Position numbers and translations under genes: made by a program. 64,000 nt of DNA, taken from assembly GCA_030425045.1 (NCBI GenBank), contig JAUHVL010000002.1, positions 62,001 to 126,000 on the forward strand, written 5' to 3'. Under the pieces are notes generated by a model that ran no database searches, had not been told where the DNA came from, and saw nothing but the letters and a program-made list of their open reading frames with translations. This stretch comes from a bacterium (GTDB taxonomy: Bacteria; Bdellovibrionota; Bacteriovoracia; Bacteriovoracales; Bacteriovoracaceae). This document shows, in pieces, positions 1-64,000 of this stretch (position 1 is the stretch's first letter; each line of letters begins with the position of its first letter).

Positions 1-205
1 AAAAAACTTTTTAACCTTACTTGGTATCGAATTTAATCAAGAGGGACCTATTCTTAGCGAAGGGTTTGAAACAAGTGTCCCTGGACTTTTTCTTATTGGT
101 GATTTGAGTGCCGGAAAAAGAGGAGGAAGTATCATCTCCGCTTTTAACTCATCTCATACGGCCATGAGAAAAATTTGTGACAATTATCTAAACTGTGAAC
201 TATAA
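1..205 (+). CDS. C-terminal end of an FAD/NAD(P)-dependent oxidoreductase (partial)
   Basis: The reading frame is open from base 2 to the TAA at 203-205 and begins outside the window. The visible 67 residues contain PGLFLIGDLSAGKRGG followed by SIISAFNSSHTAM. That is the pattern of the last FAD-contacting segment of thioredoxin-reductase-like flavoproteins, where a GD motif binds the flavin ribityl chain and the next helix caps the site. Substrate and cofactor cannot be judged from this piece. Its stop overlaps the stop of the convergent gene on the other strand by 6 bp. Confidence 0.7.
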   Translation, partial: KNFLTLLGIEFNQEGPILSEGFETSVPGLFLIGDLSAGKRGGSIISAFNSSHTAMRKICDNYLNCEL

Positions 206-1252
206 CGCTGCCTGAATTGTTTCATTCGTTAAAGCAGCAGTAACCTGTCCTTCGAGATAAAATGATCTTTCGCCATTGTCCATACCCGGGATAACCACTG
301 CACTTTGAAACTCAATATTTGTATCGACATTAAAGATAAATGACGATGCCCTTCCCGTAACATCAATTCCGGAAAATTGCATATAGAGAGGATGCATCCC
401 AGAAGAAAGATAATCTCCTGATCGTATATGACCTAACGCTGCTGATTGCTGCTCTTGAGTTATTGCATTCTTTTCAAAACTAAAATCATTAACATCACTA
501 AGCATTTCTTCGGCGGCATGACCAGTATTACAGGTACTCATATTTCTTATGCTACCATCAGGTTGTCTTATCTCACAATTAGTTAACCTCGCTCTTTCTG
601 TAGCAAAGACAATCCGAGCACCATTTTGAATTCTCAAACGCTTTAATCTATTACTACTGCCTGCCTGATCTCCTAACAGTTCTGGTCTAGTCAAATCAAG
701 CTCTATTGGCCTTCCGTTTTTAGTGGAAATGGTTAATTGTTGTATCCCTCTTCCTGATTGAACAGAGAGTTCATCAATATTTGTTAAGACATCCATCGCA
801 ACCTGAGGAATATTTATGCCATAATGATTTTGTAAAATACTTAAGACAATCTCTAAATCTTCATGATCAATACTCTCACCACTACTAGCACTTATCTCTG
901 CAAAGACCTGCAAGGTAGACATAATATAAGCAAGGAAATAAGGATCATTTTCTGTGGTATAAGCACGGTTAATTCTTGCTAACTCATCAAGTGATCCGAG
1001 TAACCCTCGAAATATTCCCTCGTTAGATGTAATTAATGGTTCCCAAATCCTCATCACTTCATCTATGTCTGCCGTTTCGAGATTGCCGGGGTTAACATCA
1101 CAGTGGCACACATCAGAAATATCTTCACCGAGGTTGCGAAGCTGATCTAGCACCATTCGTCTTTGCTCATCGGTCATGCGAGTTGCTGAAGCATTTTGGA
1201 GGAATAAGAAAATTAAAAGAAGCGTTTGGGGGATTAAATACATTTTTTTCAT
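200..1252 (-). CDS. Secreted protein of unknown function
   Basis: I do not recognise this family. The protein is about 350 residues and starts with a clear Sec signal peptide (MKKMYLIPQ, a hydrophobic run, then QNASA). The frame could start at a TTG at 1288, but the ATG at 1252 puts the lysines and hydrophobic core at the very N-terminus and is preferred. A cysteine pair (CHC) follows near the mature N-terminus and two more cysteines lie in the middle, so disulfides are possible in the periplasm or outside. No catalytic motif is visible. No Shine-Dalgarno sequence precedes the ATG. A CATACT hexamer lies 7 nt upstream, so the mRNA may be leaderless. Confidence 0.75.
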   Translation of the reverse strand: MKKMYLIPQTLLLIFLFLQNASATRMTDEQRRMVLDQLRNLGEDISDVCHCDVNPGNLETADIDEVMRIWEPLITSNEGIFRGLLGSLDELARINRAYTTENDPYFLAYIMSTLQVFAEISASSGESIDHEDLEIVLSILQNHYGINIPQVAMDVLTNIDELSVQSGRGIQQLTISTKNGRPIELDLTRPELLGDQAGSSNRLKRLRIQNGARIVFATERARLTNCEIRQPDGSIRNMSTCNTGHAAEEMLSDVNDFSFEKNAITQEQQSAALGHIRSGDYLSSGMHPLYMQFSGIDVTGRASSFIFNVDTNIEFQSAVVIPGMDNGERSFYLEGQVTAALTNETIQAAL

Positions 1253-1377
1253 ATAAGCCAGTATGGGCGTATTCTGAAAAACCACCAACTTTTTTTGTCA
1301 CTGATTGAATTATTAATACCTTATGAAAAAAGCTTAAAAAACCGCTGCCCATTATTTGTGGCAAAAAGAAGAATTAG

Positions 1378-1878
1378 CTAAGCGTCTCCCAATAGTTTTT
1401 TTCGTAGCTTAGGAGCACGAGACTTCTCTGATAACCAGATATTAAGAAATTTTACAGAAAGAGCTTGATCTTTGATCGCCCCTAACTTTTTTTCGAGATT
1501 TAAGTAGAAAGATAGTCCTTTCTCAGGGTGATAATTTGCGGTTATGGTGTCTCCCTTTTTGATATTGGGAAATATCGCCATGAGATCTGGCTTCCATTTT
1601 TTCAAACTTTCTTCTTCTTCCCCAAGGTGCTTTAATTCTTTAAGGGTTTGTTCGACAATATCTTCACCATCAAATTCCATTTTATAAGTAAGCTCGAGAG
1701 AAAATGGCTTTTCATAAAGAGAAGTGGCATCAGTGGCCCATAATCTCGCTTCGTAAACATCAAAAAATAACCAACTCAAATCACCTTTCCCCAGCAGATT
1801 GTCACTCATTCTTGGGATTTGTGCCGAAAGAGAAAGCTGAATAAAAGAAAACAATAGGATAAAAATTATCTTTTTCAT
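1378..1878 (-). CDS. Secreted chalcone isomerase-like domain protein
   Basis: This 166-residue protein has a signal peptide of about 18 residues. The mature part matches the bacterial chalcone-isomerase-like family: an early FDVYEARLWA strand, a central charged helix, and a C-terminal FLNIWLSEKSRAPKLRKKL segment. Bacterial members are periplasmic with no established reaction. The plant fold relatives bind fatty acids or flavonoids, so lipid binding is possible but inferred. The gene has no Shine-Dalgarno sequence. A perfect TATAAT lies exactly 6 nt before the ATG, which would place transcription initiation at the start codon. Confidence 0.72.
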   Translation of the reverse strand: MKKIIFILLFSFIQLSLSAQIPRMSDNLLGKGDLSWLFFDVYEARLWATDATSLYEKPFSLELTYKMEFDGEDIVEQTLKELKHLGEEEESLKKWKPDLMAIFPNIKKGDTITANYHPEKGLSFYLNLEKKLGAIKDQALSVKFLNIWLSEKSRAPKLRKKLLGDA

Positions 1879-1884
1879 AAAACT

Positions 1885-1890
1885 ATTATA
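1885..1890 (-). promoter_or_regulatory. Candidate -10 box of a leaderless mRNA
   Basis: On the minus strand this reads TATAAT, followed by AGTTTT and then the ATG at 1878. Initiation about 7 nt downstream of the -10 would start the RNA at the A of ATG. The -35 region is not convincing. Confidence 0.4.
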
Positions 1891-1933
1891 GCAATTGAAA
1901 CTATCAGAAAAAAGACGAAGAGGATGTCTTAGA

Positions 1934-2218
1934 CTAGTCTACCCAGGCGTATAAGTCTTCATTATCAAAGTAAAGATCTTCTAAAACATACTCAGCCACC
2001 GCTTCGTTTAGCTCCTGATCTCCCGAACTGAAAAAGAATTCTGTATTGAGGGCGAACAATATAAGACAACAAGCAAAGGCTCCTGCAAAGTATTTAAACG
2101 ATGTTTTTGAGGTTCTCTTTACGGAGATCTTAGCATTAATTTGGGCCCATTCATTTAAAGGCGCTTCAGGAGCAGAGCGATCTGATTGTATCAATTCTTT
2201 AATTTTTTTATCATCCAT
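1934..2218 (-). CDS. Small single-pass membrane protein, probable anti-sigma factor (CnrY-like)
   Basis: The protein has 94 residues: about 42 hydrophilic N-terminal residues, one hydrophobic helix (about 43-62, YFAGAFACCLILFAL) and a short acidic C-terminal tail. Its ATG lies inside the last codons of the ECF sigma gene (8-bp overlap), so the two are translationally coupled. This is the usual arrangement for a sigma factor and its membrane anti-sigma factor. It lacks the HxxxCxxC zinc-anti-sigma motif. Size and topology resemble CnrY of the CnrYXH system. The anti-sigma role is inferred from position and topology, since the sequence itself is too short and divergent to assign. Confidence 0.6.
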   Translation of the reverse strand: MDDKKIKELIQSDRSAPEAPLNEWAQINAKISVKRTSKTSFKYFAGAFACCLILFALNTEFFFSSGDQELNEAVAEYVLEDLYFDNEDLYAWVD

Positions 2219-2732
2219 CTAAAACTCCATTCTCACTAAAAAAATTTTTCACCTTGTCTCTCGAATAAGAAAGTCTCGATTTCACAGTTCCTTCTTTTAC
2301 CTTGAGTATCTCAGAAATCTCTTTTGTTGTGTGGCCAAATTTATAATAAAGGATAAAGACTTCTCTTTGCTCTAGGTTTAACGCCATTAACGCCTTACTA
2401 ATGAGATCTTTCATTTCTAGATCAGCGTTATCAGAAATCTCTTCTCGGTTCTCATTATTATGACGACTTTCTTTTTTTATAAAATCAAGTGCGCAATTCC
2501 GTGCAATTCGATAAAGCCATGTTTTAACGTGAGACTCCTTTTTAAAGTCTCCATAGTTCTTCCATGCTTTAATAAATGTCTCTTGTACTAACTCATCAAT
2601 TAATTCAGACCTTACCAACCAGTACAAAACATGGCGAACATACTCTCGATGCTCTCGATAAATCTGTTCAAACTCATCGAGAACATCTTCGGTTGGTGAA
2701 AGGTAAAAATAACTCGTCAGTTTTTTTAACAT
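2211..2732 (-). CDS. ECF-type RNA polymerase sigma factor
   Basis: The protein has about 173 residues with the two ECF domains. Sigma-2 is near residues 20-85, including LIDELVQETFIKAWKN and VKTWLYRIARNCALDF. Sigma-4 is near residues 110-165, with an HTH of the form HTTKEISEILKVKEGTVKSR. The start is either GTG at 2735 or the adjacent ATG at 2732. Either way it begins within 3 nt of the stop of the upstream CpxP-like gene, so the genes are co-translated. It probably directs RNA polymerase to its own operon promoter (see 3257-3284) and to other envelope-stress genes. The small membrane protein downstream is its likely inhibitor. Confidence 0.9.
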   Translation of the reverse strand: MLKKLTSYFYLSPTEDVLDEFEQIYREHREYVRHVLYWLVRSELIDELVQETFIKAWKNYGDFKKESHVKTWLYRIARNCALDFIKKESRHNNENREEISDNADLEMKDLISKALMALNLEQREVFILYYKFGHTTKEISEILKVKEGTVKSRLSYSRDKVKNFFSENGVLDG

Positions 2733-2735
2733 CAC

Positions 2736-3215
2736 TTATTGCGCCATTGACTCTCTAAAGTTTCTCTTTCCTCTCATTCCGGCTCGTTGTCCTCTCTTTC
2801 CCTTTCTTTGAGATTTTAACTCCTCTAGCTTTGCTCTTTGCTCAGGAGTTAAAACACTTCTTAGAAACAACATTTTTTCAAATCGAGCATCCGCCATTCT
2901 GGTTTTCAATGATTTTAATTCACTATGAAGAGATCTTAACTCTCCTTCGCTAGCATTAGACTGAAAAGCCGTTTGCATTTTACTTTTAGCCTCTTTTAAT
3001 TGAGATCGAAGTTCTTTTTTGTTTCCTTTATTACTCTCTCGGTGTTCTTTAATTTTTTCTTTTTGTTCTTTAGATAAATCCAATTGCTTTAAAAGTTTAC
3101 CCATTTTACCGCCTCTACCTAACTCATCTGAGCGGCCCTTTTTTCCAAAGCCAAAAGCACTGGCATCTGCTGATAAGAGAAAAACCAAAAGCAACGTTCC
3201 TATTAAATTTTTCAT
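2736..3215 (-). CDS. Periplasmic Spy/CpxP-like protein, possible stress sensor
   Basis: This 159-residue protein has a signal peptide ending in ADASA and is otherwise all charged helix. It carries two LTxxQ-type motifs, LDLSKEQKEKI near residue 45 and LTPEQRAKLEEL near residue 122, which mark the Spy/CpxP/ZraP/CnrX fold. It is the first gene of an operon with an ECF sigma factor and a small membrane protein. In the known CnrYXH system a protein of the same fold senses metal in the periplasm and releases the anti-sigma factor. A chaperone role like Spy is the alternative. The tail is very basic (GKRGQRAGMRGKR). I see no cluster of His or Cys ligands. Confidence 0.75.
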   Translation of the reverse strand: MKNLIGTLLLVFLLSADASAFGFGKKGRSDELGRGGKMGKLLKQLDLSKEQKEKIKEHRESNKGNKKELRSQLKEAKSKMQTAFQSNASEGELRSLHSELKSLKTRMADARFEKMLFLRSVLTPEQRAKLEELKSQRKGKRGQRAGMRGKRNFRESMAQ

Positions 3216-3229
3216 AAAATGCTCCTTAC

Positions 3230-3250
3230 AAAGAAAGCTAATCTTTCTTT
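3230..3250 (-). promoter_or_regulatory. Hairpin at the 5' end of the CpxP-like/ECF operon mRNA
   Basis: AAAGAAAG at 3230-3237 and CTTTCTTT at 3243-3250 form a perfect 8-bp inverted repeat with a 5-nt loop. It lies between the candidate ECF promoter and the ribosome binding site (AAGGAG on the minus strand), so it would be the first structure in the transcript. It could stabilise the mRNA. Confidence 0.4.
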
Positions 3251-3256
3251 ATAAAT

Positions 3257-3284
3257 TAGACGACTGAGGACCCAAAATGGTTCA
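3257..3284 (-). promoter_or_regulatory. Candidate ECF sigma promoter (autoregulation)
   Basis: On the minus strand TGAACC (3279-3284) is followed after 16 bp by CGTCTA (3257-3262). An AAC-containing -35 and a CGTC-type -10 at 16-17 bp spacing are typical of ECF-dependent promoters. It lies about 40 bp upstream of the CpxP-like ATG, at the head of the operon that encodes an ECF sigma factor. Confidence 0.55.
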
Positions 3285-3308
3285 AAACAATTTATAATCA
3301 CCATTAAT

Positions 3309-3743
3309 TCAAGTAGTTACACGTTTCATGAGAATAATATCCATCTTCTTATTAAGATACCCTTCGATCCGCTTCTGTATAAAAGAAGGTGCTTTTTCCT
3401 GCTCCATTTTTTCAAAGCCAATCAATGAGTAAAACCCTTCTAGATGAGAATAAGGTATACAATAACAGGTTGGATATTTCTGATTTAAGAGAGTGGAGAG
3501 CTCTTCTAGCATTTTTCTTCCTATGCCTTGCCTATGGTATTTCTTATCCATAAACATTCCTCTCAAAACGGCAGTGTCATGCTCTGTAGATACTCTAACA
3601 ATGGCAATAATTTCATGACCATCATAAGCGAGGAGATAAACATCATCTTCTAGAATTTCACTTTCATAGCCAAAACGTTGATACTTTTCTTTCAGTAAAG
3701 AAAGTGGTTCGTTTAATCTAAAGGAAAAGCGGACTTGGTCCAT
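3309..3743 (-). CDS. GNAT-family N-acetyltransferase
   Basis: This 144-residue protein has the GNAT core: a central strand IIAIVRVS, then LRGMFMDKKYHRQGIGRKMLEEL. There the RQGIGR loop is motif A, which binds the pyrophosphate of acetyl-CoA. A C-terminal YSHLEGFYSLIGFEK segment corresponds to motif B. The substrate is unknown. It is the last gene of an operon and overlaps the phosphotransferase gene upstream by 35 bp. Confidence 0.85.
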   Translation of the reverse strand: MDQVRFSFRLNEPLSLLKEKYQRFGYESEILEDDVYLLAYDGHEIIAIVRVSTEHDTAVLRGMFMDKKYHRQGIGRKMLEELSTLLNQKYPTCYCIPYSHLEGFYSLIGFEKMEQEKAPSFIQKRIEGYLNKKMDIILMKRVTT

Positions 3744-4743
3744 GTCTTAAAACCTTTTCAAAATAGGCCAGCTCATTTTCTTTAATCTTTTTATAATAAT
3801 TGGCAAGCCTAGGATGATCTTTTCTAGAGTAAAGCCAATTTAGAATACTAATTCTTCGTGCTAGCTCGTAATATTCTATAATATTAAGTTCTTTTTCTTT
3901 TAAATTGCAATGAAAGCTATAACCATTCAATAAATTTTCGATGGCTTGGTTATATGTTTTTTTATTAATGGCCATTAACCTATTTCGGGAGGAATAAGTG
4001 ATGACTCCAAAATCATAAAAATGACAGCCTCTCCCACAATCATCAAAATCAATAGGTGTTACACCATCAGAATTCCAAACGAGGTTTCCGAAATGTAAAT
4101 CAGCATGAATCATGGACACACGCTCAGGGTTTTCCTTTTCATACTTTTTTAAATGATAGAGAGCAGTTCTTCTAACCTCCCTAAACATACTTGCCTTTTT
4201 TCCCAGATCTTTTTCAAGTAAGAAGAAGGGACCAAATAAACAATCATCTCCTAGAAGCTGATGTGCACACCAGTAGTTTCTTGAAGTGGTTTTTTGCTTT
4301 TTTCCAATTTGATGAAGCCTTCCCGTTAATTCTCCAACGAAGAAAAAATCTTTAGGGTTATATTTTTTTTTCTTAAGTAATCCCTCTTGCCACGTAAGCA
4401 AATCACAATAACGTTGATTTTGATGACCAGAAAGGGAAACCGTTTCTAAGTAGCGCTGATTCTTAGAAAGTACAGGATCTTGAACACTCAAAAGTTTTGA
4501 CTTGTTTATTTTTCGTAACCAAACAAGCTCACCATTTAATGCTTTTGGAGAATGATATCCATCTCGATGAATACGAAGCAGGTAATTTTTATTTTTTGCT
4601 TTAATCTTAAAGGTCGTATTCTCTCCATGGTGAATAAACTCAAGAGAATTTACCTCAATAGGAAATTTTTTAATAACATCATTTGCTGCTTTTCTTAAAC
4701 GAAAGAGTTGTGACCGGTAAGTCGCCCTTTCAAAAGGGATCAT
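3718..4743 (-). CDS. Aminoglycoside-phosphotransferase-family kinase
   Basis: The 341-residue protein has the APH/choline-kinase fold. The N-lobe has a strand NYLLRIHRDG carrying an ATP-contacting basic residue. The catalytic loop is HADLHFGN (213-220, Asp215 as base and Asn220 as metal ligand). The metal loop IDFDD follows at 231-235. Length and motifs also fit SrkA-like kinases. The substrate may be a small molecule or a protein. Its ATG overlaps the stop of the DTW gene by 4 bp (ATGA), so all three genes are one transcript. An antibiotic target should not be assumed. Confidence 0.8.
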   Translation of the reverse strand: MIPFERATYRSQLFRLRKAANDVIKKFPIEVNSLEFIHHGENTTFKIKAKNKNYLLRIHRDGYHSPKALNGELVWLRKINKSKLLSVQDPVLSKNQRYLETVSLSGHQNQRYCDLLTWQEGLLKKKKYNPKDFFFVGELTGRLHQIGKKQKTTSRNYWCAHQLLGDDCLFGPFFLLEKDLGKKASMFREVRRTALYHLKKYEKENPERVSMIHADLHFGNLVWNSDGVTPIDFDDCGRGCHFYDFGVITYSSRNRLMAINKKTYNQAIENLLNGYSFHCNLKEKELNIIEYYELARRISILNWLYSRKDHPRLANYYKKIKENELAYFEKVLRHGPSPLFL

Positions 4744-5501
4744 TGATGATCCTTTTGGTTTTGATAATGTCGATCTTCATAACAAATTTTACGATAGTCC
4801 CATCTTTTTGAAGCCACTCTTTCAGACGGTTTTTTAAACGTTCCTCGTTTTCTTTTGTATCTTTGCAGACTTGGATCTTGCGAACATTTAATTTGAAATT
4901 CAACTAACTTATCTAATGCTCTAAGTAGACAGTCTTTTTTAGGGCCAACATTTTCCCAGCCACTTCGCTCAAGATTTTCAATCACCAGATGAATCGATTC
5001 AATCGTCGATAAACAAAACTTTGCTGGCTGATGTCTTATGGTATAGCGTGACTCCCTATTATGACTAAAACTAATACGTGGAAGAGTATGCAAAGTTCTG
5101 GAGTCTCGAAACATCGACTTAGCACAAGGCCAAGTTCCATCGAGAATAAATATCACGGGAGTTCTCCCCTCACACTTTTCTTTTGGCAGATTTTCTTTAG
5201 AGATATCGACAGCATTTTCCCCAGGATAAAGCATCATGGGGTAATATTCAGAACTCTCTAAATAGGCTTGAACTCTTTCGTTTTGATCAAAGTTTTCACC
5301 GACAATAATTTCACTATTTTTTAGTGCAGCTTTACTCAGCCTGCCCGTCCCCACATGGGCCAATTTCGCCTCTTTAGGATGCATTAACAAAACAAAGCGT
5401 GAATGAGTTGAAAAGGGAGTTAAGTCATTGCAAAAACAGGCTTTTTTAGGCCGACAGCAGCTAAAACACATCTCTCTAAATTCTGTCTCTTTTTTCAACA
5501 T
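4740..5501 (-). CDS. DTW-domain protein, probable tRNA-uridine aminocarboxypropyltransferase
   Basis: This 253-residue protein carries the DTW signature as LDGTWPCAKSM (Asp121, Thr123, Trp124) and an N-terminal cysteine cluster MCFSCCRPKKACFC (residues 11-24) that probably binds metal. DTW proteins such as E. coli TapT transfer the aminocarboxypropyl group from SAM to a tRNA uridine (acp3U). The family assignment is firm; the exact tRNA position is inferred. It is first in a three-gene operon with a kinase-like enzyme and an acetyltransferase. Confidence 0.82.
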   Translation of the reverse strand: MLKKETEFREMCFSCCRPKKACFCNDLTPFSTHSRFVLLMHPKEAKLAHVGTGRLSKAALKNSEIIVGENFDQNERVQAYLESSEYYPMMLYPGENAVDISKENLPKEKCEGRTPVIFILDGTWPCAKSMFRDSRTLHTLPRISFSHNRESRYTIRHQPAKFCLSTIESIHLVIENLERSGWENVGPKKDCLLRALDKLVEFQIKCSQDPSLQRYKRKRGTFKKPSERVASKRWDYRKICYEDRHYQNQKDHQ

Positions 5502-5559
5502 AGTAGTAAATTAATTCAAATTCCTTCAAAAGCATAGTTCTTCATGATACTAAAGACTT

Positions 5560-6768
5560 ATGAGAGATTTTAAGCACATACTCCTAGTATTATTATTTGT
5601 TGGTTTAGCTTCTTGTAGTGGTAAAAAGGCCACTGACGATACTAAAACTTTAACACCGGGTTACTGGGGGCAGTTAGCGGAGTTAGAATTTATCTCTTCA
5701 AATCCTCTTTTTTTAATTTACGTAAAACCAACTGATATTTACAAGGTTTGTGTTGCTGATCACCTTGTGAAAGAACACCCTCAAATTCTTAACCAAATTG
5801 ATGCCTCTATTAAAGTCTGGGGAGAATATATCAACCGCAAGATCAATACCGAGGTCTATACCTTTGAAATGGAGGCTCCACAAGAGGGTGAAGCGCAAGA
5901 TAGTACTTTCAATAAATATGTTAAAGCATGCCCTAATGCCGATGTGGCCGTTGGTTATGGTAACACTGATTCGGTTGGGTTAACGGCTTCTCAATATTCT
6001 TCTTATCAAAGACCGGATGGAATGAAGATTGTTCAAGATGCGAGCAAAGTTGTTTTTTTACAAAATCCCTCTAAAGAAAATCGTAAATGGGTCAGTCTGT
6101 TTACCGAGACAGATCAAGAAAAGTCAGTAGAAGAAATTATTAAAATGCTCATGAAAAGAGATCGCTATCAATTTCTTGTTAAACAAAATGAACTTTCAGT
6201 TCCTGTCGTTTTAATGCATGAGTTTGGACATGTGTGGGGACTTTGTGACATGTACCCTCTCGGGAATGGACATACCAACTGTGATCCAACCTGGAGTAAG
6301 AAAGATGAGAACGGACAACTCATTTTAAATCCACATGCAACGATGGCCGCTTCGACTTGGAAAAATCCACTTTATCTTCATGACGATGATATTGAAGGGA
6401 TCAGAACATTAGCCGCGCGGACAAGATTTCAAAGTGATTGGGAAAATCAAAAAAGCTTTAACGACGTTGACGAAGCAAAAGATGCAGAGTTCTTCTTTCA
6501 ACATTTAAAAAGCGAATTAACGGATGGCAATCTTGCTTTTACTTTTGCTCTTTATAACAACCAAGCGATAAACTTTGAAATCTCCATGATGACTGACCTT
6601 GGTCCTCTTAATTACCAGCCCATGAAAATAGAAAATAAAATCGATACACCTCAATACACTCTCAATTTAGGGATGCCAAAAAACATGAACCTTCAAAGAC
6701 TTGAGTTTATCATCAAAGATAACGACGGAAATGAACTCTCAGTTCATCGTGAAGTGTTTGCGGAGTAA
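5560..6768 (+). CDS. Lipoprotein metalloprotease, metzincin-like
   Basis: The 402-residue protein begins with a lipoprotein signal (LLFVGLASC, lipidated Cys19). The zinc motif HEFGHVWGLCD at residues 220-230 is HExxHxxGxxD, the metzincin form with Asp as third ligand, as in snapalysin; most metzincins use His. A methionine lies downstream (ATMAAS, about residue 262), where the Met-turn would be. Upstream, NADVAVGYGNTD resembles the edge strand before the active-site helix. It is expected to be a periplasm- or surface-anchored endopeptidase. The C-terminal 120 residues form a beta-rich domain I do not recognise. It stands alone on its strand. Confidence 0.75.
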   Translation: MRDFKHILLVLLFVGLASCSGKKATDDTKTLTPGYWGQLAELEFISSNPLFLIYVKPTDIYKVCVADHLVKEHPQILNQIDASIKVWGEYINRKINTEVYTFEMEAPQEGEAQDSTFNKYVKACPNADVAVGYGNTDSVGLTASQYSSYQRPDGMKIVQDASKVVFLQNPSKENRKWVSLFTETDQEKSVEEIIKMLMKRDRYQFLVKQNELSVPVVLMHEFGHVWGLCDMYPLGNGHTNCDPTWSKKDENGQLILNPHATMAASTWKNPLYLHDDDIEGIRTLAARTRFQSDWENQKSFNDVDEAKDAEFFFQHLKSELTDGNLAFTFALYNNQAINFEISMMTDLGPLNYQPMKIENKIDTPQYTLNLGMPKNMNLQRLEFIIKDNDGNELSVHREVFAE

Positions 6769-6902
6769 CGTTTTGCCACACCTTTAAGTAGTGAATTTAA
6801 CGTTCTCATTAAACCTTTCTTAATCATTCTTTAATAATTCCTCCCTTGACCATAGCTTATGCACTCGATAGTTTTGCCTAAACAATCTCGGGAGACCTAT
6901 TT

Positions 6903-7430
6903 ATGAAACTAATTTTAACTTTTATGACTCTATTAAGTTTTAATACCAACGCTATCGTTGTCAAAAACTGCCCAAGTGAAATCGAAGTTACTTTAGGGGA
7001 ATTTGAACAAGCAAGTGAAAGACCGAAGTGGGAATATGTAGAGTATGAAGGGGAAGCTAAAGCCTCTTATAATTATATGAAGTATATGAAAGAGTTTTCT
7101 ACGACTCTTATGCTTAAGGATACTTCTTTTTCAAGATGTAAGTATTCAAGTGATATGGCCACAGCGGTTATCTCAGGGAGCACAAAGGTAGGAGCAAAAA
7201 ATCCTGCAAAGCTTGGATTATTTTGGGACGTTACACTTAACGGTGGAGTGGTTGCCAGCTATGAAGCTCTCGTTCCTTTAACAGATGTAATGAGAAGTGA
7301 GCTCACTCTTAAGTATCCTGCGGGTTATGCTAAAGTTTGGCATCCAGCTCAGCATTGTAATTGGGGTGAGTGTGGACCTTCGTGGTTAGATCTTGGTCAA
7401 GCAAATTTAGTTGAAATTACAGTAAAATAA
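6903..7430 (+). CDS. Secreted protein of unknown function
   Basis: The 175-residue protein has a signal peptide (about 17 residues, ending NTNA) and a beta-rich mature part with four or five cysteines, including a CNWGEC pair near the C-terminus. No family is recognised. The start is supported by a GGGAG-like ribosome binding site about 8 nt upstream. The stop runs directly into a hairpin repeat at 7428. Confidence 0.7.
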   Translation: MKLILTFMTLLSFNTNAIVVKNCPSEIEVTLGEFEQASERPKWEYVEYEGEAKASYNYMKYMKEFSTTLMLKDTSFSRCKYSSDMATAVISGSTKVGAKNPAKLGLFWDVTLNGGVVASYEALVPLTDVMRSELTLKYPAGYAKVWHPAQHCNWGECGPSWLDLGQANLVEITVK

Positions 7431-7499
7431 AAAGTCGAAAAGGGCATGGTCATGGTCATTACCATGCCCCTCTATTCTCTCTTCTGCATCATTTCTATT
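7428..7499. repeat. Direct repeat copy A (terminator-like hairpin plus remnant of the spondin gene 3' end)
   Basis: This segment matches 8544-8602 almost base for base: a shared 25-nt left part, a stem GGGCATGGT/ACCATGCCC, then a right part matching the last codons of the spondin-domain gene. Copy A has two small insertions (a duplicated TGGTCA in the loop and about 6 nt after the stem). Read on the minus strand it is terminator-like, yet no minus-strand gene ends here. Confidence 0.75.
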
Positions 7500-7639
7500 G
7501 ACACCACTTATGTAAACTTTTCAAACATATTATGACTCAAACCAAGAATGTATTAGTATAATGGAATATAATTAAGCAAGTCCTGAACTCGGGTGATGAA
7601 TAAACACCACAGTTTCGGGACAATATCAAAGGATTTTTT

Positions 7640-8044
7640 ATGAAAAATTTTTTCATTACTCTAATCTTTGTCTTTTTAAGTCAACACGTATTTTCAAATT
7701 CATTAAACAATAATTTACGTAGTGTAGAATGTGAAAACTCGTCAACTAAACTATTTATAGATTTAGATAGAGGCTTAAGTAACCCATGGGGCAAAGTGTA
7801 CTCATTAACAACATCAGAAAAAAGTAACCCAAATAATTATATAAAGACAAGTAAGTACGTCCAAGAAATACAACCAAGTAAATATGACATAGAATTTGTT
7901 TCGAACCTAAACAATGGTGACTTAGACTATATTGGCTTAGATACAAAACTAAATATTCTTGTAGTTAAAAGTTTAAAGTTTACAAGTTCTCTAAATTACA
8001 AAATATACCCTGAAATTAAATTTCAAAACTGTATCATTATTTAA
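7640..8044 (+). CDS. Small secreted protein, tandem paralogue 1
   Basis: The 134-residue protein has a signal peptide (about 19 residues) and no recognised family. It is a diverged paralogue of the next gene. Shared landmarks in the same order are VEC near the mature N-terminus, an LSNP motif, a KYDI strand, a Y(I/V)G(L/I)D strand, and a final cysteine near the C-terminus. Two conserved cysteines suggest one disulfide. The 5' leader at about 7578-7623 holds an imperfect inverted repeat (GTCCTGAACT with a CAGTTTCGGGAC-like partner). Confidence 0.65.
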   Translation: MKNFFITLIFVFLSQHVFSNSLNNNLRSVECENSSTKLFIDLDRGLSNPWGKVYSLTTSEKSNPNNYIKTSKYVQEIQPSKYDIEFVSNLNNGDLDYIGLDTKLNILVVKSLKFTSSLNYKIYPEIKFQNCIII

Positions 8045-8075
8045 TTTCAATCAAAATTGATAAAAGGAAAACAAT

Positions 8076-8498
8076 ATGAAAAAGATACTTTTTATTATTT
8101 TAAATATATCTCTAGTATTCAATAGCTTTGCTAACACCAACACTAGTAATAAAATTAAACTTGTTGAGTGTTTAACAAAAGATTTTAACATGAAGATAGA
8201 GGTTGATAAAAATCTATCAAACCCGTTAGCTACTATTTACGAAGTTACAGCTACAAATATTAAAGAACAGAATCCGAAACCATACAGACTTGCTTTTTAC
8301 TTACACCAAGTAAAAGGAGAAAAATATGATATCATGCTGTCCGGTCCAGAGGCTCGAGGTTTTGGTATCTACTATGTTGGCATTGATTTAAATAACTCAA
8401 CCGTTACTAGCGGTTTAGAGTTTTTCGAAGATGATGAATATAATGAAGGTAAGTTTTATATTCATCAAACAACAAGCTGTAACATCACTCTTTACTAA
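8076..8498 (+). CDS. Small secreted protein, tandem paralogue 2
   Basis: This 140-residue protein with a signal peptide ending NSFA is a diverged copy of the preceding gene, 31 bp away on the same strand. LSNP, KYDI and YVGID occur at matching positions, with a cysteine near each end of the mature domain. Function is unknown. The start is supported by an AAGGAAA ribosome binding site. The pair lies between the two copies of a direct repeat (7428 and 8544), suggesting they came as one block. Confidence 0.68.
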   Translation: MKKILFIILNISLVFNSFANTNTSNKIKLVECLTKDFNMKIEVDKNLSNPLATIYEVTATNIKEQNPKPYRLAFYLHQVKGEKYDIMLSGPEARGFGIYYVGIDLNNSTVTSGLEFFEDDEYNEGKFYIHQTTSCNITLY

Positions 8499-8543
8499 GT
8501 TTAACTTTCAAAAAAAATTAGAAGTCAAGAAGAAAAAAGGACT

Positions 8544-8602
8544 TAAAAAGTCGAAAAGGGCATGGTCATTACCATGCCCCTCTCTTCTACAACATTTCTA
8601 TG
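8544..8602 (-). terminator. Intrinsic terminator of the spondin gene; direct repeat copy B
   Basis: On the minus strand the stem GGGCATGGT-AATG-ACCATGCCC (8558-8579) is followed by TTTTCGACTTTTT, a good Rho-independent terminator just past the spondin stop. The sequence, including the last spondin codons, is repeated at 7428-7499. Confidence 0.7.
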
Positions 8603-9210
8603 GTCAAAGTTCCAAATGGATTCTTGATCGCATTTCCAGATACATCAATCAATAGCCCAATTGGCTCACTTTTCTTTCTATTAGAAGATGTATAACGAGT
8701 TCCCCCATCTGTTCCAGCATCTATTGCGTACAGAGGAAGTTCTCTTTTCTTAATAAACTCACCATTTTCAATCAATGAAAAACCACTGACACCGACAACC
8801 CAGTCAGGACTTGGTGCAATCATTGTAATAACTGAAATTAAAGGAAAGTCTTCACTTACTTGAAGTGTGACAGTTGAACTACTGGTTCCACTTGTTCCTC
8901 CACCTCTTTGTAAATCTTTTACAATGTCTGATGATCTTAAATCAGAAAGCTCTGAAAGAAGAACCGTTGGGTTTCCTGTTTCTGCTACGTTTTTCACACC
9001 AGTGGTGGCCATTGAACCAACCTGATACATTGAATAAGCAGCGTTATGAGATGCACCGATTAATGGTGAAAAATGTGGGTTATTGGGGAACCCACTTCCA
9101 GGGTGCGCAGCTTTTGTGAAGTTTGCTTTAAATGTCACTTTATAGCTAACTTCTTTTGCCATAGCGACGTTCATTAAACTCGCTAATAAAAAGGGAATTA
9201 AATATTTCAT
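8587..9210 (-). CDS. Secreted spondin-domain protein
   Basis: The 207-residue protein has a signal peptide (about 18 residues). The mature part fits the spondin_N family: KVTFKANFTKAAHP at the start, then HFSPLIGASHNAAYSMYQVG, a central MIAPSPDWVVGVSGFSL stretch and YAIDAGTDGGTRYTSSN near the end. In animals this fold is in adhesion proteins; bacterial members are secreted with unknown partners, so an adhesive role is inference. A strong GGAGG ribosome binding site precedes the ATG. It is divergent from a LysR regulator 78 bp away, which may control it. Confidence 0.85.
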   Translation of the reverse strand: MKYLIPFLLASLMNVAMAKEVSYKVTFKANFTKAAHPGSGFPNNPHFSPLIGASHNAAYSMYQVGSMATTGVKNVAETGNPTVLLSELSDLRSSDIVKDLQRGGGTSGTSSSTVTLQVSEDFPLISVITMIAPSPDWVVGVSGFSLIENGEFIKKRELPLYAIDAGTDGGTRYTSSNRKKSEPIGLLIDVSGNAIKNPFGTLTIEML

Positions 9211-9288
9211 ACAACCTCCAGTATTTTTCGCTTTTCAGCTTGATTTAATATAACGGCTGTCTATAATAAATTCTAATACTTAATACAT

Positions 9289-10188
9289 ATGGAGATATAC
9301 GAAAATCGTATGGCACTAAAAGATCATCTCAATAAACTAGAATACTTCTGTAAAGTAGCGGAATCGGGCTCTATACAAAAGGCCAGTAAAAAGATTGGTA
9401 TCTCACAACCTCAACTATCACGGGTTGTAAAATTTCTTGAAGAAGAGCTTGAGAAGCAACTCATTATTCGAATTCCTTCTGGCATTCAATTAACACTTGA
9501 TGGACAAAAACTTTATGAGAGCTCGATAGAAATTATCAAACTTGCCAATAATATCGAAAAGAAAATTAAATATAATCAGGCCGTGCTCAAAGGCGAAATT
9601 AGAATCGGAACTTACGATAGTATTGCACGCTACTTCTTTCCCGACTTTATCAGATATATAAAAACAACAGCACCAGACTTATCGATTCATCTGGAAACAG
9701 GAAAAAGTGACCACATACTTGAGAAGCTAAAAAAACAACAGCTCGATATGGCGATTATCGTTAGCGAGGCAAAAAAGTTAAAACCTTTTCATTTTAGGCC
9801 GATTTATCAAGACTCCTTTGGCCTCTATCGCTCACCCACGCAAGAAGAAGATTTTAATAATAAATTAATATATTTTTCGTTTCCTCAAAATGAAACAGAA
9901 AAGGCCATGAAGCATTTTAATTTTAATGAAACGATTCTTTGCGATAACCTAGAAACAGTTCGTAGTTTAACAGAGCAATCCATGGGCGTTGGCCTTCTTC
10001 CCCATCGAGTGGCAAAAGAAAGTGTACTTGTAAAAAAGCTTGTGCCGTTTAAACATCCCAAAATAAAAAATAACGCTTTTGATTTTCACGACATTTTTCT
10101 TTGTCACCTCAAAAATGTGGAATCAAATGAAATTGATTTTGTCGTCAGTGAAAGTGAGCGTTTTTTGAGTATCTGGTCTGAGAAATAG
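9289..10188 (+). CDS. LysR-family transcriptional regulator
   Basis: This 299-residue protein has an N-terminal winged HTH (about residues 12-70, FCKVAESGSIQKASKKIGIS then QPQLSRVVKFLEEEL) and a C-terminal periplasmic-binding-like effector domain (about 95-295), as in LysR regulators. ATG codons at 9289 and 9310 are both possible; the second sits just before the HTH and has GGAG upstream. It is divergent from the spondin gene, the usual geometry for a LysR regulator and its target. The effector is unknown. Confidence 0.85.
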   Translation: MEIYENRMALKDHLNKLEYFCKVAESGSIQKASKKIGISQPQLSRVVKFLEEELEKQLIIRIPSGIQLTLDGQKLYESSIEIIKLANNIEKKIKYNQAVLKGEIRIGTYDSIARYFFPDFIRYIKTTAPDLSIHLETGKSDHILEKLKKQQLDMAIIVSEAKKLKPFHFRPIYQDSFGLYRSPTQEEDFNNKLIYFSFPQNETEKAMKHFNFNETILCDNLETVRSLTEQSMGVGLLPHRVAKESVLVKKLVPFKHPKIKNNAFDFHDIFLCHLKNVESNEIDFVVSESERFLSIWSEK

Positions 10189-10204
10189 TCTAAAGCCTTC
10201 TAAA

Positions 10205-10620
10205 AAATATAAGCTGATATACTTTAATGGGGTTATGTGTTTCATTTTTGAAATTAAAACTGTTTTACATAATCCTATAAAAAACATCCCTGTATTTAGA
10301 CATTTAAAATGCTCCCGTCGTGGTCGCACCCACTTCGTGGGCAAGTTTTAAATATCCCTTGTTTTAAATTAGAAGATGACCAATACTTGCCCGAAGGGTC
10401 GGGGCAGGATGACCCGATATTGGTTATCACAAAACATGGAAGTTTTTAATTTACTGTAAGCGATTGGAAATTTATAGATGCTACCAATTTTGTTGAGAAC
10501 TTTTCTCCTACTAGAGGAATTAGTTTTTTAAAAGCATCTAACTATCTGATTTTATTATAAAGCCCACCATAAATATTTAAGGTAAGTACTTAAATTCACA
10601 TCACTTTATACCGATAGGAT
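10205..10620 (+). ncRNA. Structured intergenic element, copy 1 (putative non-coding RNA or repeat)
   Basis: This 445-bp gene-free stretch is homologous along nearly its whole length to 37559-37915. The best-conserved part (about 10280-10450) folds into three hairpins. SL1 is ATTTAAAA (10302-10309) with TTTTAAAT (10346-10353), extended below by G-C and A-T pairs. SL2 is an 11-bp stem, GATGACCAATA (10375-10385) with TATTGGTTATC (10418-10428), enclosing GGGTC/GACCC. SL3 is AAAAC-ATGGAA-GTTTT (10431-10446). This copy has an extra CCCAC-TTC-GTGGG hairpin inside SL1. There is no credible ORF. It may be a leader of the ABC operon, an independent RNA or a mobile non-coding repeat. Confidence 0.6.
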
Positions 10621-10634
10621 GAGTAGGAGAAATC

Positions 10635-11372
10635 ATGACAGCTATTAAAGTAACAAACTTATATAAGAAGTTTCAAAACACCGTTGCGGTCAATGATATA
10701 TCGTTTGAAATCCCTTATGGCGAAATAACCGCCTTACTCGGATCAAATGGTGCCGGTAAGTCCACCACTCTCAATATGATTGCCGGGATACTTATTCCGA
10801 CCTCAGGAAAAATTGAATTTTCGGGACTAGAATACGAAAAACACTATAAAGAAGTTAAATCAAAAATCGGCTACCTCACTTGTGATATGGCCCTTTATGA
10901 AACTTTTTCCGTTTATGAAACGTTAAAAATTATTGGTGAACTCAAAGGATATGATAGTAAAAAAGTTAAGTCTCGGATTGAGGAGTTAACAGAAACGTTT
11001 TCACTACATGAGATACTTGAGAAACATTTTTCAGAATTATCCAGTGGTCAAAAGCAAAGATCACTTATCGCCACAACCCTAGTCCATGATCCAGAAATAC
11101 TTATTTTTGATGAAGTGACAGCTTCCCTCGATTTAATTATTTCAAAGGATATCATGGATTTCTTAATCGAAGAAAAAAAGAAAGGCAAGGCCATTATTTT
11201 TTCCACCCATATATTAAGTGAAGTGGAATATATCAGCGACAGAATTTTAATGATCGAAAAAGGTAAGCTCGTCAAAGAGACAAACTGCCAAGATCTTATA
11301 AAGGAAAACAACTCATCAAATGTAACAGAAGCTTTTTACCAAGCTCTTAAAGAGGTACAAACAATAGAATGA
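10635..11372 (+). CDS. ABC transporter ATP-binding protein (NatA-like)
   Basis: The 245-residue protein is a complete ABC ATPase: Walker A GSNGAGKSTT (about 36-45), signature LSSGQKQR (about 136-143), Walker B ILIFDEVTASLD (about 154-165) and the switch histidine in STH. It energises the membrane protein encoded next; the genes overlap by 4 bp (ATGA). The ATPase class and ABC-2 partner resemble NatAB sodium exporters, but the substrate is unknown. The start has a GTAGGAGA ribosome binding site. The structured element lies immediately upstream. Confidence 0.92.
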   Translation: MTAIKVTNLYKKFQNTVAVNDISFEIPYGEITALLGSNGAGKSTTLNMIAGILIPTSGKIEFSGLEYEKHYKEVKSKIGYLTCDMALYETFSVYETLKIIGELKGYDSKKVKSRIEELTETFSLHEILEKHFSELSSGQKQRSLIATTLVHDPEILIFDEVTASLDLIISKDIMDFLIEEKKKGKAIIFSTHILSEVEYISDRILMIEKGKLVKETNCQDLIKENNSSNVTEAFYQALKEVQTIE

Positions 11373-13534
11373 TTTCCCTTAAAAACGTAAAAACAGTTTT
11401 TAAAAAGGAATTCCTCCAAGCGATGAGGGATAAATCAGTTCTGTTTACGAATTTCTTTGTTCCTCTTTTTGGACTACCTCTTTACTTCTTATTCGTTCTT
11501 GAAGCTGCAAATTACGCTCATAAGAAAGAACAACTCCCCCTCAAAGACGACACCGTTTTTCAAGTAAGTTACCAAGGTGATTTGAGCACGGAGCTCTTCC
11601 ATCAGTTAAAAACTGATAAGAAAATTAGTCTAAAGAAAATTCAATCAAGCGTTACAGAAGATCAAATCTCAGATTATCGTGAAAAGTTCAAGAAGCTCAA
11701 TAATATCAATGATAAGCGCGGTAAATTTAAGAAAAGGTTAAAACAAAAAAAAGAAGATCGTAAAAAAATAAACCTTGAGTATTTCAGTGCAAAAAAGGAT
11801 GCTAACGAAGCTCTCGAGAAAATAAAAAATAATTTTGGAGAAGGAAGTCACCTTCATCTCGCCATTTTTAAAAATGAAAGTAATGTCTACGCTAGTTATT
11901 TCTTCTATGGAAAAGAAAGTCAGATTTCAAGGGCCGCCTTGAAATACGTTACTAAAATTTTCAATACCCATGAAAAAGAAATGATAAAAATTTATCATAA
12001 AGAAAAAGACATCCAACATTATCATTTAAATCCCATTCATATTTGGGAGTTAAACCTTGATAAAGACGATAGTACGGCCCTTGAAATACTTGGTATTGGT
12101 ATCGGAGGCGGTATTTTATTTCTTCTTCTTATCTCAATTTTTAATCCCGCTATTAATACCACTCTTGTTGAGCGCGACCAAAATACCTACAAAGTACTTT
12201 TAATGAACCCCGTAAGCTTGCATGAAATCTTTTTAGGTAAGTACTTCAATGTCGCCTTACAAGGCTTATTGGCGCTCACCCCCTATTTCATTGAGTTTCT
12301 GGTGGTCTATGCTTGGGGCGGAGCGAATGCGCTATTTGAATATAAAGCAAATCTCAACTCAGTTAATTTATTCTTACTGGTTATTGGAGCAATATCAGCA
12401 TCAATCTTTATTTCATCATTTTGTTTTATTGCCTGCTCCTTTGCTAAAACAAGAATTCAAGCTCAATCTCTTTTTACCTTAATGGTCTTTTTTCTGATTA
12501 TTCCCATTGTGACTGTAGGAATAATGGATATAAAACTTAATAACTACACTGCTTTTATTCCCCTCATTAGTTTTCCACTATCAACAGAAAGTTTAATGAT
12601 GCCAAGTCCAGATTACTTGTCAGTGGTTTTAAGTTTAATTTCAAACTTTATCTACTCACTATTTTTAATTTGGCTATCTCTCGGTGCTTTCCTCGTCCAA
12701 TGGAAAGGTAAATCGGACACAAAAAGTTTGAGTGACCTCTTAACTTTCAAAAGAAGAAAATCAGATATACTGGTTCCGGCCCATGCCTTTTTGGCCTTTG
12801 CCATCGCTTTTCTAGGTTATACATATGGTGGTTTCTTACTCCAATCATTTCAAATAGAGATTCTCACCTTTCTTTTTGCTCCCATATTATTTTGTCTTGG
12901 GACATCGCTTTTTATTACTCAATATTCTGGATTAGACTTCACGCGAGTTATTAACTGGAAAGGATTTAGCTTTAAATATTTTATTAAAATTTTACTTAGT
13001 GCTTTTTGTCTCAACTATATTCTTAGTCTTATTATGTACAATAGTACCTACCGAAAGATTTTCTCTGTTGAGTTTCCTAAAATTTTCGAAACAGGAGATT
13101 TTCTATCGGGAACAGGAACGTTTCTGCTTTTCGCTCTCATTCCAGGCATAGCAGAAGAACTCCTTTTTAGAGGTATCGTCTTTAAAGGACTCCGCCAACA
13201 ATACAATTTTAAAATATCGATGATTCTCTCTAGTATTCTTTTTGCCATTATACATTTTTCGATGTTCAAATTTGGTCATACTTTTATATTGGGACTTGTG
13301 CTTGCCTATATTTATGAAAAAAGAGGAATGTTTTCATGCATCATCATGCATATTGTTTTTAACTCTTTTGGATTGCTATTTGGTCTAAACCCAACTTTCC
13401 AATCACTTATCTCCAATGTGACAAATATGCAGTTAATCCTTATCATTCCACCTTTTGTGGCCTGTTCTTTTGCCTTTATTGTCATTTCAAGAAGGTCGTT
13501 GAAAATCAGTGATAATTCGAACTCTTTGAGTTGA
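11369..13534 (+). CDS. ABC-2 permease fused to a CPBP (CAAX-type) intramembrane protease
   Basis: The 721-residue membrane protein has two parts. The first about 450 residues are an ABC-2/NatB-like permease: one N-terminal helix, a large extracytoplasmic loop (about 45-240, charged and coiled-coil-like), then a helix cluster. The C-terminal 250 residues carry the CPBP glutamic protease motifs: GIAEELLFRG (EExxxR, Glu596/Glu597/Arg601), then FAIIHFSMFKFGH, then IIMHIVFN (HxxxN). Such fusions are known in several bacteria, and the protease role in transport is not settled. Its 3' end overlaps the convergent SDR gene by 48 bp. Confidence 0.87.
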   Translation: MISLKNVKTVFKKEFLQAMRDKSVLFTNFFVPLFGLPLYFLFVLEAANYAHKKEQLPLKDDTVFQVSYQGDLSTELFHQLKTDKKISLKKIQSSVTEDQISDYREKFKKLNNINDKRGKFKKRLKQKKEDRKKINLEYFSAKKDANEALEKIKNNFGEGSHLHLAIFKNESNVYASYFFYGKESQISRAALKYVTKIFNTHEKEMIKIYHKEKDIQHYHLNPIHIWELNLDKDDSTALEILGIGIGGGILFLLLISIFNPAINTTLVERDQNTYKVLLMNPVSLHEIFLGKYFNVALQGLLALTPYFIEFLVVYAWGGANALFEYKANLNSVNLFLLVIGAISASIFISSFCFIACSFAKTRIQAQSLFTLMVFFLIIPIVTVGIMDIKLNNYTAFIPLISFPLSTESLMMPSPDYLSVVLSLISNFIYSLFLIWLSLGAFLVQWKGKSDTKSLSDLLTFKRRKSDILVPAHAFLAFAIAFLGYTYGGFLLQSFQIEILTFLFAPILFCLGTSLFITQYSGLDFTRVINWKGFSFKYFIKILLSAFCLNYILSLIMYNSTYRKIFSVEFPKIFETGDFLSGTGTFLLFALIPGIAEELLFRGIVFKGLRQQYNFKISMILSSILFAIIHFSMFKFGHTFILGLVLAYIYEKRGMFSCIIMHIVFNSFGLLFGLNPTFQSLISNVTNMQLILIIPPFVACSFAFIVISRRSLKISDNSNSLS

Positions 13535-14137
13535 TTCTCTCTTTATATCAAGATCGACGAAATGAGCAATATCGTCTACCTCTGTCCCCAAACGCTTTAA
13601 GAATTTTTTAGGTACGATACCATTCAAAAGCTTATAAAAAATAATCGCACTCTTTTCAAGATTACGTCGTTCTTCTCTTTTTCCAATGAGAAGTGAAGGT
13701 CTTAGAATTACAAACTCAGGAAGCTCTAACTTTGAAATAGCCTCTTCAATTTGGCCTTTCACTCTGTTGTAATAAAATATTGAGTTGCACTTGGCCCCTA
13801 AAGCTGAAACTAAATAGAATTTACGACACTTTTTGTTCAAGGCAAGATTAGCAAACGCCAAAACAAGTTCGTAATCGACAAAGTGAAACATTTCTTTTGT
13901 CTTGGCTTTTTTTATTGTTGTTCCAAGAGCGCAAATAAAAATATCACCTTCAAGTTTAGCGTTGTTAATTTTCTCACTTGTCATATCACTCATTAAAACT
14001 AATTCAGTTTTTTGAGATTCTATTTCAATAGATTTGCGAGATAGTATTGTTATTTTTTGAATATCATTATTATCATTTAAGGTTTTTAAGACATGAGAAC
14101 CAACTAAGCCAGTAGCACCGATGATCACAACCTTCAT
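13487..14137 (-). CDS. NAD(P)-binding atypical SDR (HTATIP2/NmrA-like)
   Basis: This 216-residue protein starts with a Rossmann motif VVIIGATGLVGSHVL (GATGLVG), then ICALGTT and YLVSALGAKCNSIFYYNRVKGQIEE, where a tyrosine and the YNRVKG lysine fit the SDR Yx(3)K region. LRPSLLIGKRE follows. This is the pattern of HTATIP2/TIP30-like oxidoreductases, whose substrates are mostly unknown. It is the last gene of a minus-strand run with the ATP-grasp enzyme, overlapping it by 4 bp. Confidence 0.8.
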   Translation of the reverse strand: MKVVIIGATGLVGSHVLKTLNDNNDIQKITILSRKSIEIESQKTELVLMSDMTSEKINNAKLEGDIFICALGTTIKKAKTKEMFHFVDYELVLAFANLALNKKCRKFYLVSALGAKCNSIFYYNRVKGQIEEAISKLELPEFVILRPSLLIGKREERRNLEKSAIIFYKLLNGIVPKKFLKRLGTEVDDIAHFVDLDIKRESTQRVRIITDFQRPS

Positions 14138-14973
14138 GAAAGACCTAGACTTTTAACAAAGAGTTTAGCAGCTTCAGGGAAGCATCTCATATAGAGATCT
14201 GGTTCTATTAGTTCAACTTCACTTACTAAGGGAAGTGTATTCCAATCAACGATATCCACTCGAGCAAAAGCAGTCTTAAACTTAAGTGAGTCCAGCAATC
14301 TTTTAGAAAAATGAATCAGCTCTTGATTAACGTCATAAGTTTTGGTTGAACCGCCATATTCTTCTTGAACACGAAAATCATTGGCCCCAGGATTCTTAAT
14401 TGCGCTATGAGAAAACTCAAACTTCCCATTGATGCTAAAAAAGATTAAAGATAACTCCCCCTGATCAACAATACTTTTTAGAAATAGCTGTACCATCATC
14501 ACCTGATCTTCTAAGAGTTGATCGAATATTGAGAGATCATCACCTCGGCTTAGCTTTTTTAAACCTTGCGCTGATGCAGAAATCGTAGGTTTTACAATGA
14601 TCTGATCATGATTTTCAAAAAACTTTTTACAAGTAATGACCAAGTCATCTTTTGAACAAAAAGCTGTTTCAACACTCTCATCAATTTCTTTTAGATACGT
14701 TTTATCATAATTCCAGATAATGGCCTGGTAAGAGTTTAAAAGCTCTGTGGATGAGGAGACCCTTTTACACCAAAGTAAAAACTCATTTACATGCTGGTGG
14801 TAATCCCAAGTTGAACGAATAATAACCTTATCTGCATTTTGCCACTGCTCAAACTCGTTCCAGATTTTATATTCCACTTGATGGCCACATCTCATAAGTT
14901 CATTTACTAAAAGAGAGTCATCCTGTGTGCCGTTTGGGAATTGTTTTGACGTGGCTAAATAAATCAACATCAC
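14134..14973 (-). CDS. ATP-grasp protein (DcsG/RimK-like ligase)
   Basis: The 279-residue protein shows an ATP-grasp layout: an N-terminal RSTWDY motif (about residues 54-59), an ATP-binding strand IVKPTISASAQG (about 126-137), a GELSLIFF strand, a GANDFRVQEEYGG loop, and acidic metal ligands near the end (ARVDIVDW, SEVELIEPD). The RSTWDY start and overall pattern match cycloserine-synthase-like DcsG proteins. These join a carboxylate to an amine or hydroxyl using ATP. The product is unknown; no other cycloserine gene is nearby. Confidence 0.75.
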   Translation of the reverse strand: MMLIYLATSKQFPNGTQDDSLLVNELMRCGHQVEYKIWNEFEQWQNADKVIIRSTWDYHQHVNEFLLWCKRVSSSTELLNSYQAIIWNYDKTYLKEIDESVETAFCSKDDLVITCKKFFENHDQIIVKPTISASAQGLKKLSRGDDLSIFDQLLEDQVMMVQLFLKSIVDQGELSLIFFSINGKFEFSHSAIKNPGANDFRVQEEYGGSTKTYDVNQELIHFSKRLLDSLKFKTAFARVDIVDWNTLPLVSEVELIEPDLYMRCFPEAAKLFVKSLGLS

Positions 14974-15675
14974 TTAATCACAAAGGGTGTTACCTGTTTT
15001 AAGAATTGTAAAATGATCTGAAGATAAATTTTCTTTCACTTCATTTTCAATTTCATTTTTTAAGGCCGATGTTGAAAGATAAGGAGAGAGATAGGTTGAG
15101 AACTCAACCCCTAAATTATTATTAAAATAATCCATTTTCAATGACCTCATCTTTCTTCGAAATGATTTCATATTTTTTAGATCTCTACTTAAAAGAGTTT
15201 CATGTGCCGTCAAGAAACTCTCCGCTGCTTCACGTCCTTCAAAAAAAGCTAGATAAGCACTAAAAGAAAAGTGCCGTACAGCATCGGCAGCATCATTTAT
15301 AGAATGATCGCTTCCACATAGTTTTTTTTCAATTTTTTTGGCAAAACTCATGGCCGCTTTTAGGTTTAAAAGCGACATTCGGTAATGTTCTGCTATTAAC
15401 ATTTCTGTTTTATTGGTGTTTTGATAGTCTCTGGCAAGCTGATAGAAAAAACCACTTAAGGCCCATTTTTCCCACTCTCTTTCGATATAGACTTCAAAGA
15501 TTTCACCTTGAAAAAGCACAGGCCTGGTTACCGGCAAGTTTGATTTTTCATCACAAAAAGCCTCTGTCTGCTTTAGACAACTTTTTCCCTCAGACACCAA
15601 ACAGAGTTTCTTTTGCTGACAGTCTGAAGCATAAAGAGAGAGTGATAAAAAATACATGGCCACGATTATTTTCAT
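14974..15675 (-). CDS. Secreted protein with a DUF6973-like motif
   Basis: This 233-residue protein has a signal peptide (about 16 residues) and four cysteines within the first 40 mature residues. The middle contains NDAADAVRHFSFSAYLAFF, later FLTAHE, and MDYFNNNLGVEF. This ordered set (ND-AD--RH, AHE, MD--NN--G) recalls the DUF6973 family, whose members are often toxin- or envelope-associated. I would not assign activity. It ends immediately before the ATP-grasp gene, so they are probably co-transcribed. Confidence 0.6.
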   Translation of the reverse strand: MKIIVAMYFLSLSLYASDCQQKKLCLVSEGKSCLKQTEAFCDEKSNLPVTRPVLFQGEIFEVYIEREWEKWALSGFFYQLARDYQNTNKTEMLIAEHYRMSLLNLKAAMSFAKKIEKKLCGSDHSINDAADAVRHFSFSAYLAFFEGREAAESFLTAHETLLSRDLKNMKSFRRKMRSLKMDYFNNNLGVEFSTYLSPYLSTSALKNEIENEVKENLSSDHFTILKTGNTLCD

Positions 15676-15716
15676 GGAATTTACATATAATGAACGAACA
15701 AAAGTTACAAGTAACT

Positions 15717-16175
15717 CTAGCTTTCGGCCTTATTCTCGTGAATATAATTCCAATAGATTAGCTGGTAAGAAATCGATTTAAAGCCGAAACCGACATAAAG
15801 AAGTTGAAACATCCAAAAATTTGTATTTTCTGAAAAATAATTATTTTGCCAAGACTCATAGAAGTTAAATAATAAAATGGGGTGTAGGACATACATACAA
15901 GCGTGGACGACTCTCTCTTTAACATCTAAGTCTTTATAAAATATCTCGTTTTTAACAATCGAAACCATAGAAATACCGGCTAAAACTTTATAATAAACTT
16001 CAAATGATTTTTCGTAAGTCACAAACGTTGCAAAGAGTAGAGGTATTAGAAATAAAACACCATCAGAGATATTACTATAAACCTCAGCTTTGGAATGATT
16101 TCTATTCTTGTTAAAATAATGCTCGTCTAGGTTGTGAAGAATCACATGAAGAGTCATTAATAAAATCATGATCAT
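15717..16175 (-). CDS. Integral membrane protein of unknown function
   Basis: The 152-residue protein has about four hydrophobic segments (near 1-12, 40-55, 60-75 and 115-140), with an HNLDEHYFNKNRNH motif after the first. No family is recognised. TATACC lies 6 nt before the ATG at 16175 and no Shine-Dalgarno sequence is seen, so this may be another leaderless gene. It ends 41 bp upstream of the next minus-strand start. Confidence 0.55.
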   Translation of the reverse strand: MIMILLMTLHVILHNLDEHYFNKNRNHSKAEVYSNISDGVLFLIPLLFATFVTYEKSFEVYYKVLAGISMVSIVKNEIFYKDLDVKERVVHACMYVLHPILLFNFYESWQNNYFSENTNFWMFQLLYVGFGFKSISYQLIYWNYIHENKAES

Positions 16176-16246
16176 ACTAATGGTATAATCTTTCTTTTTA
16201 GATTCGTCTAAAAAGATTTTATTAAGGAAGCTTAAGCTATTGATTT

Positions 16247-18475
<2,229 letters not shown>

Positions 18476-18609
18476 TTAATGAAAATAGAGCTGTATCATA
18501 CTCATATGCCCTCTAAACGTCCATTGTGGACAGTGGCGAAAGTTTCTGCCGGACAAGGTGCAGCATTGCACTTATTTTTCTAAGAATTACAATTTTTTAA
18601 GGAGCTCAT

Positions 18610-19119
18610 ATGAAATATCTAATCTTATTTTTCCTTCTCACCTCAGCAGGGGCAACCGAACTGGTCCCACTCGACGTCTTACCTGGAAAATGGAAAAGCA
18701 AAGTAAAAAATGTCGGTCAAGATATGATTTCAGCGATGCTTAAACAAATGCCAGACGGTCCAGAAAAAGAAAAAATGAAAAAACAAATTGATCAAAAGCT
18801 TAGGCGAGCTGAAAGAAAAAATAGATCCTATTGTCTAAAAGAAGAAGAAATCAAAAATCCAAAAGCTGCAATGAAAAAGCTTACAAAAAACAAACACACT
18901 AAAAGCTGTGCTTTTAAACTCATAAGATCCACGCCCAAACATTTAGACTACGATGTTTCTTGTCAACATCAAGGGGTCAATATCAAATCTACTTTTAGAT
19001 TTGAGGCAAAGACTCCAAAACTAATGGTAGGTAAAGGACATATACTTCCGATTACTCAAGGAATGCCTGATCAAAAATTTACCATTACCTCTAAGTGGCT
19101 AAAAGAGTCTTGTAAATAG
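18610..19119 (+). CDS. Secreted protein, probable DUF3617 family
   Basis: The 169-residue protein has a signal peptide of about 14-16 residues. Early LPGKWKSKVK, a long basic helix, then SYCLKEEEI, CAFKLIRS and YDVSCQHQGV fit the cysteine-containing beta-sandwich layout of DUF3617 proteins, which are periplasmic with unknown role. AAGGAG precedes the ATG. The next gene starts one base after the stop, so they form an operon. Confidence 0.6.
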   Translation: MKYLILFFLLTSAGATELVPLDVLPGKWKSKVKNVGQDMISAMLKQMPDGPEKEKMKKQIDQKLRRAERKNRSYCLKEEEIKNPKAAMKKLTKNKHTKSCAFKLIRSTPKHLDYDVSCQHQGVNIKSTFRFEAKTPKLMVGKGHILPITQGMPDQKFTITSKWLKESCK

Positions 19120-19120
19120 T

Positions 19121-19642
19121 GTGAGAGTCTTACTTCTATTCTTTATCGTTTTCTTTCAACAAAGCATTTTCTCAGCAGCAGAGGATATAAGTGACCCTCA
19201 TGAGTATGTCAGATCAATGGCAGAAAAATGGATCAAAGAAACATTAAAAAATAATGATGGAAAAAACTTAAGGTTTTCAGCGAAAAATATCATTGTAGAA
19301 AATGGAAATATCACTTTTATTGTTCCTAAAATTAATCAAATGGGAATCGATCACGGCAGGGCCGTCAATATGGGAGAGGAAAAAAACTTTTTGGGGTTTA
19401 CTCGCAAAAAACTTGTTTATATTCAAAATGGAATTCTTCTTTGTAAAAATTTAGGGTTTGGGCAATTGATCGAATCCATTGTTCAAGCAGTACCAAGTAG
19501 TGTTTACCGAATGACCTATGCACCTGATCCCGAACGTGGTACGTGGGTAAGCAGAAATACATATAACATTATGGGAAGTGGCAAACTTAACCTCATTAGA
19601 TATTTTACGTGCAGAATAAGTAGCCTTCCTGGGCCGAGATAA
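19121..19642 (+). CDS. Secreted protein of unknown function
   Basis: This 173-residue protein starts with GTG one base after the upstream stop; the N-terminus (MRVLLLFFIVFF) is a signal peptide. The mature part has two cysteines and a PDPERGTWVSRNTYNIMGSG segment near the end. No family is recognised. Position suggests co-expression with the DUF3617-like and YkvA-like genes around it. Confidence 0.6.
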   Translation: MRVLLLFFIVFFQQSIFSAAEDISDPHEYVRSMAEKWIKETLKNNDGKNLRFSAKNIIVENGNITFIVPKINQMGIDHGRAVNMGEEKNFLGFTRKKLVYIQNGILLCKNLGFGQLIESIVQAVPSSVYRMTYAPDPERGTWVSRNTYNIMGSGKLNLIRYFTCRISSLPGPR

Positions 19643-19644
19643 AA

Positions 19645-19989
19645 ATGACTGAAGAATATAATGAAAAATCTTTTTGGAGTAAGATCAAAAAATACGGCAA
19701 AAAAGCAGGTGGAAAAGTCATTTATACGTGCTTGCTACTTTTTTATACAACAAGAAAAAAAGAAACCCCAACCCATGTTAAGGCCACAATCTATGGAGCT
19801 CTCGGTTATTTTGTCTCTATGATTGATCTCATTCCCGATATTACACCGTTTGTCGGCTATAGTGATGACCTCATGGTTATCTTATCGGCGCTTGCCATCG
19901 CCTCAGCTTATATCGATGACGAAGTAAGAGAAAAGGCAAATGAAAGGTTTAAGGCCGTTTTTGGTGTTGAGTACACAAAAGAAGATTAA
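19645..19989 (+). CDS. YkvA-family (DUF1232) membrane protein
   Basis: The 114-residue protein carries the DUF1232 core: ATIYGALGYFVSMIDLIPDITPFVGYSDDLMVI, in which DLIPD and GYSDD are the family hallmarks. There are two hydrophobic segments and a basic N-terminus. Function is unknown in all bacteria. It is third in a plus-strand operon. Its stop overlaps the stop of the DCC-family gene as TTAA. Confidence 0.88.
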   Translation: MTEEYNEKSFWSKIKKYGKKAGGKVIYTCLLLFYTTRKKETPTHVKATIYGALGYFVSMIDLIPDITPFVGYSDDLMVILSALAIASAYIDDEVREKANERFKAVFGVEYTKED

Positions 19990-20399
19990 GCTAGAAACCG
20001 ACTTTTCTCTTCCTCAGTAGGAATTCGACACGTTTCTTTTTTTCCGAAAAGTTTATATCTATTTTTTGCGATATATCGATAGATCCCATCTCTTATAAAT
20101 CTTGGAATCAATTTAAAAATGGAAAAGATAAAACCTAAAGAAAAAAGGTCTTTAAGAATCTCGATGATGGCATCCGAACGATAGTACAACACCTCTGAAT
20201 TTTTTCTTTTATATAAAATGGATTGTTCTTCTAACGCTAATCTTTCTTGGTGAATGTCTAGTTGCTTCACCGTTTCGCCTTGAAGAGAGGTAAAAGAAAG
20301 TATTTTTTTAGAATCAAGTCGTAAGAGAAGCTCAACCGAGTAATGACATAAGTTGCAAACGCCATCAAAGACAACGATATTTTTATTATTAATTTCCAA
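19986..20399 (-). CDS. DCC-family thiol-disulfide oxidoreductase (DUF393)
   Basis: The 137-residue protein begins with VVFDGVCNLCHYSVELLLRLD, the DxVCxxC motif of the DCC family, a thioredoxin-like group with unknown partner. Further typical parts are SLQGE and RSDAIIEIL. It is the last gene of a minus-strand run and its start overlaps the preceding gene by 11 bp. Confidence 0.88.
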   Translation of the reverse strand: MEINNKNIVVFDGVCNLCHYSVELLLRLDSKKILSFTSLQGETVKQLDIHQERLALEEQSILYKRKNSEVLYYRSDAIIEILKDLFSLGFIFSIFKLIPRFIRDGIYRYIAKNRYKLFGKKETCRIPTEEEKSRFLA

Positions 20400-20925
20400 A
20401 GATTAAAGTTCCCAAAAGAGCAGCTGCCCCCGTCGCAATAGCAGCATTTGTAAATGTATCATTAACACCCGAAATCGTAACGGTGTTAGGAGAAGAAACT
20501 CTGACGTCATGTTTTTGAGTTAAGGGTACTCCCCTCGGTTGGTAGGGTTTCATCTTTCCATAACCAAGAGAACTCAAACGCATATGCTTCAAACTACTCA
20601 CTTGCAGCTCAGCAATTCTCACCTTTCTTTCGGGGTTCGTTTTTCCTTTTACCTCAACCAATTTAGGCTTTGCTTTGATGATAAACTGTTCACCTAAATT
20701 TTTTCTTATTTTCTTGATATCATCTTTGTTATTATCTCTTAACTTAACAGGATATACATGTTTGCTCCCATCTGATTTTTTGAGAACAAAGTAAAAGCGA
20801 TATCCATATAAATTACGACTATCTTCTTTTGATAACTCTAAAAACTTTCCGACGATAGTGTACTGATCTTGTGCAAGTGAAAGTAATGAAAATAAAAATA
20901 GAGAAATAAGAACAATAAGTTTCAT
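20389..20925 (-). CDS. Secreted protein of unknown function with a C-terminal glycine/alanine helix
   Basis: This 178-residue protein has a signal peptide ending LSLAQ. The mature part is basic and beta-rich. The last 20 residues (NAAIATGAAALLGTLIFGN) are hydrophobic and could form a membrane helix or outer-membrane anchor. No family is recognised. It starts 8 bp after the stop of the response-regulator gene and overlaps the DCC gene. Confidence 0.6.
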   Translation of the reverse strand: MKLIVLISLFLFSLLSLAQDQYTIVGKFLELSKEDSRNLYGYRFYFVLKKSDGSKHVYPVKLRDNNKDDIKKIRKNLGEQFIIKAKPKLVEVKGKTNPERKVRIAELQVSSLKHMRLSSLGYGKMKPYQPRGVPLTQKHDVRVSSPNTVTISGVNDTFTNAAIATGAAALLGTLIFGN

Positions 20926-20933
20926 ACTCGTTA

Positions 20934-21989
20934 TTATGATGCCTTTTTCATTTTATTACTAGCAACAAAGTGACAAACTTTTGCTAATTGTTCGTATGTA
21001 AAAGGTTTGTCAATATACTGTAAAATATAAGGTTCGTATTGAGCATCAAGCACTTTATCGTAGTCACGACAATTGGCCGACACAATAACAATTCGAGGAA
21101 CCTCTTTATTTTTATATCGTTCGACTATTTTCTCAACCAACTCATAACCATCTAATCTTGGCATACGGATATCACAAAAAAGTAAGTCAAAGTCTACTTT
21201 TCGGATTAACCTCAAGGCCTCAACACCATTACTTGCTTTTTCACAATAGCAACCAATTTCTGTGACGATATCTCCCATGATCTCTAGAATCCCCTCTTCA
21301 TCATCAATGACAAGAACCTTAAGTTCTGAAAGAACATCCTGTAATTCATCAAAAGCCGTATCTTCTAATTCAATATCTTTTTTACTGGCCAGAGGAAATG
21401 AAATTTTTACTTCTTGATTGTCAAACTCTATCGTTCCCCCACTCTTAGCGATGAGTTTACTAGGAAAATCAAATTCCGTTTTGTCTCCATAAAATGGCCC
21501 TATGACAACTTCACCATTTCCATTTGAGCTTATGATCTTCGTATGAATTTTCTTCTCTTGAGTAGTGAAACGTGACTTGATAATATTAAAAGATGAGATA
21601 AAAAAGTTTTCAAATAATGTTTCTACACCAGAGACAAAGAGCTCTTTTTCTGATTTTACTTCCTCTATCTCAACACTATCTTTCCAGAAGATATCTTCTA
21701 TCGAACTATGTACCGAATTTAACATTTTATTAATGGAGAAATCTTTTTCTTGAATAGACCTCGATGTCACACTTTTTAATGTTTCAGAGACTTGGTCTAC
21801 CTTCATTAGATTATTTTGAATTTTATTTATATTTTTTAGGATTTTTTCAACTTCAGGTTTTTCTTTTAGAATTTGCTCTTTAATTAAACCCAAGTTTCCT
21901 AAGGATACTGAAATATTACTTTTAATTTCTAATCCAATGGATTCAATTTCTTCAGTTCCCAGTTTTGATTTCTTGTTTTCACTACTCAT
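20934..21989 (-). CDS. Response regulator with an N-terminal degenerate kinase-like region
   Basis: The 351-residue protein has a C-terminal receiver domain (about 225-345): acidic pocket VLVIDDEEG, phospho-acceptor Asp in LLFCDIRMPRLDGYEL, VSAN, and the conserved lysine in YIDKPF. The first 110 residues are coiled-coil, and residues 110-215 resemble the end of a histidine-kinase ATP-binding domain (SGGTIEFDNQEVKISFPL) without N, G1 or G2 boxes. There is no DNA-binding output domain, so signalling by protein contact is likely. GAGG precedes the ATG. It lies 21 bp after the subtilisin-like gene in the same run. Confidence 0.8.
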   Translation of the reverse strand: MSSENKKSKLGTEEIESIGLEIKSNISVSLGNLGLIKEQILKEKPEVEKILKNINKIQNNLMKVDQVSETLKSVTSRSIQEKDFSINKMLNSVHSSIEDIFWKDSVEIEEVKSEKELFVSGVETLFENFFISSFNIIKSRFTTQEKKIHTKIISSNGNGEVVIGPFYGDKTEFDFPSKLIAKSGGTIEFDNQEVKISFPLASKKDIELEDTAFDELQDVLSELKVLVIDDEEGILEIMGDIVTEIGCYCEKASNGVEALRLIRKVDFDLLFCDIRMPRLDGYELVEKIVERYKNKEVPRIVIVSANCRDYDKVLDAQYEPYILQYIDKPFTYEQLAKVCHFVASNKMKKAS

Positions 21990-22010
21990 TTTTTTAACCT
22001 CAAAATCTTC

Positions 22011-23780
22011 TTAATGTCCGTAAATATTTATTTTCCAATTATTTAATGTTCCCGTATCTTGGTTTGCTCCATCTATTATTTTAAGAGTCCATGTCCCCAT
22101 GGCATTCTCCATATAAAACGCATTTGATAATAAGACCGATTTATTAATGTCTTCCTGAATCACACCACTATTAATAAGCATTAACTGACTTTTTGTTCCA
22201 GAAGGAGATGTTAATTCAATTCCAAGATCTCCTACATAGGTATGAGTAATATCGACTTCAATTTGAACCGCTTCGATTTTTTTATTTGAAGAAACATTTA
22301 TTGTGTTTTGCACTCCAACAGAAATATCATCAGGTATGGAGAGGTTTAAATTATTAGCTGAAGAATAAGTATTCTTTGAAAAGTTTGACCAATTACTCGT
22401 ATAATTTTTTGCCATGGTGATTGCAGACTCTGCGTTCACAGACCCAAAGCCATACCAATTGTGAAACTTAAAACCGGCAGCATTAGTGATCCACCCTTGT
22501 AAATAAGTATGACCACTGAGGTTATTTCCCGTAGGGTGACTTGTATTTCCCATATTTATATCAACGGGATCAGCTGTTGAAGCGAGGATGTATTTTACAT
22601 CTCTCCAAGAAAGATTTGGGTTCTCGGCCAACATAAGTGCAACAACTCCTGTCACCATTGGGCTAGCAGCAGAAGTTCCATTCATGGTGGAAGTATAATT
22701 ACAATTACTATTTTCACTACTTCCTTTTTCAAAATTATTTTCATTTGCTGATGACTGGCTATTACCCTCATTACATCCCGAAAGATCTGTGGTCACAACA
22801 GCGGGAGAAGTTGTTCCGAATTCTCCACCTGGTGCTGAAACCCAAAGCGGAGAACCTGGAGTAGAGTAAAAGGCCGATTTGCCTTTAGCATTGAGCGCAC
22901 CAACCAAAACATAAAAAGGATAACTATGATCCTCTTCTAGCGCCGCATTTCCAAGGTAGTAGGGATTATTTTGAAGATTACTATAACAATCACTCAGAGG
23001 AGAATAGTATTCATTGCCAGAAGCTTTGACATAAATCGCTCCTTTTCCTGACCGGAGTGTTGTTACACCATACTCGAGTTGAGATATTAAACTACTTGGT
23101 ACTCCTGAAAAACTACAAGAATAATCTCCATAACTATAATTATAGATATCAAAGATTCCATTAGCCTGATCGATATATTTTGCCGTTGTTAAAGGAGCAC
23201 CAACAAACTTGAAACCAGCAAACTGAGCATTAGGTGCAATTCCTCTTCCACCAAGTCCATTATTTGCTCGCGCCTGAACAATTCCCGTTACAGCAGTACC
23301 GTGAGCAGAACCTCCAGAGTCTGGAGTGGGGTCACCAAGATAAGGTGAACTTTTGTTATAGTCACGGTGTAAGCTACCAACGGCATTTGCTCTCAAATCT
23401 TCGTGGTTAACTTCAACACCATTATCAGAAATAGCAACTAAAACACCTGCCCCTGTATAGGAGTTATAATTTATCAAATTAATATCAGCGCCAGCAGTTC
23501 CTCCATTATCAGAGTAGCCTGTCTGTGCCGTATTTTTAATATGCCATTGTTGATTAAAAAGTGGGTCACCAACCAGCGGATTCACAATAGGTGGCTGCGG
23601 TGTTGGAGTAATAATGGGCGTTGGTGTCGGTACAGGCGAAGGAGTCGGTGTATTACTCGATTGATCATCACTAGCAACGGGATTGGTCGATTTTTTCACC
23701 GGACTTGAGGGGTTGCTTGTCTCATTACATGATGAGAGGGAGATCAGTAAAAGAGAAAAGAGAAGAAAGTTACTTTTCAC
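22011..23780 (-). CDS. Subtilisin-like (S8) lipoprotein protease with P-domain
   Basis: The 589-residue protein starts with a lipoprotein signal (LLLISLSSC, Cys18), then a proline/threonine linker, then the S8 domain: Asp119 in AISDNGVEVNHEDL, His160 in SAHGTAVTGIV, oxyanion Asn256 in KASGNE, Ser370 in NGTSAASPM. The last 120 residues form the P/Homo-B beta-sandwich of proprotein convertases (ISVGVQNTINVS, THTYVGDLGIEL, GTWTLKI). GTG at 23780 with GGGAG 5 nt upstream is preferred over TTG at 23795. The protein goes almost directly from the linker to DPLFNQQWHIKNT, the first catalytic residues, so it has no prodomain of its own; one is encoded next door. Confidence 0.9.
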   Translation of the reverse strand: MKSNFLLFSLLLISLSSCNETSNPSSPVKKSTNPVASDDQSSNTPTPSPVPTPTPIITPTPQPPIVNPLVGDPLFNQQWHIKNTAQTGYSDNGGTAGADINLINYNSYTGAGVLVAISDNGVEVNHEDLRANAVGSLHRDYNKSSPYLGDPTPDSGGSAHGTAVTGIVQARANNGLGGRGIAPNAQFAGFKFVGAPLTTAKYIDQANGIFDIYNYSYGDYSCSFSGVPSSLISQLEYGVTTLRSGKGAIYVKASGNEYYSPLSDCYSNLQNNPYYLGNAALEEDHSYPFYVLVGALNAKGKSAFYSTPGSPLWVSAPGGEFGTTSPAVVTTDLSGCNEGNSQSSANENNFEKGSSENSNCNYTSTMNGTSAASPMVTGVVALMLAENPNLSWRDVKYILASTADPVDINMGNTSHPTGNNLSGHTYLQGWITNAAGFKFHNWYGFGSVNAESAITMAKNYTSNWSNFSKNTYSSANNLNLSIPDDISVGVQNTINVSSNKKIEAVQIEVDITHTYVGDLGIELTSPSGTKSQLMLINSGVIQEDINKSVLLSNAFYMENAMGTWTLKIIDGANQDTGTLNNWKINIYGH

Positions 23781-24507
23781 GCAAACTCCCTTCAAGAATC
23801 TCTATCTCATAAGATTTAAAGTCATCACTTTCTTTTAACAAAGAATCGACTTCGAAAATATCACTATCACCTGAAACAATTCCAATAACAATACCCAAAT
23901 GAGAAATGGTGTCGACAATTTCTAACTTATATTTCTGATCTATTTCTTGCTCTGTTAAGCTGTTTTTCATCGTTAGAAGAACTTTTCCTGTTAGTATCGC
24001 TAAACGCTTCGTACTTTGATTGAACATGACTCGAGCGCTATTATCTGTCTCAACTTGCAAAGACGCTTGATCAATTTGCACAATTTTAAAACCATTCATC
24101 TCGTAAATGATTTCCCCACTCTTATAATCATCACTTGGTATTGCTCTCAACGAGTCCGACAAACGAAAGCGATCCTTCCCTAAGAAATACTCCTCTTCAC
24201 CAAAATACTTTTCCCAACTCACCTCTAGCTCTTCGCTCTTAACTATTTTTCCTTTCTCAATTTTCTCTTTTTGCTGTGGTAAAGAATGGGTCGCAACAAC
24301 TCTTTCTTTTGCTGGATGGGATAACTTTGTTTTTTCAACTTGATTTTTAGAAACAGAACTTTTCTTTTCACTTTTTTCTATCGTCTTGCTTTCATCAATA
24401 TGTTCTTCACTTTCAAGACTGATCTCTGAAGGAGAATGAAAGAAATAAAATAAAGTGAAGATAACACTGCCTATAAACAGTGCCGTTGACAACTTTTTCA
24501 TATTCAC
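23770..24507 (-). CDS. Membrane-anchored protein resembling a detached S8 protease prodomain
   Basis: The 245-residue protein has an N-terminal anchor (about 4-24), a charged linker to about residue 90, and a C-terminal region (about 157-240) reading RLAILTGKVLLTM, EQEIDQKYKLEIVDTI, LGIVIGIVSG and KSYEIEILEG. That order of strands and helices matches the propeptide that normally precedes the catalytic domain of this S8 subgroup. Its gene overlaps the protease gene by about 11 bp, directly upstream. It probably folds or inhibits the protease in trans in the periplasm. The match is by pattern only. Confidence 0.6.
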   Translation of the reverse strand: MNMKKLSTALFIGSVIFTLFYFFHSPSEISLESEEHIDESKTIEKSEKKSSVSKNQVEKTKLSHPAKERVVATHSLPQQKEKIEKGKIVKSEELEVSWEKYFGEEEYFLGKDRFRLSDSLRAIPSDDYKSGEIIYEMNGFKIVQIDQASLQVETDNSARVMFNQSTKRLAILTGKVLLTMKNSLTEQEIDQKYKLEIVDTISHLGIVIGIVSGDSDIFEVDSLLKESDDFKSYEIEILEGSLREK

Positions 24508-24563
24508 TTTATCGGAATAATGACGTTATTCCTGTAGAAAAACAGGTATTTAAGAGCTCTCTC

Positions 24564-25238
24564 TTACTTAATAATCTCAAATACTAGAAGGTTTTGGTAA
24601 GGCAAAAGATCAGAACTCTTTGAAATTTTATAACCTGCTCTGTCGAGCTCTGTTATAATAACCGACCGGGATACTTTAGCATGATCTTTTGGGCCAAAAG
24701 GGAGGTCCCCCTTCTTGAAATCAATAATGACCAAACGACCATTATTCTTAAACCTCTTTCTTAGATTTGAAAAATAAGAAACACGATTTCCAATATGGTG
24801 ATAGGTATTCACGATTAAAATAAAATCTACCGGCTCTGGAATCATGGGGTCTGTTTCATTGCCTAAAATACTGACAAGGTTGTCGAGCTTTTCAGAGCGG
24901 GCCCGGTAATTGAGATAGTTGACGAGATTTGGTTCCACATCAACACCCCACACTCTCCCTTTCGTTGCAACTTTTGCTAAACGCACAGGAAAATAACCTG
25001 TTGCTGATCCAATATCAGCAATGATTGAGTCCTCTTTCACTTCTAAAAACTTAATCACCTCGTCGGGCTTTTGCCATTCATCTCTCTTTTTATTTTCAAA
25101 AACTCTTTCCCATTTTTTTACATTATTAAATCGGTGGTGATGGTTCGATTTCTCCCCATGTTTTTTATGATGAGAGTAATGCTTATATTGTGCACAAGAA
25201 GAAAGTGCGAGTAAAAATGACCATAAATAAATCTTCAT
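24564..25238 (-). CDS. Predicted lipoprotein with SAM-dependent methyltransferase domain
   Basis: The 224-residue protein begins MKIYLWSFLLALSSC, a convincing lipoprotein signal (Cys15), followed by a histidine-rich stretch (HHKKHGEKSNHHHRF). From residue 60 on it is a class I methyltransferase: motif I IADIGSATGYFPVRLA, GVDVEPNL, ILIVNTYHHIG, NNGRLVIIDFKKGD. SAM is cytoplasmic, so an exported methyltransferase is odd; either the N-terminus is not processed or the fold serves another use. It is upstream of the prodomain gene, 57 bp away. Confidence 0.75.
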   Translation of the reverse strand: MKIYLWSFLLALSSCAQYKHYSHHKKHGEKSNHHHRFNNVKKWERVFENKKRDEWQKPDEVIKFLEVKEDSIIADIGSATGYFPVRLAKVATKGRVWGVDVEPNLVNYLNYRARSEKLDNLVSILGNETDPMIPEPVDFILIVNTYHHIGNRVSYFSNLRKRFKNNGRLVIIDFKKGDLPFGPKDHAKVSRSVIITELDRAGYKISKSSDLLPYQNLLVFEIIK

Positions 25239-25312
25239 AACGTCCCCAATTATTTATATTTATACTAAAATAAATTGTTACATGAGTATATATGTTAAGG
25301 TAGATTGAAGCC

Positions 25313-27982
25313 ATGAATAAATATGTTATTGGACAAAGGTATATGAGTTTAGCTGAGCCTGAATTAGGGCTTGGTATCATTCAACATGTTGAAGATAAAA
25401 TGCTCAAAGTGATTTTTCCCTCCTCAGAAGAATCACGTCAATATGGAATAAAAACAGCTCCTCTAAAAAGAATTATTTTTGAAGTCGGTGATGAGATCAC
25501 TCTCTCAACAGCTGAAGTATTAAAAATAGATAATGTTCAAATTGATGAGCTTGGCATCATTTATTATAGTGAAAAGGATATTACCGTTTCAGAAACTGAG
25601 CTTTCAAACTCTATCAGCTTTCACCACCCTGAAGAAAAACTTCTTAATGGATTAAGTGATCACTCCTCTCTTTTTCAATTAAGACAAAAAACATTTCAGT
25701 ATAAATCATGGTTAGAAAAATCACCCTACTCCGGTTTTCTTGGTAGTAGAGTGGCCCTTATTGATCATCAACTTTACCTGGCTGATAAAGTGACCAGTAG
25801 ACTTCGACCAAGAGTTTTACTTGCGGACGAAGTCGGCCTTGGTAAAACTATTGAATCAGGCCTTATTATCAACAAACTTTTAATGAATAATCGAGCGTCG
25901 AGAGTTTTGATTGTGACTCCCAACACACTCAACTACCAATGGTTTGTTGAAATGTTGCGAAAATATAATTTAACGTTTTCAGTTGTTAACGAGCAAACAG
26001 AGCTTGAAGTGGGGACCAATCCTTTTGATCAAAACAACCTTGTGATCACGAGTATGCAATTATTATGTGGCTCTGAAGTTGCGAATGAAATGAGTAGTTC
26101 AGCGAACTGGGATCTTTTGGTTGTCGATGAGGCCCATAAACTTTTTTGGAAAGATGGCAAACCAAGTACTCAATATAGTGTCATCGAAAACTTAGCAGCA
26201 AAAATTCCAGGACTCATTCTTCTAACAGCAACGCCTGAAATTTACGGACTCGAAGGACATTTTTCTCACCTTAGACTCATTGATCCCGAAAGATTTAACG
26301 ATTACGAGCAGTATATACAAGAGCAAAATCAATTTGCTGATCATGCAAAAAAAGCGAAAGAGCTTATTGAAAATCAAGGGAAGTCTCACGATGATCCCGA
26401 TATTCTCAGTATGATTGATCGTCATGGCCCAGGGCGAGTATACTTCAGAAATACTAGAGAACTTATCGACAAGCATCACCGCTACTTTCCAGAAAGATGC
26501 CTAAAGTCTTATGAAATAGAAAATACTAAAACGTTAACTCGTTCAGATGAGTACTCTAAAAAGTTCTATCAAATGAAGCTCCATTGGTTGATCAACTATC
26601 TTGAAGAGAACCCGAGAAAAACATTACTCATATGTCACTCAAAAGAAACTGTCACAAAAATAGAAAAAGATTTAAAAAGATTGACCGTAGGAAATGTTCC
26701 CGGAGTATTTCATGAAGAACTCTCGCTTATGGCCAGAGATAGACAAGCCGCCTACTTTCGAGATGAAGAGGGCTCAAATATTCTTTTATGTAGTGAGATT
26801 GGAAGTGAAGGAAGAAACTTTCAATTTTGCCAAGACATGATACTTTTTGATTTACCTTTAAACCCCGACCTATTAGAACAAAGAATTGGAAGACTCGATC
26901 GTATTGGTCAAAAAGATTCTATCAATATTCACGTCCCTATTATTTCGAATTCATGGGAAGAAACTCTTTTTCATTGGTACGATAAAGTCTTCAACTCTTT
27001 TAGGGAGTCTGTGAAAGGAGCTGGCCTTATTTGCGAGCGCTACAAGGATGAACTCCATCAAACACTTGATACAAATTCATCTGAACAAGAGCTTTTTGCA
27101 AAAGCCAAAGAAGACTTTTTAGCTCTCACAAAAAAACAAGAAGAAGGGCGTAATATCCTGTTAGAAATCAATTCCTTTAATCGTGAAAAAGCAGAACAAA
27201 TAGTTAAAGATATTCGTCATATTGATCGCAGCGAGGATTTAAAAGTTTTTTTAGAAGATGTTTATAATCATTTTGGTGTAGATGTTGAAGATATCGCTTT
27301 TAACTCTCAGTTTATCAAACCAGGGGATAATATGTTTATCCCCCACTTCCCATTCTTACCTGAGTCAGGGTTTTCTTATACTTTTGACCGTCAAACCGCG
27401 CTAGAAAGAGAAGAGCTCCAATTTATGAGTTGGGATCATCCCATGGTTAGAGGGATTATTGATCTGATCACAGGTGAAGAATTCGGAAACGTAACTGTCA
27501 TGACTAGAAAAAATGGTCAGGTAAAAAACTTCCTTGAACTTTTTTACAACCTCCAATCAACCGCTCCTAAGAGTCTACAAATAAATCGTTTTTTACCGGC
27601 CACACCTGTTAGAGTTTTAATTGATGTCAAAGGTAATGACTTTTCTGAAAAGTGGTCTAAAGAGTTATTAGATGACAAACTTATCGATGCTGATAATACC
27701 ATTAAAAATAAAATTTTAACGATTCCCAAAAGTAAAATTAAAGAGTTAATGAGTATCGGAAAAAATATTGGTGAAAAACAAAAAGAAGAAGTTCTCAACA
27801 AAGCACTCAATGAAGCAGAGGCATTCTACTCTCAAGAAATCGCTCGTCTTAAAGAGTTAAAAGAGATCAATAATACGATTACAGAATTAGATATAGACCT
27901 TTTAAAACAACGAAAAGAACAGATTATTGATTCTATTAGAACGACAAACTTTGCATTGGATTCGTTTCGATTTATCTTTTAG
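25313..27982 (+). CDS. rapA: RNA polymerase-associated ATPase RapA (SNF2 family)
   Basis: The 889-residue protein begins with the RapA N-terminal tandem-Tudor region (IGQRYMSLAEPELGLGII), then an SNF2 helicase core: LADEVGLGKTIESGLI (Walker A, about 171-183), VVDEAHKLFW (DEAH, about 270), LLTATP, and a second lobe with EIGSEGRNFQFC and EQRIGRLDRIGQ. The C-terminal 300 residues fit the RapA-specific part. RapA recycles RNA polymerase from stalled complexes. TAGATT lies 6 nt before the ATG and no Shine-Dalgarno is close. Its 3' end overlaps the convergent gene by 11 bp. Confidence 0.93.
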   Translation: MNKYVIGQRYMSLAEPELGLGIIQHVEDKMLKVIFPSSEESRQYGIKTAPLKRIIFEVGDEITLSTAEVLKIDNVQIDELGIIYYSEKDITVSETELSNSISFHHPEEKLLNGLSDHSSLFQLRQKTFQYKSWLEKSPYSGFLGSRVALIDHQLYLADKVTSRLRPRVLLADEVGLGKTIESGLIINKLLMNNRASRVLIVTPNTLNYQWFVEMLRKYNLTFSVVNEQTELEVGTNPFDQNNLVITSMQLLCGSEVANEMSSSANWDLLVVDEAHKLFWKDGKPSTQYSVIENLAAKIPGLILLTATPEIYGLEGHFSHLRLIDPERFNDYEQYIQEQNQFADHAKKAKELIENQGKSHDDPDILSMIDRHGPGRVYFRNTRELIDKHHRYFPERCLKSYEIENTKTLTRSDEYSKKFYQMKLHWLINYLEENPRKTLLICHSKETVTKIEKDLKRLTVGNVPGVFHEELSLMARDRQAAYFRDEEGSNILLCSEIGSEGRNFQFCQDMILFDLPLNPDLLEQRIGRLDRIGQKDSINIHVPIISNSWEETLFHWYDKVFNSFRESVKGAGLICERYKDELHQTLDTNSSEQELFAKAKEDFLALTKKQEEGRNILLEINSFNREKAEQIVKDIRHIDRSEDLKVFLEDVYNHFGVDVEDIAFNSQFIKPGDNMFIPHFPFLPESGFSYTFDRQTALEREELQFMSWDHPMVRGIIDLITGEEFGNVTVMTRKNGQVKNFLELFYNLQSTAPKSLQINRFLPATPVRVLIDVKGNDFSEKWSKELLDDKLIDADNTIKNKILTIPKSKIKELMSIGKNIGEKQKEEVLNKALNEAEAFYSQEIARLKELKEINNTITELDIDLLKQRKEQIIDSIRTTNFALDSFRFIF

Positions 27983-28439
27983 AAAAGACTTCGTATTCAC
28001 AGTGACGAACAATATTATCAAGATATTTAGCCCCTTTATATCCATAGGCCAGAGTCACGGTATTAAAGAAATTATCAAAAGATAAACTGACTGCTTCAAA
28101 AGGATTTTTCATACTGATGGCATCTTCAGCAAAAAATGTGATTTCTTCTTCTTTCCAAAAAGCAGTGTTGCTCATAAAACGAATATAATCGCCCCCCGTA
28201 ATTTTACGAGCACTTCTCGAACGAATAGCGAGGTAAACATCCACAAGACCAGTGTGAGAATTCGTTGGGTATAGTTCTATCTTGGCAAAGTCTCCCGTAC
28301 AAGAAACCGTCACCTTATCGCCAATTTCCACTGCCCAGATCACTCCATAGAGTGAGTCCTTGAGCGCAAAAGGCCCATAGGATGAACCATAAGTTATCCC
28401 AGACATAAATAATAAAAATGCGCAACATACTGATTTCAT
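27972..28439 (-). CDS. Secreted protein of unknown function
   Basis: This 155-residue protein has a signal peptide of about 18 residues. The mature part is beta-rich with two cysteines (VTVSCTGDF and VRHCEYEV) likely to form a disulfide. No family is recognised. GGAG lies about 11 nt upstream of the ATG. The stop overlaps the rapA 3' end on the opposite strand by 11 bp. Confidence 0.65.
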   Translation of the reverse strand: MKSVCCAFLLFMSGITYGSSYGPFALKDSLYGVIWAVEIGDKVTVSCTGDFAKIELYPTNSHTGLVDVYLAIRSRSARKITGGDYIRFMSNTAFWKEEEITFFAEDAISMKNPFEAVSLSFDNFFNTVTLAYGYKGAKYLDNIVRHCEYEVFSKR

Positions 28440-28632
28440 GTAATCTTCGCTCCGGTGCAGTATCCTACAAGAACTAATATAACTCGTCTAGATTCTTACA
28501 TTTAATCAGTAATTTCTACAAAGCTAAGACAAACCTTCAAAATATCCTCATAATTCTCATCACTTAGTGAGGCTTCTTTTCTCATAACCGAATTATCTTT
28601 TCTAAAAACTCTTTTTTAGTCATGATGGGCCT

Positions 28633-29304
28633 ATGAATATTATGTCAGCATTATTTGGCCAAAAGCCTACTTATGAAAATTTCTTAAAAGATATCGATCT
28701 TAAAAAAACAGATATCAGTTTTTCAACCAATAAAGATGAATACCGTAGTCAGCAAATCAATCGAATATTAAATCTCGAAAGTACAAAAGTAAGATCACTG
28801 GCTTTGGCCCTTGAGTCTGAGAAAAACTGTTATCTCAACGAGAAGAAAATCGACTTTGAATTAGGTCCCATTAATTCAATTTTTGATCATATCCTTAAAC
28901 ATTTAATCGACTTTTCTATTGAGCTCAATACTCCTGTTCCCCTACTCGAATCTGATCGCAATCAGGAAGCTAGAGGCCTAGAGTGGATCAAGGTTTCCTT
29001 AGTCGTATTAAAAAATGCTCTTGGTGAGATTGAAAAAAACCATGACTATATTTTTCAAAGTAGGATTTTTTGGAGAAACTCCCCTTTTCCCAGCTTAAGA
29101 ATCCAATGTTTGAGTTTAGATATTATTTTAGAGTTTCACGAAGATCATAGGCTTAGAGTACGTGTTTGGAACTATAAAGACGGAGTGAAAACATCATCTG
29201 ACAAAGAAGACTTCCTTGGTGACTTTGTTCACCTAAAAGGACCCGTACTCGATGAGGTTATCCAATTATTTAGCGAATTAAGACCACATATTATTCTATA
29301 CTAA
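28633..29304 (+). CDS. Cytoplasmic protein of unknown function
   Basis: The 223-residue protein has no signal or membrane segment and no recognised domain. It begins MNIMSALFGQKPTYENFLK; the middle is helical and acidic, and the C-terminus has a beta-rich ILEFHEDHRLRVRVWNY segment. CATGAT stands 6 nt before the ATG and no ribosome binding site is seen. It stands alone between a divergent secreted-protein gene and the next plus-strand gene. Confidence 0.6.
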   Translation: MNIMSALFGQKPTYENFLKDIDLKKTDISFSTNKDEYRSQQINRILNLESTKVRSLALALESEKNCYLNEKKIDFELGPINSIFDHILKHLIDFSIELNTPVPLLESDRNQEARGLEWIKVSLVVLKNALGEIEKNHDYIFQSRIFWRNSPFPSLRIQCLSLDIILEFHEDHRLRVRVWNYKDGVKTSSDKEDFLGDFVHLKGPVLDEVIQLFSELRPHIILY

Positions 29305-29412
29305 AAAAAAGCACCATACACTTTTCACATACCCCCATATAAAATAAGCATTGGCCAGCAAATGAGTTTAAACGTAACTTAGCTTTAACAACATTTCACC
29401 GGAGGTTTTTAC

Positions 29413-29925
29413 GTGAAAAGAGGACTATTTATTTTATTATCATTGTTAACATTAAGCTCTTATGCTGCTTCGAATACCGCTCTAAAGGTTCATACCAAAT
29501 TGAGTGCTATGACGGCAGGAATGATCAAAGATGTTTTGGTTGAAAAGGGTGATTATATCTACACTGTCGACTTTCAAGATCTCAGTTCAGGTATTCTTCA
29601 CAATCAAGATATGGACCTAGAGGATATACTGAGAAGAAACTTTCAATATTTAAACGATGGTAGAATCGTGCTTGGAAGAAGAGGAACTTTCTCATCGGCT
29701 TTTGAAGCAATTAATGCCACTTTTCAATGTGGTGCTGCGGTTGGTGGTTACGATAATACATGCCGTATTCTTATTGATTACACAGCTTTCTCAAATGGAG
29801 AAGGGGGATCTTTTGGGGGTGGAATTCCTTCAACCTTTAAACGATTGTTAAAAACAGCTTATTATGTTGATTACAATCCATCGACTTATGAAATTATAAA
29901 AATCTACGTTCCAACTCAAGGATAA
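29413..29925 (+). CDS. Secreted protein of unknown function
   Basis: The 170-residue protein starts with GTG, supported by a GGAGG 7 nt upstream. A signal peptide ends SSYAA. The mature part has two cysteines (FQCGAAVGGYDNTCRI) and a glycine-rich GEGGSFGGGIPS loop. No family is recognised. A strong bidirectional terminator follows the stop. Confidence 0.65.
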   Translation: MKRGLFILLSLLTLSSYAASNTALKVHTKLSAMTAGMIKDVLVEKGDYIYTVDFQDLSSGILHNQDMDLEDILRRNFQYLNDGRIVLGRRGTFSSAFEAINATFQCGAAVGGYDNTCRILIDYTAFSNGEGGSFGGGIPSTFKRLLKTAYYVDYNPSTYEIIKIYVPTQG

Positions 29926-29927
29926 AA

Positions 29928-29951
29928 AAAAGGGGGCGCTTGCCCCCTTTT
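29928..29951. terminator. Bidirectional intrinsic terminator
   Basis: AAAAGGGGGC and GCCCCCTTTT form a perfect 10-bp stem with a GCTT tetraloop and flanking A and T runs. It can stop the plus-strand gene ending at 29925 and the minus-strand yceI-like gene ending at 29972. Confidence 0.9.
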
Positions 29952-29971
29952 CCTATTTATTTTTTAAAAAA

Positions 29972-30508
29972 TTACTTAACAGCAACATTAAAATTCAAGG
30001 TCACTTCATCGTGAATCATCTTATCACCGAGACCTTTAAAGAAACTACCAGAACCATACTTAATTCCATATTTGGTACGGTCAAACTTTAACGTTCCCTT
30101 ATACATATTTCCATTTTTTGTATAAGGAATCATAACTCTGTTTGTTTTACCTTTAATTGTCATCATCCCCTCAAGTGCTTTACCTGTATCGCGAACGATT
30201 TCTAGTGTTGCCGTAGGGAATTTATTTGTTTCAAAGAAGTCTTCATTTAACATGTGAGCAAGGAACTTCTTAGCGTATTCTTGATTTGTAATATCTGTTA
30301 CAGTGATAGAGTTCATATCCACAACAAGCTTTCCGCTTTTAATACGGTTATTATCCATTTTTAAATCTGCTGATTTTAAAGAAATATTCCCCTCATGCAT
30401 TCCCGTAACTTTTGTTCCCTTCCATTTAAATGTCGACTTTTTCATATCAACACCTGCCAAAAGAGAAGACGAAAATAATAAGGCCAATATAAGAACTAAA
30501 TTTTTCAT
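29972..30508 (-). CDS. YceI-family periplasmic protein
   Basis: From the ATG at 30508 the protein has 178 residues; a GGAGG 8 nt upstream supports this start over the longer frame from 30565. A signal peptide (ALLFSSSLLAG) is followed by the YceI lipocalin-like fold: STFKWKGTKVTGMHEGNI, SGKLVVDMNSI, HMLNEDFFETNKFPTATLEI, MTIKGKTNRVMIP and KFDRTKYGIKYGSG. YceI proteins bind isoprenoid-type lipids in the periplasm. The gene is divergent from a LysR regulator with repeated sites in the gap. Confidence 0.93.
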   Translation of the reverse strand: MKNLVLILALLFSSSLLAGVDMKKSTFKWKGTKVTGMHEGNISLKSADLKMDNNRIKSGKLVVDMNSITVTDITNQEYAKKFLAHMLNEDFFETNKFPTATLEIVRDTGKALEGMMTIKGKTNRVMIPYTKNGNMYKGTLKFDRTKYGIKYGSGSFFKGLGDKMIHDEVTLNFNVAVK

Positions 30509-30558
30509 TTTACTTACCTCCAAGTTTTTGTTGGTCTTATTCTCGGTCAAATTTACAA

Positions 30559-30610
30559 GTTGCAAAAGGGGACATTATCAAGTTACACTGTTGCAAAAAT
30601 AGGACAATAT
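30559..30610. promoter_or_regulatory. Two direct repeats between yceI and lysR, candidate operator
   Basis: GTTGCAAAA occurs at 30559-30567 and 30590-30598, each followed by a GGACA(T/A)TAT-type block. The repeats are 31 bp apart, about three helical turns, so they lie on one face of the DNA. The second copy runs into the lysR ATG, fitting autorepression. Confidence 0.45.
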
Positions 30611-31457
30611 GGACCTTAACTTAGTGAAAACATTTGTAAAGCTGGCCCAAACAGGCAGCTTTACCCAAGCAGCAAAAGCTTTAGGGCAGCCAAAGTCTCG
30701 TGTCTCTCGTGCCATTTCACGGCTAGAAAACCAGCTGGCCGTACAACTCGTCAGAAGAACCACCCGTCAAACAAGCCTCACACCAGAGGGTGAAAAGTTT
30801 TTTTTAGCGACTAGTAAAATCATCGATGAGCTTGAAGAAGAAATTGATAATGTGCTCGATTCAGGTAGTGAGATTTCTGGGGTTATCAGAATTACTGCGC
30901 CTGAAGATCTCGCTCAAGCTTTTTTACCGGGAGTTCTCTCAGAGTTCACTCAAAAATATCCCAAAGTACAAATACAAACTGTCATCACCAGTGAATACGT
31001 CGATTTAATTAAAAATAATATCGACTTGGCCTTTCGTATAGGAAAGCTTAAGGATTCAAACTTTATTCAAAAAAGACTTAGTGATGTTAAGATGATTCTC
31101 GTCGCCTCACCTGATTATATAAAGAAATGGGGAAGACCAAAGATCATCAAAGATCTTGAACTTCACAACTTTCTTCCTTTTCATCATTGGCAAAAATCGC
31201 CGGAGTTAGCAGAGCTTAATGTAAAACCAAAACTTGTGGGTGATAGCTTTGTGCTGTTAGTGAATATGGCCTTACAAGGATCAGGTATTACGATGCTTCC
31301 CGACTTTTACGCTACAAAATATCTTGAAAGTGGCGAACTTCTTCATATTCTCCCCAAATGGGAAGGCTCTCCAAATCATCTTAACTTGCTCTATCCTACT
31401 AAAAAGACAAGCGCTAGAGTTCGCCTCCTAATCGAAATGGTGTCACAAAGAAGCTAA
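30609..31457 (+). CDS. LysR-family transcriptional regulator
   Basis: The 282-residue protein has an N-terminal HTH (about 3-62; [38 protein letters not shown]) and a substrate-binding domain with [20 protein letters not shown] and [10 protein letters not shown]. The N-terminal half resembles the CrgA-like LysR subgroup. It is divergent from yceI, the likely target. The ATG has no clear Shine-Dalgarno. Confidence 0.9.
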
Positions 31458-31539
31458 CAAAATAATACCCTATAAAGAACACCACTGCTCTCGTAAATCA
31501 TACAGATTCACGTATGATAGAGGTTCTCAAGAGGTATAA

Positions 31540-32274
31540 ATGTTTACTAAAAAGTTGCTCAGTGTACTTTTTATCACAGTGCTATCACTTTGCTCGTATA
31601 GTGCCGATAAGTTTGTCACAAAAAGAGATTCTTCACAGAAGACGGCCCAGTATAGGAAAGTGATTACGTTTCCTCACCTCTTTTCAAATTCAGTCCCTGC
31701 CTACTCTGAAATAAATAATCAAGTTTCATTCATTCTTGAAAGAAACGGATGTGCAACTTTTGAAACAGCATCAGCTGATAACCCTTATGTTTATGACGTT
31801 TTTGCCAGGATTATTGGATTGAATAGTTACTTTGTGGGGATCGAAGTAAAAGTTAATATTGATTGCGACTCTCCTCACCACCCCGTAGAAGGTTTTTATC
31901 ATTTAGTATTTGATTCAAAAAGTGGAGATCTTGTTGAAATCGATGAACATGTTCCACTTCAAACGTTTAATCCCGATGCACCTGAGTTAATTATGCAATA
32001 TCAAAGAGAGTTAGCTGAGCTTATTTATGATGAATTAAAACACTCTGGAGACTTAAGAAACTCTTGTTATCACGGCATCACAAGAGAAGAGGCAGTCCGG
32101 TTTATCGAATTTGATTATCCAGAAATCTCTGGTCTTGCTCGCTTTAAAAATGTTGTTATTAAAACAAGTCCAAGTTTAGAAAATCAAAACTGTAGAGAAA
32201 TTCTTCGTATCGCTTACGATAAAGTAAGTCAGTATATTAAAGATGACAGTCAATTACATCAGTGGTTGGACTAG
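31540..32274 (+). CDS. Secreted protein of unknown function
   Basis: The 244-residue protein has a signal peptide (about 21 residues) and four cysteines in the mature chain. A middle part has alternating strands (YFVGIEVKVNIDCD, GFYHLVFDSKSGDLVEIDE) that recall DUF3298/DUF4163-like domains, but the match is too weak to name. AAGAGG precedes the ATG. The stop overlaps that of the yqeY-like gene as CTAG. Confidence 0.6.
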   Translation: MFTKKLLSVLFITVLSLCSYSADKFVTKRDSSQKTAQYRKVITFPHLFSNSVPAYSEINNQVSFILERNGCATFETASADNPYVYDVFARIIGLNSYFVGIEVKVNIDCDSPHHPVEGFYHLVFDSKSGDLVEIDEHVPLQTFNPDAPELIMQYQRELAELIYDELKHSGDLRNSCYHGITREEAVRFIEFDYPEISGLARFKNVVIKTSPSLENQNCREILRIAYDKVSQYIKDDSQLHQWLD

Positions 32275-32687
32275 GGCTTCAAAGCGTTATTGACCAATTG
32301 TGAGGCAAGCTTACCATCAAAACGCCCTTTGATTTTAGGGGCCAACTCTTTCATCACCGCTCCCATATTTGGATTCTCAAGACCAGAGACAATTTCATTA
32401 ATAATTGCAGTGACATCTTGCTCTGATAGCTGTTCTGGTAAGTAGTCTTTAAGAATTTCAATCTCAGCTTCGAGGTCGTTTCTTGAGTTACTTCCTTCGG
32501 GATAGAGAGATAGAGAGTCCGCCATTTTTTTTGCATGTCCAATGATAACGTCTTGTTCATCAATTGGCTTTTTAGAGGTTTCGTTTTCAATTAAGAGCTT
32601 TTTTAAAAATCGCAACACATTAAGACGAACTTTGTCTTTAGCTTTCATTGCATCAATTATTTCTTTAGAAATTCTATCTTTCATCAC
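32271..32687 (-). CDS. GatB/YqeY domain-containing protein
   Basis: This 138-residue protein matches YqeY: IDAMKAKDKVRLNVLRFLKKLL at the start, ADSLSLYPEGSNS, EIEILKDYLPEQLSEQD, then GAVMKELAPKIKGRFDG. YqeY is a free-standing form of the GatB tail that can bind tRNA in the amidotransferase; its own role is unclear. The gene is divergent from selO. Confidence 0.92.
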   Translation of the reverse strand: MMKDRISKEIIDAMKAKDKVRLNVLRFLKKLLIENETSKKPIDEQDVIIGHAKKMADSLSLYPEGSNSRNDLEAEIEILKDYLPEQLSEQDVTAIINEIVSGLENPNMGAVMKELAPKIKGRFDGKLASQLVNNALKP

Positions 32688-32776
32688 AACCTCACTTTTT
32701 TGTACTCTAAGGCAAGAAAAATTCTAAGTCAAAACCAAGTGCTATCCAGTACAACTTCCCTAAGTTAAGATTAGCT

Positions 32777-34192
32777 ATGATTAAGTTTGATAATACTTAT
32801 ATAAATTTAAGCCCAGACTTCTACACCATTGAAAGTGCACAAACCTTTTCGGCTCCGTTACTCCTCACATATAACCGTGAGCTAGCAACAGAACTTGGCA
32901 TCACGATCACCGATGAGCAAACGCTTGCAAAAGTTTTCTCAGGCCAGCTTGTCTTACCCGATTCGGCCATGTTCGCGCAGGCATATGCAGGGCATCAGTT
33001 TGGACATTTTGTTCCAAGGCTTGGTGATGGAAGGGCCCTCATGCTGGGAGAAGTTTTATCAAAGGATGGTCATCGATACGATATACAACTTAAAGGATCA
33101 GGCAGGACGAGCTTTTCACGCGGAGGAGATGGACTCTCTCCTATTGGACCTGTTTTAAGAGAGTATTTAGTTAGCGAAGCAATGCATGCCTTAAGTATTC
33201 CTACCACAAGGTCACTCGCCATGGTGGCAACGGGTGATCCTGTTTATCGCGAAGAAACCTTTCCAGGTGCGGTACTCACAAGAGTTTCAAATGGGCATAT
33301 TAGAGTTGGAACTTTTGAATACTTTGCTTGCCGAAATCAAACAGAGCATGTCGAAGCCCTCGCAGATTATTGTATCAAAAGGTTTTATCCTCACTTTGAG
33401 AATCATGAAGATAAATATTTCGAGTTTTTTAAAGCTGTTTCACAATCATTAGTAAGCTTAGTAAATAAATGGTTAAGTGTCGGTTTTATTCATGGAGTGA
33501 TGAATACTGATAATACTTCAATTTGTGGAGAGACCATCGACTATGGACCCTGTGCCTTTATGGATACTTATAACGAAGGACAAGTTTATAGTTATATCGA
33601 CCGCCATGGACGATACGCCTATAAAAACCAACCTCTTATTCTCCAATGGAATTTAACAAGGCTTGCTGATTGTCTCATTCCTCTTATCGATTCTGACTCT
33701 GATCGCGCTATTCATAAGCTTCAACATTTTATAAATTCTCTCAGTGATCTTCACAATAAAGAGTATCTTGAAAACTTTTCTAAAAAGCTTGGAATTTCAA
33801 ACGCAAAAGAAGATGATCGGGAATTGATTGATCAGTTTTTAAAAATTCTTCAAGATAATAAACTCGACTTCACTAATAGTTTTAGAGAACTTTCTCAAGA
33901 CAATCACTCTCTTATGCAATATGAAGGCTTTCAAAAGTTTAATAAAAAAAGGCTTGCTCGAATCGCAGACATTGATGAGTCACTCTCTTTAATGAGAAGT
34001 ACCAATCCTTTTATCATCCCGAGAAATCATCTTATCGAAAAAATGATCGACCAAGTCGTTCATCAAAGTTCATTTGATCTTTTTTTTAAATTACATAAGC
34101 GACTACTAAAACCATTTGAAGAAACTGACCACGAATTTACGAGTCCTCCTTCAGATGAGGAAATCATAGCGAATACATTTTGTGGTACCTAG
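32777..34192 (+). CDS. selO: Protein adenylyltransferase SelO (YdiU)
   Basis: The 471-residue protein is a full-length SelO pseudokinase: FAQAYAGHQFGHFVPRLGDGRA, IQLKGSGRTSFSRGGDG, GPVLREYLVSEAMHALSIPT, then NTDNTSICGETIDYGPCAFMD with the metal-binding Asn and Asp. SelO transfers AMP to protein hydroxyls and is linked to redox stress. The C-terminus ends NTFCGT, with one cysteine and no selenocysteine. The ATG lacks a clear ribosome binding site. Its stop abuts the stop of the next, convergent gene. Confidence 0.95.
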   Translation: MIKFDNTYINLSPDFYTIESAQTFSAPLLLTYNRELATELGITITDEQTLAKVFSGQLVLPDSAMFAQAYAGHQFGHFVPRLGDGRALMLGEVLSKDGHRYDIQLKGSGRTSFSRGGDGLSPIGPVLREYLVSEAMHALSIPTTRSLAMVATGDPVYREETFPGAVLTRVSNGHIRVGTFEYFACRNQTEHVEALADYCIKRFYPHFENHEDKYFEFFKAVSQSLVSLVNKWLSVGFIHGVMNTDNTSICGETIDYGPCAFMDTYNEGQVYSYIDRHGRYAYKNQPLILQWNLTRLADCLIPLIDSDSDRAIHKLQHFINSLSDLHNKEYLENFSKKLGISNAKEDDRELIDQFLKILQDNKLDFTNSFRELSQDNHSLMQYEGFQKFNKKRLARIADIDESLSLMRSTNPFIIPRNHLIEKMIDQVVHQSSFDLFFKLHKRLLKPFEETDHEFTSPPSDEEIIANTFCGT

Positions 34193-34630
34193 TTAAGACT
34201 TGATGACAGAGTTACGATCATCCGTGAATTCAAAAATATCACGATGAAGATTTTCGATCTTCTTTAAATCAATTTTAATTTCTTCATTAAACTGATGAAC
34301 TTTTTTGGGATTCTCCACACTCTCTTTAAGAAGTTTAAAGTGCTTAGTATAATTCATCATTAATTTCATAACCGGCTGTTGGGCCCGTGGAATTTTAGAA
34401 TTGCCCGTCAAACGAGTGATGGTCTTAAGTTCTCCACAGTATTTACCGAGATCCTCAAACCCTAAGGTCAATGCTGTCCCATAAATACGATCAATAATAT
34501 TTGAAAATTTAAGAAATTCTTCAGGTTGATTTAGATTCTCAGTTAGACTTTTTAATACAACGAGAATCTCTTGATTTAAGGCCGTAATTTCTTCTATAAA
34601 ACTTTCGAGTAACTCTTTATCTAATTCCAT
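34193..34630 (-). CDS. Hpt-like helical protein lacking the phospho-histidine
   Basis: The 145-residue helical protein contains FSNIIDRIYGTALTLGFEDLGKYC (about 42-65). It aligns with the Hpt consensus around H-x-L-K-G-S-A, but the histidine position is Asp47 and the lysine is Tyr50. A normal phosphorelay is therefore not possible; a docking or inhibitory role is plausible. The Hpt relationship is a pattern match. It ends one base after the selO stop on the other strand. Confidence 0.5.
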   Translation of the reverse strand: MELDKELLESFIEEITALNQEILVVLKSLTENLNQPEEFLKFSNIIDRIYGTALTLGFEDLGKYCGELKTITRLTGNSKIPRAQQPVMKLMMNYTKHFKLLKESVENPKKVHQFNEEIKIDLKKIENLHRDIFEFTDDRNSVIKS

Positions 34631-34696
34631 TACTTAATAATAACACTTTTTTTGAAAAAGTAGCGACGTAAATTTACTCGAGCTTTTTAGTAGGAG

Positions 34697-35203
34697 TTAG
34701 AACTCTATCAGTTCGGCCATATAACTTTTATCAAAATGGACAAAAAGAGTTTCAGTAAAAGCGGCATAGTCGGCGTCTTCTGGATCCATTTCAGGATAAA
34801 CGCTTATGGTAAATTCGATGGTCATGAAATTTGAATCATTTCTGATTGTTCTAATATTTGAATAATCTACTCCGTATTCATCATTATACGAAATAACTTT
34901 TTCAAAACCATTACTCTTAAAGATCTCTGAGAGTTTGGCCCCTTCTGCATAATAAAAGCCAGAGTTAGCACCACATAAGTGTAATGTTTCAACCTCTTCT
35001 AAAACTCTATTAAATGTAAAAGCCCCAACTTCTTGTCCTTTAGAATTATAAATCCAGGCAATCTCTTGAGGGTAATACTCTCCAATCTCTTCCTTACGAT
35101 AAGTATCATCAGCACAAAGCCCAACACCATCGGCAAAAGCATGATAAGAAAAAGAAAAGATCGTTAAAAGTATTAAAAGGTGTTTCACGTAAAGCTCCAT
35201 CAT
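34697..35203 (-). CDS. Secreted protein of unknown function
   Basis: The 168-residue protein has a signal peptide (ending HAFA) and an acidic mature chain with two cysteines (GVGLCADD and LHLCGANS). No family is recognised. The first codons contain two or three possible starts (MM and V); the hydrophobic region is the same for all. It is a single-gene unit. Confidence 0.6.
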   Translation of the reverse strand: MMELYVKHLLILLTIFSFSYHAFADGVGLCADDTYRKEEIGEYYPQEIAWIYNSKGQEVGAFTFNRVLEEVETLHLCGANSGFYYAEGAKLSEIFKSNGFEKVISYNDEYGVDYSNIRTIRNDSNFMTIEFTISVYPEMDPEDADYAAFTETLFVHFDKSYMAELIEF

Positions 35204-35271
35204 TTATTATTTTTATGTCTAGTATCAAAAAAAAGATTTATCTGAAACACAAACTGTAAAAACTACAAAAT

Positions 35272-35967
35272 TTAACAGCATCCACCATGGTCAGCTTCAA
35301 GCTTTTCTTCGTTATGGCAGCGAATCCACTGATAAGTCATGGCTCCTAGTGCTGCTCCAATAATGGGGGCCAAAAGATATAACCATAAAATATCAAGCTC
35401 ACCAGAAACAACGGCAGGTCCTATTGAGCGGGCCGGGTTCATAGAGGCTTTAGTTAAGGGGCCACCAACAAAAGCACATAGAGCAACAGTAGATCCTATC
35501 GCAATTCCAGCAAGTTCCCCCACCGCCCGTGAATCTGTTGCCACTGAAACAATGACAAACATAAGAGCAAAGCTAAGGATTACTTCAACTAAAAAAGCTC
35601 CCGCGATTGGTATATCAATAGAGGTAGCACCAAAACTATGTTTTGATCCCCAGAGTAAGATATGAATTAAAGAAGCACTAAGAGCGCCGCCAACTTGAGA
35701 TAAGATATAACCGGCTACTCTTTTACGAGGAAACCTTTTTATTATGGTAAAAGCGATTGTAACAGCGGGATTGAAATGGGCCCCGGAGATATGTCCAACA
35801 GCATAAATCATAATCGACACTGTCCCTCCCCAAATGATGGGAACGAAAGATGAATCATAACCGGCCATAGTCTCAGATAAAATCATGGAGCCGCAGCCAA
35901 AAAAAACTAAAAAAAATGTTCCAATATACTCCGCCAAATACTGAGCGGTGACATGTTTAACGTTCAA
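35272..35967 (-). CDS. MIP-family channel (aquaporin), probable arsenite exit channel
   Basis: This 231-residue protein has six hydrophobic helices and both MIP half-helices: HFNPAVTI (Asn66) and SMNPARSI (Asn177). The arginine after the second NPA is present. It begins 2 bp after the arsC stop, with a TTG as the only plausible start. In Sinorhizobium meliloti a similar pair (AqpS and ArsC) exports arsenite made by arsenate reduction; the same job is inferred. The C-terminus ends DHGGCC, an unusual His/Cys tail that could bind a metalloid. Confidence 0.85.
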   Translation of the reverse strand: MNVKHVTAQYLAEYIGTFFLVFFGCGSMILSETMAGYDSSFVPIIWGGTVSIMIYAVGHISGAHFNPAVTIAFTIIKRFPRKRVAGYILSQVGGALSASLIHILLWGSKHSFGATSIDIPIAGAFLVEVILSFALMFVIVSVATDSRAVGELAGIAIGSTVALCAFVGGPLTKASMNPARSIGPAVVSGELDILWLYLLAPIIGAALGAMTYQWIRCHNEEKLEADHGGCC

Positions 35968-35969
35968 GT

Positions 35970-36386
35970 TTACTCCATATACTTTTCAATCGTTGTGACC
36001 ATTTCTTTGATTTCATCTCGTACTCTACGATAAACAGATAAGATCTCCTCTTCACTACTCATCGCCTCTGTCAGTCTTGGTGGATCATCAAATCCAGTAT
36101 GAATAACTTTTCCGTTTGGAAAGTATGGGCAATTTTCATGAGCATCTGAACAAACGGTAAAAACAAAATCCATCTCCTGAGTTGGTAACTCATCAGTAGT
36201 TTTTGATTCATGGGAGGTGATATCAACCCCCACTTCGGCCATAACTTTTATCGCATAAGGATTTAAGCCTTGCTTTTTGGTACCTGCGGAATAAGACTCT
36301 AAATCAGGCTTAAGATGTTTCGCCCAACCTTCTGCCATTTGTGATCGACAAGAGTTTCCCGTGCATAGAAAGAGTATCTTTTTCAT
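35970..36386 (-). CDS. arsC: Arsenate reductase, thioredoxin-coupled type
   Basis: From ATG 36386 the protein has 138 residues. It carries the phosphatase-like loop CTGNSCR (Cys8, Arg14), then VCSDAHENC (Cys79, Cys86) and FDDPP. This is the three-cysteine layout of Staphylococcus-type ArsC, which reduces arsenate to arsenite with thioredoxin. A frame extension to 36443 lacks family character and is rejected. It is in an operon with the aquaporin gene; no arsR or efflux pump gene is adjacent. Confidence 0.9.
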   Translation of the reverse strand: MKKILFLCTGNSCRSQMAEGWAKHLKPDLESYSAGTKKQGLNPYAIKVMAEVGVDITSHESKTTDELPTQEMDFVFTVCSDAHENCPYFPNGKVIHTGFDDPPRLTEAMSSEEEILSVYRRVRDEIKEMVTTIEKYME

Positions 36387-36520
36387 AATACTTTTTATCA
36401 CCCTGCTAGAACGATGTAAGTTGCTCGTTACAATCTTAATCAAAACTTAACGAATCAAACCAAAATCCAATTACTTGGGTTAGAGCTGTTATTAATTGAA
36501 AGAAAAATAAGATAAAAAGA

Positions 36521-37549
36521 ATGGTAACAAAGCTCATGAGATTAACGTTCTTTACACTCATCTTTCTTACTTTCTTCTCTGCCCATAGTGCATTAGGACC
36601 GCTCGTTCCCGTATCAGAAATTCCTGAAAGTGTTTGTAAAATTGATTTTATGCGAAGTGATCACTCAACATATCATTGCTCAGGAATCTTACTCGACCAA
36701 GTCCATGTAAAAACAGCTGCCCACTGCCTCCTTTCGGATATCAAAAAGATTGAAGTTCAGTGTGGGAACCAATCCTCTCTCGTAACTGAAAAGATCGCTT
36801 CTTCAGACTTCTCGTTTGAAGATATTAAAAGCGATATCAATGCCAGACGTTTTGATCATGCTATTCTCCTGCTCGATCAAAAAATTGATATTCCAAGTCT
36901 CCCTTTTATTACCGATAAAGACGAAATTTCTGAGGTCATTAAAGAAAGTGATGAATGCGCATTTTTTGGTGTTGGTCTTAATCCGTGGTTGAATGGAACG
37001 GGTCATATTCATGGAGTTAAAGCTAAAGCAAAAAAAATTTCTTTTGATCGAGAGACCTTGATACTCAATGCTCCCTATCAGGCGGTTAGTATGATTGGAG
37101 ATTCCGGTGCTTCTTTTCTTTGTCGAAAACAGGGCTTCTCTTGGAAAAATATCGGAACGGTCTCTGCCCATGGTTGGGACAATGAAACGATCATTGCCCC
37201 CAATAATTATGCTCCCTTAATTGAAACGTCACCTGACTATGTAACCGTTAGTGAGAAGAAAACTATAGACTCTCCTAATATTAAGCTCAATTTAAAGTAT
37301 TGGGTTAAGCCATTTTCAACGTATAAATATAAAGAAGAAGTATATAATACAGTTGATAAAGTTTTAGTTAAGTTTATTCCTAGGCGTATTTTAGGAAATA
37401 AAGTCTTAGGGCAACTTATTTTAGAGAGCTCATCTCAATACTACTTGTGCTTTGATCAAAACCAATGTTTTACGGGAACCTTAGAAGACGTTGAGCTGGA
37501 TAAATCATCATTATCATTAACAAAACAGACTCCCTCAGAGTTTAGGTAA
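36521..37549 (+). CDS. Secreted trypsin-like serine protease (S1 family)
   Basis: The 342-residue protein has a signal peptide (about 22 residues, ATG at 36521 or 36536). Its trypsin-like domain has His in VKTAAHCLL, Asp in FDHAILLLDQKI and Ser in MIGDSGASFLC. Paired cysteines occur around each motif. A C-terminal region of about 90 residues beyond the domain is unknown. It should act in the periplasm or outside the cell. The second structured element begins about 10 bp after its stop. Confidence 0.87.
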   Translation: MVTKLMRLTFFTLIFLTFFSAHSALGPLVPVSEIPESVCKIDFMRSDHSTYHCSGILLDQVHVKTAAHCLLSDIKKIEVQCGNQSSLVTEKIASSDFSFEDIKSDINARRFDHAILLLDQKIDIPSLPFITDKDEISEVIKESDECAFFGVGLNPWLNGTGHIHGVKAKAKKISFDRETLILNAPYQAVSMIGDSGASFLCRKQGFSWKNIGTVSAHGWDNETIIAPNNYAPLIETSPDYVTVSEKKTIDSPNIKLNLKYWVKPFSTYKYKEEVYNTVDKVLVKFIPRRILGNKVLGQLILESSSQYYLCFDQNQCFTGTLEDVELDKSSLSLTKQTPSEFR

Positions 37550-37558
37550 ATCTTTTAA

Positions 37559-37915
37559 ACTGATGTAGTTAGATGGATATGTTTCAATTTTAAAATTTAA
37601 ACTATTTTAGATAACCCAATAAAAACATCCCTGTTTTTAGACGTTTAAAATGCTCCCTTCGTGGTCAAGTTTTAAACATCCATAGTTTTTAATTAGGAGA
37701 TGACCAATACTTGCCCGAAGGGTCGGGGCAGGATGACCCGATATTGGTTATCGCAAAACATGGAAGTTTTAATTTATATTTTGTAAGTATTTGGAACTTT
37801 ATAAATACTACAACTTTACATTGATAGCCTATCTCCAATTAAAGGCATCAGTTTATAAATCTTTTCATAAGCATTGAATATTTAAACTTATAACGATACA
37901 TAGGATCAAATCACT
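37559..37915 (+). ncRNA. Structured intergenic element, copy 2
   Basis: Between 37550 and 37928 there is no gene. The sequence is homologous to 10205-10620. SL1 is GTTTAAAA (37643-37650) with TTTTAAAC (37670-37677), where the closing pair is G-C instead of A-T in copy 1: a compensatory change. SL2 stem GATGACCAATA (37699-37709) with TATTGGTTATC (37742-37752) is identical, as is SL3 (37755-37770). SL1 loop is shorter, lacking the CCCAC/GTGGG hairpin. It lies between unrelated genes, in the same orientation as copy 1. Confidence 0.6.
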
Positions 37916-37928
37916 CCCTGGAGAACTT

Positions 37929-38366
37929 ATGAAAACTGCATTACTCATTTTAGTGGGCCTTATTACTTTTTCAGCTAATGCTTACGGGCCAATTTTTTCT
38001 TATCACTTAGAAATTGAAACCTATGGTGAAGGTACGACTGAGATTTTTCTCGATGAGATTGAGCGTGATGGATGGAAAGAGAAACTTGGGAAGTGGGGTG
38101 ATGCCGTTTATGTCCTTGGAAAAAGGGATGTCCTCTTTCAAGATAAAACAATTTCAGAAAGCATTGGTGATGTTGAATTTACCATCAGAAAGACCAAAAG
38201 AGGCGCCTTTCGTGCTTGTTTAGGTATTTCAGTTGGTGATTATGACTCATCTTCAGAAGCCTGTACTTACCTAAATCCAGGGGTAAATATTCTTGAGGCC
38301 GATGGTGGAGATCATACTAGTGGTTCATGGAGCTTTGACGGAAAAGCCGTTATCCACCTGAAGTAA
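37929..38366 (+). CDS. Small secreted protein of unknown function
   Basis: The 145-residue protein has a signal peptide ending SANA and an acidic, beta-rich mature part with two cysteines (FRACLGIS and SEACTYLN). No family is recognised. CTGGAG lies 7 nt before the ATG. The second structured element lies directly upstream. Confidence 0.65.
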   Translation: MKTALLILVGLITFSANAYGPIFSYHLEIETYGEGTTEIFLDEIERDGWKEKLGKWGDAVYVLGKRDVLFQDKTISESIGDVEFTIRKTKRGAFRACLGISVGDYDSSSEACTYLNPGVNILEADGGDHTSGSWSFDGKAVIHLK

Positions 38367-38485
38367 GAGGTGGTCACCTTTTGTCTAATATAAAAACACT
38401 GTTAGTAAGTTTTTCAATCTAGGCCAATAAAATTGGTTTTTGATCCATAATAGTCAGGCACACAATAATTATATGGAGACTATAT

Positions 38486-38608
38486 ATGGAACGCTTTTCA
38501 GACTTTTTAAAAGATATTCTTGATTTCAATATCCACGGTTTAGATATCAATAACGAGTTTAACTCTCAGCTGACAAACGAATTAGAAAGAAAAGAGTCAA
38601 ACGACTAA
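38486..38608 (+). CDS. Possible small protein of 40 residues
   Basis: ATG at 38486 follows GGAG at 7 nt spacing. The product would begin MERFSDFLKDILDFN and end ERKESND, an amphipathic acidic helix without a signal. Its stop overlaps the bacterioferritin stop as CTAA, as in other convergent pairs here, which supports a real gene. No family is known for it. Confidence 0.4.
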   Translation: MERFSDFLKDILDFNIHGLDINNEFNSQLTNELERKESND

Positions 38609-39087
38609 TTGCCAGCATCCATTACAATTTGAGACTGCATATAGCTCTCGACACCAATCTTTTCAATAAGACCTTGTTGAGTTTCGAGCCAATCAATATG
38701 TTCTTCCTCACTATCTAAAATAGAAGAAAATAAGTCTCTTGAAACAAAGTCTCTGGCCGATTCAGCGTGAGCGATCGCCTCTTTAAGTAGGGGAACCGCA
38801 TTATACTCAACTTGAAGGTCGCACTTTATGATCTCTTGGATATTCGTTCCAATATTTACCTTATCTAATTTTTGAACATTAGGAATTCCTTCTAGAAAAA
38901 GAATTCTTTTAATCAATTCATCGGCGTGCTTCATTTCATCGATAGAAGCTTTGTACTCGAGAGCTCCAAGTTTTTCTAATCCCCAGTCCTGTAACATTCT
39001 CGCATGCAAGAAATACTGATTAATGGCGGTTAGTTCTTTAGTTAAAACTTGATTAAGAAAATCGATAACTTTAGCGTCACCTTTCAT
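38605..39087 (-). CDS. bfr: Bacterioferritin
   Basis: From the ATG at 39087 (GGAG 7 nt upstream) the protein has 160 residues, the usual length. Motifs: VLTKELTAINQYFLHARM with Glu, YKASIDEMKHADELIKRILFLEG (Glu and His of the diiron centre, Met for haem), VEYNAVPLLKEAI, and SILDSEEEHIDWLE. It oxidises and stores iron as a haem-binding 24-mer. The bfd gene lies 29 bp upstream on the same strand, so storage and release are co-expressed. Confidence 0.95.
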   Translation of the reverse strand: MKGDAKVIDFLNQVLTKELTAINQYFLHARMLQDWGLEKLGALEYKASIDEMKHADELIKRILFLEGIPNVQKLDKVNIGTNIQEIIKCDLQVEYNAVPLLKEAIAHAESARDFVSRDLFSSILDSEEEHIDWLETQQGLIEKIGVESYMQSQIVMDAGN

Positions 39088-39115
39088 AATGAACTCCAAA
39101 ATAGCTAATTAAAAT

Positions 39116-39322
39116 CTAGTCTATCTTGGACTTTTGTTTGTGATTTGTATACGAAGAAAGTTTTGTCTTAGCAGCTTGCATTTGATCGATGGCCTCTACG
39201 ACGCAAATTCCACAATCTGAACCAACTCCAAGCCTTTTAAGGATATCTTTAGTTGAAAGCCCTTTGGCGAGCTGTTCTTGTACATGTTGATCGGTAATGC
39301 CTTTGCATAAACAAATAATCAT
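39116..39322 (-). CDS. bfd: Bacterioferritin-associated ferredoxin
   Basis: This 68-residue protein begins MIICLCKGITDQHVQE and has a second cysteine pair in GSDCGICVVEAI. These four cysteines (CxC and CxxC) bind the [2Fe-2S] cluster of Bfd proteins. Bfd delivers electrons to bacterioferritin to mobilise iron. I see no convincing Fur box in the 110 bp upstream. Confidence 0.9.
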   Translation of the reverse strand: MIICLCKGITDQHVQEQLAKGLSTKDILKRLGVGSDCGICVVEAIDQMQAAKTKLSSYTNHKQKSKID

Positions 39323-39436
39323 AAAGGCAAGTATAGCACAGATGTTTGCCTCATCAAACTAATATCTGAACCGGCTAATATTTTTCTGCCACGCCAAATA
39401 TCAACTACTTACGCAAAGCGACAAAACTATTCGTCG

Positions 39437-41176
39437 TCAGGTAAGCTCTTCGACAAAGATTTTTTCGGTAATCTTCCAATACTTATCTCGTTTCCTAGCA
39501 ATCACAAACTTTGGGATTCTGAGCAACTTTTGATACTTGATAACATCATCGGCATTACCAAGGTGTTCACACAACTCAGGTCTTCTCATATGAGAACGAA
39601 GAAAGTTGATATTAAATTTCTTAAGTCCAGTTTGAGAACCTAAGTAATGACGCTCGCTTAAATACTTGGCATCAAAATCGTAATACTTCACTTCTAAAAA
39701 GTTATGTCCATTTTTATCGACACCTTTTTCTAACTCAAAAGAATCAGGTGTTAAGATATGGGCATCTTTAGAAAGCCTCGCCTGTTTCAACTTAGAGTCG
39801 GCATCGATTAAAACAGCTTCACATTTTTCGCACTCTCTAGCTGTCACATCATTTTCTTGTCCACAACTTGGGCATAATTTAAAACGAAAACGATGACCAC
39901 ATTCAATAATCTCCATGGTGTGGGCATCTTGATAGGCACCTTTACACTTTCTTCCATAATGTTCAATCATCTCACCATCATCATTAGCTAGGCCCCAAAA
40001 AGTATTATCACAGCCACAGTCTGGACAGGTGACGACTACTGGAACACTTTCTTTACTTGGTCTTTTATCACTTATTTCTGGTGCATAAATATCATGTCCC
40101 ATTCCCGTATAATCGAGGATAAAACAATCTTTCTTTTTAGGATCAAGTCTCAAGCCTCGACCAATGATTTGCTGATAAAGGCTCACCGACTCTGTCGGAC
40201 GTAAAATAGCAATCACATCCACATGTGGAGCATCGAACCCTGTTGTTAAAACAGAAACATTGACGAGGTATTTAAATTTTTTCTGCTTAAACTCTTCAAT
40301 AATTTGATCGCGCTCAGAATTCTCGGTATCCCCTATGACAATTTTGGCCTCCCCTTCGGGAAGTGAGGCCAGTATTTCTTCGGCATGTTTAACAGTAGCA
40401 CTAAAAATCATCACTCCCTGGCGGTTATAATTTTCAGTAATGTCGATAATATTTTTAATAATAAGTGGAGTTAATCTCTTTTGTTGTTTTAATAACTCTT
40501 CAACCTGAGAAGTAGAATACATTCTTCCCGACTCAGTTAAATCAGAGAAGTCATAACAAGTGACGGGAATATCAATTTTAACGGGAACAGTGAGATACTT
40601 ATTTTTGATCATGTACTCAAGAGGAAGTTCGAAAACACATTGTTTAAAAAATCGTTTTTCCTGAGTTTGCAAAACTCCATTATGGTTGTACTCATAAATC
40701 CAACCCATTCCCAAACGATATGGTGTTGCAGTTAAACCAAGGATGCATAGTCCTTGATTATTCTCTTGTAACTTTTTAATGACGTCTCCATATTGGGTTT
40801 CCTCGCTTGAGTTAACGCGATGGCATTCGTCGATGATTAAAAGATTAAAATTTTTAAAGAAACTTTCCTTGGCCCTCGCCACCGATTGGATACTCCCGAA
40901 AATAACTTTGTCATCAGTATCTTTTTGATTGAGACCTGCAGAATAAATACCAGCTTTAAGCCCATAGCTTTCATATTTAGCGTGATTTTGTTCAACCAGT
41001 TCTTTGACATGGGCCAATACAAGAACACGTCCTTTTGCTATTTTTGCTAACTCGGCAATAACAAGACTTTTCCCGGCACCAGTTGGGAGAACGATAACAG
41101 CGGGTTCTCTCGATTTTCTAAAATAACTTAATGTATTTTCTACAGCTTGGGATTGATATGGTCTCAATTTATACAT
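39437..41176 (-). CDS. radD: RadD-like SF2 helicase-family ATPase
   Basis: The 579-residue protein matches E. coli RadD (YejH) in length and along its whole sequence: LRPYQSQAVENTLSYFRK, LPTGAGKSLVIAELA (Walker A), IIDECHRV (DECH), LGLTATPYRLG, VLTTGFDAPHVD and ILRPTESVSLYQQIIGRGLR. The C-terminus has a zinc-finger set (CPDCGCDN, CPSCGQEN, CEKC). RadD works with RecA and SSB in recombination and double-strand break repair. It stands alone. Confidence 0.93.
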   Translation of the reverse strand: MYKLRPYQSQAVENTLSYFRKSREPAVIVLPTGAGKSLVIAELAKIAKGRVLVLAHVKELVEQNHAKYESYGLKAGIYSAGLNQKDTDDKVIFGSIQSVARAKESFFKNFNLLIIDECHRVNSSEETQYGDVIKKLQENNQGLCILGLTATPYRLGMGWIYEYNHNGVLQTQEKRFFKQCVFELPLEYMIKNKYLTVPVKIDIPVTCYDFSDLTESGRMYSTSQVEELLKQQKRLTPLIIKNIIDITENYNRQGVMIFSATVKHAEEILASLPEGEAKIVIGDTENSERDQIIEEFKQKKFKYLVNVSVLTTGFDAPHVDVIAILRPTESVSLYQQIIGRGLRLDPKKKDCFILDYTGMGHDIYAPEISDKRPSKESVPVVVTCPDCGCDNTFWGLANDDGEMIEHYGRKCKGAYQDAHTMEIIECGHRFRFKLCPSCGQENDVTARECEKCEAVLIDADSKLKQARLSKDAHILTPDSFELEKGVDKNGHNFLEVKYYDFDAKYLSERHYLGSQTGLKKFNINFLRSHMRRPELCEHLGNADDVIKYQKLLRIPKFVIARKRDKYWKITEKIFVEELT

Positions 41177-41256
41177 TTCATCATGATAACTGAGCTAGTT
41201 TTTGTTAGTCCAGTACAGGGTTTACGTCCCAAGGTGAAAGTTTTAGAATCAACATT

Positions 41257-42120
41257 ATGCGTTTATTGTTGATCACTCTTTTTTGTTTTTCTGCTTATGG
41301 TCTTAATTATCAGATTCATCCTGAGGCCACTTATAGCTCTACTCAAATTAAGTCCCACGGCTATGATATTAAAATTCATCAGTGGAAGAAGATTGATAAT
41401 GAAGACATTGCTCTTACCTCTCATGGTTATCTCGACCATTGTTTATATCTAAAGCCAGTCTTAAACAGATTGATCGATAAAGGTTATAATGTTGTCTGTT
41501 ATGATCTTCCAGGTCATGGACTCTCTTCTGGAAAAAAAGGTGATATTAAAGTTTTTGATGAATATCGTTTGGTTCTCAATGATGTCATCAAAACACTTCC
41601 TAGAACGAAAAAAAAGATTTTCTTAGGTCATAGCACAGGGAATGTTGGCCTAACTCAAAACCTAATGGATCAAACGTGGAGTTCTCCTTTTGATCGCATC
41701 ATCATGATTGCTCCGCTGACACGATCATATATGTGGAAAGCCTATCAATGGGCCATCAAAGAGCCGGTTGTTAATAAAGTGAAGTGGGTTCCGATCTTCA
41801 TGAGAAACGACCACCCCGATTACAAGGCCCTAGTCAAAAATGATCCTCATCGCTTGAAGAAAATTCCTACCAATTGGTTGTGGCAATTAAATAAATGGTA
41901 TCTCGACATTAATGAAACCTATATTATGCGAGGAAGAAGCTTATCCGTTTTTTTCGGAAAGAAAGATACCATCGTGGATAAAAAGTATGGTGAAAACTTT
42001 TTTACAAAAGTTTTTCCCAATAGCAGAATTTTTATCTTAAATGAGTCCCACCATATGCCCTATTATGATAAAGAAGAAAATATTAAAAACTTTTATACTC
42101 AATTAGATTCATTACTTTAG
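41257..42120 (+). CDS. Secreted alpha/beta hydrolase (lysophospholipase-like)
   Basis: The 287-residue protein has a short signal peptide (ending SAYG). It has the oxyanion region SHGYLDHCLYLKPV, then YDLPGHGLSSGKKG, nucleophile Ser in GHSTG, and His in NESHHMPYYD. This matches monoacylglycerol-lipase-like enzymes, so lipid ester hydrolysis in the periplasm or outside is likely. TAGAAT is 7 nt before the ATG. Two small genes follow closely. Confidence 0.82.
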   Translation: MRLLLITLFCFSAYGLNYQIHPEATYSSTQIKSHGYDIKIHQWKKIDNEDIALTSHGYLDHCLYLKPVLNRLIDKGYNVVCYDLPGHGLSSGKKGDIKVFDEYRLVLNDVIKTLPRTKKKIFLGHSTGNVGLTQNLMDQTWSSPFDRIIMIAPLTRSYMWKAYQWAIKEPVVNKVKWVPIFMRNDHPDYKALVKNDPHRLKKIPTNWLWQLNKWYLDINETYIMRGRSLSVFFGKKDTIVDKKYGENFFTKVFPNSRIFILNESHHMPYYDKEENIKNFYTQLDSLL

Positions 42121-42128
42121 GAGAAACT

Positions 42129-42323
42129 ATGTCGCTTGGTGATTTTGAACGAAGAGAAAATAAAAACTTTCAAAATAAATGTAAATATCTTCTCGCTCAA
42201 ATTAAAGTAAAAGATAAGAAAGTCTGGGAAGAGCTTAACGAAGAATTCCAAAATGAAGTCTATGTCGATGAAACGTGGGAGTTCTCAGAAAAACTCATTA
42301 AAATTTATAACGACCTCAACTAA
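42129..42323 (+). CDS. Small cytoplasmic protein of unknown function
   Basis: This 64-residue acidic helical protein has no signal and no recognised family. An AGGAGAAACT ribosome binding site and a gap of only 8 bp after the hydrolase stop show it belongs to the same operon. Confidence 0.55.
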   Translation: MSLGDFERRENKNFQNKCKYLLAQIKVKDKKVWEELNEEFQNEVYVDETWEFSEKLIKIYNDLN

Positions 42324-42330
42324 GTTTTAA

Positions 42331-42717
42331 ATGAAAGCGCTCATTCTCTTATCTATCATTTCTTCAATCTATGCTCTAACACCGACAAAGATTCAACACG
42401 AAAAAGGCTATCAGATGGTCACGAACAAAAAGTGTCATCTTCATATTGCCTATGGCAGTTATGGTAGCGGTACTCCATACGACGTAGAGAAAAAAATTGA
42501 TCAGTATATTAAAAAGCATAACTTCGTCGAACGCTCATTTTACTGGGTATCTGGTCTTGAGGGTGAGACCGATCACTGCCTTATCCTAAAAGAAATTGGT
42601 GAAGTGGATAAACATTTTTTTCAAATCAAAAAACTCATTCCACAATTTAGCAAAAAAGGCTACACCACCCTAAAAGACAATAAAGGCAATATCCACAAAA
42701 CAACGTGGCCTAAATAG
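42331..42717 (+). CDS. Small secreted protein of unknown function
   Basis: The 128-residue protein starts 7 bp after the previous stop and has a short signal peptide (ISSIYA). The mature part has two cysteines (NKKCHLHIA, TDHCLILK). No family is recognised. It is the third gene of the hydrolase operon. Its stop is 2 bp from the convergent SnoaL-like gene. Confidence 0.58.
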   Translation: MKALILLSIISSIYALTPTKIQHEKGYQMVTNKKCHLHIAYGSYGSGTPYDVEKKIDQYIKKHNFVERSFYWVSGLEGETDHCLILKEIGEVDKHFFQIKKLIPQFSKKGYTTLKDNKGNIHKTTWPK

Positions 42718-42719
42718 TT

Positions 42720-43130
42720 TTAAGAATGAGAAAATTTCTTTTTTAAAAATAAGTAGAGAGTTCGGATGACAGGAATCTTCTCGAGCATCTCTTCTCCGAC
42801 ATCCCAATAATCACGATGATAGCTTACCCTACCTTCTTTTAATTTAAAGTGGCTACTCCCATGAATCGAATATTCTTTTTCATTTATTAAAAACAAAAAG
42901 TCCCAAGTAACGAAGACTTGATCCTCTTGTCTTATTTTGTCGAGAATAATAAATCGAGGATTTCCGAGCTTTTCAAACATCACCTTGAAAATTTCTTTTA
43001 CTGTCTCTCGAGACTGAAACTCATTAAAAGGATCTTTAAAAAAAACATCGTTATGATAGTATTGATCGATTTCATTTAGTGAGTCGATCGTTAATGATTC
43101 ATACCATTGAATAAATTTTTCGAGATCCAT
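42720..43130 (-). CDS. SnoaL/NTF2-like protein
   Basis: The 136-residue protein has the NTF2-like cone: WYESLTIDSLNEIDQYYHNDVFFKDPFNEF, ETVKEIFKVMF, VFVTWDFLF, YSIHGSSHFKLKEGRVSYHRDYWD. Such proteins are enzymes or binding subunits; the HRDYWD end is typical of members found beside DUF1365 and FAD genes. It is last in that operon, 9 bp after DUF1365. Activity is unknown. Confidence 0.78.
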   Translation of the reverse strand: MDLEKFIQWYESLTIDSLNEIDQYYHNDVFFKDPFNEFQSRETVKEIFKVMFEKLGNPRFIILDKIRQEDQVFVTWDFLFLINEKEYSIHGSSHFKLKEGRVSYHRDYWDVGEEMLEKIPVIRTLYLFLKKKFSHS

Positions 43131-43139
43131 TTTTTAACC

Positions 43140-43868
43140 TTAGGATGTTAATGAGAACTTATACTTTTTTGGCTTACGAAAGTACCTAATCTTTTTAATA
43201 AACAATCTTAACGCTTGATAATGGATTAAGGCAACAACCATCATTGTGTAAAGAGGAAAGCGAAAAAAGAGTTTGAGGATATTCGAATCATTAAACTCAA
43301 TAGCATCACCAACAATATAGGTATTTAAGGCCAATTCGTTATCGATATAATAATTGATAAAAACTTTGTCTTTCTTTCTAAAGTCAAAGCGATACTCTCC
43401 TTCGCGATCATAAAAGGGAGATACATGAAACTGTTTCGGTAACGTGATTATATTTCTTTTAGGATCATCTTTCAGAACATAGACATGACTCTCTCCAAAA
43501 GTATTATTCACCTCACATAAAACATATTTCAACTCTCCCTTTTCTTCAAAGTACCAAAAGCTAACGGGGTTAAATACATAACCAAGTACTCTTGGAAAAG
43601 TCTGTAAAATGATGCTTCCCTTAAAGTTTTTTATTCCAGCACTTTTTAATTGCTCAAGTGCCCATTGTTTAAGATCACTTCCGTCTCGGGCCCCATGATC
43701 TTTTGAGTAAAATGAAAACAAGTTAAATTTATCAACACTAAAAAGTCGTGAGTTAAGTTTATCTATTTGCTCAAGAGAGAATTTTATATAAAAGCCATTA
43801 TATGAAAATTCATTACATCGTGGCGAATGCCTCTTGTGAAATATTCTCGCTATGTTTAGAGACTTCAC
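43140..43868 (-). CDS. DUF1365-family protein
   Basis: The 242-residue protein has the family hallmarks: RIFHKRHSPRCNEFSYNGFYIKF, FSFYSKDHGARDGSDL, FPRVLGYVFNPVSFWYFEE, LCEVNNTFGESHVYVL and KQFHVSPFYDREGEYRF. Its function is not known. It usually sits beside the FAD amine-oxidase-like gene and often a cyclopropane-fatty-acid-synthase-like methyltransferase, suggesting lipid modification. It overlaps the FAD gene by 56 bp. Confidence 0.9.
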   Translation of the reverse strand: MKSLNIARIFHKRHSPRCNEFSYNGFYIKFSLEQIDKLNSRLFSVDKFNLFSFYSKDHGARDGSDLKQWALEQLKSAGIKNFKGSIILQTFPRVLGYVFNPVSFWYFEEKGELKYVLCEVNNTFGESHVYVLKDDPKRNIITLPKQFHVSPFYDREGEYRFDFRKKDKVFINYYIDNELALNTYIVGDAIEFNDSNILKLFFRFPLYTMMVVALIHYQALRLFIKKIRYFRKPKKYKFSLTS

Positions 43869-45153
43869 GAATGCTTATTCCTTTATCACTATTTTTATCA
43901 TTTTCGATAATTGCACGAACTGCTTTGAGAGCACTATCAATCCCATCTTCATGAAAGCCATAACGTTGCCATGCTCCTGCATAGAAAATATTATTTTTCC
44001 CTTGAATCAAAGGAACCTCTTTTTGAGCATTAATAGCATCACTTGTAAAAAGGGGGTGTTGATAATGAATTTTTTTAAACGTTTGATGAGGATCAATTTC
44101 AGAAAAAGGGTTAAGAGTCACGATCACGGGGACCTCTGTTTTTAAGGGCTGTAACTTATTTATTAAATAACTTACAGAAACAGCACTAAAGCCATCATCT
44201 TTTCTCTCTGATAAATAATTCCATGCTGCCCAAGCTTTTTTAAGAGGGGGCAGCTGACTTTTATCAGTATGGAGGTAGGCCGTATTTTTCTGATAATGAA
44301 AATGTTTTAAAACCTCTTCTACTAACCCCGTCGGCTTTAGAATCTCTCTCGTTTCTGGAGGGTGAGTCGCAAACAGGCAGTAATCAAAAGACTCTTCTCT
44401 TTGAGTTGTTTTAAGTTTTACTCCACCATCAAATGGTCGAACATCGAGCACGGGTTCATTTAAAAATTTATGTTCAATATTTCTGAGAGCTTTTTCTACA
44501 TAGGTGCGACAACCACCAAGGACTGTTTTCCACTGGGGTCTATCATTGTATTGAAGTAGTCCATGATTAATACAGAACCTTATAAAAGTATAAGCTGGAA
44601 ACTTCTCCATCTCATTAGTCGGCGTCGACCATATACACCCCCCCATTGGCAAAAGGTACCACTCACGAAATTCATAGGAGTATTCATACTTATCAAGCAG
44701 TTCTCCCAAGGTTATGGATAAATCATTTTGGCATTCTGAAAGGTAACGATGTGAGCGATTATTAAATTTTAAAATTTCATAAAGAAATTTATAAAACTTT
44801 GGTCTCACAATATTTTTCTTTTGAGCAAATAAAGGAGAAAGTTCTGTTCCTGCGGCCCAAGTAATATCGTCACAGGCCCTGTGAATACTAAAGCTCATGT
44901 CACTGGGGTGAGTTTGTATATCTAGCTCATCAAAAAACTTAATAAGGTTTGGATATGTTCTATCGTTATGGACAAGAAAACCTGTATCAGCAGCAACCTG
45001 TTTTCCTTCTACCTCGATATCAATCGTATTTGTATGACCACCAAAATAATGTCCGGCCTCAAATAAACTAACTTGATAGCCTTCTTTATTTAAGTAATAG
45101 GCCGCCGACACTCCTGAAATTCCAGATCCAATAATCGCAATTTTTTTCATCAC
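43813..45153 (-). CDS. FAD-dependent amine-oxidase-like protein
   Basis: This 446-residue protein starts with the Rossmann motif IAIIGSGISGVSAAYYL, then FEAGHYFGGHTNTID and DTGFLVHNDRTYPNLIKFFDELDI, hallmark of the COG2907 group. The C-terminus has the FAD-capping segment NIFYAGAWQRYGFHEDGIDSALKA. It likely oxidises a lipid or carotenoid-like substrate. GGGAGGTG precedes the start. Tandem repeats at 45181-45203 may be an operator. Confidence 0.9.
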   Translation of the reverse strand: MMKKIAIIGSGISGVSAAYYLNKEGYQVSLFEAGHYFGGHTNTIDIEVEGKQVAADTGFLVHNDRTYPNLIKFFDELDIQTHPSDMSFSIHRACDDITWAAGTELSPLFAQKKNIVRPKFYKFLYEILKFNNRSHRYLSECQNDLSITLGELLDKYEYSYEFREWYLLPMGGCIWSTPTNEMEKFPAYTFIRFCINHGLLQYNDRPQWKTVLGGCRTYVEKALRNIEHKFLNEPVLDVRPFDGGVKLKTTQREESFDYCLFATHPPETREILKPTGLVEEVLKHFHYQKNTAYLHTDKSQLPPLKKAWAAWNYLSERKDDGFSAVSVSYLINKLQPLKTEVPVIVTLNPFSEIDPHQTFKKIHYQHPLFTSDAINAQKEVPLIQGKNNIFYAGAWQRYGFHEDGIDSALKAVRAIIENDKNSDKGISIREVSKHSENISQEAFATM

Positions 45154-45180
45154 ACCTCCCTACGCGATGCGCACCAACAT

Positions 45181-45203
45181 TAGACAATACGTAGACAGAT
45201 ACG
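45181..45203. promoter_or_regulatory. Tandem 11/12-bp repeats upstream of the FAD operon
   Basis: TAGACAATACG (45181-45191) is followed directly by TAGACAGATACG (45192-45203). The pair lies 28-50 bp upstream of the FAD gene start on its 5' side and could bind a regulator. No regulator gene is adjacent. Confidence 0.35.
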
Positions 45204-45260
45204 CATAAAATCACGTTACCACGGAAAAAAAGCTATACAAGATTTAATTTATGTCTAAGA

Positions 45261-46223
45261 TCAGGGCTTAAGGCCAGAAAAGAACTCCAATGCCCGAAGT
45301 TCATTCCAATACTTATTGTGAGAACTCTTGTGGAGAAAACCAACATGTCCTCCTTGATCTGGAATCTCTAAGTATACCTGAGACAAGTTTTTAACCTGCT
45401 CTAAGGGATAACAGTTCCCATCTAAGAAAGGATCATTGAGAGCATTAACTATTAAAGTAGCACAAGAAATTTTTGAGAGATGATTAAAGGTACTACATTG
45501 AGTCCAATAATCAAGAGCATCTTTAAAACCATGAATAGGAGCAGTTATCAGATCATCGAACTCTTGAAAACTTTTAAAGTTTTTAATTTGATTGAGATTA
45601 TAATTCGAGTCATTAAAAAGTTTATTTTTCTGTTCAACTTTTTTTACCAACGAAGAAATAAAGTGTTTCGTATAGACTTTATTAAATCCCTTTGCCAAAG
45701 CATAGGAGCTACTCTTTAAACACATCGGTGTAGACAAAACAAAAGAACCTTTGATTTGAGAAGGAAGATCCTCTCCTTTCTCTGCAAGATACTTAAGTGT
45801 AATATTCCCCCCCATACTATGGCCTAAAAGATAGACTTCTTCGTATCGCGAACAAACAGAGTTCATCACGAGACTTAAGTCAGATGAAATGCCAGAATGA
45901 TAAGAGCGCATCAGGCGATTTGTTTCACCACTACAACCTCGACAATTCCAAACTAAAACATCATATCCATTTTTTTCAAGAGAGTGGACCTGCCCTTTAA
46001 TATGAGTCGAGCGAGAACTTCCCTCTAGACCATGAGAGATTACAACGAGTTTTTTATTGCCACTTATGACCCAATCTAAATCTAAAAAATCTCCATCTGC
46101 TAACTCTAGACGTTCTCTTTGATAGTGAGGATCTTCTACCTTACGAAAATAATAAGGAATGATGGTTTCAAGATGACCATTATTAATGGGAAAAGATGAT
46201 TTAAAACTCGATTCAATTATCAT
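45261..46223 (-). CDS. YheT-family alpha/beta hydrolase
   Basis: From the ATG at 46223 the protein has 320 residues. It keeps INNGHLETIIPYYFR, VVISHGLEGSSRSTHI, VLVWNCRGCSGETNR, nucleophile in LGHSMGGNITLKYLAEKG, and GGHVGFL near the end. This matches YheT/COG0429 hydrolases, whose substrates are unclear. TATAAT lies exactly 6 nt before ATG 46223, which supports this start and a leaderless mRNA. It is divergent from tolC. Confidence 0.88.
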   Translation of the reverse strand: MIIESSFKSSFPINNGHLETIIPYYFRKVEDPHYQRERLELADGDFLDLDWVISGNKKLVVISHGLEGSSRSTHIKGQVHSLEKNGYDVLVWNCRGCSGETNRLMRSYHSGISSDLSLVMNSVCSRYEEVYLLGHSMGGNITLKYLAEKGEDLPSQIKGSFVLSTPMCLKSSSYALAKGFNKVYTKHFISSLVKKVEQKNKLFNDSNYNLNQIKNFKSFQEFDDLITAPIHGFKDALDYWTQCSTFNHLSKISCATLIVNALNDPFLDGNCYPLEQVKNLSQVYLEIPDQGGHVGFLHKSSHNKYWNELRALEFFSGLKP

Positions 46224-46229
46224 GAATGC

Positions 46230-46235
46230 ATTATA
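46230..46235 (-). promoter_or_regulatory. Candidate -10 box of a leaderless mRNA (yheT-like gene)
   Basis: On the minus strand TATAAT is followed by GCATTC and then ATG at 46223. No Shine-Dalgarno is present. Confidence 0.4.
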
Positions 46236-46323
46236 TGCCATAAATGCACTTTTTTTGTCTAAGTCGTTAAATAAATATTTAAAAACAATTTGTTTAACCT
46301 ATAATCCTCAAATTGGAGACTTT

Positions 46324-47559
46324 ATGAAGATATTAATAATTCTTGCACCTTTTTTATCGCTTACAGTCCAAGCAAAAGTCTCTACGATGCTCGATGAGTT
46401 ATATCGGTCGACACTTACCAATACCTCTTCAATTAAAGATAAAGTATTAGAGTTAAGAATCGCGCAAGAAAAATTATCACAAGCGAAATCAGGCTTTTAC
46501 CCTGAAGTTTCTTTAAATTCACAATATGGACTTCGAGATCCCGTACCTTCAGCAGGAGGCTTTGGACAAGATAAGCAAAGAAGTACTTTTATCTCTGTCG
46601 ATCAAAGAATCTTCAAAGGAGGAGCTGAGTACCATGGATTAAAACTAGCTAAAAATATTCCCCTCATTGCTGAGCTCGAAAAACATCGTCAAGAGATCAA
46701 TGTCTATCAAAACCTTGCTATCCTCTACTTCGATATTCTAACGCAACAACGAGACCTCGCTCTTTTAAAAAAACAAAACACAACATTAGAAAAACAAATC
46801 AATACACTATCAAAAAGAGCTCGTATCGGACGGAATAAAAAAACAGATGTTTTAAGTGCACAAGCAGAAATGGCCAGGATTACAGCTGAAATTTCACAAA
46901 GAGAAAGTCAGCTAAAAACTTCTTTTTACAACCTTAGTACCGTAACGGGAAAGGAAGTGACGAGAGATCTCGACGATCCTTACCAAAATCAAATTTTAAA
47001 AATTGATTCTGCATGGATCAATTTGCTCGAGCACAATCCTCATATAAAAATTCAAGAACTACTCATTAAAAATGCTGATAATAAAATCAAAATGAGTCGT
47101 GCAAACTATTACCCAGACTTAACCTTTAACGGAAACTATTATTTTGATCGCTTTGGAGCACTTGCAGAATCAGACTGGGATATGGGACTCAATTTATCTT
47201 GGAATTTATTCTCAGGAGGAAAAGATCGTTCCGAAAAAAATATCAGTTTTTTCGAGAAAATGCGTTATCAAGAACAACTTAAAGATCTTAAACGTGAAAT
47301 AAAAAATAACTTTCTCTCCTTAGAAAAAGAGTTTTATGCTCAAAAAAATATCCTCGATCGATTACAAAAAGCAGTGAATCTTTCTAAGCAAAACTACCAA
47401 GAGCATTTAAAAGAAGAAAGGCAAGGCCTTGTTAATCAGCTCGATGTCTTAAGAGTTCAACGAAACTATTTAGAAATTAAGAGAATATACAATAGACAGT
47501 TTTTTGATACCAGAGTGACTTGGATCAAACTCAAGTCTCTTGCGGGAGTTCGTCCATGA
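46324..47559 (+). CDS. TolC-family outer-membrane channel protein
   Basis: Starting at ATG 46324 (GGAGA 6 nt upstream), the protein has 411 residues with a signal peptide ending VQA. The long helical repeats are typical of TolC: SQAKSGFYPEVSLNSQYGLRDP, VDQRIFKGGAEY, RARIGRNKKTDVLSAQAEMAR, then the second repeat with ANYYPDLTFNGNYYFDR, LSWNLFSGGKDR and LVNQLDVLRVQRNYLE. Its stop overlaps the RND start as ATGA, so they form one unit. It is expected to form the outer-membrane exit for the pump. Confidence 0.9.
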   Translation: MKILIILAPFLSLTVQAKVSTMLDELYRSTLTNTSSIKDKVLELRIAQEKLSQAKSGFYPEVSLNSQYGLRDPVPSAGGFGQDKQRSTFISVDQRIFKGGAEYHGLKLAKNIPLIAELEKHRQEINVYQNLAILYFDILTQQRDLALLKKQNTTLEKQINTLSKRARIGRNKKTDVLSAQAEMARITAEISQRESQLKTSFYNLSTVTGKEVTRDLDDPYQNQILKIDSAWINLLEHNPHIKIQELLIKNADNKIKMSRANYYPDLTFNGNYYFDRFGALAESDWDMGLNLSWNLFSGGKDRSEKNISFFEKMRYQEQLKDLKREIKNNFLSLEKEFYAQKNILDRLQKAVNLSKQNYQEHLKEERQGLVNQLDVLRVQRNYLEIKRIYNRQFFDTRVTWIKLKSLAGVRP

Positions 47560-50500
47560 GTTTAAGTAAAGTTTCCATTCAAAGGCCCGTCTTTGCCTGG
47601 ATTTTAATGTTTGCACTTATTTTCTTTGGTATTCTCTCTTTCAATCAAATGGGTATTAATGAAAACCCGGACGTCGACTTCCCCACGATCACTGTCAATT
47701 ACTCGTATGAAGGGGCCACACCGGCCGTTATTGAAAAAGATGTTATCGAACCTGTTGAGAGTGTTATTGTCTCAATGGAAGGTATTCGTAGTTTAACTGC
47801 AACTGCCGATCGTGGCTCTGCTCAAATCTCTGTAGAGTTTGAACTAGATAGAGATATCGACTTCGCACTTCAAGAGGTTCAAACATTATTAGGCCGTGCA
47901 CAAAGACAGCTGCCCGATAGTTTAGATCCACCGATTGTAACAAAATCTAATGCCGCTGATGAACCTATTATGTATCTTAATCTGCGCTCAAAAAAAATGA
48001 GTGATCGCGAGTTAATGACACTTTTTAGAGACCAAGTCAGAGATAGACTCTCTACAGTAGAGGGAGTCGCAGAAATAAGAGCCTTTGGTTATCACGAGCC
48101 TTTATTAAGAATAGACCTCGACGCTCAGAAACTCTCTGCTTATCAACTTACAGCAATGGATGTTGTTGAGAGTATAAGAAGAGAGCACAAAGAGTTGCCT
48201 GCGGGAAGACTGGAGCTTGATGATCTCGAAGACACAGTGAGAATCATGGGTGAAGCCGTCAAACTTGAAGAGTTTCAAAATATGGTGATATCTCGCCGAG
48301 GTGGATCACCAAACTTTGTTCCCATCAGACTTAAAGATGTGGCCAATATATATGAAGGCGTAGAAAACACCAGAAGAATCTCTAGGCTTAACGGAGAAAA
48401 AGCTCTCGGAATGGCCGTTCAAAAACAAAAAGGCGTCAATGCTGCAGCAACAGCTGATCGTATGAAAGCGGCCCTCGTTGAGCTGAATAAAGATCTCCCC
48501 GACGGTGCCATCATGGGGGTTAATTTTGATCGAACACAATTCATTAGAGAATCTGTGGATGAACTTGTTTTCACTCTTGTTCTTTCTGCAATTTTAACTT
48601 CCATTGTCTGTTGGATTTTTCTCGGTTCTTGGTCAGCCACCGTTAATATTTTATTAGCTATTCCTACTGCCATTATTGGTAGTTTTATTTTTATGAATTG
48701 GCTTGGCTTCACTCTCAACACTTTTTCTCTTCTTGGACTAGCGTTAGCAATTGGTATCGTCGTTGATGATGCCATTATCATGCTCGAAAATATTGTTCGC
48801 TACCTTCAACTGGGTTGGGACCGCCTTAATGCTTCTTTTAAAGGTGCAAGAGAAATTACGTTTGCAGTCCTTGCTACCTCTGTTGCACTCATCTCTATTT
48901 TTATTCCGATCGCTTTTTTAGATGGACTTGAAGGAAAGTTTTTCTTCGAGTTTGCTATGACAATTTCTGTTGCTGTTGCGCTCAGTTCACTGGAAGCCTT
49001 AACGTTGGCCCCCATGCGCTGTTCTCAATTTTTAGATATTGGAGAAAGAGCAACTTCATTTGGACGTTTTTTTGAAAATGTTATGGAGTCTTTAAAACTC
49101 TTTTACAAAAAAATTCTCACATGGAGCTTAAATCATCGTTTCGTCACAATAGTTTCGGCATCGGTACTGCTCATTGGTTCAGTCTTTACATTTCGAGGTC
49201 TTCCAACAGAATTTTCTCCTCCGCAAGATCGCGGCGTTATCTTTTGTATTTTTCTAGCTCCCTCTGGAAAATCTTTAAACTATACATCTCAAAAAATCTC
49301 TGAATTTGAAAAAATTGTTGCGGCTCATCCAGGAGTGGCAAGACAGTTTATGGCCGTAGGTGGTTTTGGTTCTGGTGGACAAAGTAACCGAGGTAACGGT
49401 GTGATCATCTTAAAAGATCGAGATGATCGTGACCAATCTCAAGCAGAGATTGCAGCTCAGTTAAGAAAAGAAAGTTTAAAGATTGGTGGTATCCGTGTTT
49501 TTCTAAGAGATCGTTTCGGCAACCCATTTGGTGGAAGAAGAGGAAGCCCTATCGAGTTTACTATCAATGGACCAAATCCAGAAAAACAAAAAGAGTTATA
49601 CTTTAAGATGGAAGAGAAAATGAAGGCCACAGGGTTAATGGTAGGTATTCGTTCTGATGACGTTCTTACCCTGCCAGAAGTCCATATCATTCCCAATAGG
49701 GAAAAGGCCCTACAAAGTGGTGTCGAGGTCAGCGAAATTGCGAATGTTGTAAACGCAACATTTGGAGGAACGGTGGCGAGCCAGTATACAGATCAATCTA
49801 GAAGATTTGATATTTGGGTTCAACTCGAAGAAAAAGATCGACAAAGAAAAGATGATGTCTCGGCCATATTTGTTCGCAACAACAGAAATGAGCTCATTCC
49901 CCTCAAAAGTGTTGTCGATGTTATTTCAACAAAAGGGCCACAAGTTATTTATCGTGAAGACAGACAGCGAGGTGTTCGCGTCGATAGTAACTTAGCAAAA
50001 GGTGTAATCCAAGGGGACGCCATTACGAAAGTAAGAGAAATTGCGAGTGAAGTTCTTGAAGAGGGATACTATATTCGGTTTCAAGAAACTCCTGATGATA
50101 AACTAAAACAAACAGCTCTCATCATGTTACTTGGTTTAGTTATCGCTTATATGATTCTGGCCATCCAGTTTAACTCATTCATTGATCCATGGATTGTTTT
50201 TCTTGCCATTCCTTTTGGACTAGCTGGATCCATGGTTGGTCTTGCTCTTGGAGGACAAAGTTTAAACGTTTACTCAGCCATCGGAATTTTACTGACCATG
50301 GGTATTGTGAAGAAAAACTCCATCTTACTTGTAGAGTTTACGAATCAGTTACGTGACCAAGGAAAAGAACTAAAAGATGCTCTTTTAGAGGCTTGTCCTA
50401 TCAGATTGAGACCAATCTTAATGACAACACTGGCGACTTTAGCAGCCGCTCTCCCACCAGCGCTGGCCTTTGGTCCAGGTAGTGAAACTCGTATACCGAT

Positions 50501-50633
50501 GGCTTTAACAGTCCTAGGAGGAGTTTCGCTCAGTACTGTTTTTACATTGCTAGTGGTTCCTTGTGTCTATAGTCTAATTAATCCTAAGAGAAATAATATT
50601 CCTGAGGAAAATCCAAGCAATTCACCAGTATAA
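47556..50633 (+). CDS. RND-family efflux transporter (HAE1-like)
   Basis: From ATG 47556 the protein has 1025 residues, normal for an RND pump. It has an N-terminal helix SIQRPVFAWILMF, porter motifs (NYSYEGATPAVIEKDVIEPVE, GRAQRQLPDS), helix 4 with GIVVDDAIIMLENIV (two Asp for proton relay), SIFIPIAFLDGLEGKFFFEFA and a second repeat with GIVKKNSILLVEFTNQLR. It should export hydrophobic compounds. No periplasmic adaptor gene lies beside it; the gene would normally sit between tolC and the pump. Confidence 0.92.
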   Translation: MSLSKVSIQRPVFAWILMFALIFFGILSFNQMGINENPDVDFPTITVNYSYEGATPAVIEKDVIEPVESVIVSMEGIRSLTATADRGSAQISVEFELDRDIDFALQEVQTLLGRAQRQLPDSLDPPIVTKSNAADEPIMYLNLRSKKMSDRELMTLFRDQVRDRLSTVEGVAEIRAFGYHEPLLRIDLDAQKLSAYQLTAMDVVESIRREHKELPAGRLELDDLEDTVRIMGEAVKLEEFQNMVISRRGGSPNFVPIRLKDVANIYEGVENTRRISRLNGEKALGMAVQKQKGVNAAATADRMKAALVELNKDLPDGAIMGVNFDRTQFIRESVDELVFTLVLSAILTSIVCWIFLGSWSATVNILLAIPTAIIGSFIFMNWLGFTLNTFSLLGLALAIGIVVDDAIIMLENIVRYLQLGWDRLNASFKGAREITFAVLATSVALISIFIPIAFLDGLEGKFFFEFAMTISVAVALSSLEALTLAPMRCSQFLDIGERATSFGRFFENVMESLKLFYKKILTWSLNHRFVTIVSASVLLIGSVFTFRGLPTEFSPPQDRGVIFCIFLAPSGKSLNYTSQKISEFEKIVAAHPGVARQFMAVGGFGSGGQSNRGNGVIILKDRDDRDQSQAEIAAQLRKESLKIGGIRVFLRDRFGNPFGGRRGSPIEFTINGPNPEKQKELYFKMEEKMKATGLMVGIRSDDVLTLPEVHIIPNREKALQSGVEVSEIANVVNATFGGTVASQYTDQSRRFDIWVQLEEKDRQRKDDVSAIFVRNNRNELIPLKSVVDVISTKGPQVIYREDRQRGVRVDSNLAKGVIQGDAITKVREIASEVLEEGYYIRFQETPDDKLKQTALIMLLGLVIAYMILAIQFNSFIDPWIVFLAIPFGLAGSMVGLALGGQSLNVYSAIGILLTMGIVKKNSILLVEFTNQLRDQGKELKDALLEACPIRLRPILMTTLATLAAALPPALAFGPGSETRIPMALTVLGGVSLSTVFTLLVVPCVYSLINPKRNNIPEENPSNSPV

Positions 50634-50692
50634 AAAATACAATTATCCCAATTTAGATTGAAGCGGGCCAATTCCTTATGTAAGAAAAGAGT

Positions 50693-50962
50693 ATGAAAGC
50701 ACTTATCTCAATTCTTTTCCTTACTTTTACTCTTTCGACTCAAGCTCTGAAATTGAGAACTTTAGCTATCTCACCTGAAAGACTTAAGCTTATTCAGGAA
50801 AACTCTCATATCAATATTAACCACAAAAAGGTTGAAGGTATTATCAACGAGACTCCAGAGTTTGAAATGAAAGTCAGAGAAGGTCATCCCGCTTATAAAA
50901 CGCCATTTTCATCTCTTCCTCAAATGACAATTGACCGTACAGAATCAAATATCGCAAACTAA
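50693..50962 (+). CDS. Small secreted protein of unknown function
   Basis: The 89-residue protein has a signal peptide (ending STQA) and a short charged mature part without cysteines. No family is recognised. It lies 59 bp after the RND pump gene and 3 bp before the pseudouridine synthase gene. Confidence 0.55.
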   Translation: MKALISILFLTFTLSTQALKLRTLAISPERLKLIQENSHININHKKVEGIINETPEFEMKVREGHPAYKTPFSSLPQMTIDRTESNIAN

Positions 50963-50965
50963 GGT

Positions 50966-51709
50966 ATGAACCCTGAAATTGAAATTCTTTTTCAAGATGA
51001 ATACTATATTGCCGTAAACAAACCCTCCGGGATGCTGGTTCATTATTATAAAGAATGCACAGATACGACTAATCTGATGAGGTTTGTAAGAGATCAAACA
51101 GGTTTTTACCTCTACCCTCTTCATCGTCTCGACCGTCCCGTTTCAGGAATTGTACTATTTGCTATTGATCAAACTGCGGCGAGTGAGCTCAAAAAAATAT
51201 GGAATACAGATCAGGTAGAGAAAAAATATACAGCACTCGTAAAAGGTGAGATCACAGCGCCCGGAGTCTTTGACTTTGATCTCTCAAATGAAAACAAAAT
51301 TAAACAAACGGCCATTACTCACTATGAACCACTAGAAAGTTTTGGCGCATGGAATACTCTTGTTGAAGTAAAAATAGAAACGGGAAGAAAACATCAAATA
51401 AGAAGGCATTTTTCAAGAAGATGTTATCAAATTATTGGTGATACGGCCCATGGCAAAGGAAAAGTGAATCGTTACTTTCGCGAACATTATGATTTGAATC
51501 GAATCTTTCTTCATGGCCATTCCTTTAAGTTTATCCATCCGATTACACATGAAAAAATTCATCTTAAGTGCCCACTACCAGAGGAACTCGAACATGTCTT
51601 ATTAAAACTCAGGACTCGTTTAAATGAACCACCGAGAGAGATGAGACAAGGACTTGAGGAGAGCCTGGCACCATCCCGGCCAGACAAGGGAAACGAGAAA
51701 CATTATTAA
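50966..51709 (+). CDS. truC: RluA-family pseudouridine synthase, TruC-like
   Basis: The 247-residue protein has DEYYIAVNKPSGMLVH, the catalytic Asp in LHRLDRPVSGIVLFA, TDQVEKKYTALVKGEI, TGRKHQIRRHFS, and DTAHGKGKVNRYFREH. The last motif and short length match TruC, which makes pseudouridine 65 in tRNA. AAGG sits close to the ATG. A hairpin at 51732-51753 may end the transcript. Confidence 0.85.
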   Translation: MNPEIEILFQDEYYIAVNKPSGMLVHYYKECTDTTNLMRFVRDQTGFYLYPLHRLDRPVSGIVLFAIDQTAASELKKIWNTDQVEKKYTALVKGEITAPGVFDFDLSNENKIKQTAITHYEPLESFGAWNTLVEVKIETGRKHQIRRHFSRRCYQIIGDTAHGKGKVNRYFREHYDLNRIFLHGHSFKFIHPITHEKIHLKCPLPEELEHVLLKLRTRLNEPPREMRQGLEESLAPSRPDKGNEKHY

Positions 51710-52175
51710 ACTTCCCTCTCGGCGGTACTTTTTAGGATTCAATTCAATCCTAATGTTTTGTTGAAACCATCATGCAACTTCGAAAAGTTAAAATCGTCAT
51801 TAAAATGTCAAAATTAAGTTAAAAAAAAGGAAGGGGACTACAACGTAGTCCCCAAAGACGAAAACATGAATGAGTTCACACACTTATGCATTCCCATTCA
51901 ATATGAAAAAAGAAAGTTAAAATTTTCGGAGTTGAAACTATGAGTATAGTTTAACGTGCCCCTCCTGAATCATGCCCCTGTTAAAGGCAATCTTTAATTA
52001 CCATATTTTTTAAATTGGCCATAGGCCTTGGAGCGATTTACATACTATGGTGACAATTTGGCCGTCTCACTTTCTTACATTTAGTTACATAAAGTGTTTT
52101 TCAAATGTAAGAATTTCATTTCTTACTCTTTAAAAAACTATTTCTGCTAATGTTTTTTTCGACGAAGGAACTATT
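51710..52175. other. Gene-free stretch with three hairpins, possible small RNA
   Basis: No ORF is credible. A hairpin TTAGGATT-CAATTC-AATCCTAA (51732-51753) followed by a T-rich stretch may terminate truC. GGGGACTAC-AAC-GTAGTCCCC (51833-51853) is a perfect 9-bp stem; on the minus strand it is followed by TTCC and eight T, so it would terminate minus-strand transcription, although no minus-strand gene ends there. A perfect 11-bp inverted repeat (52072-52082, 52103-52113) lies 62 bp before the next start. A C-rich segment (CCCCTCCT, about 51960) is in between. Confidence 0.5.
52072..52113. repeat. 11-bp inverted repeat upstream of the serine hydrolase gene
   Basis: TTCTTACATTT and AAATGTAAGAA pair perfectly across a 20-nt loop. 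It could be an operator half-site pair or an mRNA leader hairpin. Confidence 0.45.
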
Positions 52176-53270
52176 TTGAAATATTTTTTTATTTGCCTTA
52201 CATTTATTTTCGCTCAGTTTTCATTTGCTCTAACAACTGAGCAAATTGAAAGTATTCTTAATAAGTCTCATCGGACTTCACCCTTTCACGGTAATATTTT
52301 AATTAAGCAAAATGGAACAACTCTTTATAAAAAGAGTCATGGGATTGCAAATAGAGAATGGCAAGTACCGCACAACCTCAACTCAAAATTTATGATCGCT
52401 TCCCTCACCAAGCAGTTTACTGCTTACGCTATCTTAAACTTGGCCTTTGAAAAGAAGCTTAATCTTGAAGACTCTGTTTCTAAGTATATTAAACTTCCAA
52501 GGAAGTCGCCGATTGATCCTAAAAAGTGGGAAGCCATAACCATACGTCATCTCCTTACTCACTCTTCAGGGTTATCAAGAGATATTAAAAGAAATGAGAA
52601 TATGAGTACATCAGACTATAACTTACTCGGTACCATTGTTTTTAATGTTTTAAATGCCGGAAAAATTATAAATAAAGATCCGGGGCAATATTATTATTCA
52701 AACCTAGGTTACCTCCTTCTTGCTGAAGTTATTGAGAAGGTTACCTCAAGTTATTATATAAGTTATCTCAAAACAGTGATTTTTAATCCTCTTAAGATGT
52801 ATAACACTGACGAGTATCACAGAAGAAAAACGATTCCTATGATGGCCGAAGGTTATTTTCGTGGAGACAGTCGAAAAACAAATAAGAGGTGTTGCCATGA
52901 TGCCAGTATTTTTACAGGCTCTCATAATCTTTACTCAACGATTGAAGATCTTGATATTTGGAATCACGAGCTTCACGGAGTTACGAATATTTTAAATCGT
53001 GATGTCTTAAACCAAATGAAAGAAGCACAAGTTCAAGTCGATGATAAAGGTACGTCTTATGCCTTTGGTCTTAATGTCGATAATTATCAGGGGCTATCTC
53101 GAATTTGGCATACAGGTCATGAGTGGGGTTACTCAACTCTTCTTACCTATGTACCAGAACTTAAATTAAGTATCGTTTATTTATCAAATTTTCATGGGGA
53201 AGAAATTTTTAGTTACTTCCCCAATAATGTTAAATTTCAAAATGGATTATTAGATCAAATGAAAAACTAG
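52176..53270 (+). CDS. Secreted beta-lactamase-family serine hydrolase
   Basis: This 364-residue protein starts with TTG, supported by GAAGGA 8 nt upstream. A signal peptide ends FSFA. The serine hydrolase fold has ASLTKQF (Ser76, Lys79), the Tyr motif in YYYSNLGYLLL, and HTGHEWG near the end (third motif). It resembles class C-type enzymes such as PBP4*/AmpH-like peptidases, which act on D-amino-acid peptides or esters. Beta-lactam resistance should not be assumed. Confidence 0.85.
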   Translation: MKYFFICLTFIFAQFSFALTTEQIESILNKSHRTSPFHGNILIKQNGTTLYKKSHGIANREWQVPHNLNSKFMIASLTKQFTAYAILNLAFEKKLNLEDSVSKYIKLPRKSPIDPKKWEAITIRHLLTHSSGLSRDIKRNENMSTSDYNLLGTIVFNVLNAGKIINKDPGQYYYSNLGYLLLAEVIEKVTSSYYISYLKTVIFNPLKMYNTDEYHRRKTIPMMAEGYFRGDSRKTNKRCCHDASIFTGSHNLYSTIEDLDIWNHELHGVTNILNRDVLNQMKEAQVQVDDKGTSYAFGLNVDNYQGLSRIWHTGHEWGYSTLLTYVPELKLSIVYLSNFHGEEIFSYFPNNVKFQNGLLDQMKN

Positions 53271-53590
53271 AGAATTTCCTCTAGGTCTTCAAAGTATTCG
53301 ATACTCCAAACATCTTCATCAACTTCAACAGCATTAGCATCATAAAAACAAACCATAGCGCCTTCATCATTTCTATCCCAATCATGATTCATAAGGATCG
53401 TCGCCATTTGACCAGAAAAGGTATAATTTTCGATAACAAATAATCTAGGATCATCTTCAATATTGAGAGTATAAGTCATCCCAAAGCTTTCAACACGTTG
53501 ATAGTTTAAAAAGCCACATAAATCTCCATCCATATAGTCTTGAGCAAAAATATTCGTGGTTATTAATAATGCAAAAAGAATCTTCTTCAT
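53267..53590 (-). CDS. Small secreted protein of unknown function
   Basis: The 107-residue protein has a signal peptide (ending NIFAQ), two cysteines (DLCGFLN, AMVCFYD) and a very acidic C-terminus. No family is recognised. GGAG precedes the ATG. Its stop overlaps that of the hydrolase as CTAG. Confidence 0.6.
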   Translation of the reverse strand: MKKILFALLITTNIFAQDYMDGDLCGFLNYQRVESFGMTYTLNIEDDPRLFVIENYTFSGQMATILMNHDWDRNDEGAMVCFYDANAVEVDEDVWSIEYFEDLEEIL

Positions 53591-53764
53591 AAAATCTCCA
53601 AATATCTGTTGTTTGAACCTTAAGTAACAAGATATTAAATTTTAAACAAGCAATGTGATGAAATTTACATAGAAACGCCCTAGAGAGTGACCATATTTAT
53701 TGGAGCGAAAAAAAACATAACACATCAAAATCACGTATTATTCTGAATAATTGGCGTTGAATAA

Positions 53765-53770
53765 TATAAT
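53765..53770 (+). promoter_or_regulatory. Candidate -10 box of a leaderless mRNA
   Basis: TATAAT is followed by ATTATT and then ATG at 53777. No Shine-Dalgarno sequence is present. Confidence 0.4.
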
Positions 53771-53776
53771 ATTATT

Positions 53777-54526
53777 ATGAAAACAACAAAAGCCTTACAA
53801 AAGTCATCTTATGGTGACAAATTACAAACATCAACACATCGGAATTTAGAGCAGTACAAAGGCACAGCACTTTTTATTCCCCAAACTAAAGTAACTCTCA
53901 ATTGGTGGGCCGTTATCTTATTTGGTTTCACCTTTTTTTCTCTAGGGACTTATTGGTCAAGTTTGAAAAACGAGAAAGTTGATCTCAGTAAACTCGAATA
54001 TCGGCAAGAGCAAATACTTAAACTCATGGCCCAAAAGAATAACCTTAGCTCTCAAGACTCTCATCAAGTAGTCACCGCAAAAGTGGATCCTTCTATTACG
54101 GCCAAGACTGGTGAGCTTTTAAGAAGTATCTTAAAAGAAAGTGGATTAACACATAAAGAAGAGTTGATTGAAAAACAAGTTGAGATTGAAAATTTAAAGC
54201 ACCAACTGAGGCTTATGGCCGAAATTAGACCTTCTCTCAAAAGAATGCCTGCGGCTATCAAACAACAACAAAAAACGATCCCCTATAATAATAAAAATGC
54301 CTCCATGTTATGGTTCGAACAAGAAGTGGAAAAAAAGGTTTATCTAAAACAATTTAAACAAGAGAGAGAAACCTTTCTTTCACAGAATGATCTCAGTAAC
54401 CCACTGATAAAACAAAAGTTTGACGAGTTAAAAAAGAATCACAAGCTGGCCATGCACGAACTTGAAGTTGAACACGACCAAGAAAGACTCCTTTTTAAGA
54501 AAAATAAATACCGGGTTATAAAGTAA
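53777..54526 (+). CDS. Single-pass membrane protein with coiled coil
   Basis: The 249-residue protein has about 45 N-terminal cytoplasmic residues, one helix (WWAVILFGFTFFSLGTYW, about 46-63), and a long periplasmic helical region rich in Glu, Lys and Gln, probably a coiled coil. No family is recognised. It could span the periplasm as an assembly factor. A TATAAT stands 6 nt before its ATG. Confidence 0.6.
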   Translation: MKTTKALQKSSYGDKLQTSTHRNLEQYKGTALFIPQTKVTLNWWAVILFGFTFFSLGTYWSSLKNEKVDLSKLEYRQEQILKLMAQKNNLSSQDSHQVVTAKVDPSITAKTGELLRSILKESGLTHKEELIEKQVEIENLKHQLRLMAEIRPSLKRMPAAIKQQQKTIPYNNKNASMLWFEQEVEKKVYLKQFKQERETFLSQNDLSNPLIKQKFDELKKNHKLAMHELEVEHDQERLLFKKNKYRVIK

Positions 54527-54571
54527 CCCTATTCAAATTATAATAATTGAGTCTCTTAATTTAGGAAAAAG

Positions 54572-55777
54572 ATGAAATCCTTTTTTATCCTCTTTATTGT
54601 TCTCGCTAGCTCAGTCACTTTAGCGAGTAGAGTCTCAAGAACGAGTCAAAATCGACTCCATTTAAATGGTGGCTGTAATGATTTCAACCAACAGTTATCT
54701 GACTTAAATAGCTGGTTAAATCATGTCGAAAATAAAAGCTGTACACCCCCCGCTCAAGTAAGTGAGGGTGAAGGCAGATGTCATGTTGATATTACAAACT
54801 GTGTACCGGATCACGTTCAACGTTATCATGGTGTAAGTTCTGCTCAGTCAGGTCCCAATTGTTGGAATACGGCACTTGTCATGAGTAATTTGGTTCCCCA
54901 TATGCGCCAATCAAGTAGTGAAGAATGGGCCTATTACCTTGAGTCTCCACTTTGCAGAAGACTTGCCGGGGATGAGTAAAGAAGACCTGGGGATATCGGA
55001 TCAATTCAATACACAAGACCAAGTAGCAACACCACAGGGCAGGTGCACGGTTTTATTCATGTTAGTGAAGATCTCGTTTATGCTAAAGATGGAATTCAAA
55101 CTAAAGATAATTATCGACTGCAATCTTATGAAGAAATGCACCAAATCTACCCTGTTGGAGTCATGACTGGTGAATGTGGTTATCATTGTGGAGAAAGACC
55201 TCTTAATCAGTTTATGAGACCACAAGAAATTGAAAGCTTAGGCCTTACTGAGTTTCACTTTAATCCTCAGATTTGTCCACTTTCGGAAAGTCTTCCTGAA
55301 GAAGTTGGAAGTGTAATAACGAGAGCTTGTGAAAGAAGGACCAGTTCTATTGAGCAAAATAGAGATAATTGTAATGCCTGTGCCCCCCATGAGCTTGCTT
55401 ACTACCGATGTATTTCTTTTGATGAGTATTTAAGTAATGCTCCTATCGATACGGAACGATTTCAAAGACTCAGCCGACTAATGGCCAACGTCGATTGTAA
55501 TATAGAAAGAAGCCTTGTTACTGAGCAAACACTTTCAGCACAAAATTTACAAAATATTACTGATAGCTTTACAGCACTTGGTGAGTACGTAAATCAAAAC
55601 AGAGATAATGCTGCAAACGAAAGTGAAACCTTTATCCTCAGTTCTATTGCACTGAGGGTAAATGAGGCTGCTTATCAGCTTGGAAGTATGGCAGGACGTT
55701 TACCAGAAGCGAGAGAGACAAACGCTTTGGCCAGAACAATTGAACAATCCCTAACAGAACTTGCCTCGACAAACTAA
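54572..55777 (+). pseudogene. Secreted cysteine-peptidase-like protein interrupted by an in-frame TAA
   Basis: One frame is open from the ATG at 54572 to TAA 55775 except for a TAA at 54977-54979. The first part (135 residues) has a signal peptide and a GPNCWNTALVMSN motif (Cys97). Directly after the stop the same frame continues RRPGDIGSIQYTRP and VHGFIHVSEDLVYAKDG. Together these fit the Cys, GD and His motifs of an NlpC/P60-like peptidase. A shorter product from GTG 55043 would lack the catalytic Cys. The downstream ykgJ-like gene is coupled (TAATG). It may be a nonsense allele, a sequencing error or readthrough. Confidence 0.65.
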
Positions 55778-56307
55778 TGAAACTACAAGAGCTCTATTTA
55801 AAAGTCTCTCAATTTGAACAAGATCTTTCTAAACAGTATCAATCAAAACTTCAGTGTAAAAAAAAGTGTAGTCAATGTTGTTATGTCGATTTATCAGTCT
55901 TCAAAATTGAAGCAGATCATATTCGTTTGTGGTTTAAAAACTTATCGAATGAAGAAAAGAGTGAATTCAATAAAAGACTTCAAGAGATTGGGGAAAATCG
56001 AGAAGACTTTTCTGGGACAGTTTCTTCACCTTGTACTTTTTTAAAAGATGATGAATGTATTATCTATCCTGTACGACCTTTAATTTGTCGTACTCAAGGC
56101 CATACTCTTGCCATCAAAACTGAAAGCGAGCAATATCTCGATATCTGTCCCTTAAACGAAGAAGCATTCCCACTCGCAAAGAAGTCCGATATTATTAATC
56201 TTGAGCTACTAAATACTATTTTAGTTCAACTCAACTCTCTTCAAGAAAACTCTGAGACTCGTATTGCTTTAAAAGCATTAGCAAAAGAATTTACTGTTCA
56301 GGATTAA
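55777..56307 (+). CDS. YkgJ-family cysteine-cluster protein
   Basis: The 176-residue protein has CKKKCSQCCYVDLSV (about 27-41), then CTFLKDDECIIYPVRPLICRTQGH. This conserved cysteine pattern is that of the YkgJ zinc/iron-chelating family, of unknown role. Its ATG overlaps the preceding stop (TAATG). The 3' end overlaps the convergent DUF1820 gene by 17 bp. Confidence 0.88.
   Translation: MKLQELYLKVSQFEQDLSKQYQSKLQCKKKCSQCCYVDLSVFKIEADHIRLWFKNLSNEEKSEFNKRLQEIGENREDFSGTVSSPCTFLKDDECIIYPVRPLICRTQGHTLAIKTESEQYLDICPLNEEAFPLAKKSDIINLELLNTILVQLNSLQENSETRIALKALAKEFTVQD

Positions 56308-64000: not shown

Follow-up and report, generated by a model that had tools for sequence, protein, structure and literature searches.

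Correia/NEMIS and RUP-type MITEs are small, non-coding elements that carry terminal inverted repeats (TIRs), generate a target duplication, occur in many intergenic copies and give rise to structured transcripts (PMC2229807), while another member of this group, MITEAba12, has been linked with 9-bp target sites (PMC6382973). The repeat described here shares with these elements its smallness, its non-coding character, its TIRs, its target duplication, its many intergenic copies and, when transcribed, a predicted RNA structure. However, it differs from MITEs in general because its core appears to be composed of two strand-specific three-way-junction RNAs that are more constrained than the TIRs, and because it combines CsrA-type loops with insertion at stop codons.

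Other families of structured repeats offer likenesses in particular respects. The CIR elements of Caulobacter and Brucella consist of two long RNA arms joined by a linker and are exclusively intergenic (PMC2229807), but their loops hold a GANTC methylation site and they have no clear TIRs, whereas the loops of the present repeat read C[ANGGAN]G and its ends are those of a typical transposon. Similarly, REP/BIME sequences form inverted pairs of structured units that are common near gene ends, where they have been proposed to affect message stability and termination (PMC3733652, PMC2817692). REPs, in contrast, are units of 20-40 bp moved by RAYT transposases, unlike the 73-77-nt units, 21-bp TIRs and 9-bp duplication found here, and membership in REP/BIME was rejected on account of the long terminal repeats and the 9-bp duplication.

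Among regulatory RNAs, the CsrB/RsmZ type resembles the repeat in its hairpins with CAGGAUG or ANGGAN loops: CsrB repeats read CAGGA(U/A/C)G, RsmE binds an ANGGAN loop, and the SELEX consensus of CsrA is RUACARGGAUGU, in which AC pairs with GU to close a loop of six bases (PMC7652899). CsrB/RsmZ are dedicated sRNAs, whereas the present sites are spread over about 57 dispersed mobile copies, with one or two clear sites per strand in each copy. The TAACTGA repeats of Beggiatoaceae, judged by their authors to be unlikely CsrA sites (PMC4679880), were set aside as relatives, since they resemble the terminal repeat by a short string alone.

A MITE-like transposon with two copies in the window

The window is a stretch of 64,000 nucleotides (C59:62001-126000) from a genome of 3.97 Mb in 91 contigs, all of which was searched. 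A sequence-only reading had noticed in it two related non-coding stretches whose cores are near-identical and whose flanks have diverged; the two are oriented alike, and each directly follows a plus-strand stop. This observation holds, and the duplication is far above chance: the whole-genome BLAST that the reading had proposed, made with copy 1, returned more than 40 copies, the best of the others with E = 1.8e-100. The core of about 170 bp had been placed correctly for copy 1 (10280-10446). The outer limits, in contrast, needed revision according to the TIR and arm matches, from 10205-10620 to 10210-10527 for copy 1 and from 37559-37915 to 37556-37855 for copy 2, and the distance to the next start, given as 10-20 bp, measures 107 bp for copy 1 and 73 bp for copy 2. 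The parts of both copies are the following.

10201 to 10209, no strand: left target-site duplication of copy 1, TAAAAAATA, eroded, with 3 mismatches to the right one
10210 to 10527, plus strand: copy 1 of the mobile element, 318 bp from TIR to TIR (TIR and arm matches)
10210 to 10230, plus strand: left TIR of copy 1, TAAGCTGATATACTTTAATGG (3 mismatches to consensus)
10280 to 10446, plus strand: conserved core of copy 1 (96% identity to the core consensus)
10280 to 10356, minus strand: left half-unit of copy 1, a three-way junction plus hairpin AAATACAGGGATGTTTTT with GGA in its loop (R2 99.6 bits, wobble asymmetry)
10375 to 10446, plus strand: right half-unit of copy 1, a three-way junction with loop CAGGATG, plus hairpin AAAACATGGAAGTTTT (R1 96.3 bits)
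10431 to 10446, plus strand: hairpin C[AUGGAA]G of copy 1, a candidate CsrA site
10507 to 10527, minus strand: right TIR of copy 1, CCTACTAGAGGAATTAGTTTT on the plus strand (6 mismatches to consensus)
10528 to 10536, no strand: right target-site duplication of copy 1, TTAAAAGCA, eroded
37547 to 37555, no strand: left target-site duplication of copy 2, TAAATCTTT, whose first three bases are the upstream stop codon
37556 to 37855, plus strand: copy 2 of the mobile element, 300 bp (TIR and arm matches)
37621 to 37770, plus strand: core of copy 2, its left half shortened by an internal deletion of about 17 bp
37621 to 37680, minus strand: left half-unit of copy 2, inner hairpin deleted and GGA hairpin kept (R2 54.2 bits)
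37699 to 37770, plus strand: right half-unit of copy 2, intact (R1 97.2 bits)
37856 to 37864, no strand: right target-site duplication of copy 2, TAAATCTTT, perfect

With a length of about 318 bp, TIRs and 9-bp target duplications, the repeat is a MITE-like, non-autonomous DNA transposon. Its TIRs, TAAACTGAT...ATCAGTTTA (21-24 bp), are found genome-wide and form inverted repeats, TAAACTGATgtacTTAAATGG...CCAATTAAAGGGATCAGTTTA, at the element ends; the family consensus of 324 bp, including the flanking AT, is arranged as left arm, 168-bp core and right arm. Identity between the flanking direct repeats is 0.81 at length 9, versus 0.27-0.42 at the other lengths tested. These 9-bp duplications are perfect in 11/28 copies and have at most one mismatch in 16/28, a level reached by just 8 of the 756 mismatched left/right pairings that served as a control. 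The targets share the consensus T[AG]A-nnn-T[TC]A (TRAnnnTYA); in copy 2, the stop TAA of the trypsin-like gene (37547-37549) is part of the target duplication.

A covariance model built from right halves alone found 57 of them (78-103 bits), and copy numbers are lower bounds, as the assembly breaks within the element at many contig ends. Such ends were seen in contigs C21, C34, C38, C52, C55, C64, C65, C66, C69, C70, C71 (both ends), C73, C76, C86 and C89; the ends of C65 and C66 have the target duplication TAAATCTCT in common, so these two contigs probably adjoin. The copies fall into subfamilies designated class A, class B and class C, the last with 10 cores. At C79:34836-35329, a younger class-A copy with a perfect duplication, TATTTCTTA, is inserted just past the core of an old class-B copy, and at C35:42183-42626 two copies lie close together. 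The view that "core-only" copies represent an independent nested element was rejected, given that in most of them the arms are still present in eroded form.

To move the element, a transposase would have to be supplied in trans. A search of the genome with the TIR pattern found no autonomous relative with the same ends and returned, besides the element ends, a few scattered weak matches; one solitary match, at C27:7923, falls within an open reading frame. The autonomous partner may have been lost, may have diverged or may be absent from the draft assembly. Plasmid, phage and IMG/VR searches gave no match to the element, and a scan of contigs with one 19-mer gave two single matches, in Acidovorax and Novosphingobium, which we treated as chance. 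In Rfam, no relevant family reached the gathering score in the window, and CsrB, CsrC and RsmX/Y/Z were absent among the matches of copy 1 to E 10. Neither window copy showed a promoter-like sequence, a point against the CsrA-based explanation proposed below.

Each half of the core folds as a strand-specific RNA

The sequence-only reading had left a choice between an RNA family and a mobile non-coding element. The evidence points to both at once, as the TIRs and target duplications enclose a core that behaves as covarying, strand-specific RNA; very probably, each half of the core is such an RNA, with one half per strand. The core is made of two inverted half-units, each a three-way junction followed by an A/U-stemmed hairpin, and the RNA of each half-unit lies on the strand reading outward to its own terminal repeat. 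The junction comprises an 11-bp outer stem, a conserved ACUUGCCC-type segment that bears a CCC-GAA-GGG or CCCAC-GAA-GUGGG hairpin, and a second hairpin, which has a GGA loop in the right half. The hairpin after the junction is, in each half, AAAAC-ANGGAN-GUUUU. The whole element aligns with its own reverse complement (61% over 244 bp, E = 2e-15), and the right-half model also matches 50 left halves on the opposite strand (37-59 bits); judged from its sequence, the core is an old inverted duplication.

Covariation was assessed over all subfamilies. In the right half, 95.5% of cells are paired and 17 are doubly changed, and for the left half, taken as its minus-strand sequence, the figures are 98.8% and 30, compared with 32-51% paired in slid controls. 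For instance, a left-half stem of the form UUUAAAA/UUUUAAA is changed to one like CUCAGAA/UUCUGAG. Another covariation test gave 9 pairs with double changes versus 0-3 in slid controls. The wobble pairs assign each half to a strand: among wobble-compatible cells, G-U falls on the minus strand in 57 and on the plus strand in 1 for the left half, and on the plus strand in 64 and on the minus strand in 0 for the right half. Counted as distinct pairs, the minus:plus ratio is 7:1 in the left half, end hairpin included, and 0:7 in the right half (Fisher about 0.001, computed by hand). This asymmetry is the decisive sign that selection acts on RNA, since DNA structure cannot produce it.

Applied to the whole core, RNAalifold yielded a mixed fold with long-range pairs and little covariation, because the halves of both strands were then folded as one RNA; splitting the halves and taking the left one from the minus strand resolved this. 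For each half alone, the predicted fold is the one described here or close to it. If the whole core is transcribed as one RNA, folding predicts that the two end hairpins pair with one another; keeping one of them local then carries a penalty of about 7-8 kcal/mol, compared with only about 0.4-1.1 kcal/mol for the outer junction stems (medians). This predicted pairing could be a switch, or it could be a sign that the half-transcripts alone function.

Divergence among copies follows the RNA

Nucleotide diversity within class A is 0.032 at paired sites and 0.088 in loops, rises to 0.189 in the 18-nt linker that separates the halves and 0.17-0.20 in the arms, and is highest, at 0.26, in the terminal repeats. 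Nearest-neighbor copies differ by 5.2% in the core and by 18% in the arms. The divergence of the two halves was independent of which neighbor is likely transcribed, which counts against the CsrA-based explanation, although the numbers are small.

Two explanations that dispense with a function of the RNA for the cell bear on this pattern. Gene conversion could have homogenized the cores, in which case their conservation would not come from function; near-identical cores beside strongly diverged arms are what it would leave (C61/C62, for example, differ at 0/168 core and 27/149 arm positions). Block conversion is nevertheless difficult to reconcile with a linker that lies within the core and diverges like the arms while the adjoining stems do not, and conversion yields no compensatory double changes, which makes this account highly improbable. 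The second explanation is a purely selfish MITE whose core structure serves transposition, as DNA or as RNA, with selection on source copies alone. The element is plainly mobile and its subfamilies A, B and C resemble successive bursts, as expected from such a parasite; however, the terminal repeats that transposition needs are the least conserved part (0.26 vs 0.03 in stems), which argues against selection for mobility alone, the strand-specific wobbles rule out DNA-level structure, and half-units lacking paired terminal repeats occur in two other genera. We consider this explanation improbable, if less so than gene conversion. The pattern of divergence indicates that selection acts on the RNA rather than on transposition.

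The conserved loops resemble CsrA sites

The loops of the end hairpins read C[ANGGAN]G, like the recognition hairpin of CsrA/RsmE. The motif CANGGANG, or its form with a 5-nt loop (CAGGANG), is present in 41/41 left (minus-strand) and 40/41 right (plus-strand) hairpins, and the N positions of the loop are the variable ones. As in CsrA/RsmA sites, the GGA sits in the loop of a short hairpin, here in the context (A/U)CANGGANG(U/A). GGA is also kept in 40/41 right junction loops, whereas the junction loop of the minus strand (ANNAN) has no kept GGA, so that the minus-strand half has one clear site, not two. The pattern AAAACANGGANGTTTT, through which the class C subfamily came to light, has 104 matches in the genome, 0 in the reversed control and 0-2 per relative, and GGA hairpins number 86 in 6.9 kb of cores versus 3 in 309 kb of flanking DNA of the same genome. 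Window positions 62382-62397 also match the GGA hairpin pattern; the sequence there is coding-like and the match looks like chance.

The genome has one csrA, located between flgL and fliW (flgL - csrA - fliW, C34:110520-113678). This gene order is that of bacteria in which FliW antagonizes CsrA. The gene is general in the family, being above the cut-off in 20/22 relatives; in relative G017 it was seen as a contig-end fragment only. Taken with the loops, this suggests that CsrA is probably the partner of the loop hairpins. The pairing of the two end hairpins predicted for a full-core transcript would mask their GGA loops, unless a half alone is transcribed, folding is co-transcriptional or CsrA opens the hairpins. 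That this pairing is itself what keeps the GGA was rejected, as the N positions pair inconsistently (21 and 10 of 48, against 16.8 and 11.7 when shuffled).

Insertions lie at the ends of genes

With genes called by longest-ORF heuristics, a gene 3' end lies within 20 bp of the target center in 20/25 insertions whose empty sites were reconstructed, and two gene 3' ends are nearby in 8/25; for random intergenic positions of the window, the proportions are 14.5% and 0.04%. Matches to the target consensus are no nearer to gene ends (14% of the intergenic ones). Placement at gene ends may reflect the choice of target or else the removal of harmful insertions. Convergent genes are the commonest context, flanking 19/38 of the copies with both neighbors called. 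The shared orientation of the window copies, although real, is thus a coincidence of two, and the "leader" reading offered for them finds no support in copies placed at the 3' ends of genes and, for the most part, between convergent ones. Convergent pairs in the window are very tight, with a median spacing of -4 from heuristic gene calls, which may explain why stop-codon targets suit both neighbors.

This placement is also what would be expected if the RNAs were bidirectional 3'-end stabilizers or terminators between convergent genes that work without CsrA, as proposed for REP/BIME, in which case the GGA loops would be a by-product or would bind another protein. The strand-specific RNA structure agrees with such a role, as does the presence of one terminator-like stem per window copy versus 0.3-0.4 in shuffles. 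Plain stabilizers or terminators, however, need no invariant loop, and CANGGANG is kept while the N positions vary freely; moreover, A/U-stemmed end hairpins make poor barriers. We therefore regard this explanation as unlikely, albeit the most plausible of the alternatives to CsrA binding.

Relatives and a possible origin

BLAST of the element in 38 relatives gave no match. The covariance-model search suggested by the sequence-only reading showed stems kept in two other genera: in 77 other genomes, the right-half model found two credible homologs, one per genome. Of the outcomes that the reading had named as refuting it, a lack of further copies and a lack of conserved stems in relatives are both contradicted. 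In the homolog of G017 (genus g18; E = 1.4e-6), most letters of the outer stem are changed and all pairs are standard; ACUUGCCCGAAGGGU is unchanged, and GGA is retained in both loops. This half-unit (C27 of G017, L198 2374-2444) lies 7 bp past the stop of an IS110-family transposase gene and antisense to it. The homolog of G022 (E = 2.3e-4) is a single half-unit followed at the proper side by the same terminal repeat, AAACTGATCTACTTTAATGG; located on C88 (L199 42-185) and without a second half, it is a possible monomeric ancestor or a truncated copy. On these comparisons, the multicopy element may be an inverted dimer of a simpler unit, formed by an RNA half-unit and a terminal repeat.

Proposed mode of action and significance

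The explanation that best accounts for the observations, and that we hold to be probable, is a MITE-like transposon with paired GGA hairpins that bind CsrA. After insertion between gene ends, whichever neighbor is transcribed would receive one sense half-unit in its 3' UTR, and in a message from either side the sense half-unit would be distal to the antisense one. A CsrA dimer would bridge the two GGA hairpins of the plus strand, about 30 nt apart, and the bound protein would act in cis on message stability, decay or termination, while the copies together would titrate CsrA. Binding of CsrA may also be coupled to the opening of the long-range pairing between end hairpins. The further step, that insertion at stop codons adds CsrA-binding modules to 3' ends on both strands and has built a mobile sponge or 3'-UTR regulon kept by selection, is a more tentative proposal, for which we see somewhat less than an even chance.

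In eukaryotes, transposons are thought to spread regulatory RNA sites. To our knowledge, clear bacterial cases are few, and none is known to us in which a mobile element carries CsrA-type sites to the 3' ends of genes on both strands. Here, the element, its stop-codon target rule, a strand-specific fold and a plausible protein partner can all be read from sequence, and selection on the RNA appears to outlast selection on the transposon ends, which makes the co-option of a mobile element as regulatory RNA directly testable. If this explanation is true, a genomic parasite may have spread regulatory RNA switches through a bacterium and would have rewired a post-transcriptional network in which csrA is paired with fliW.
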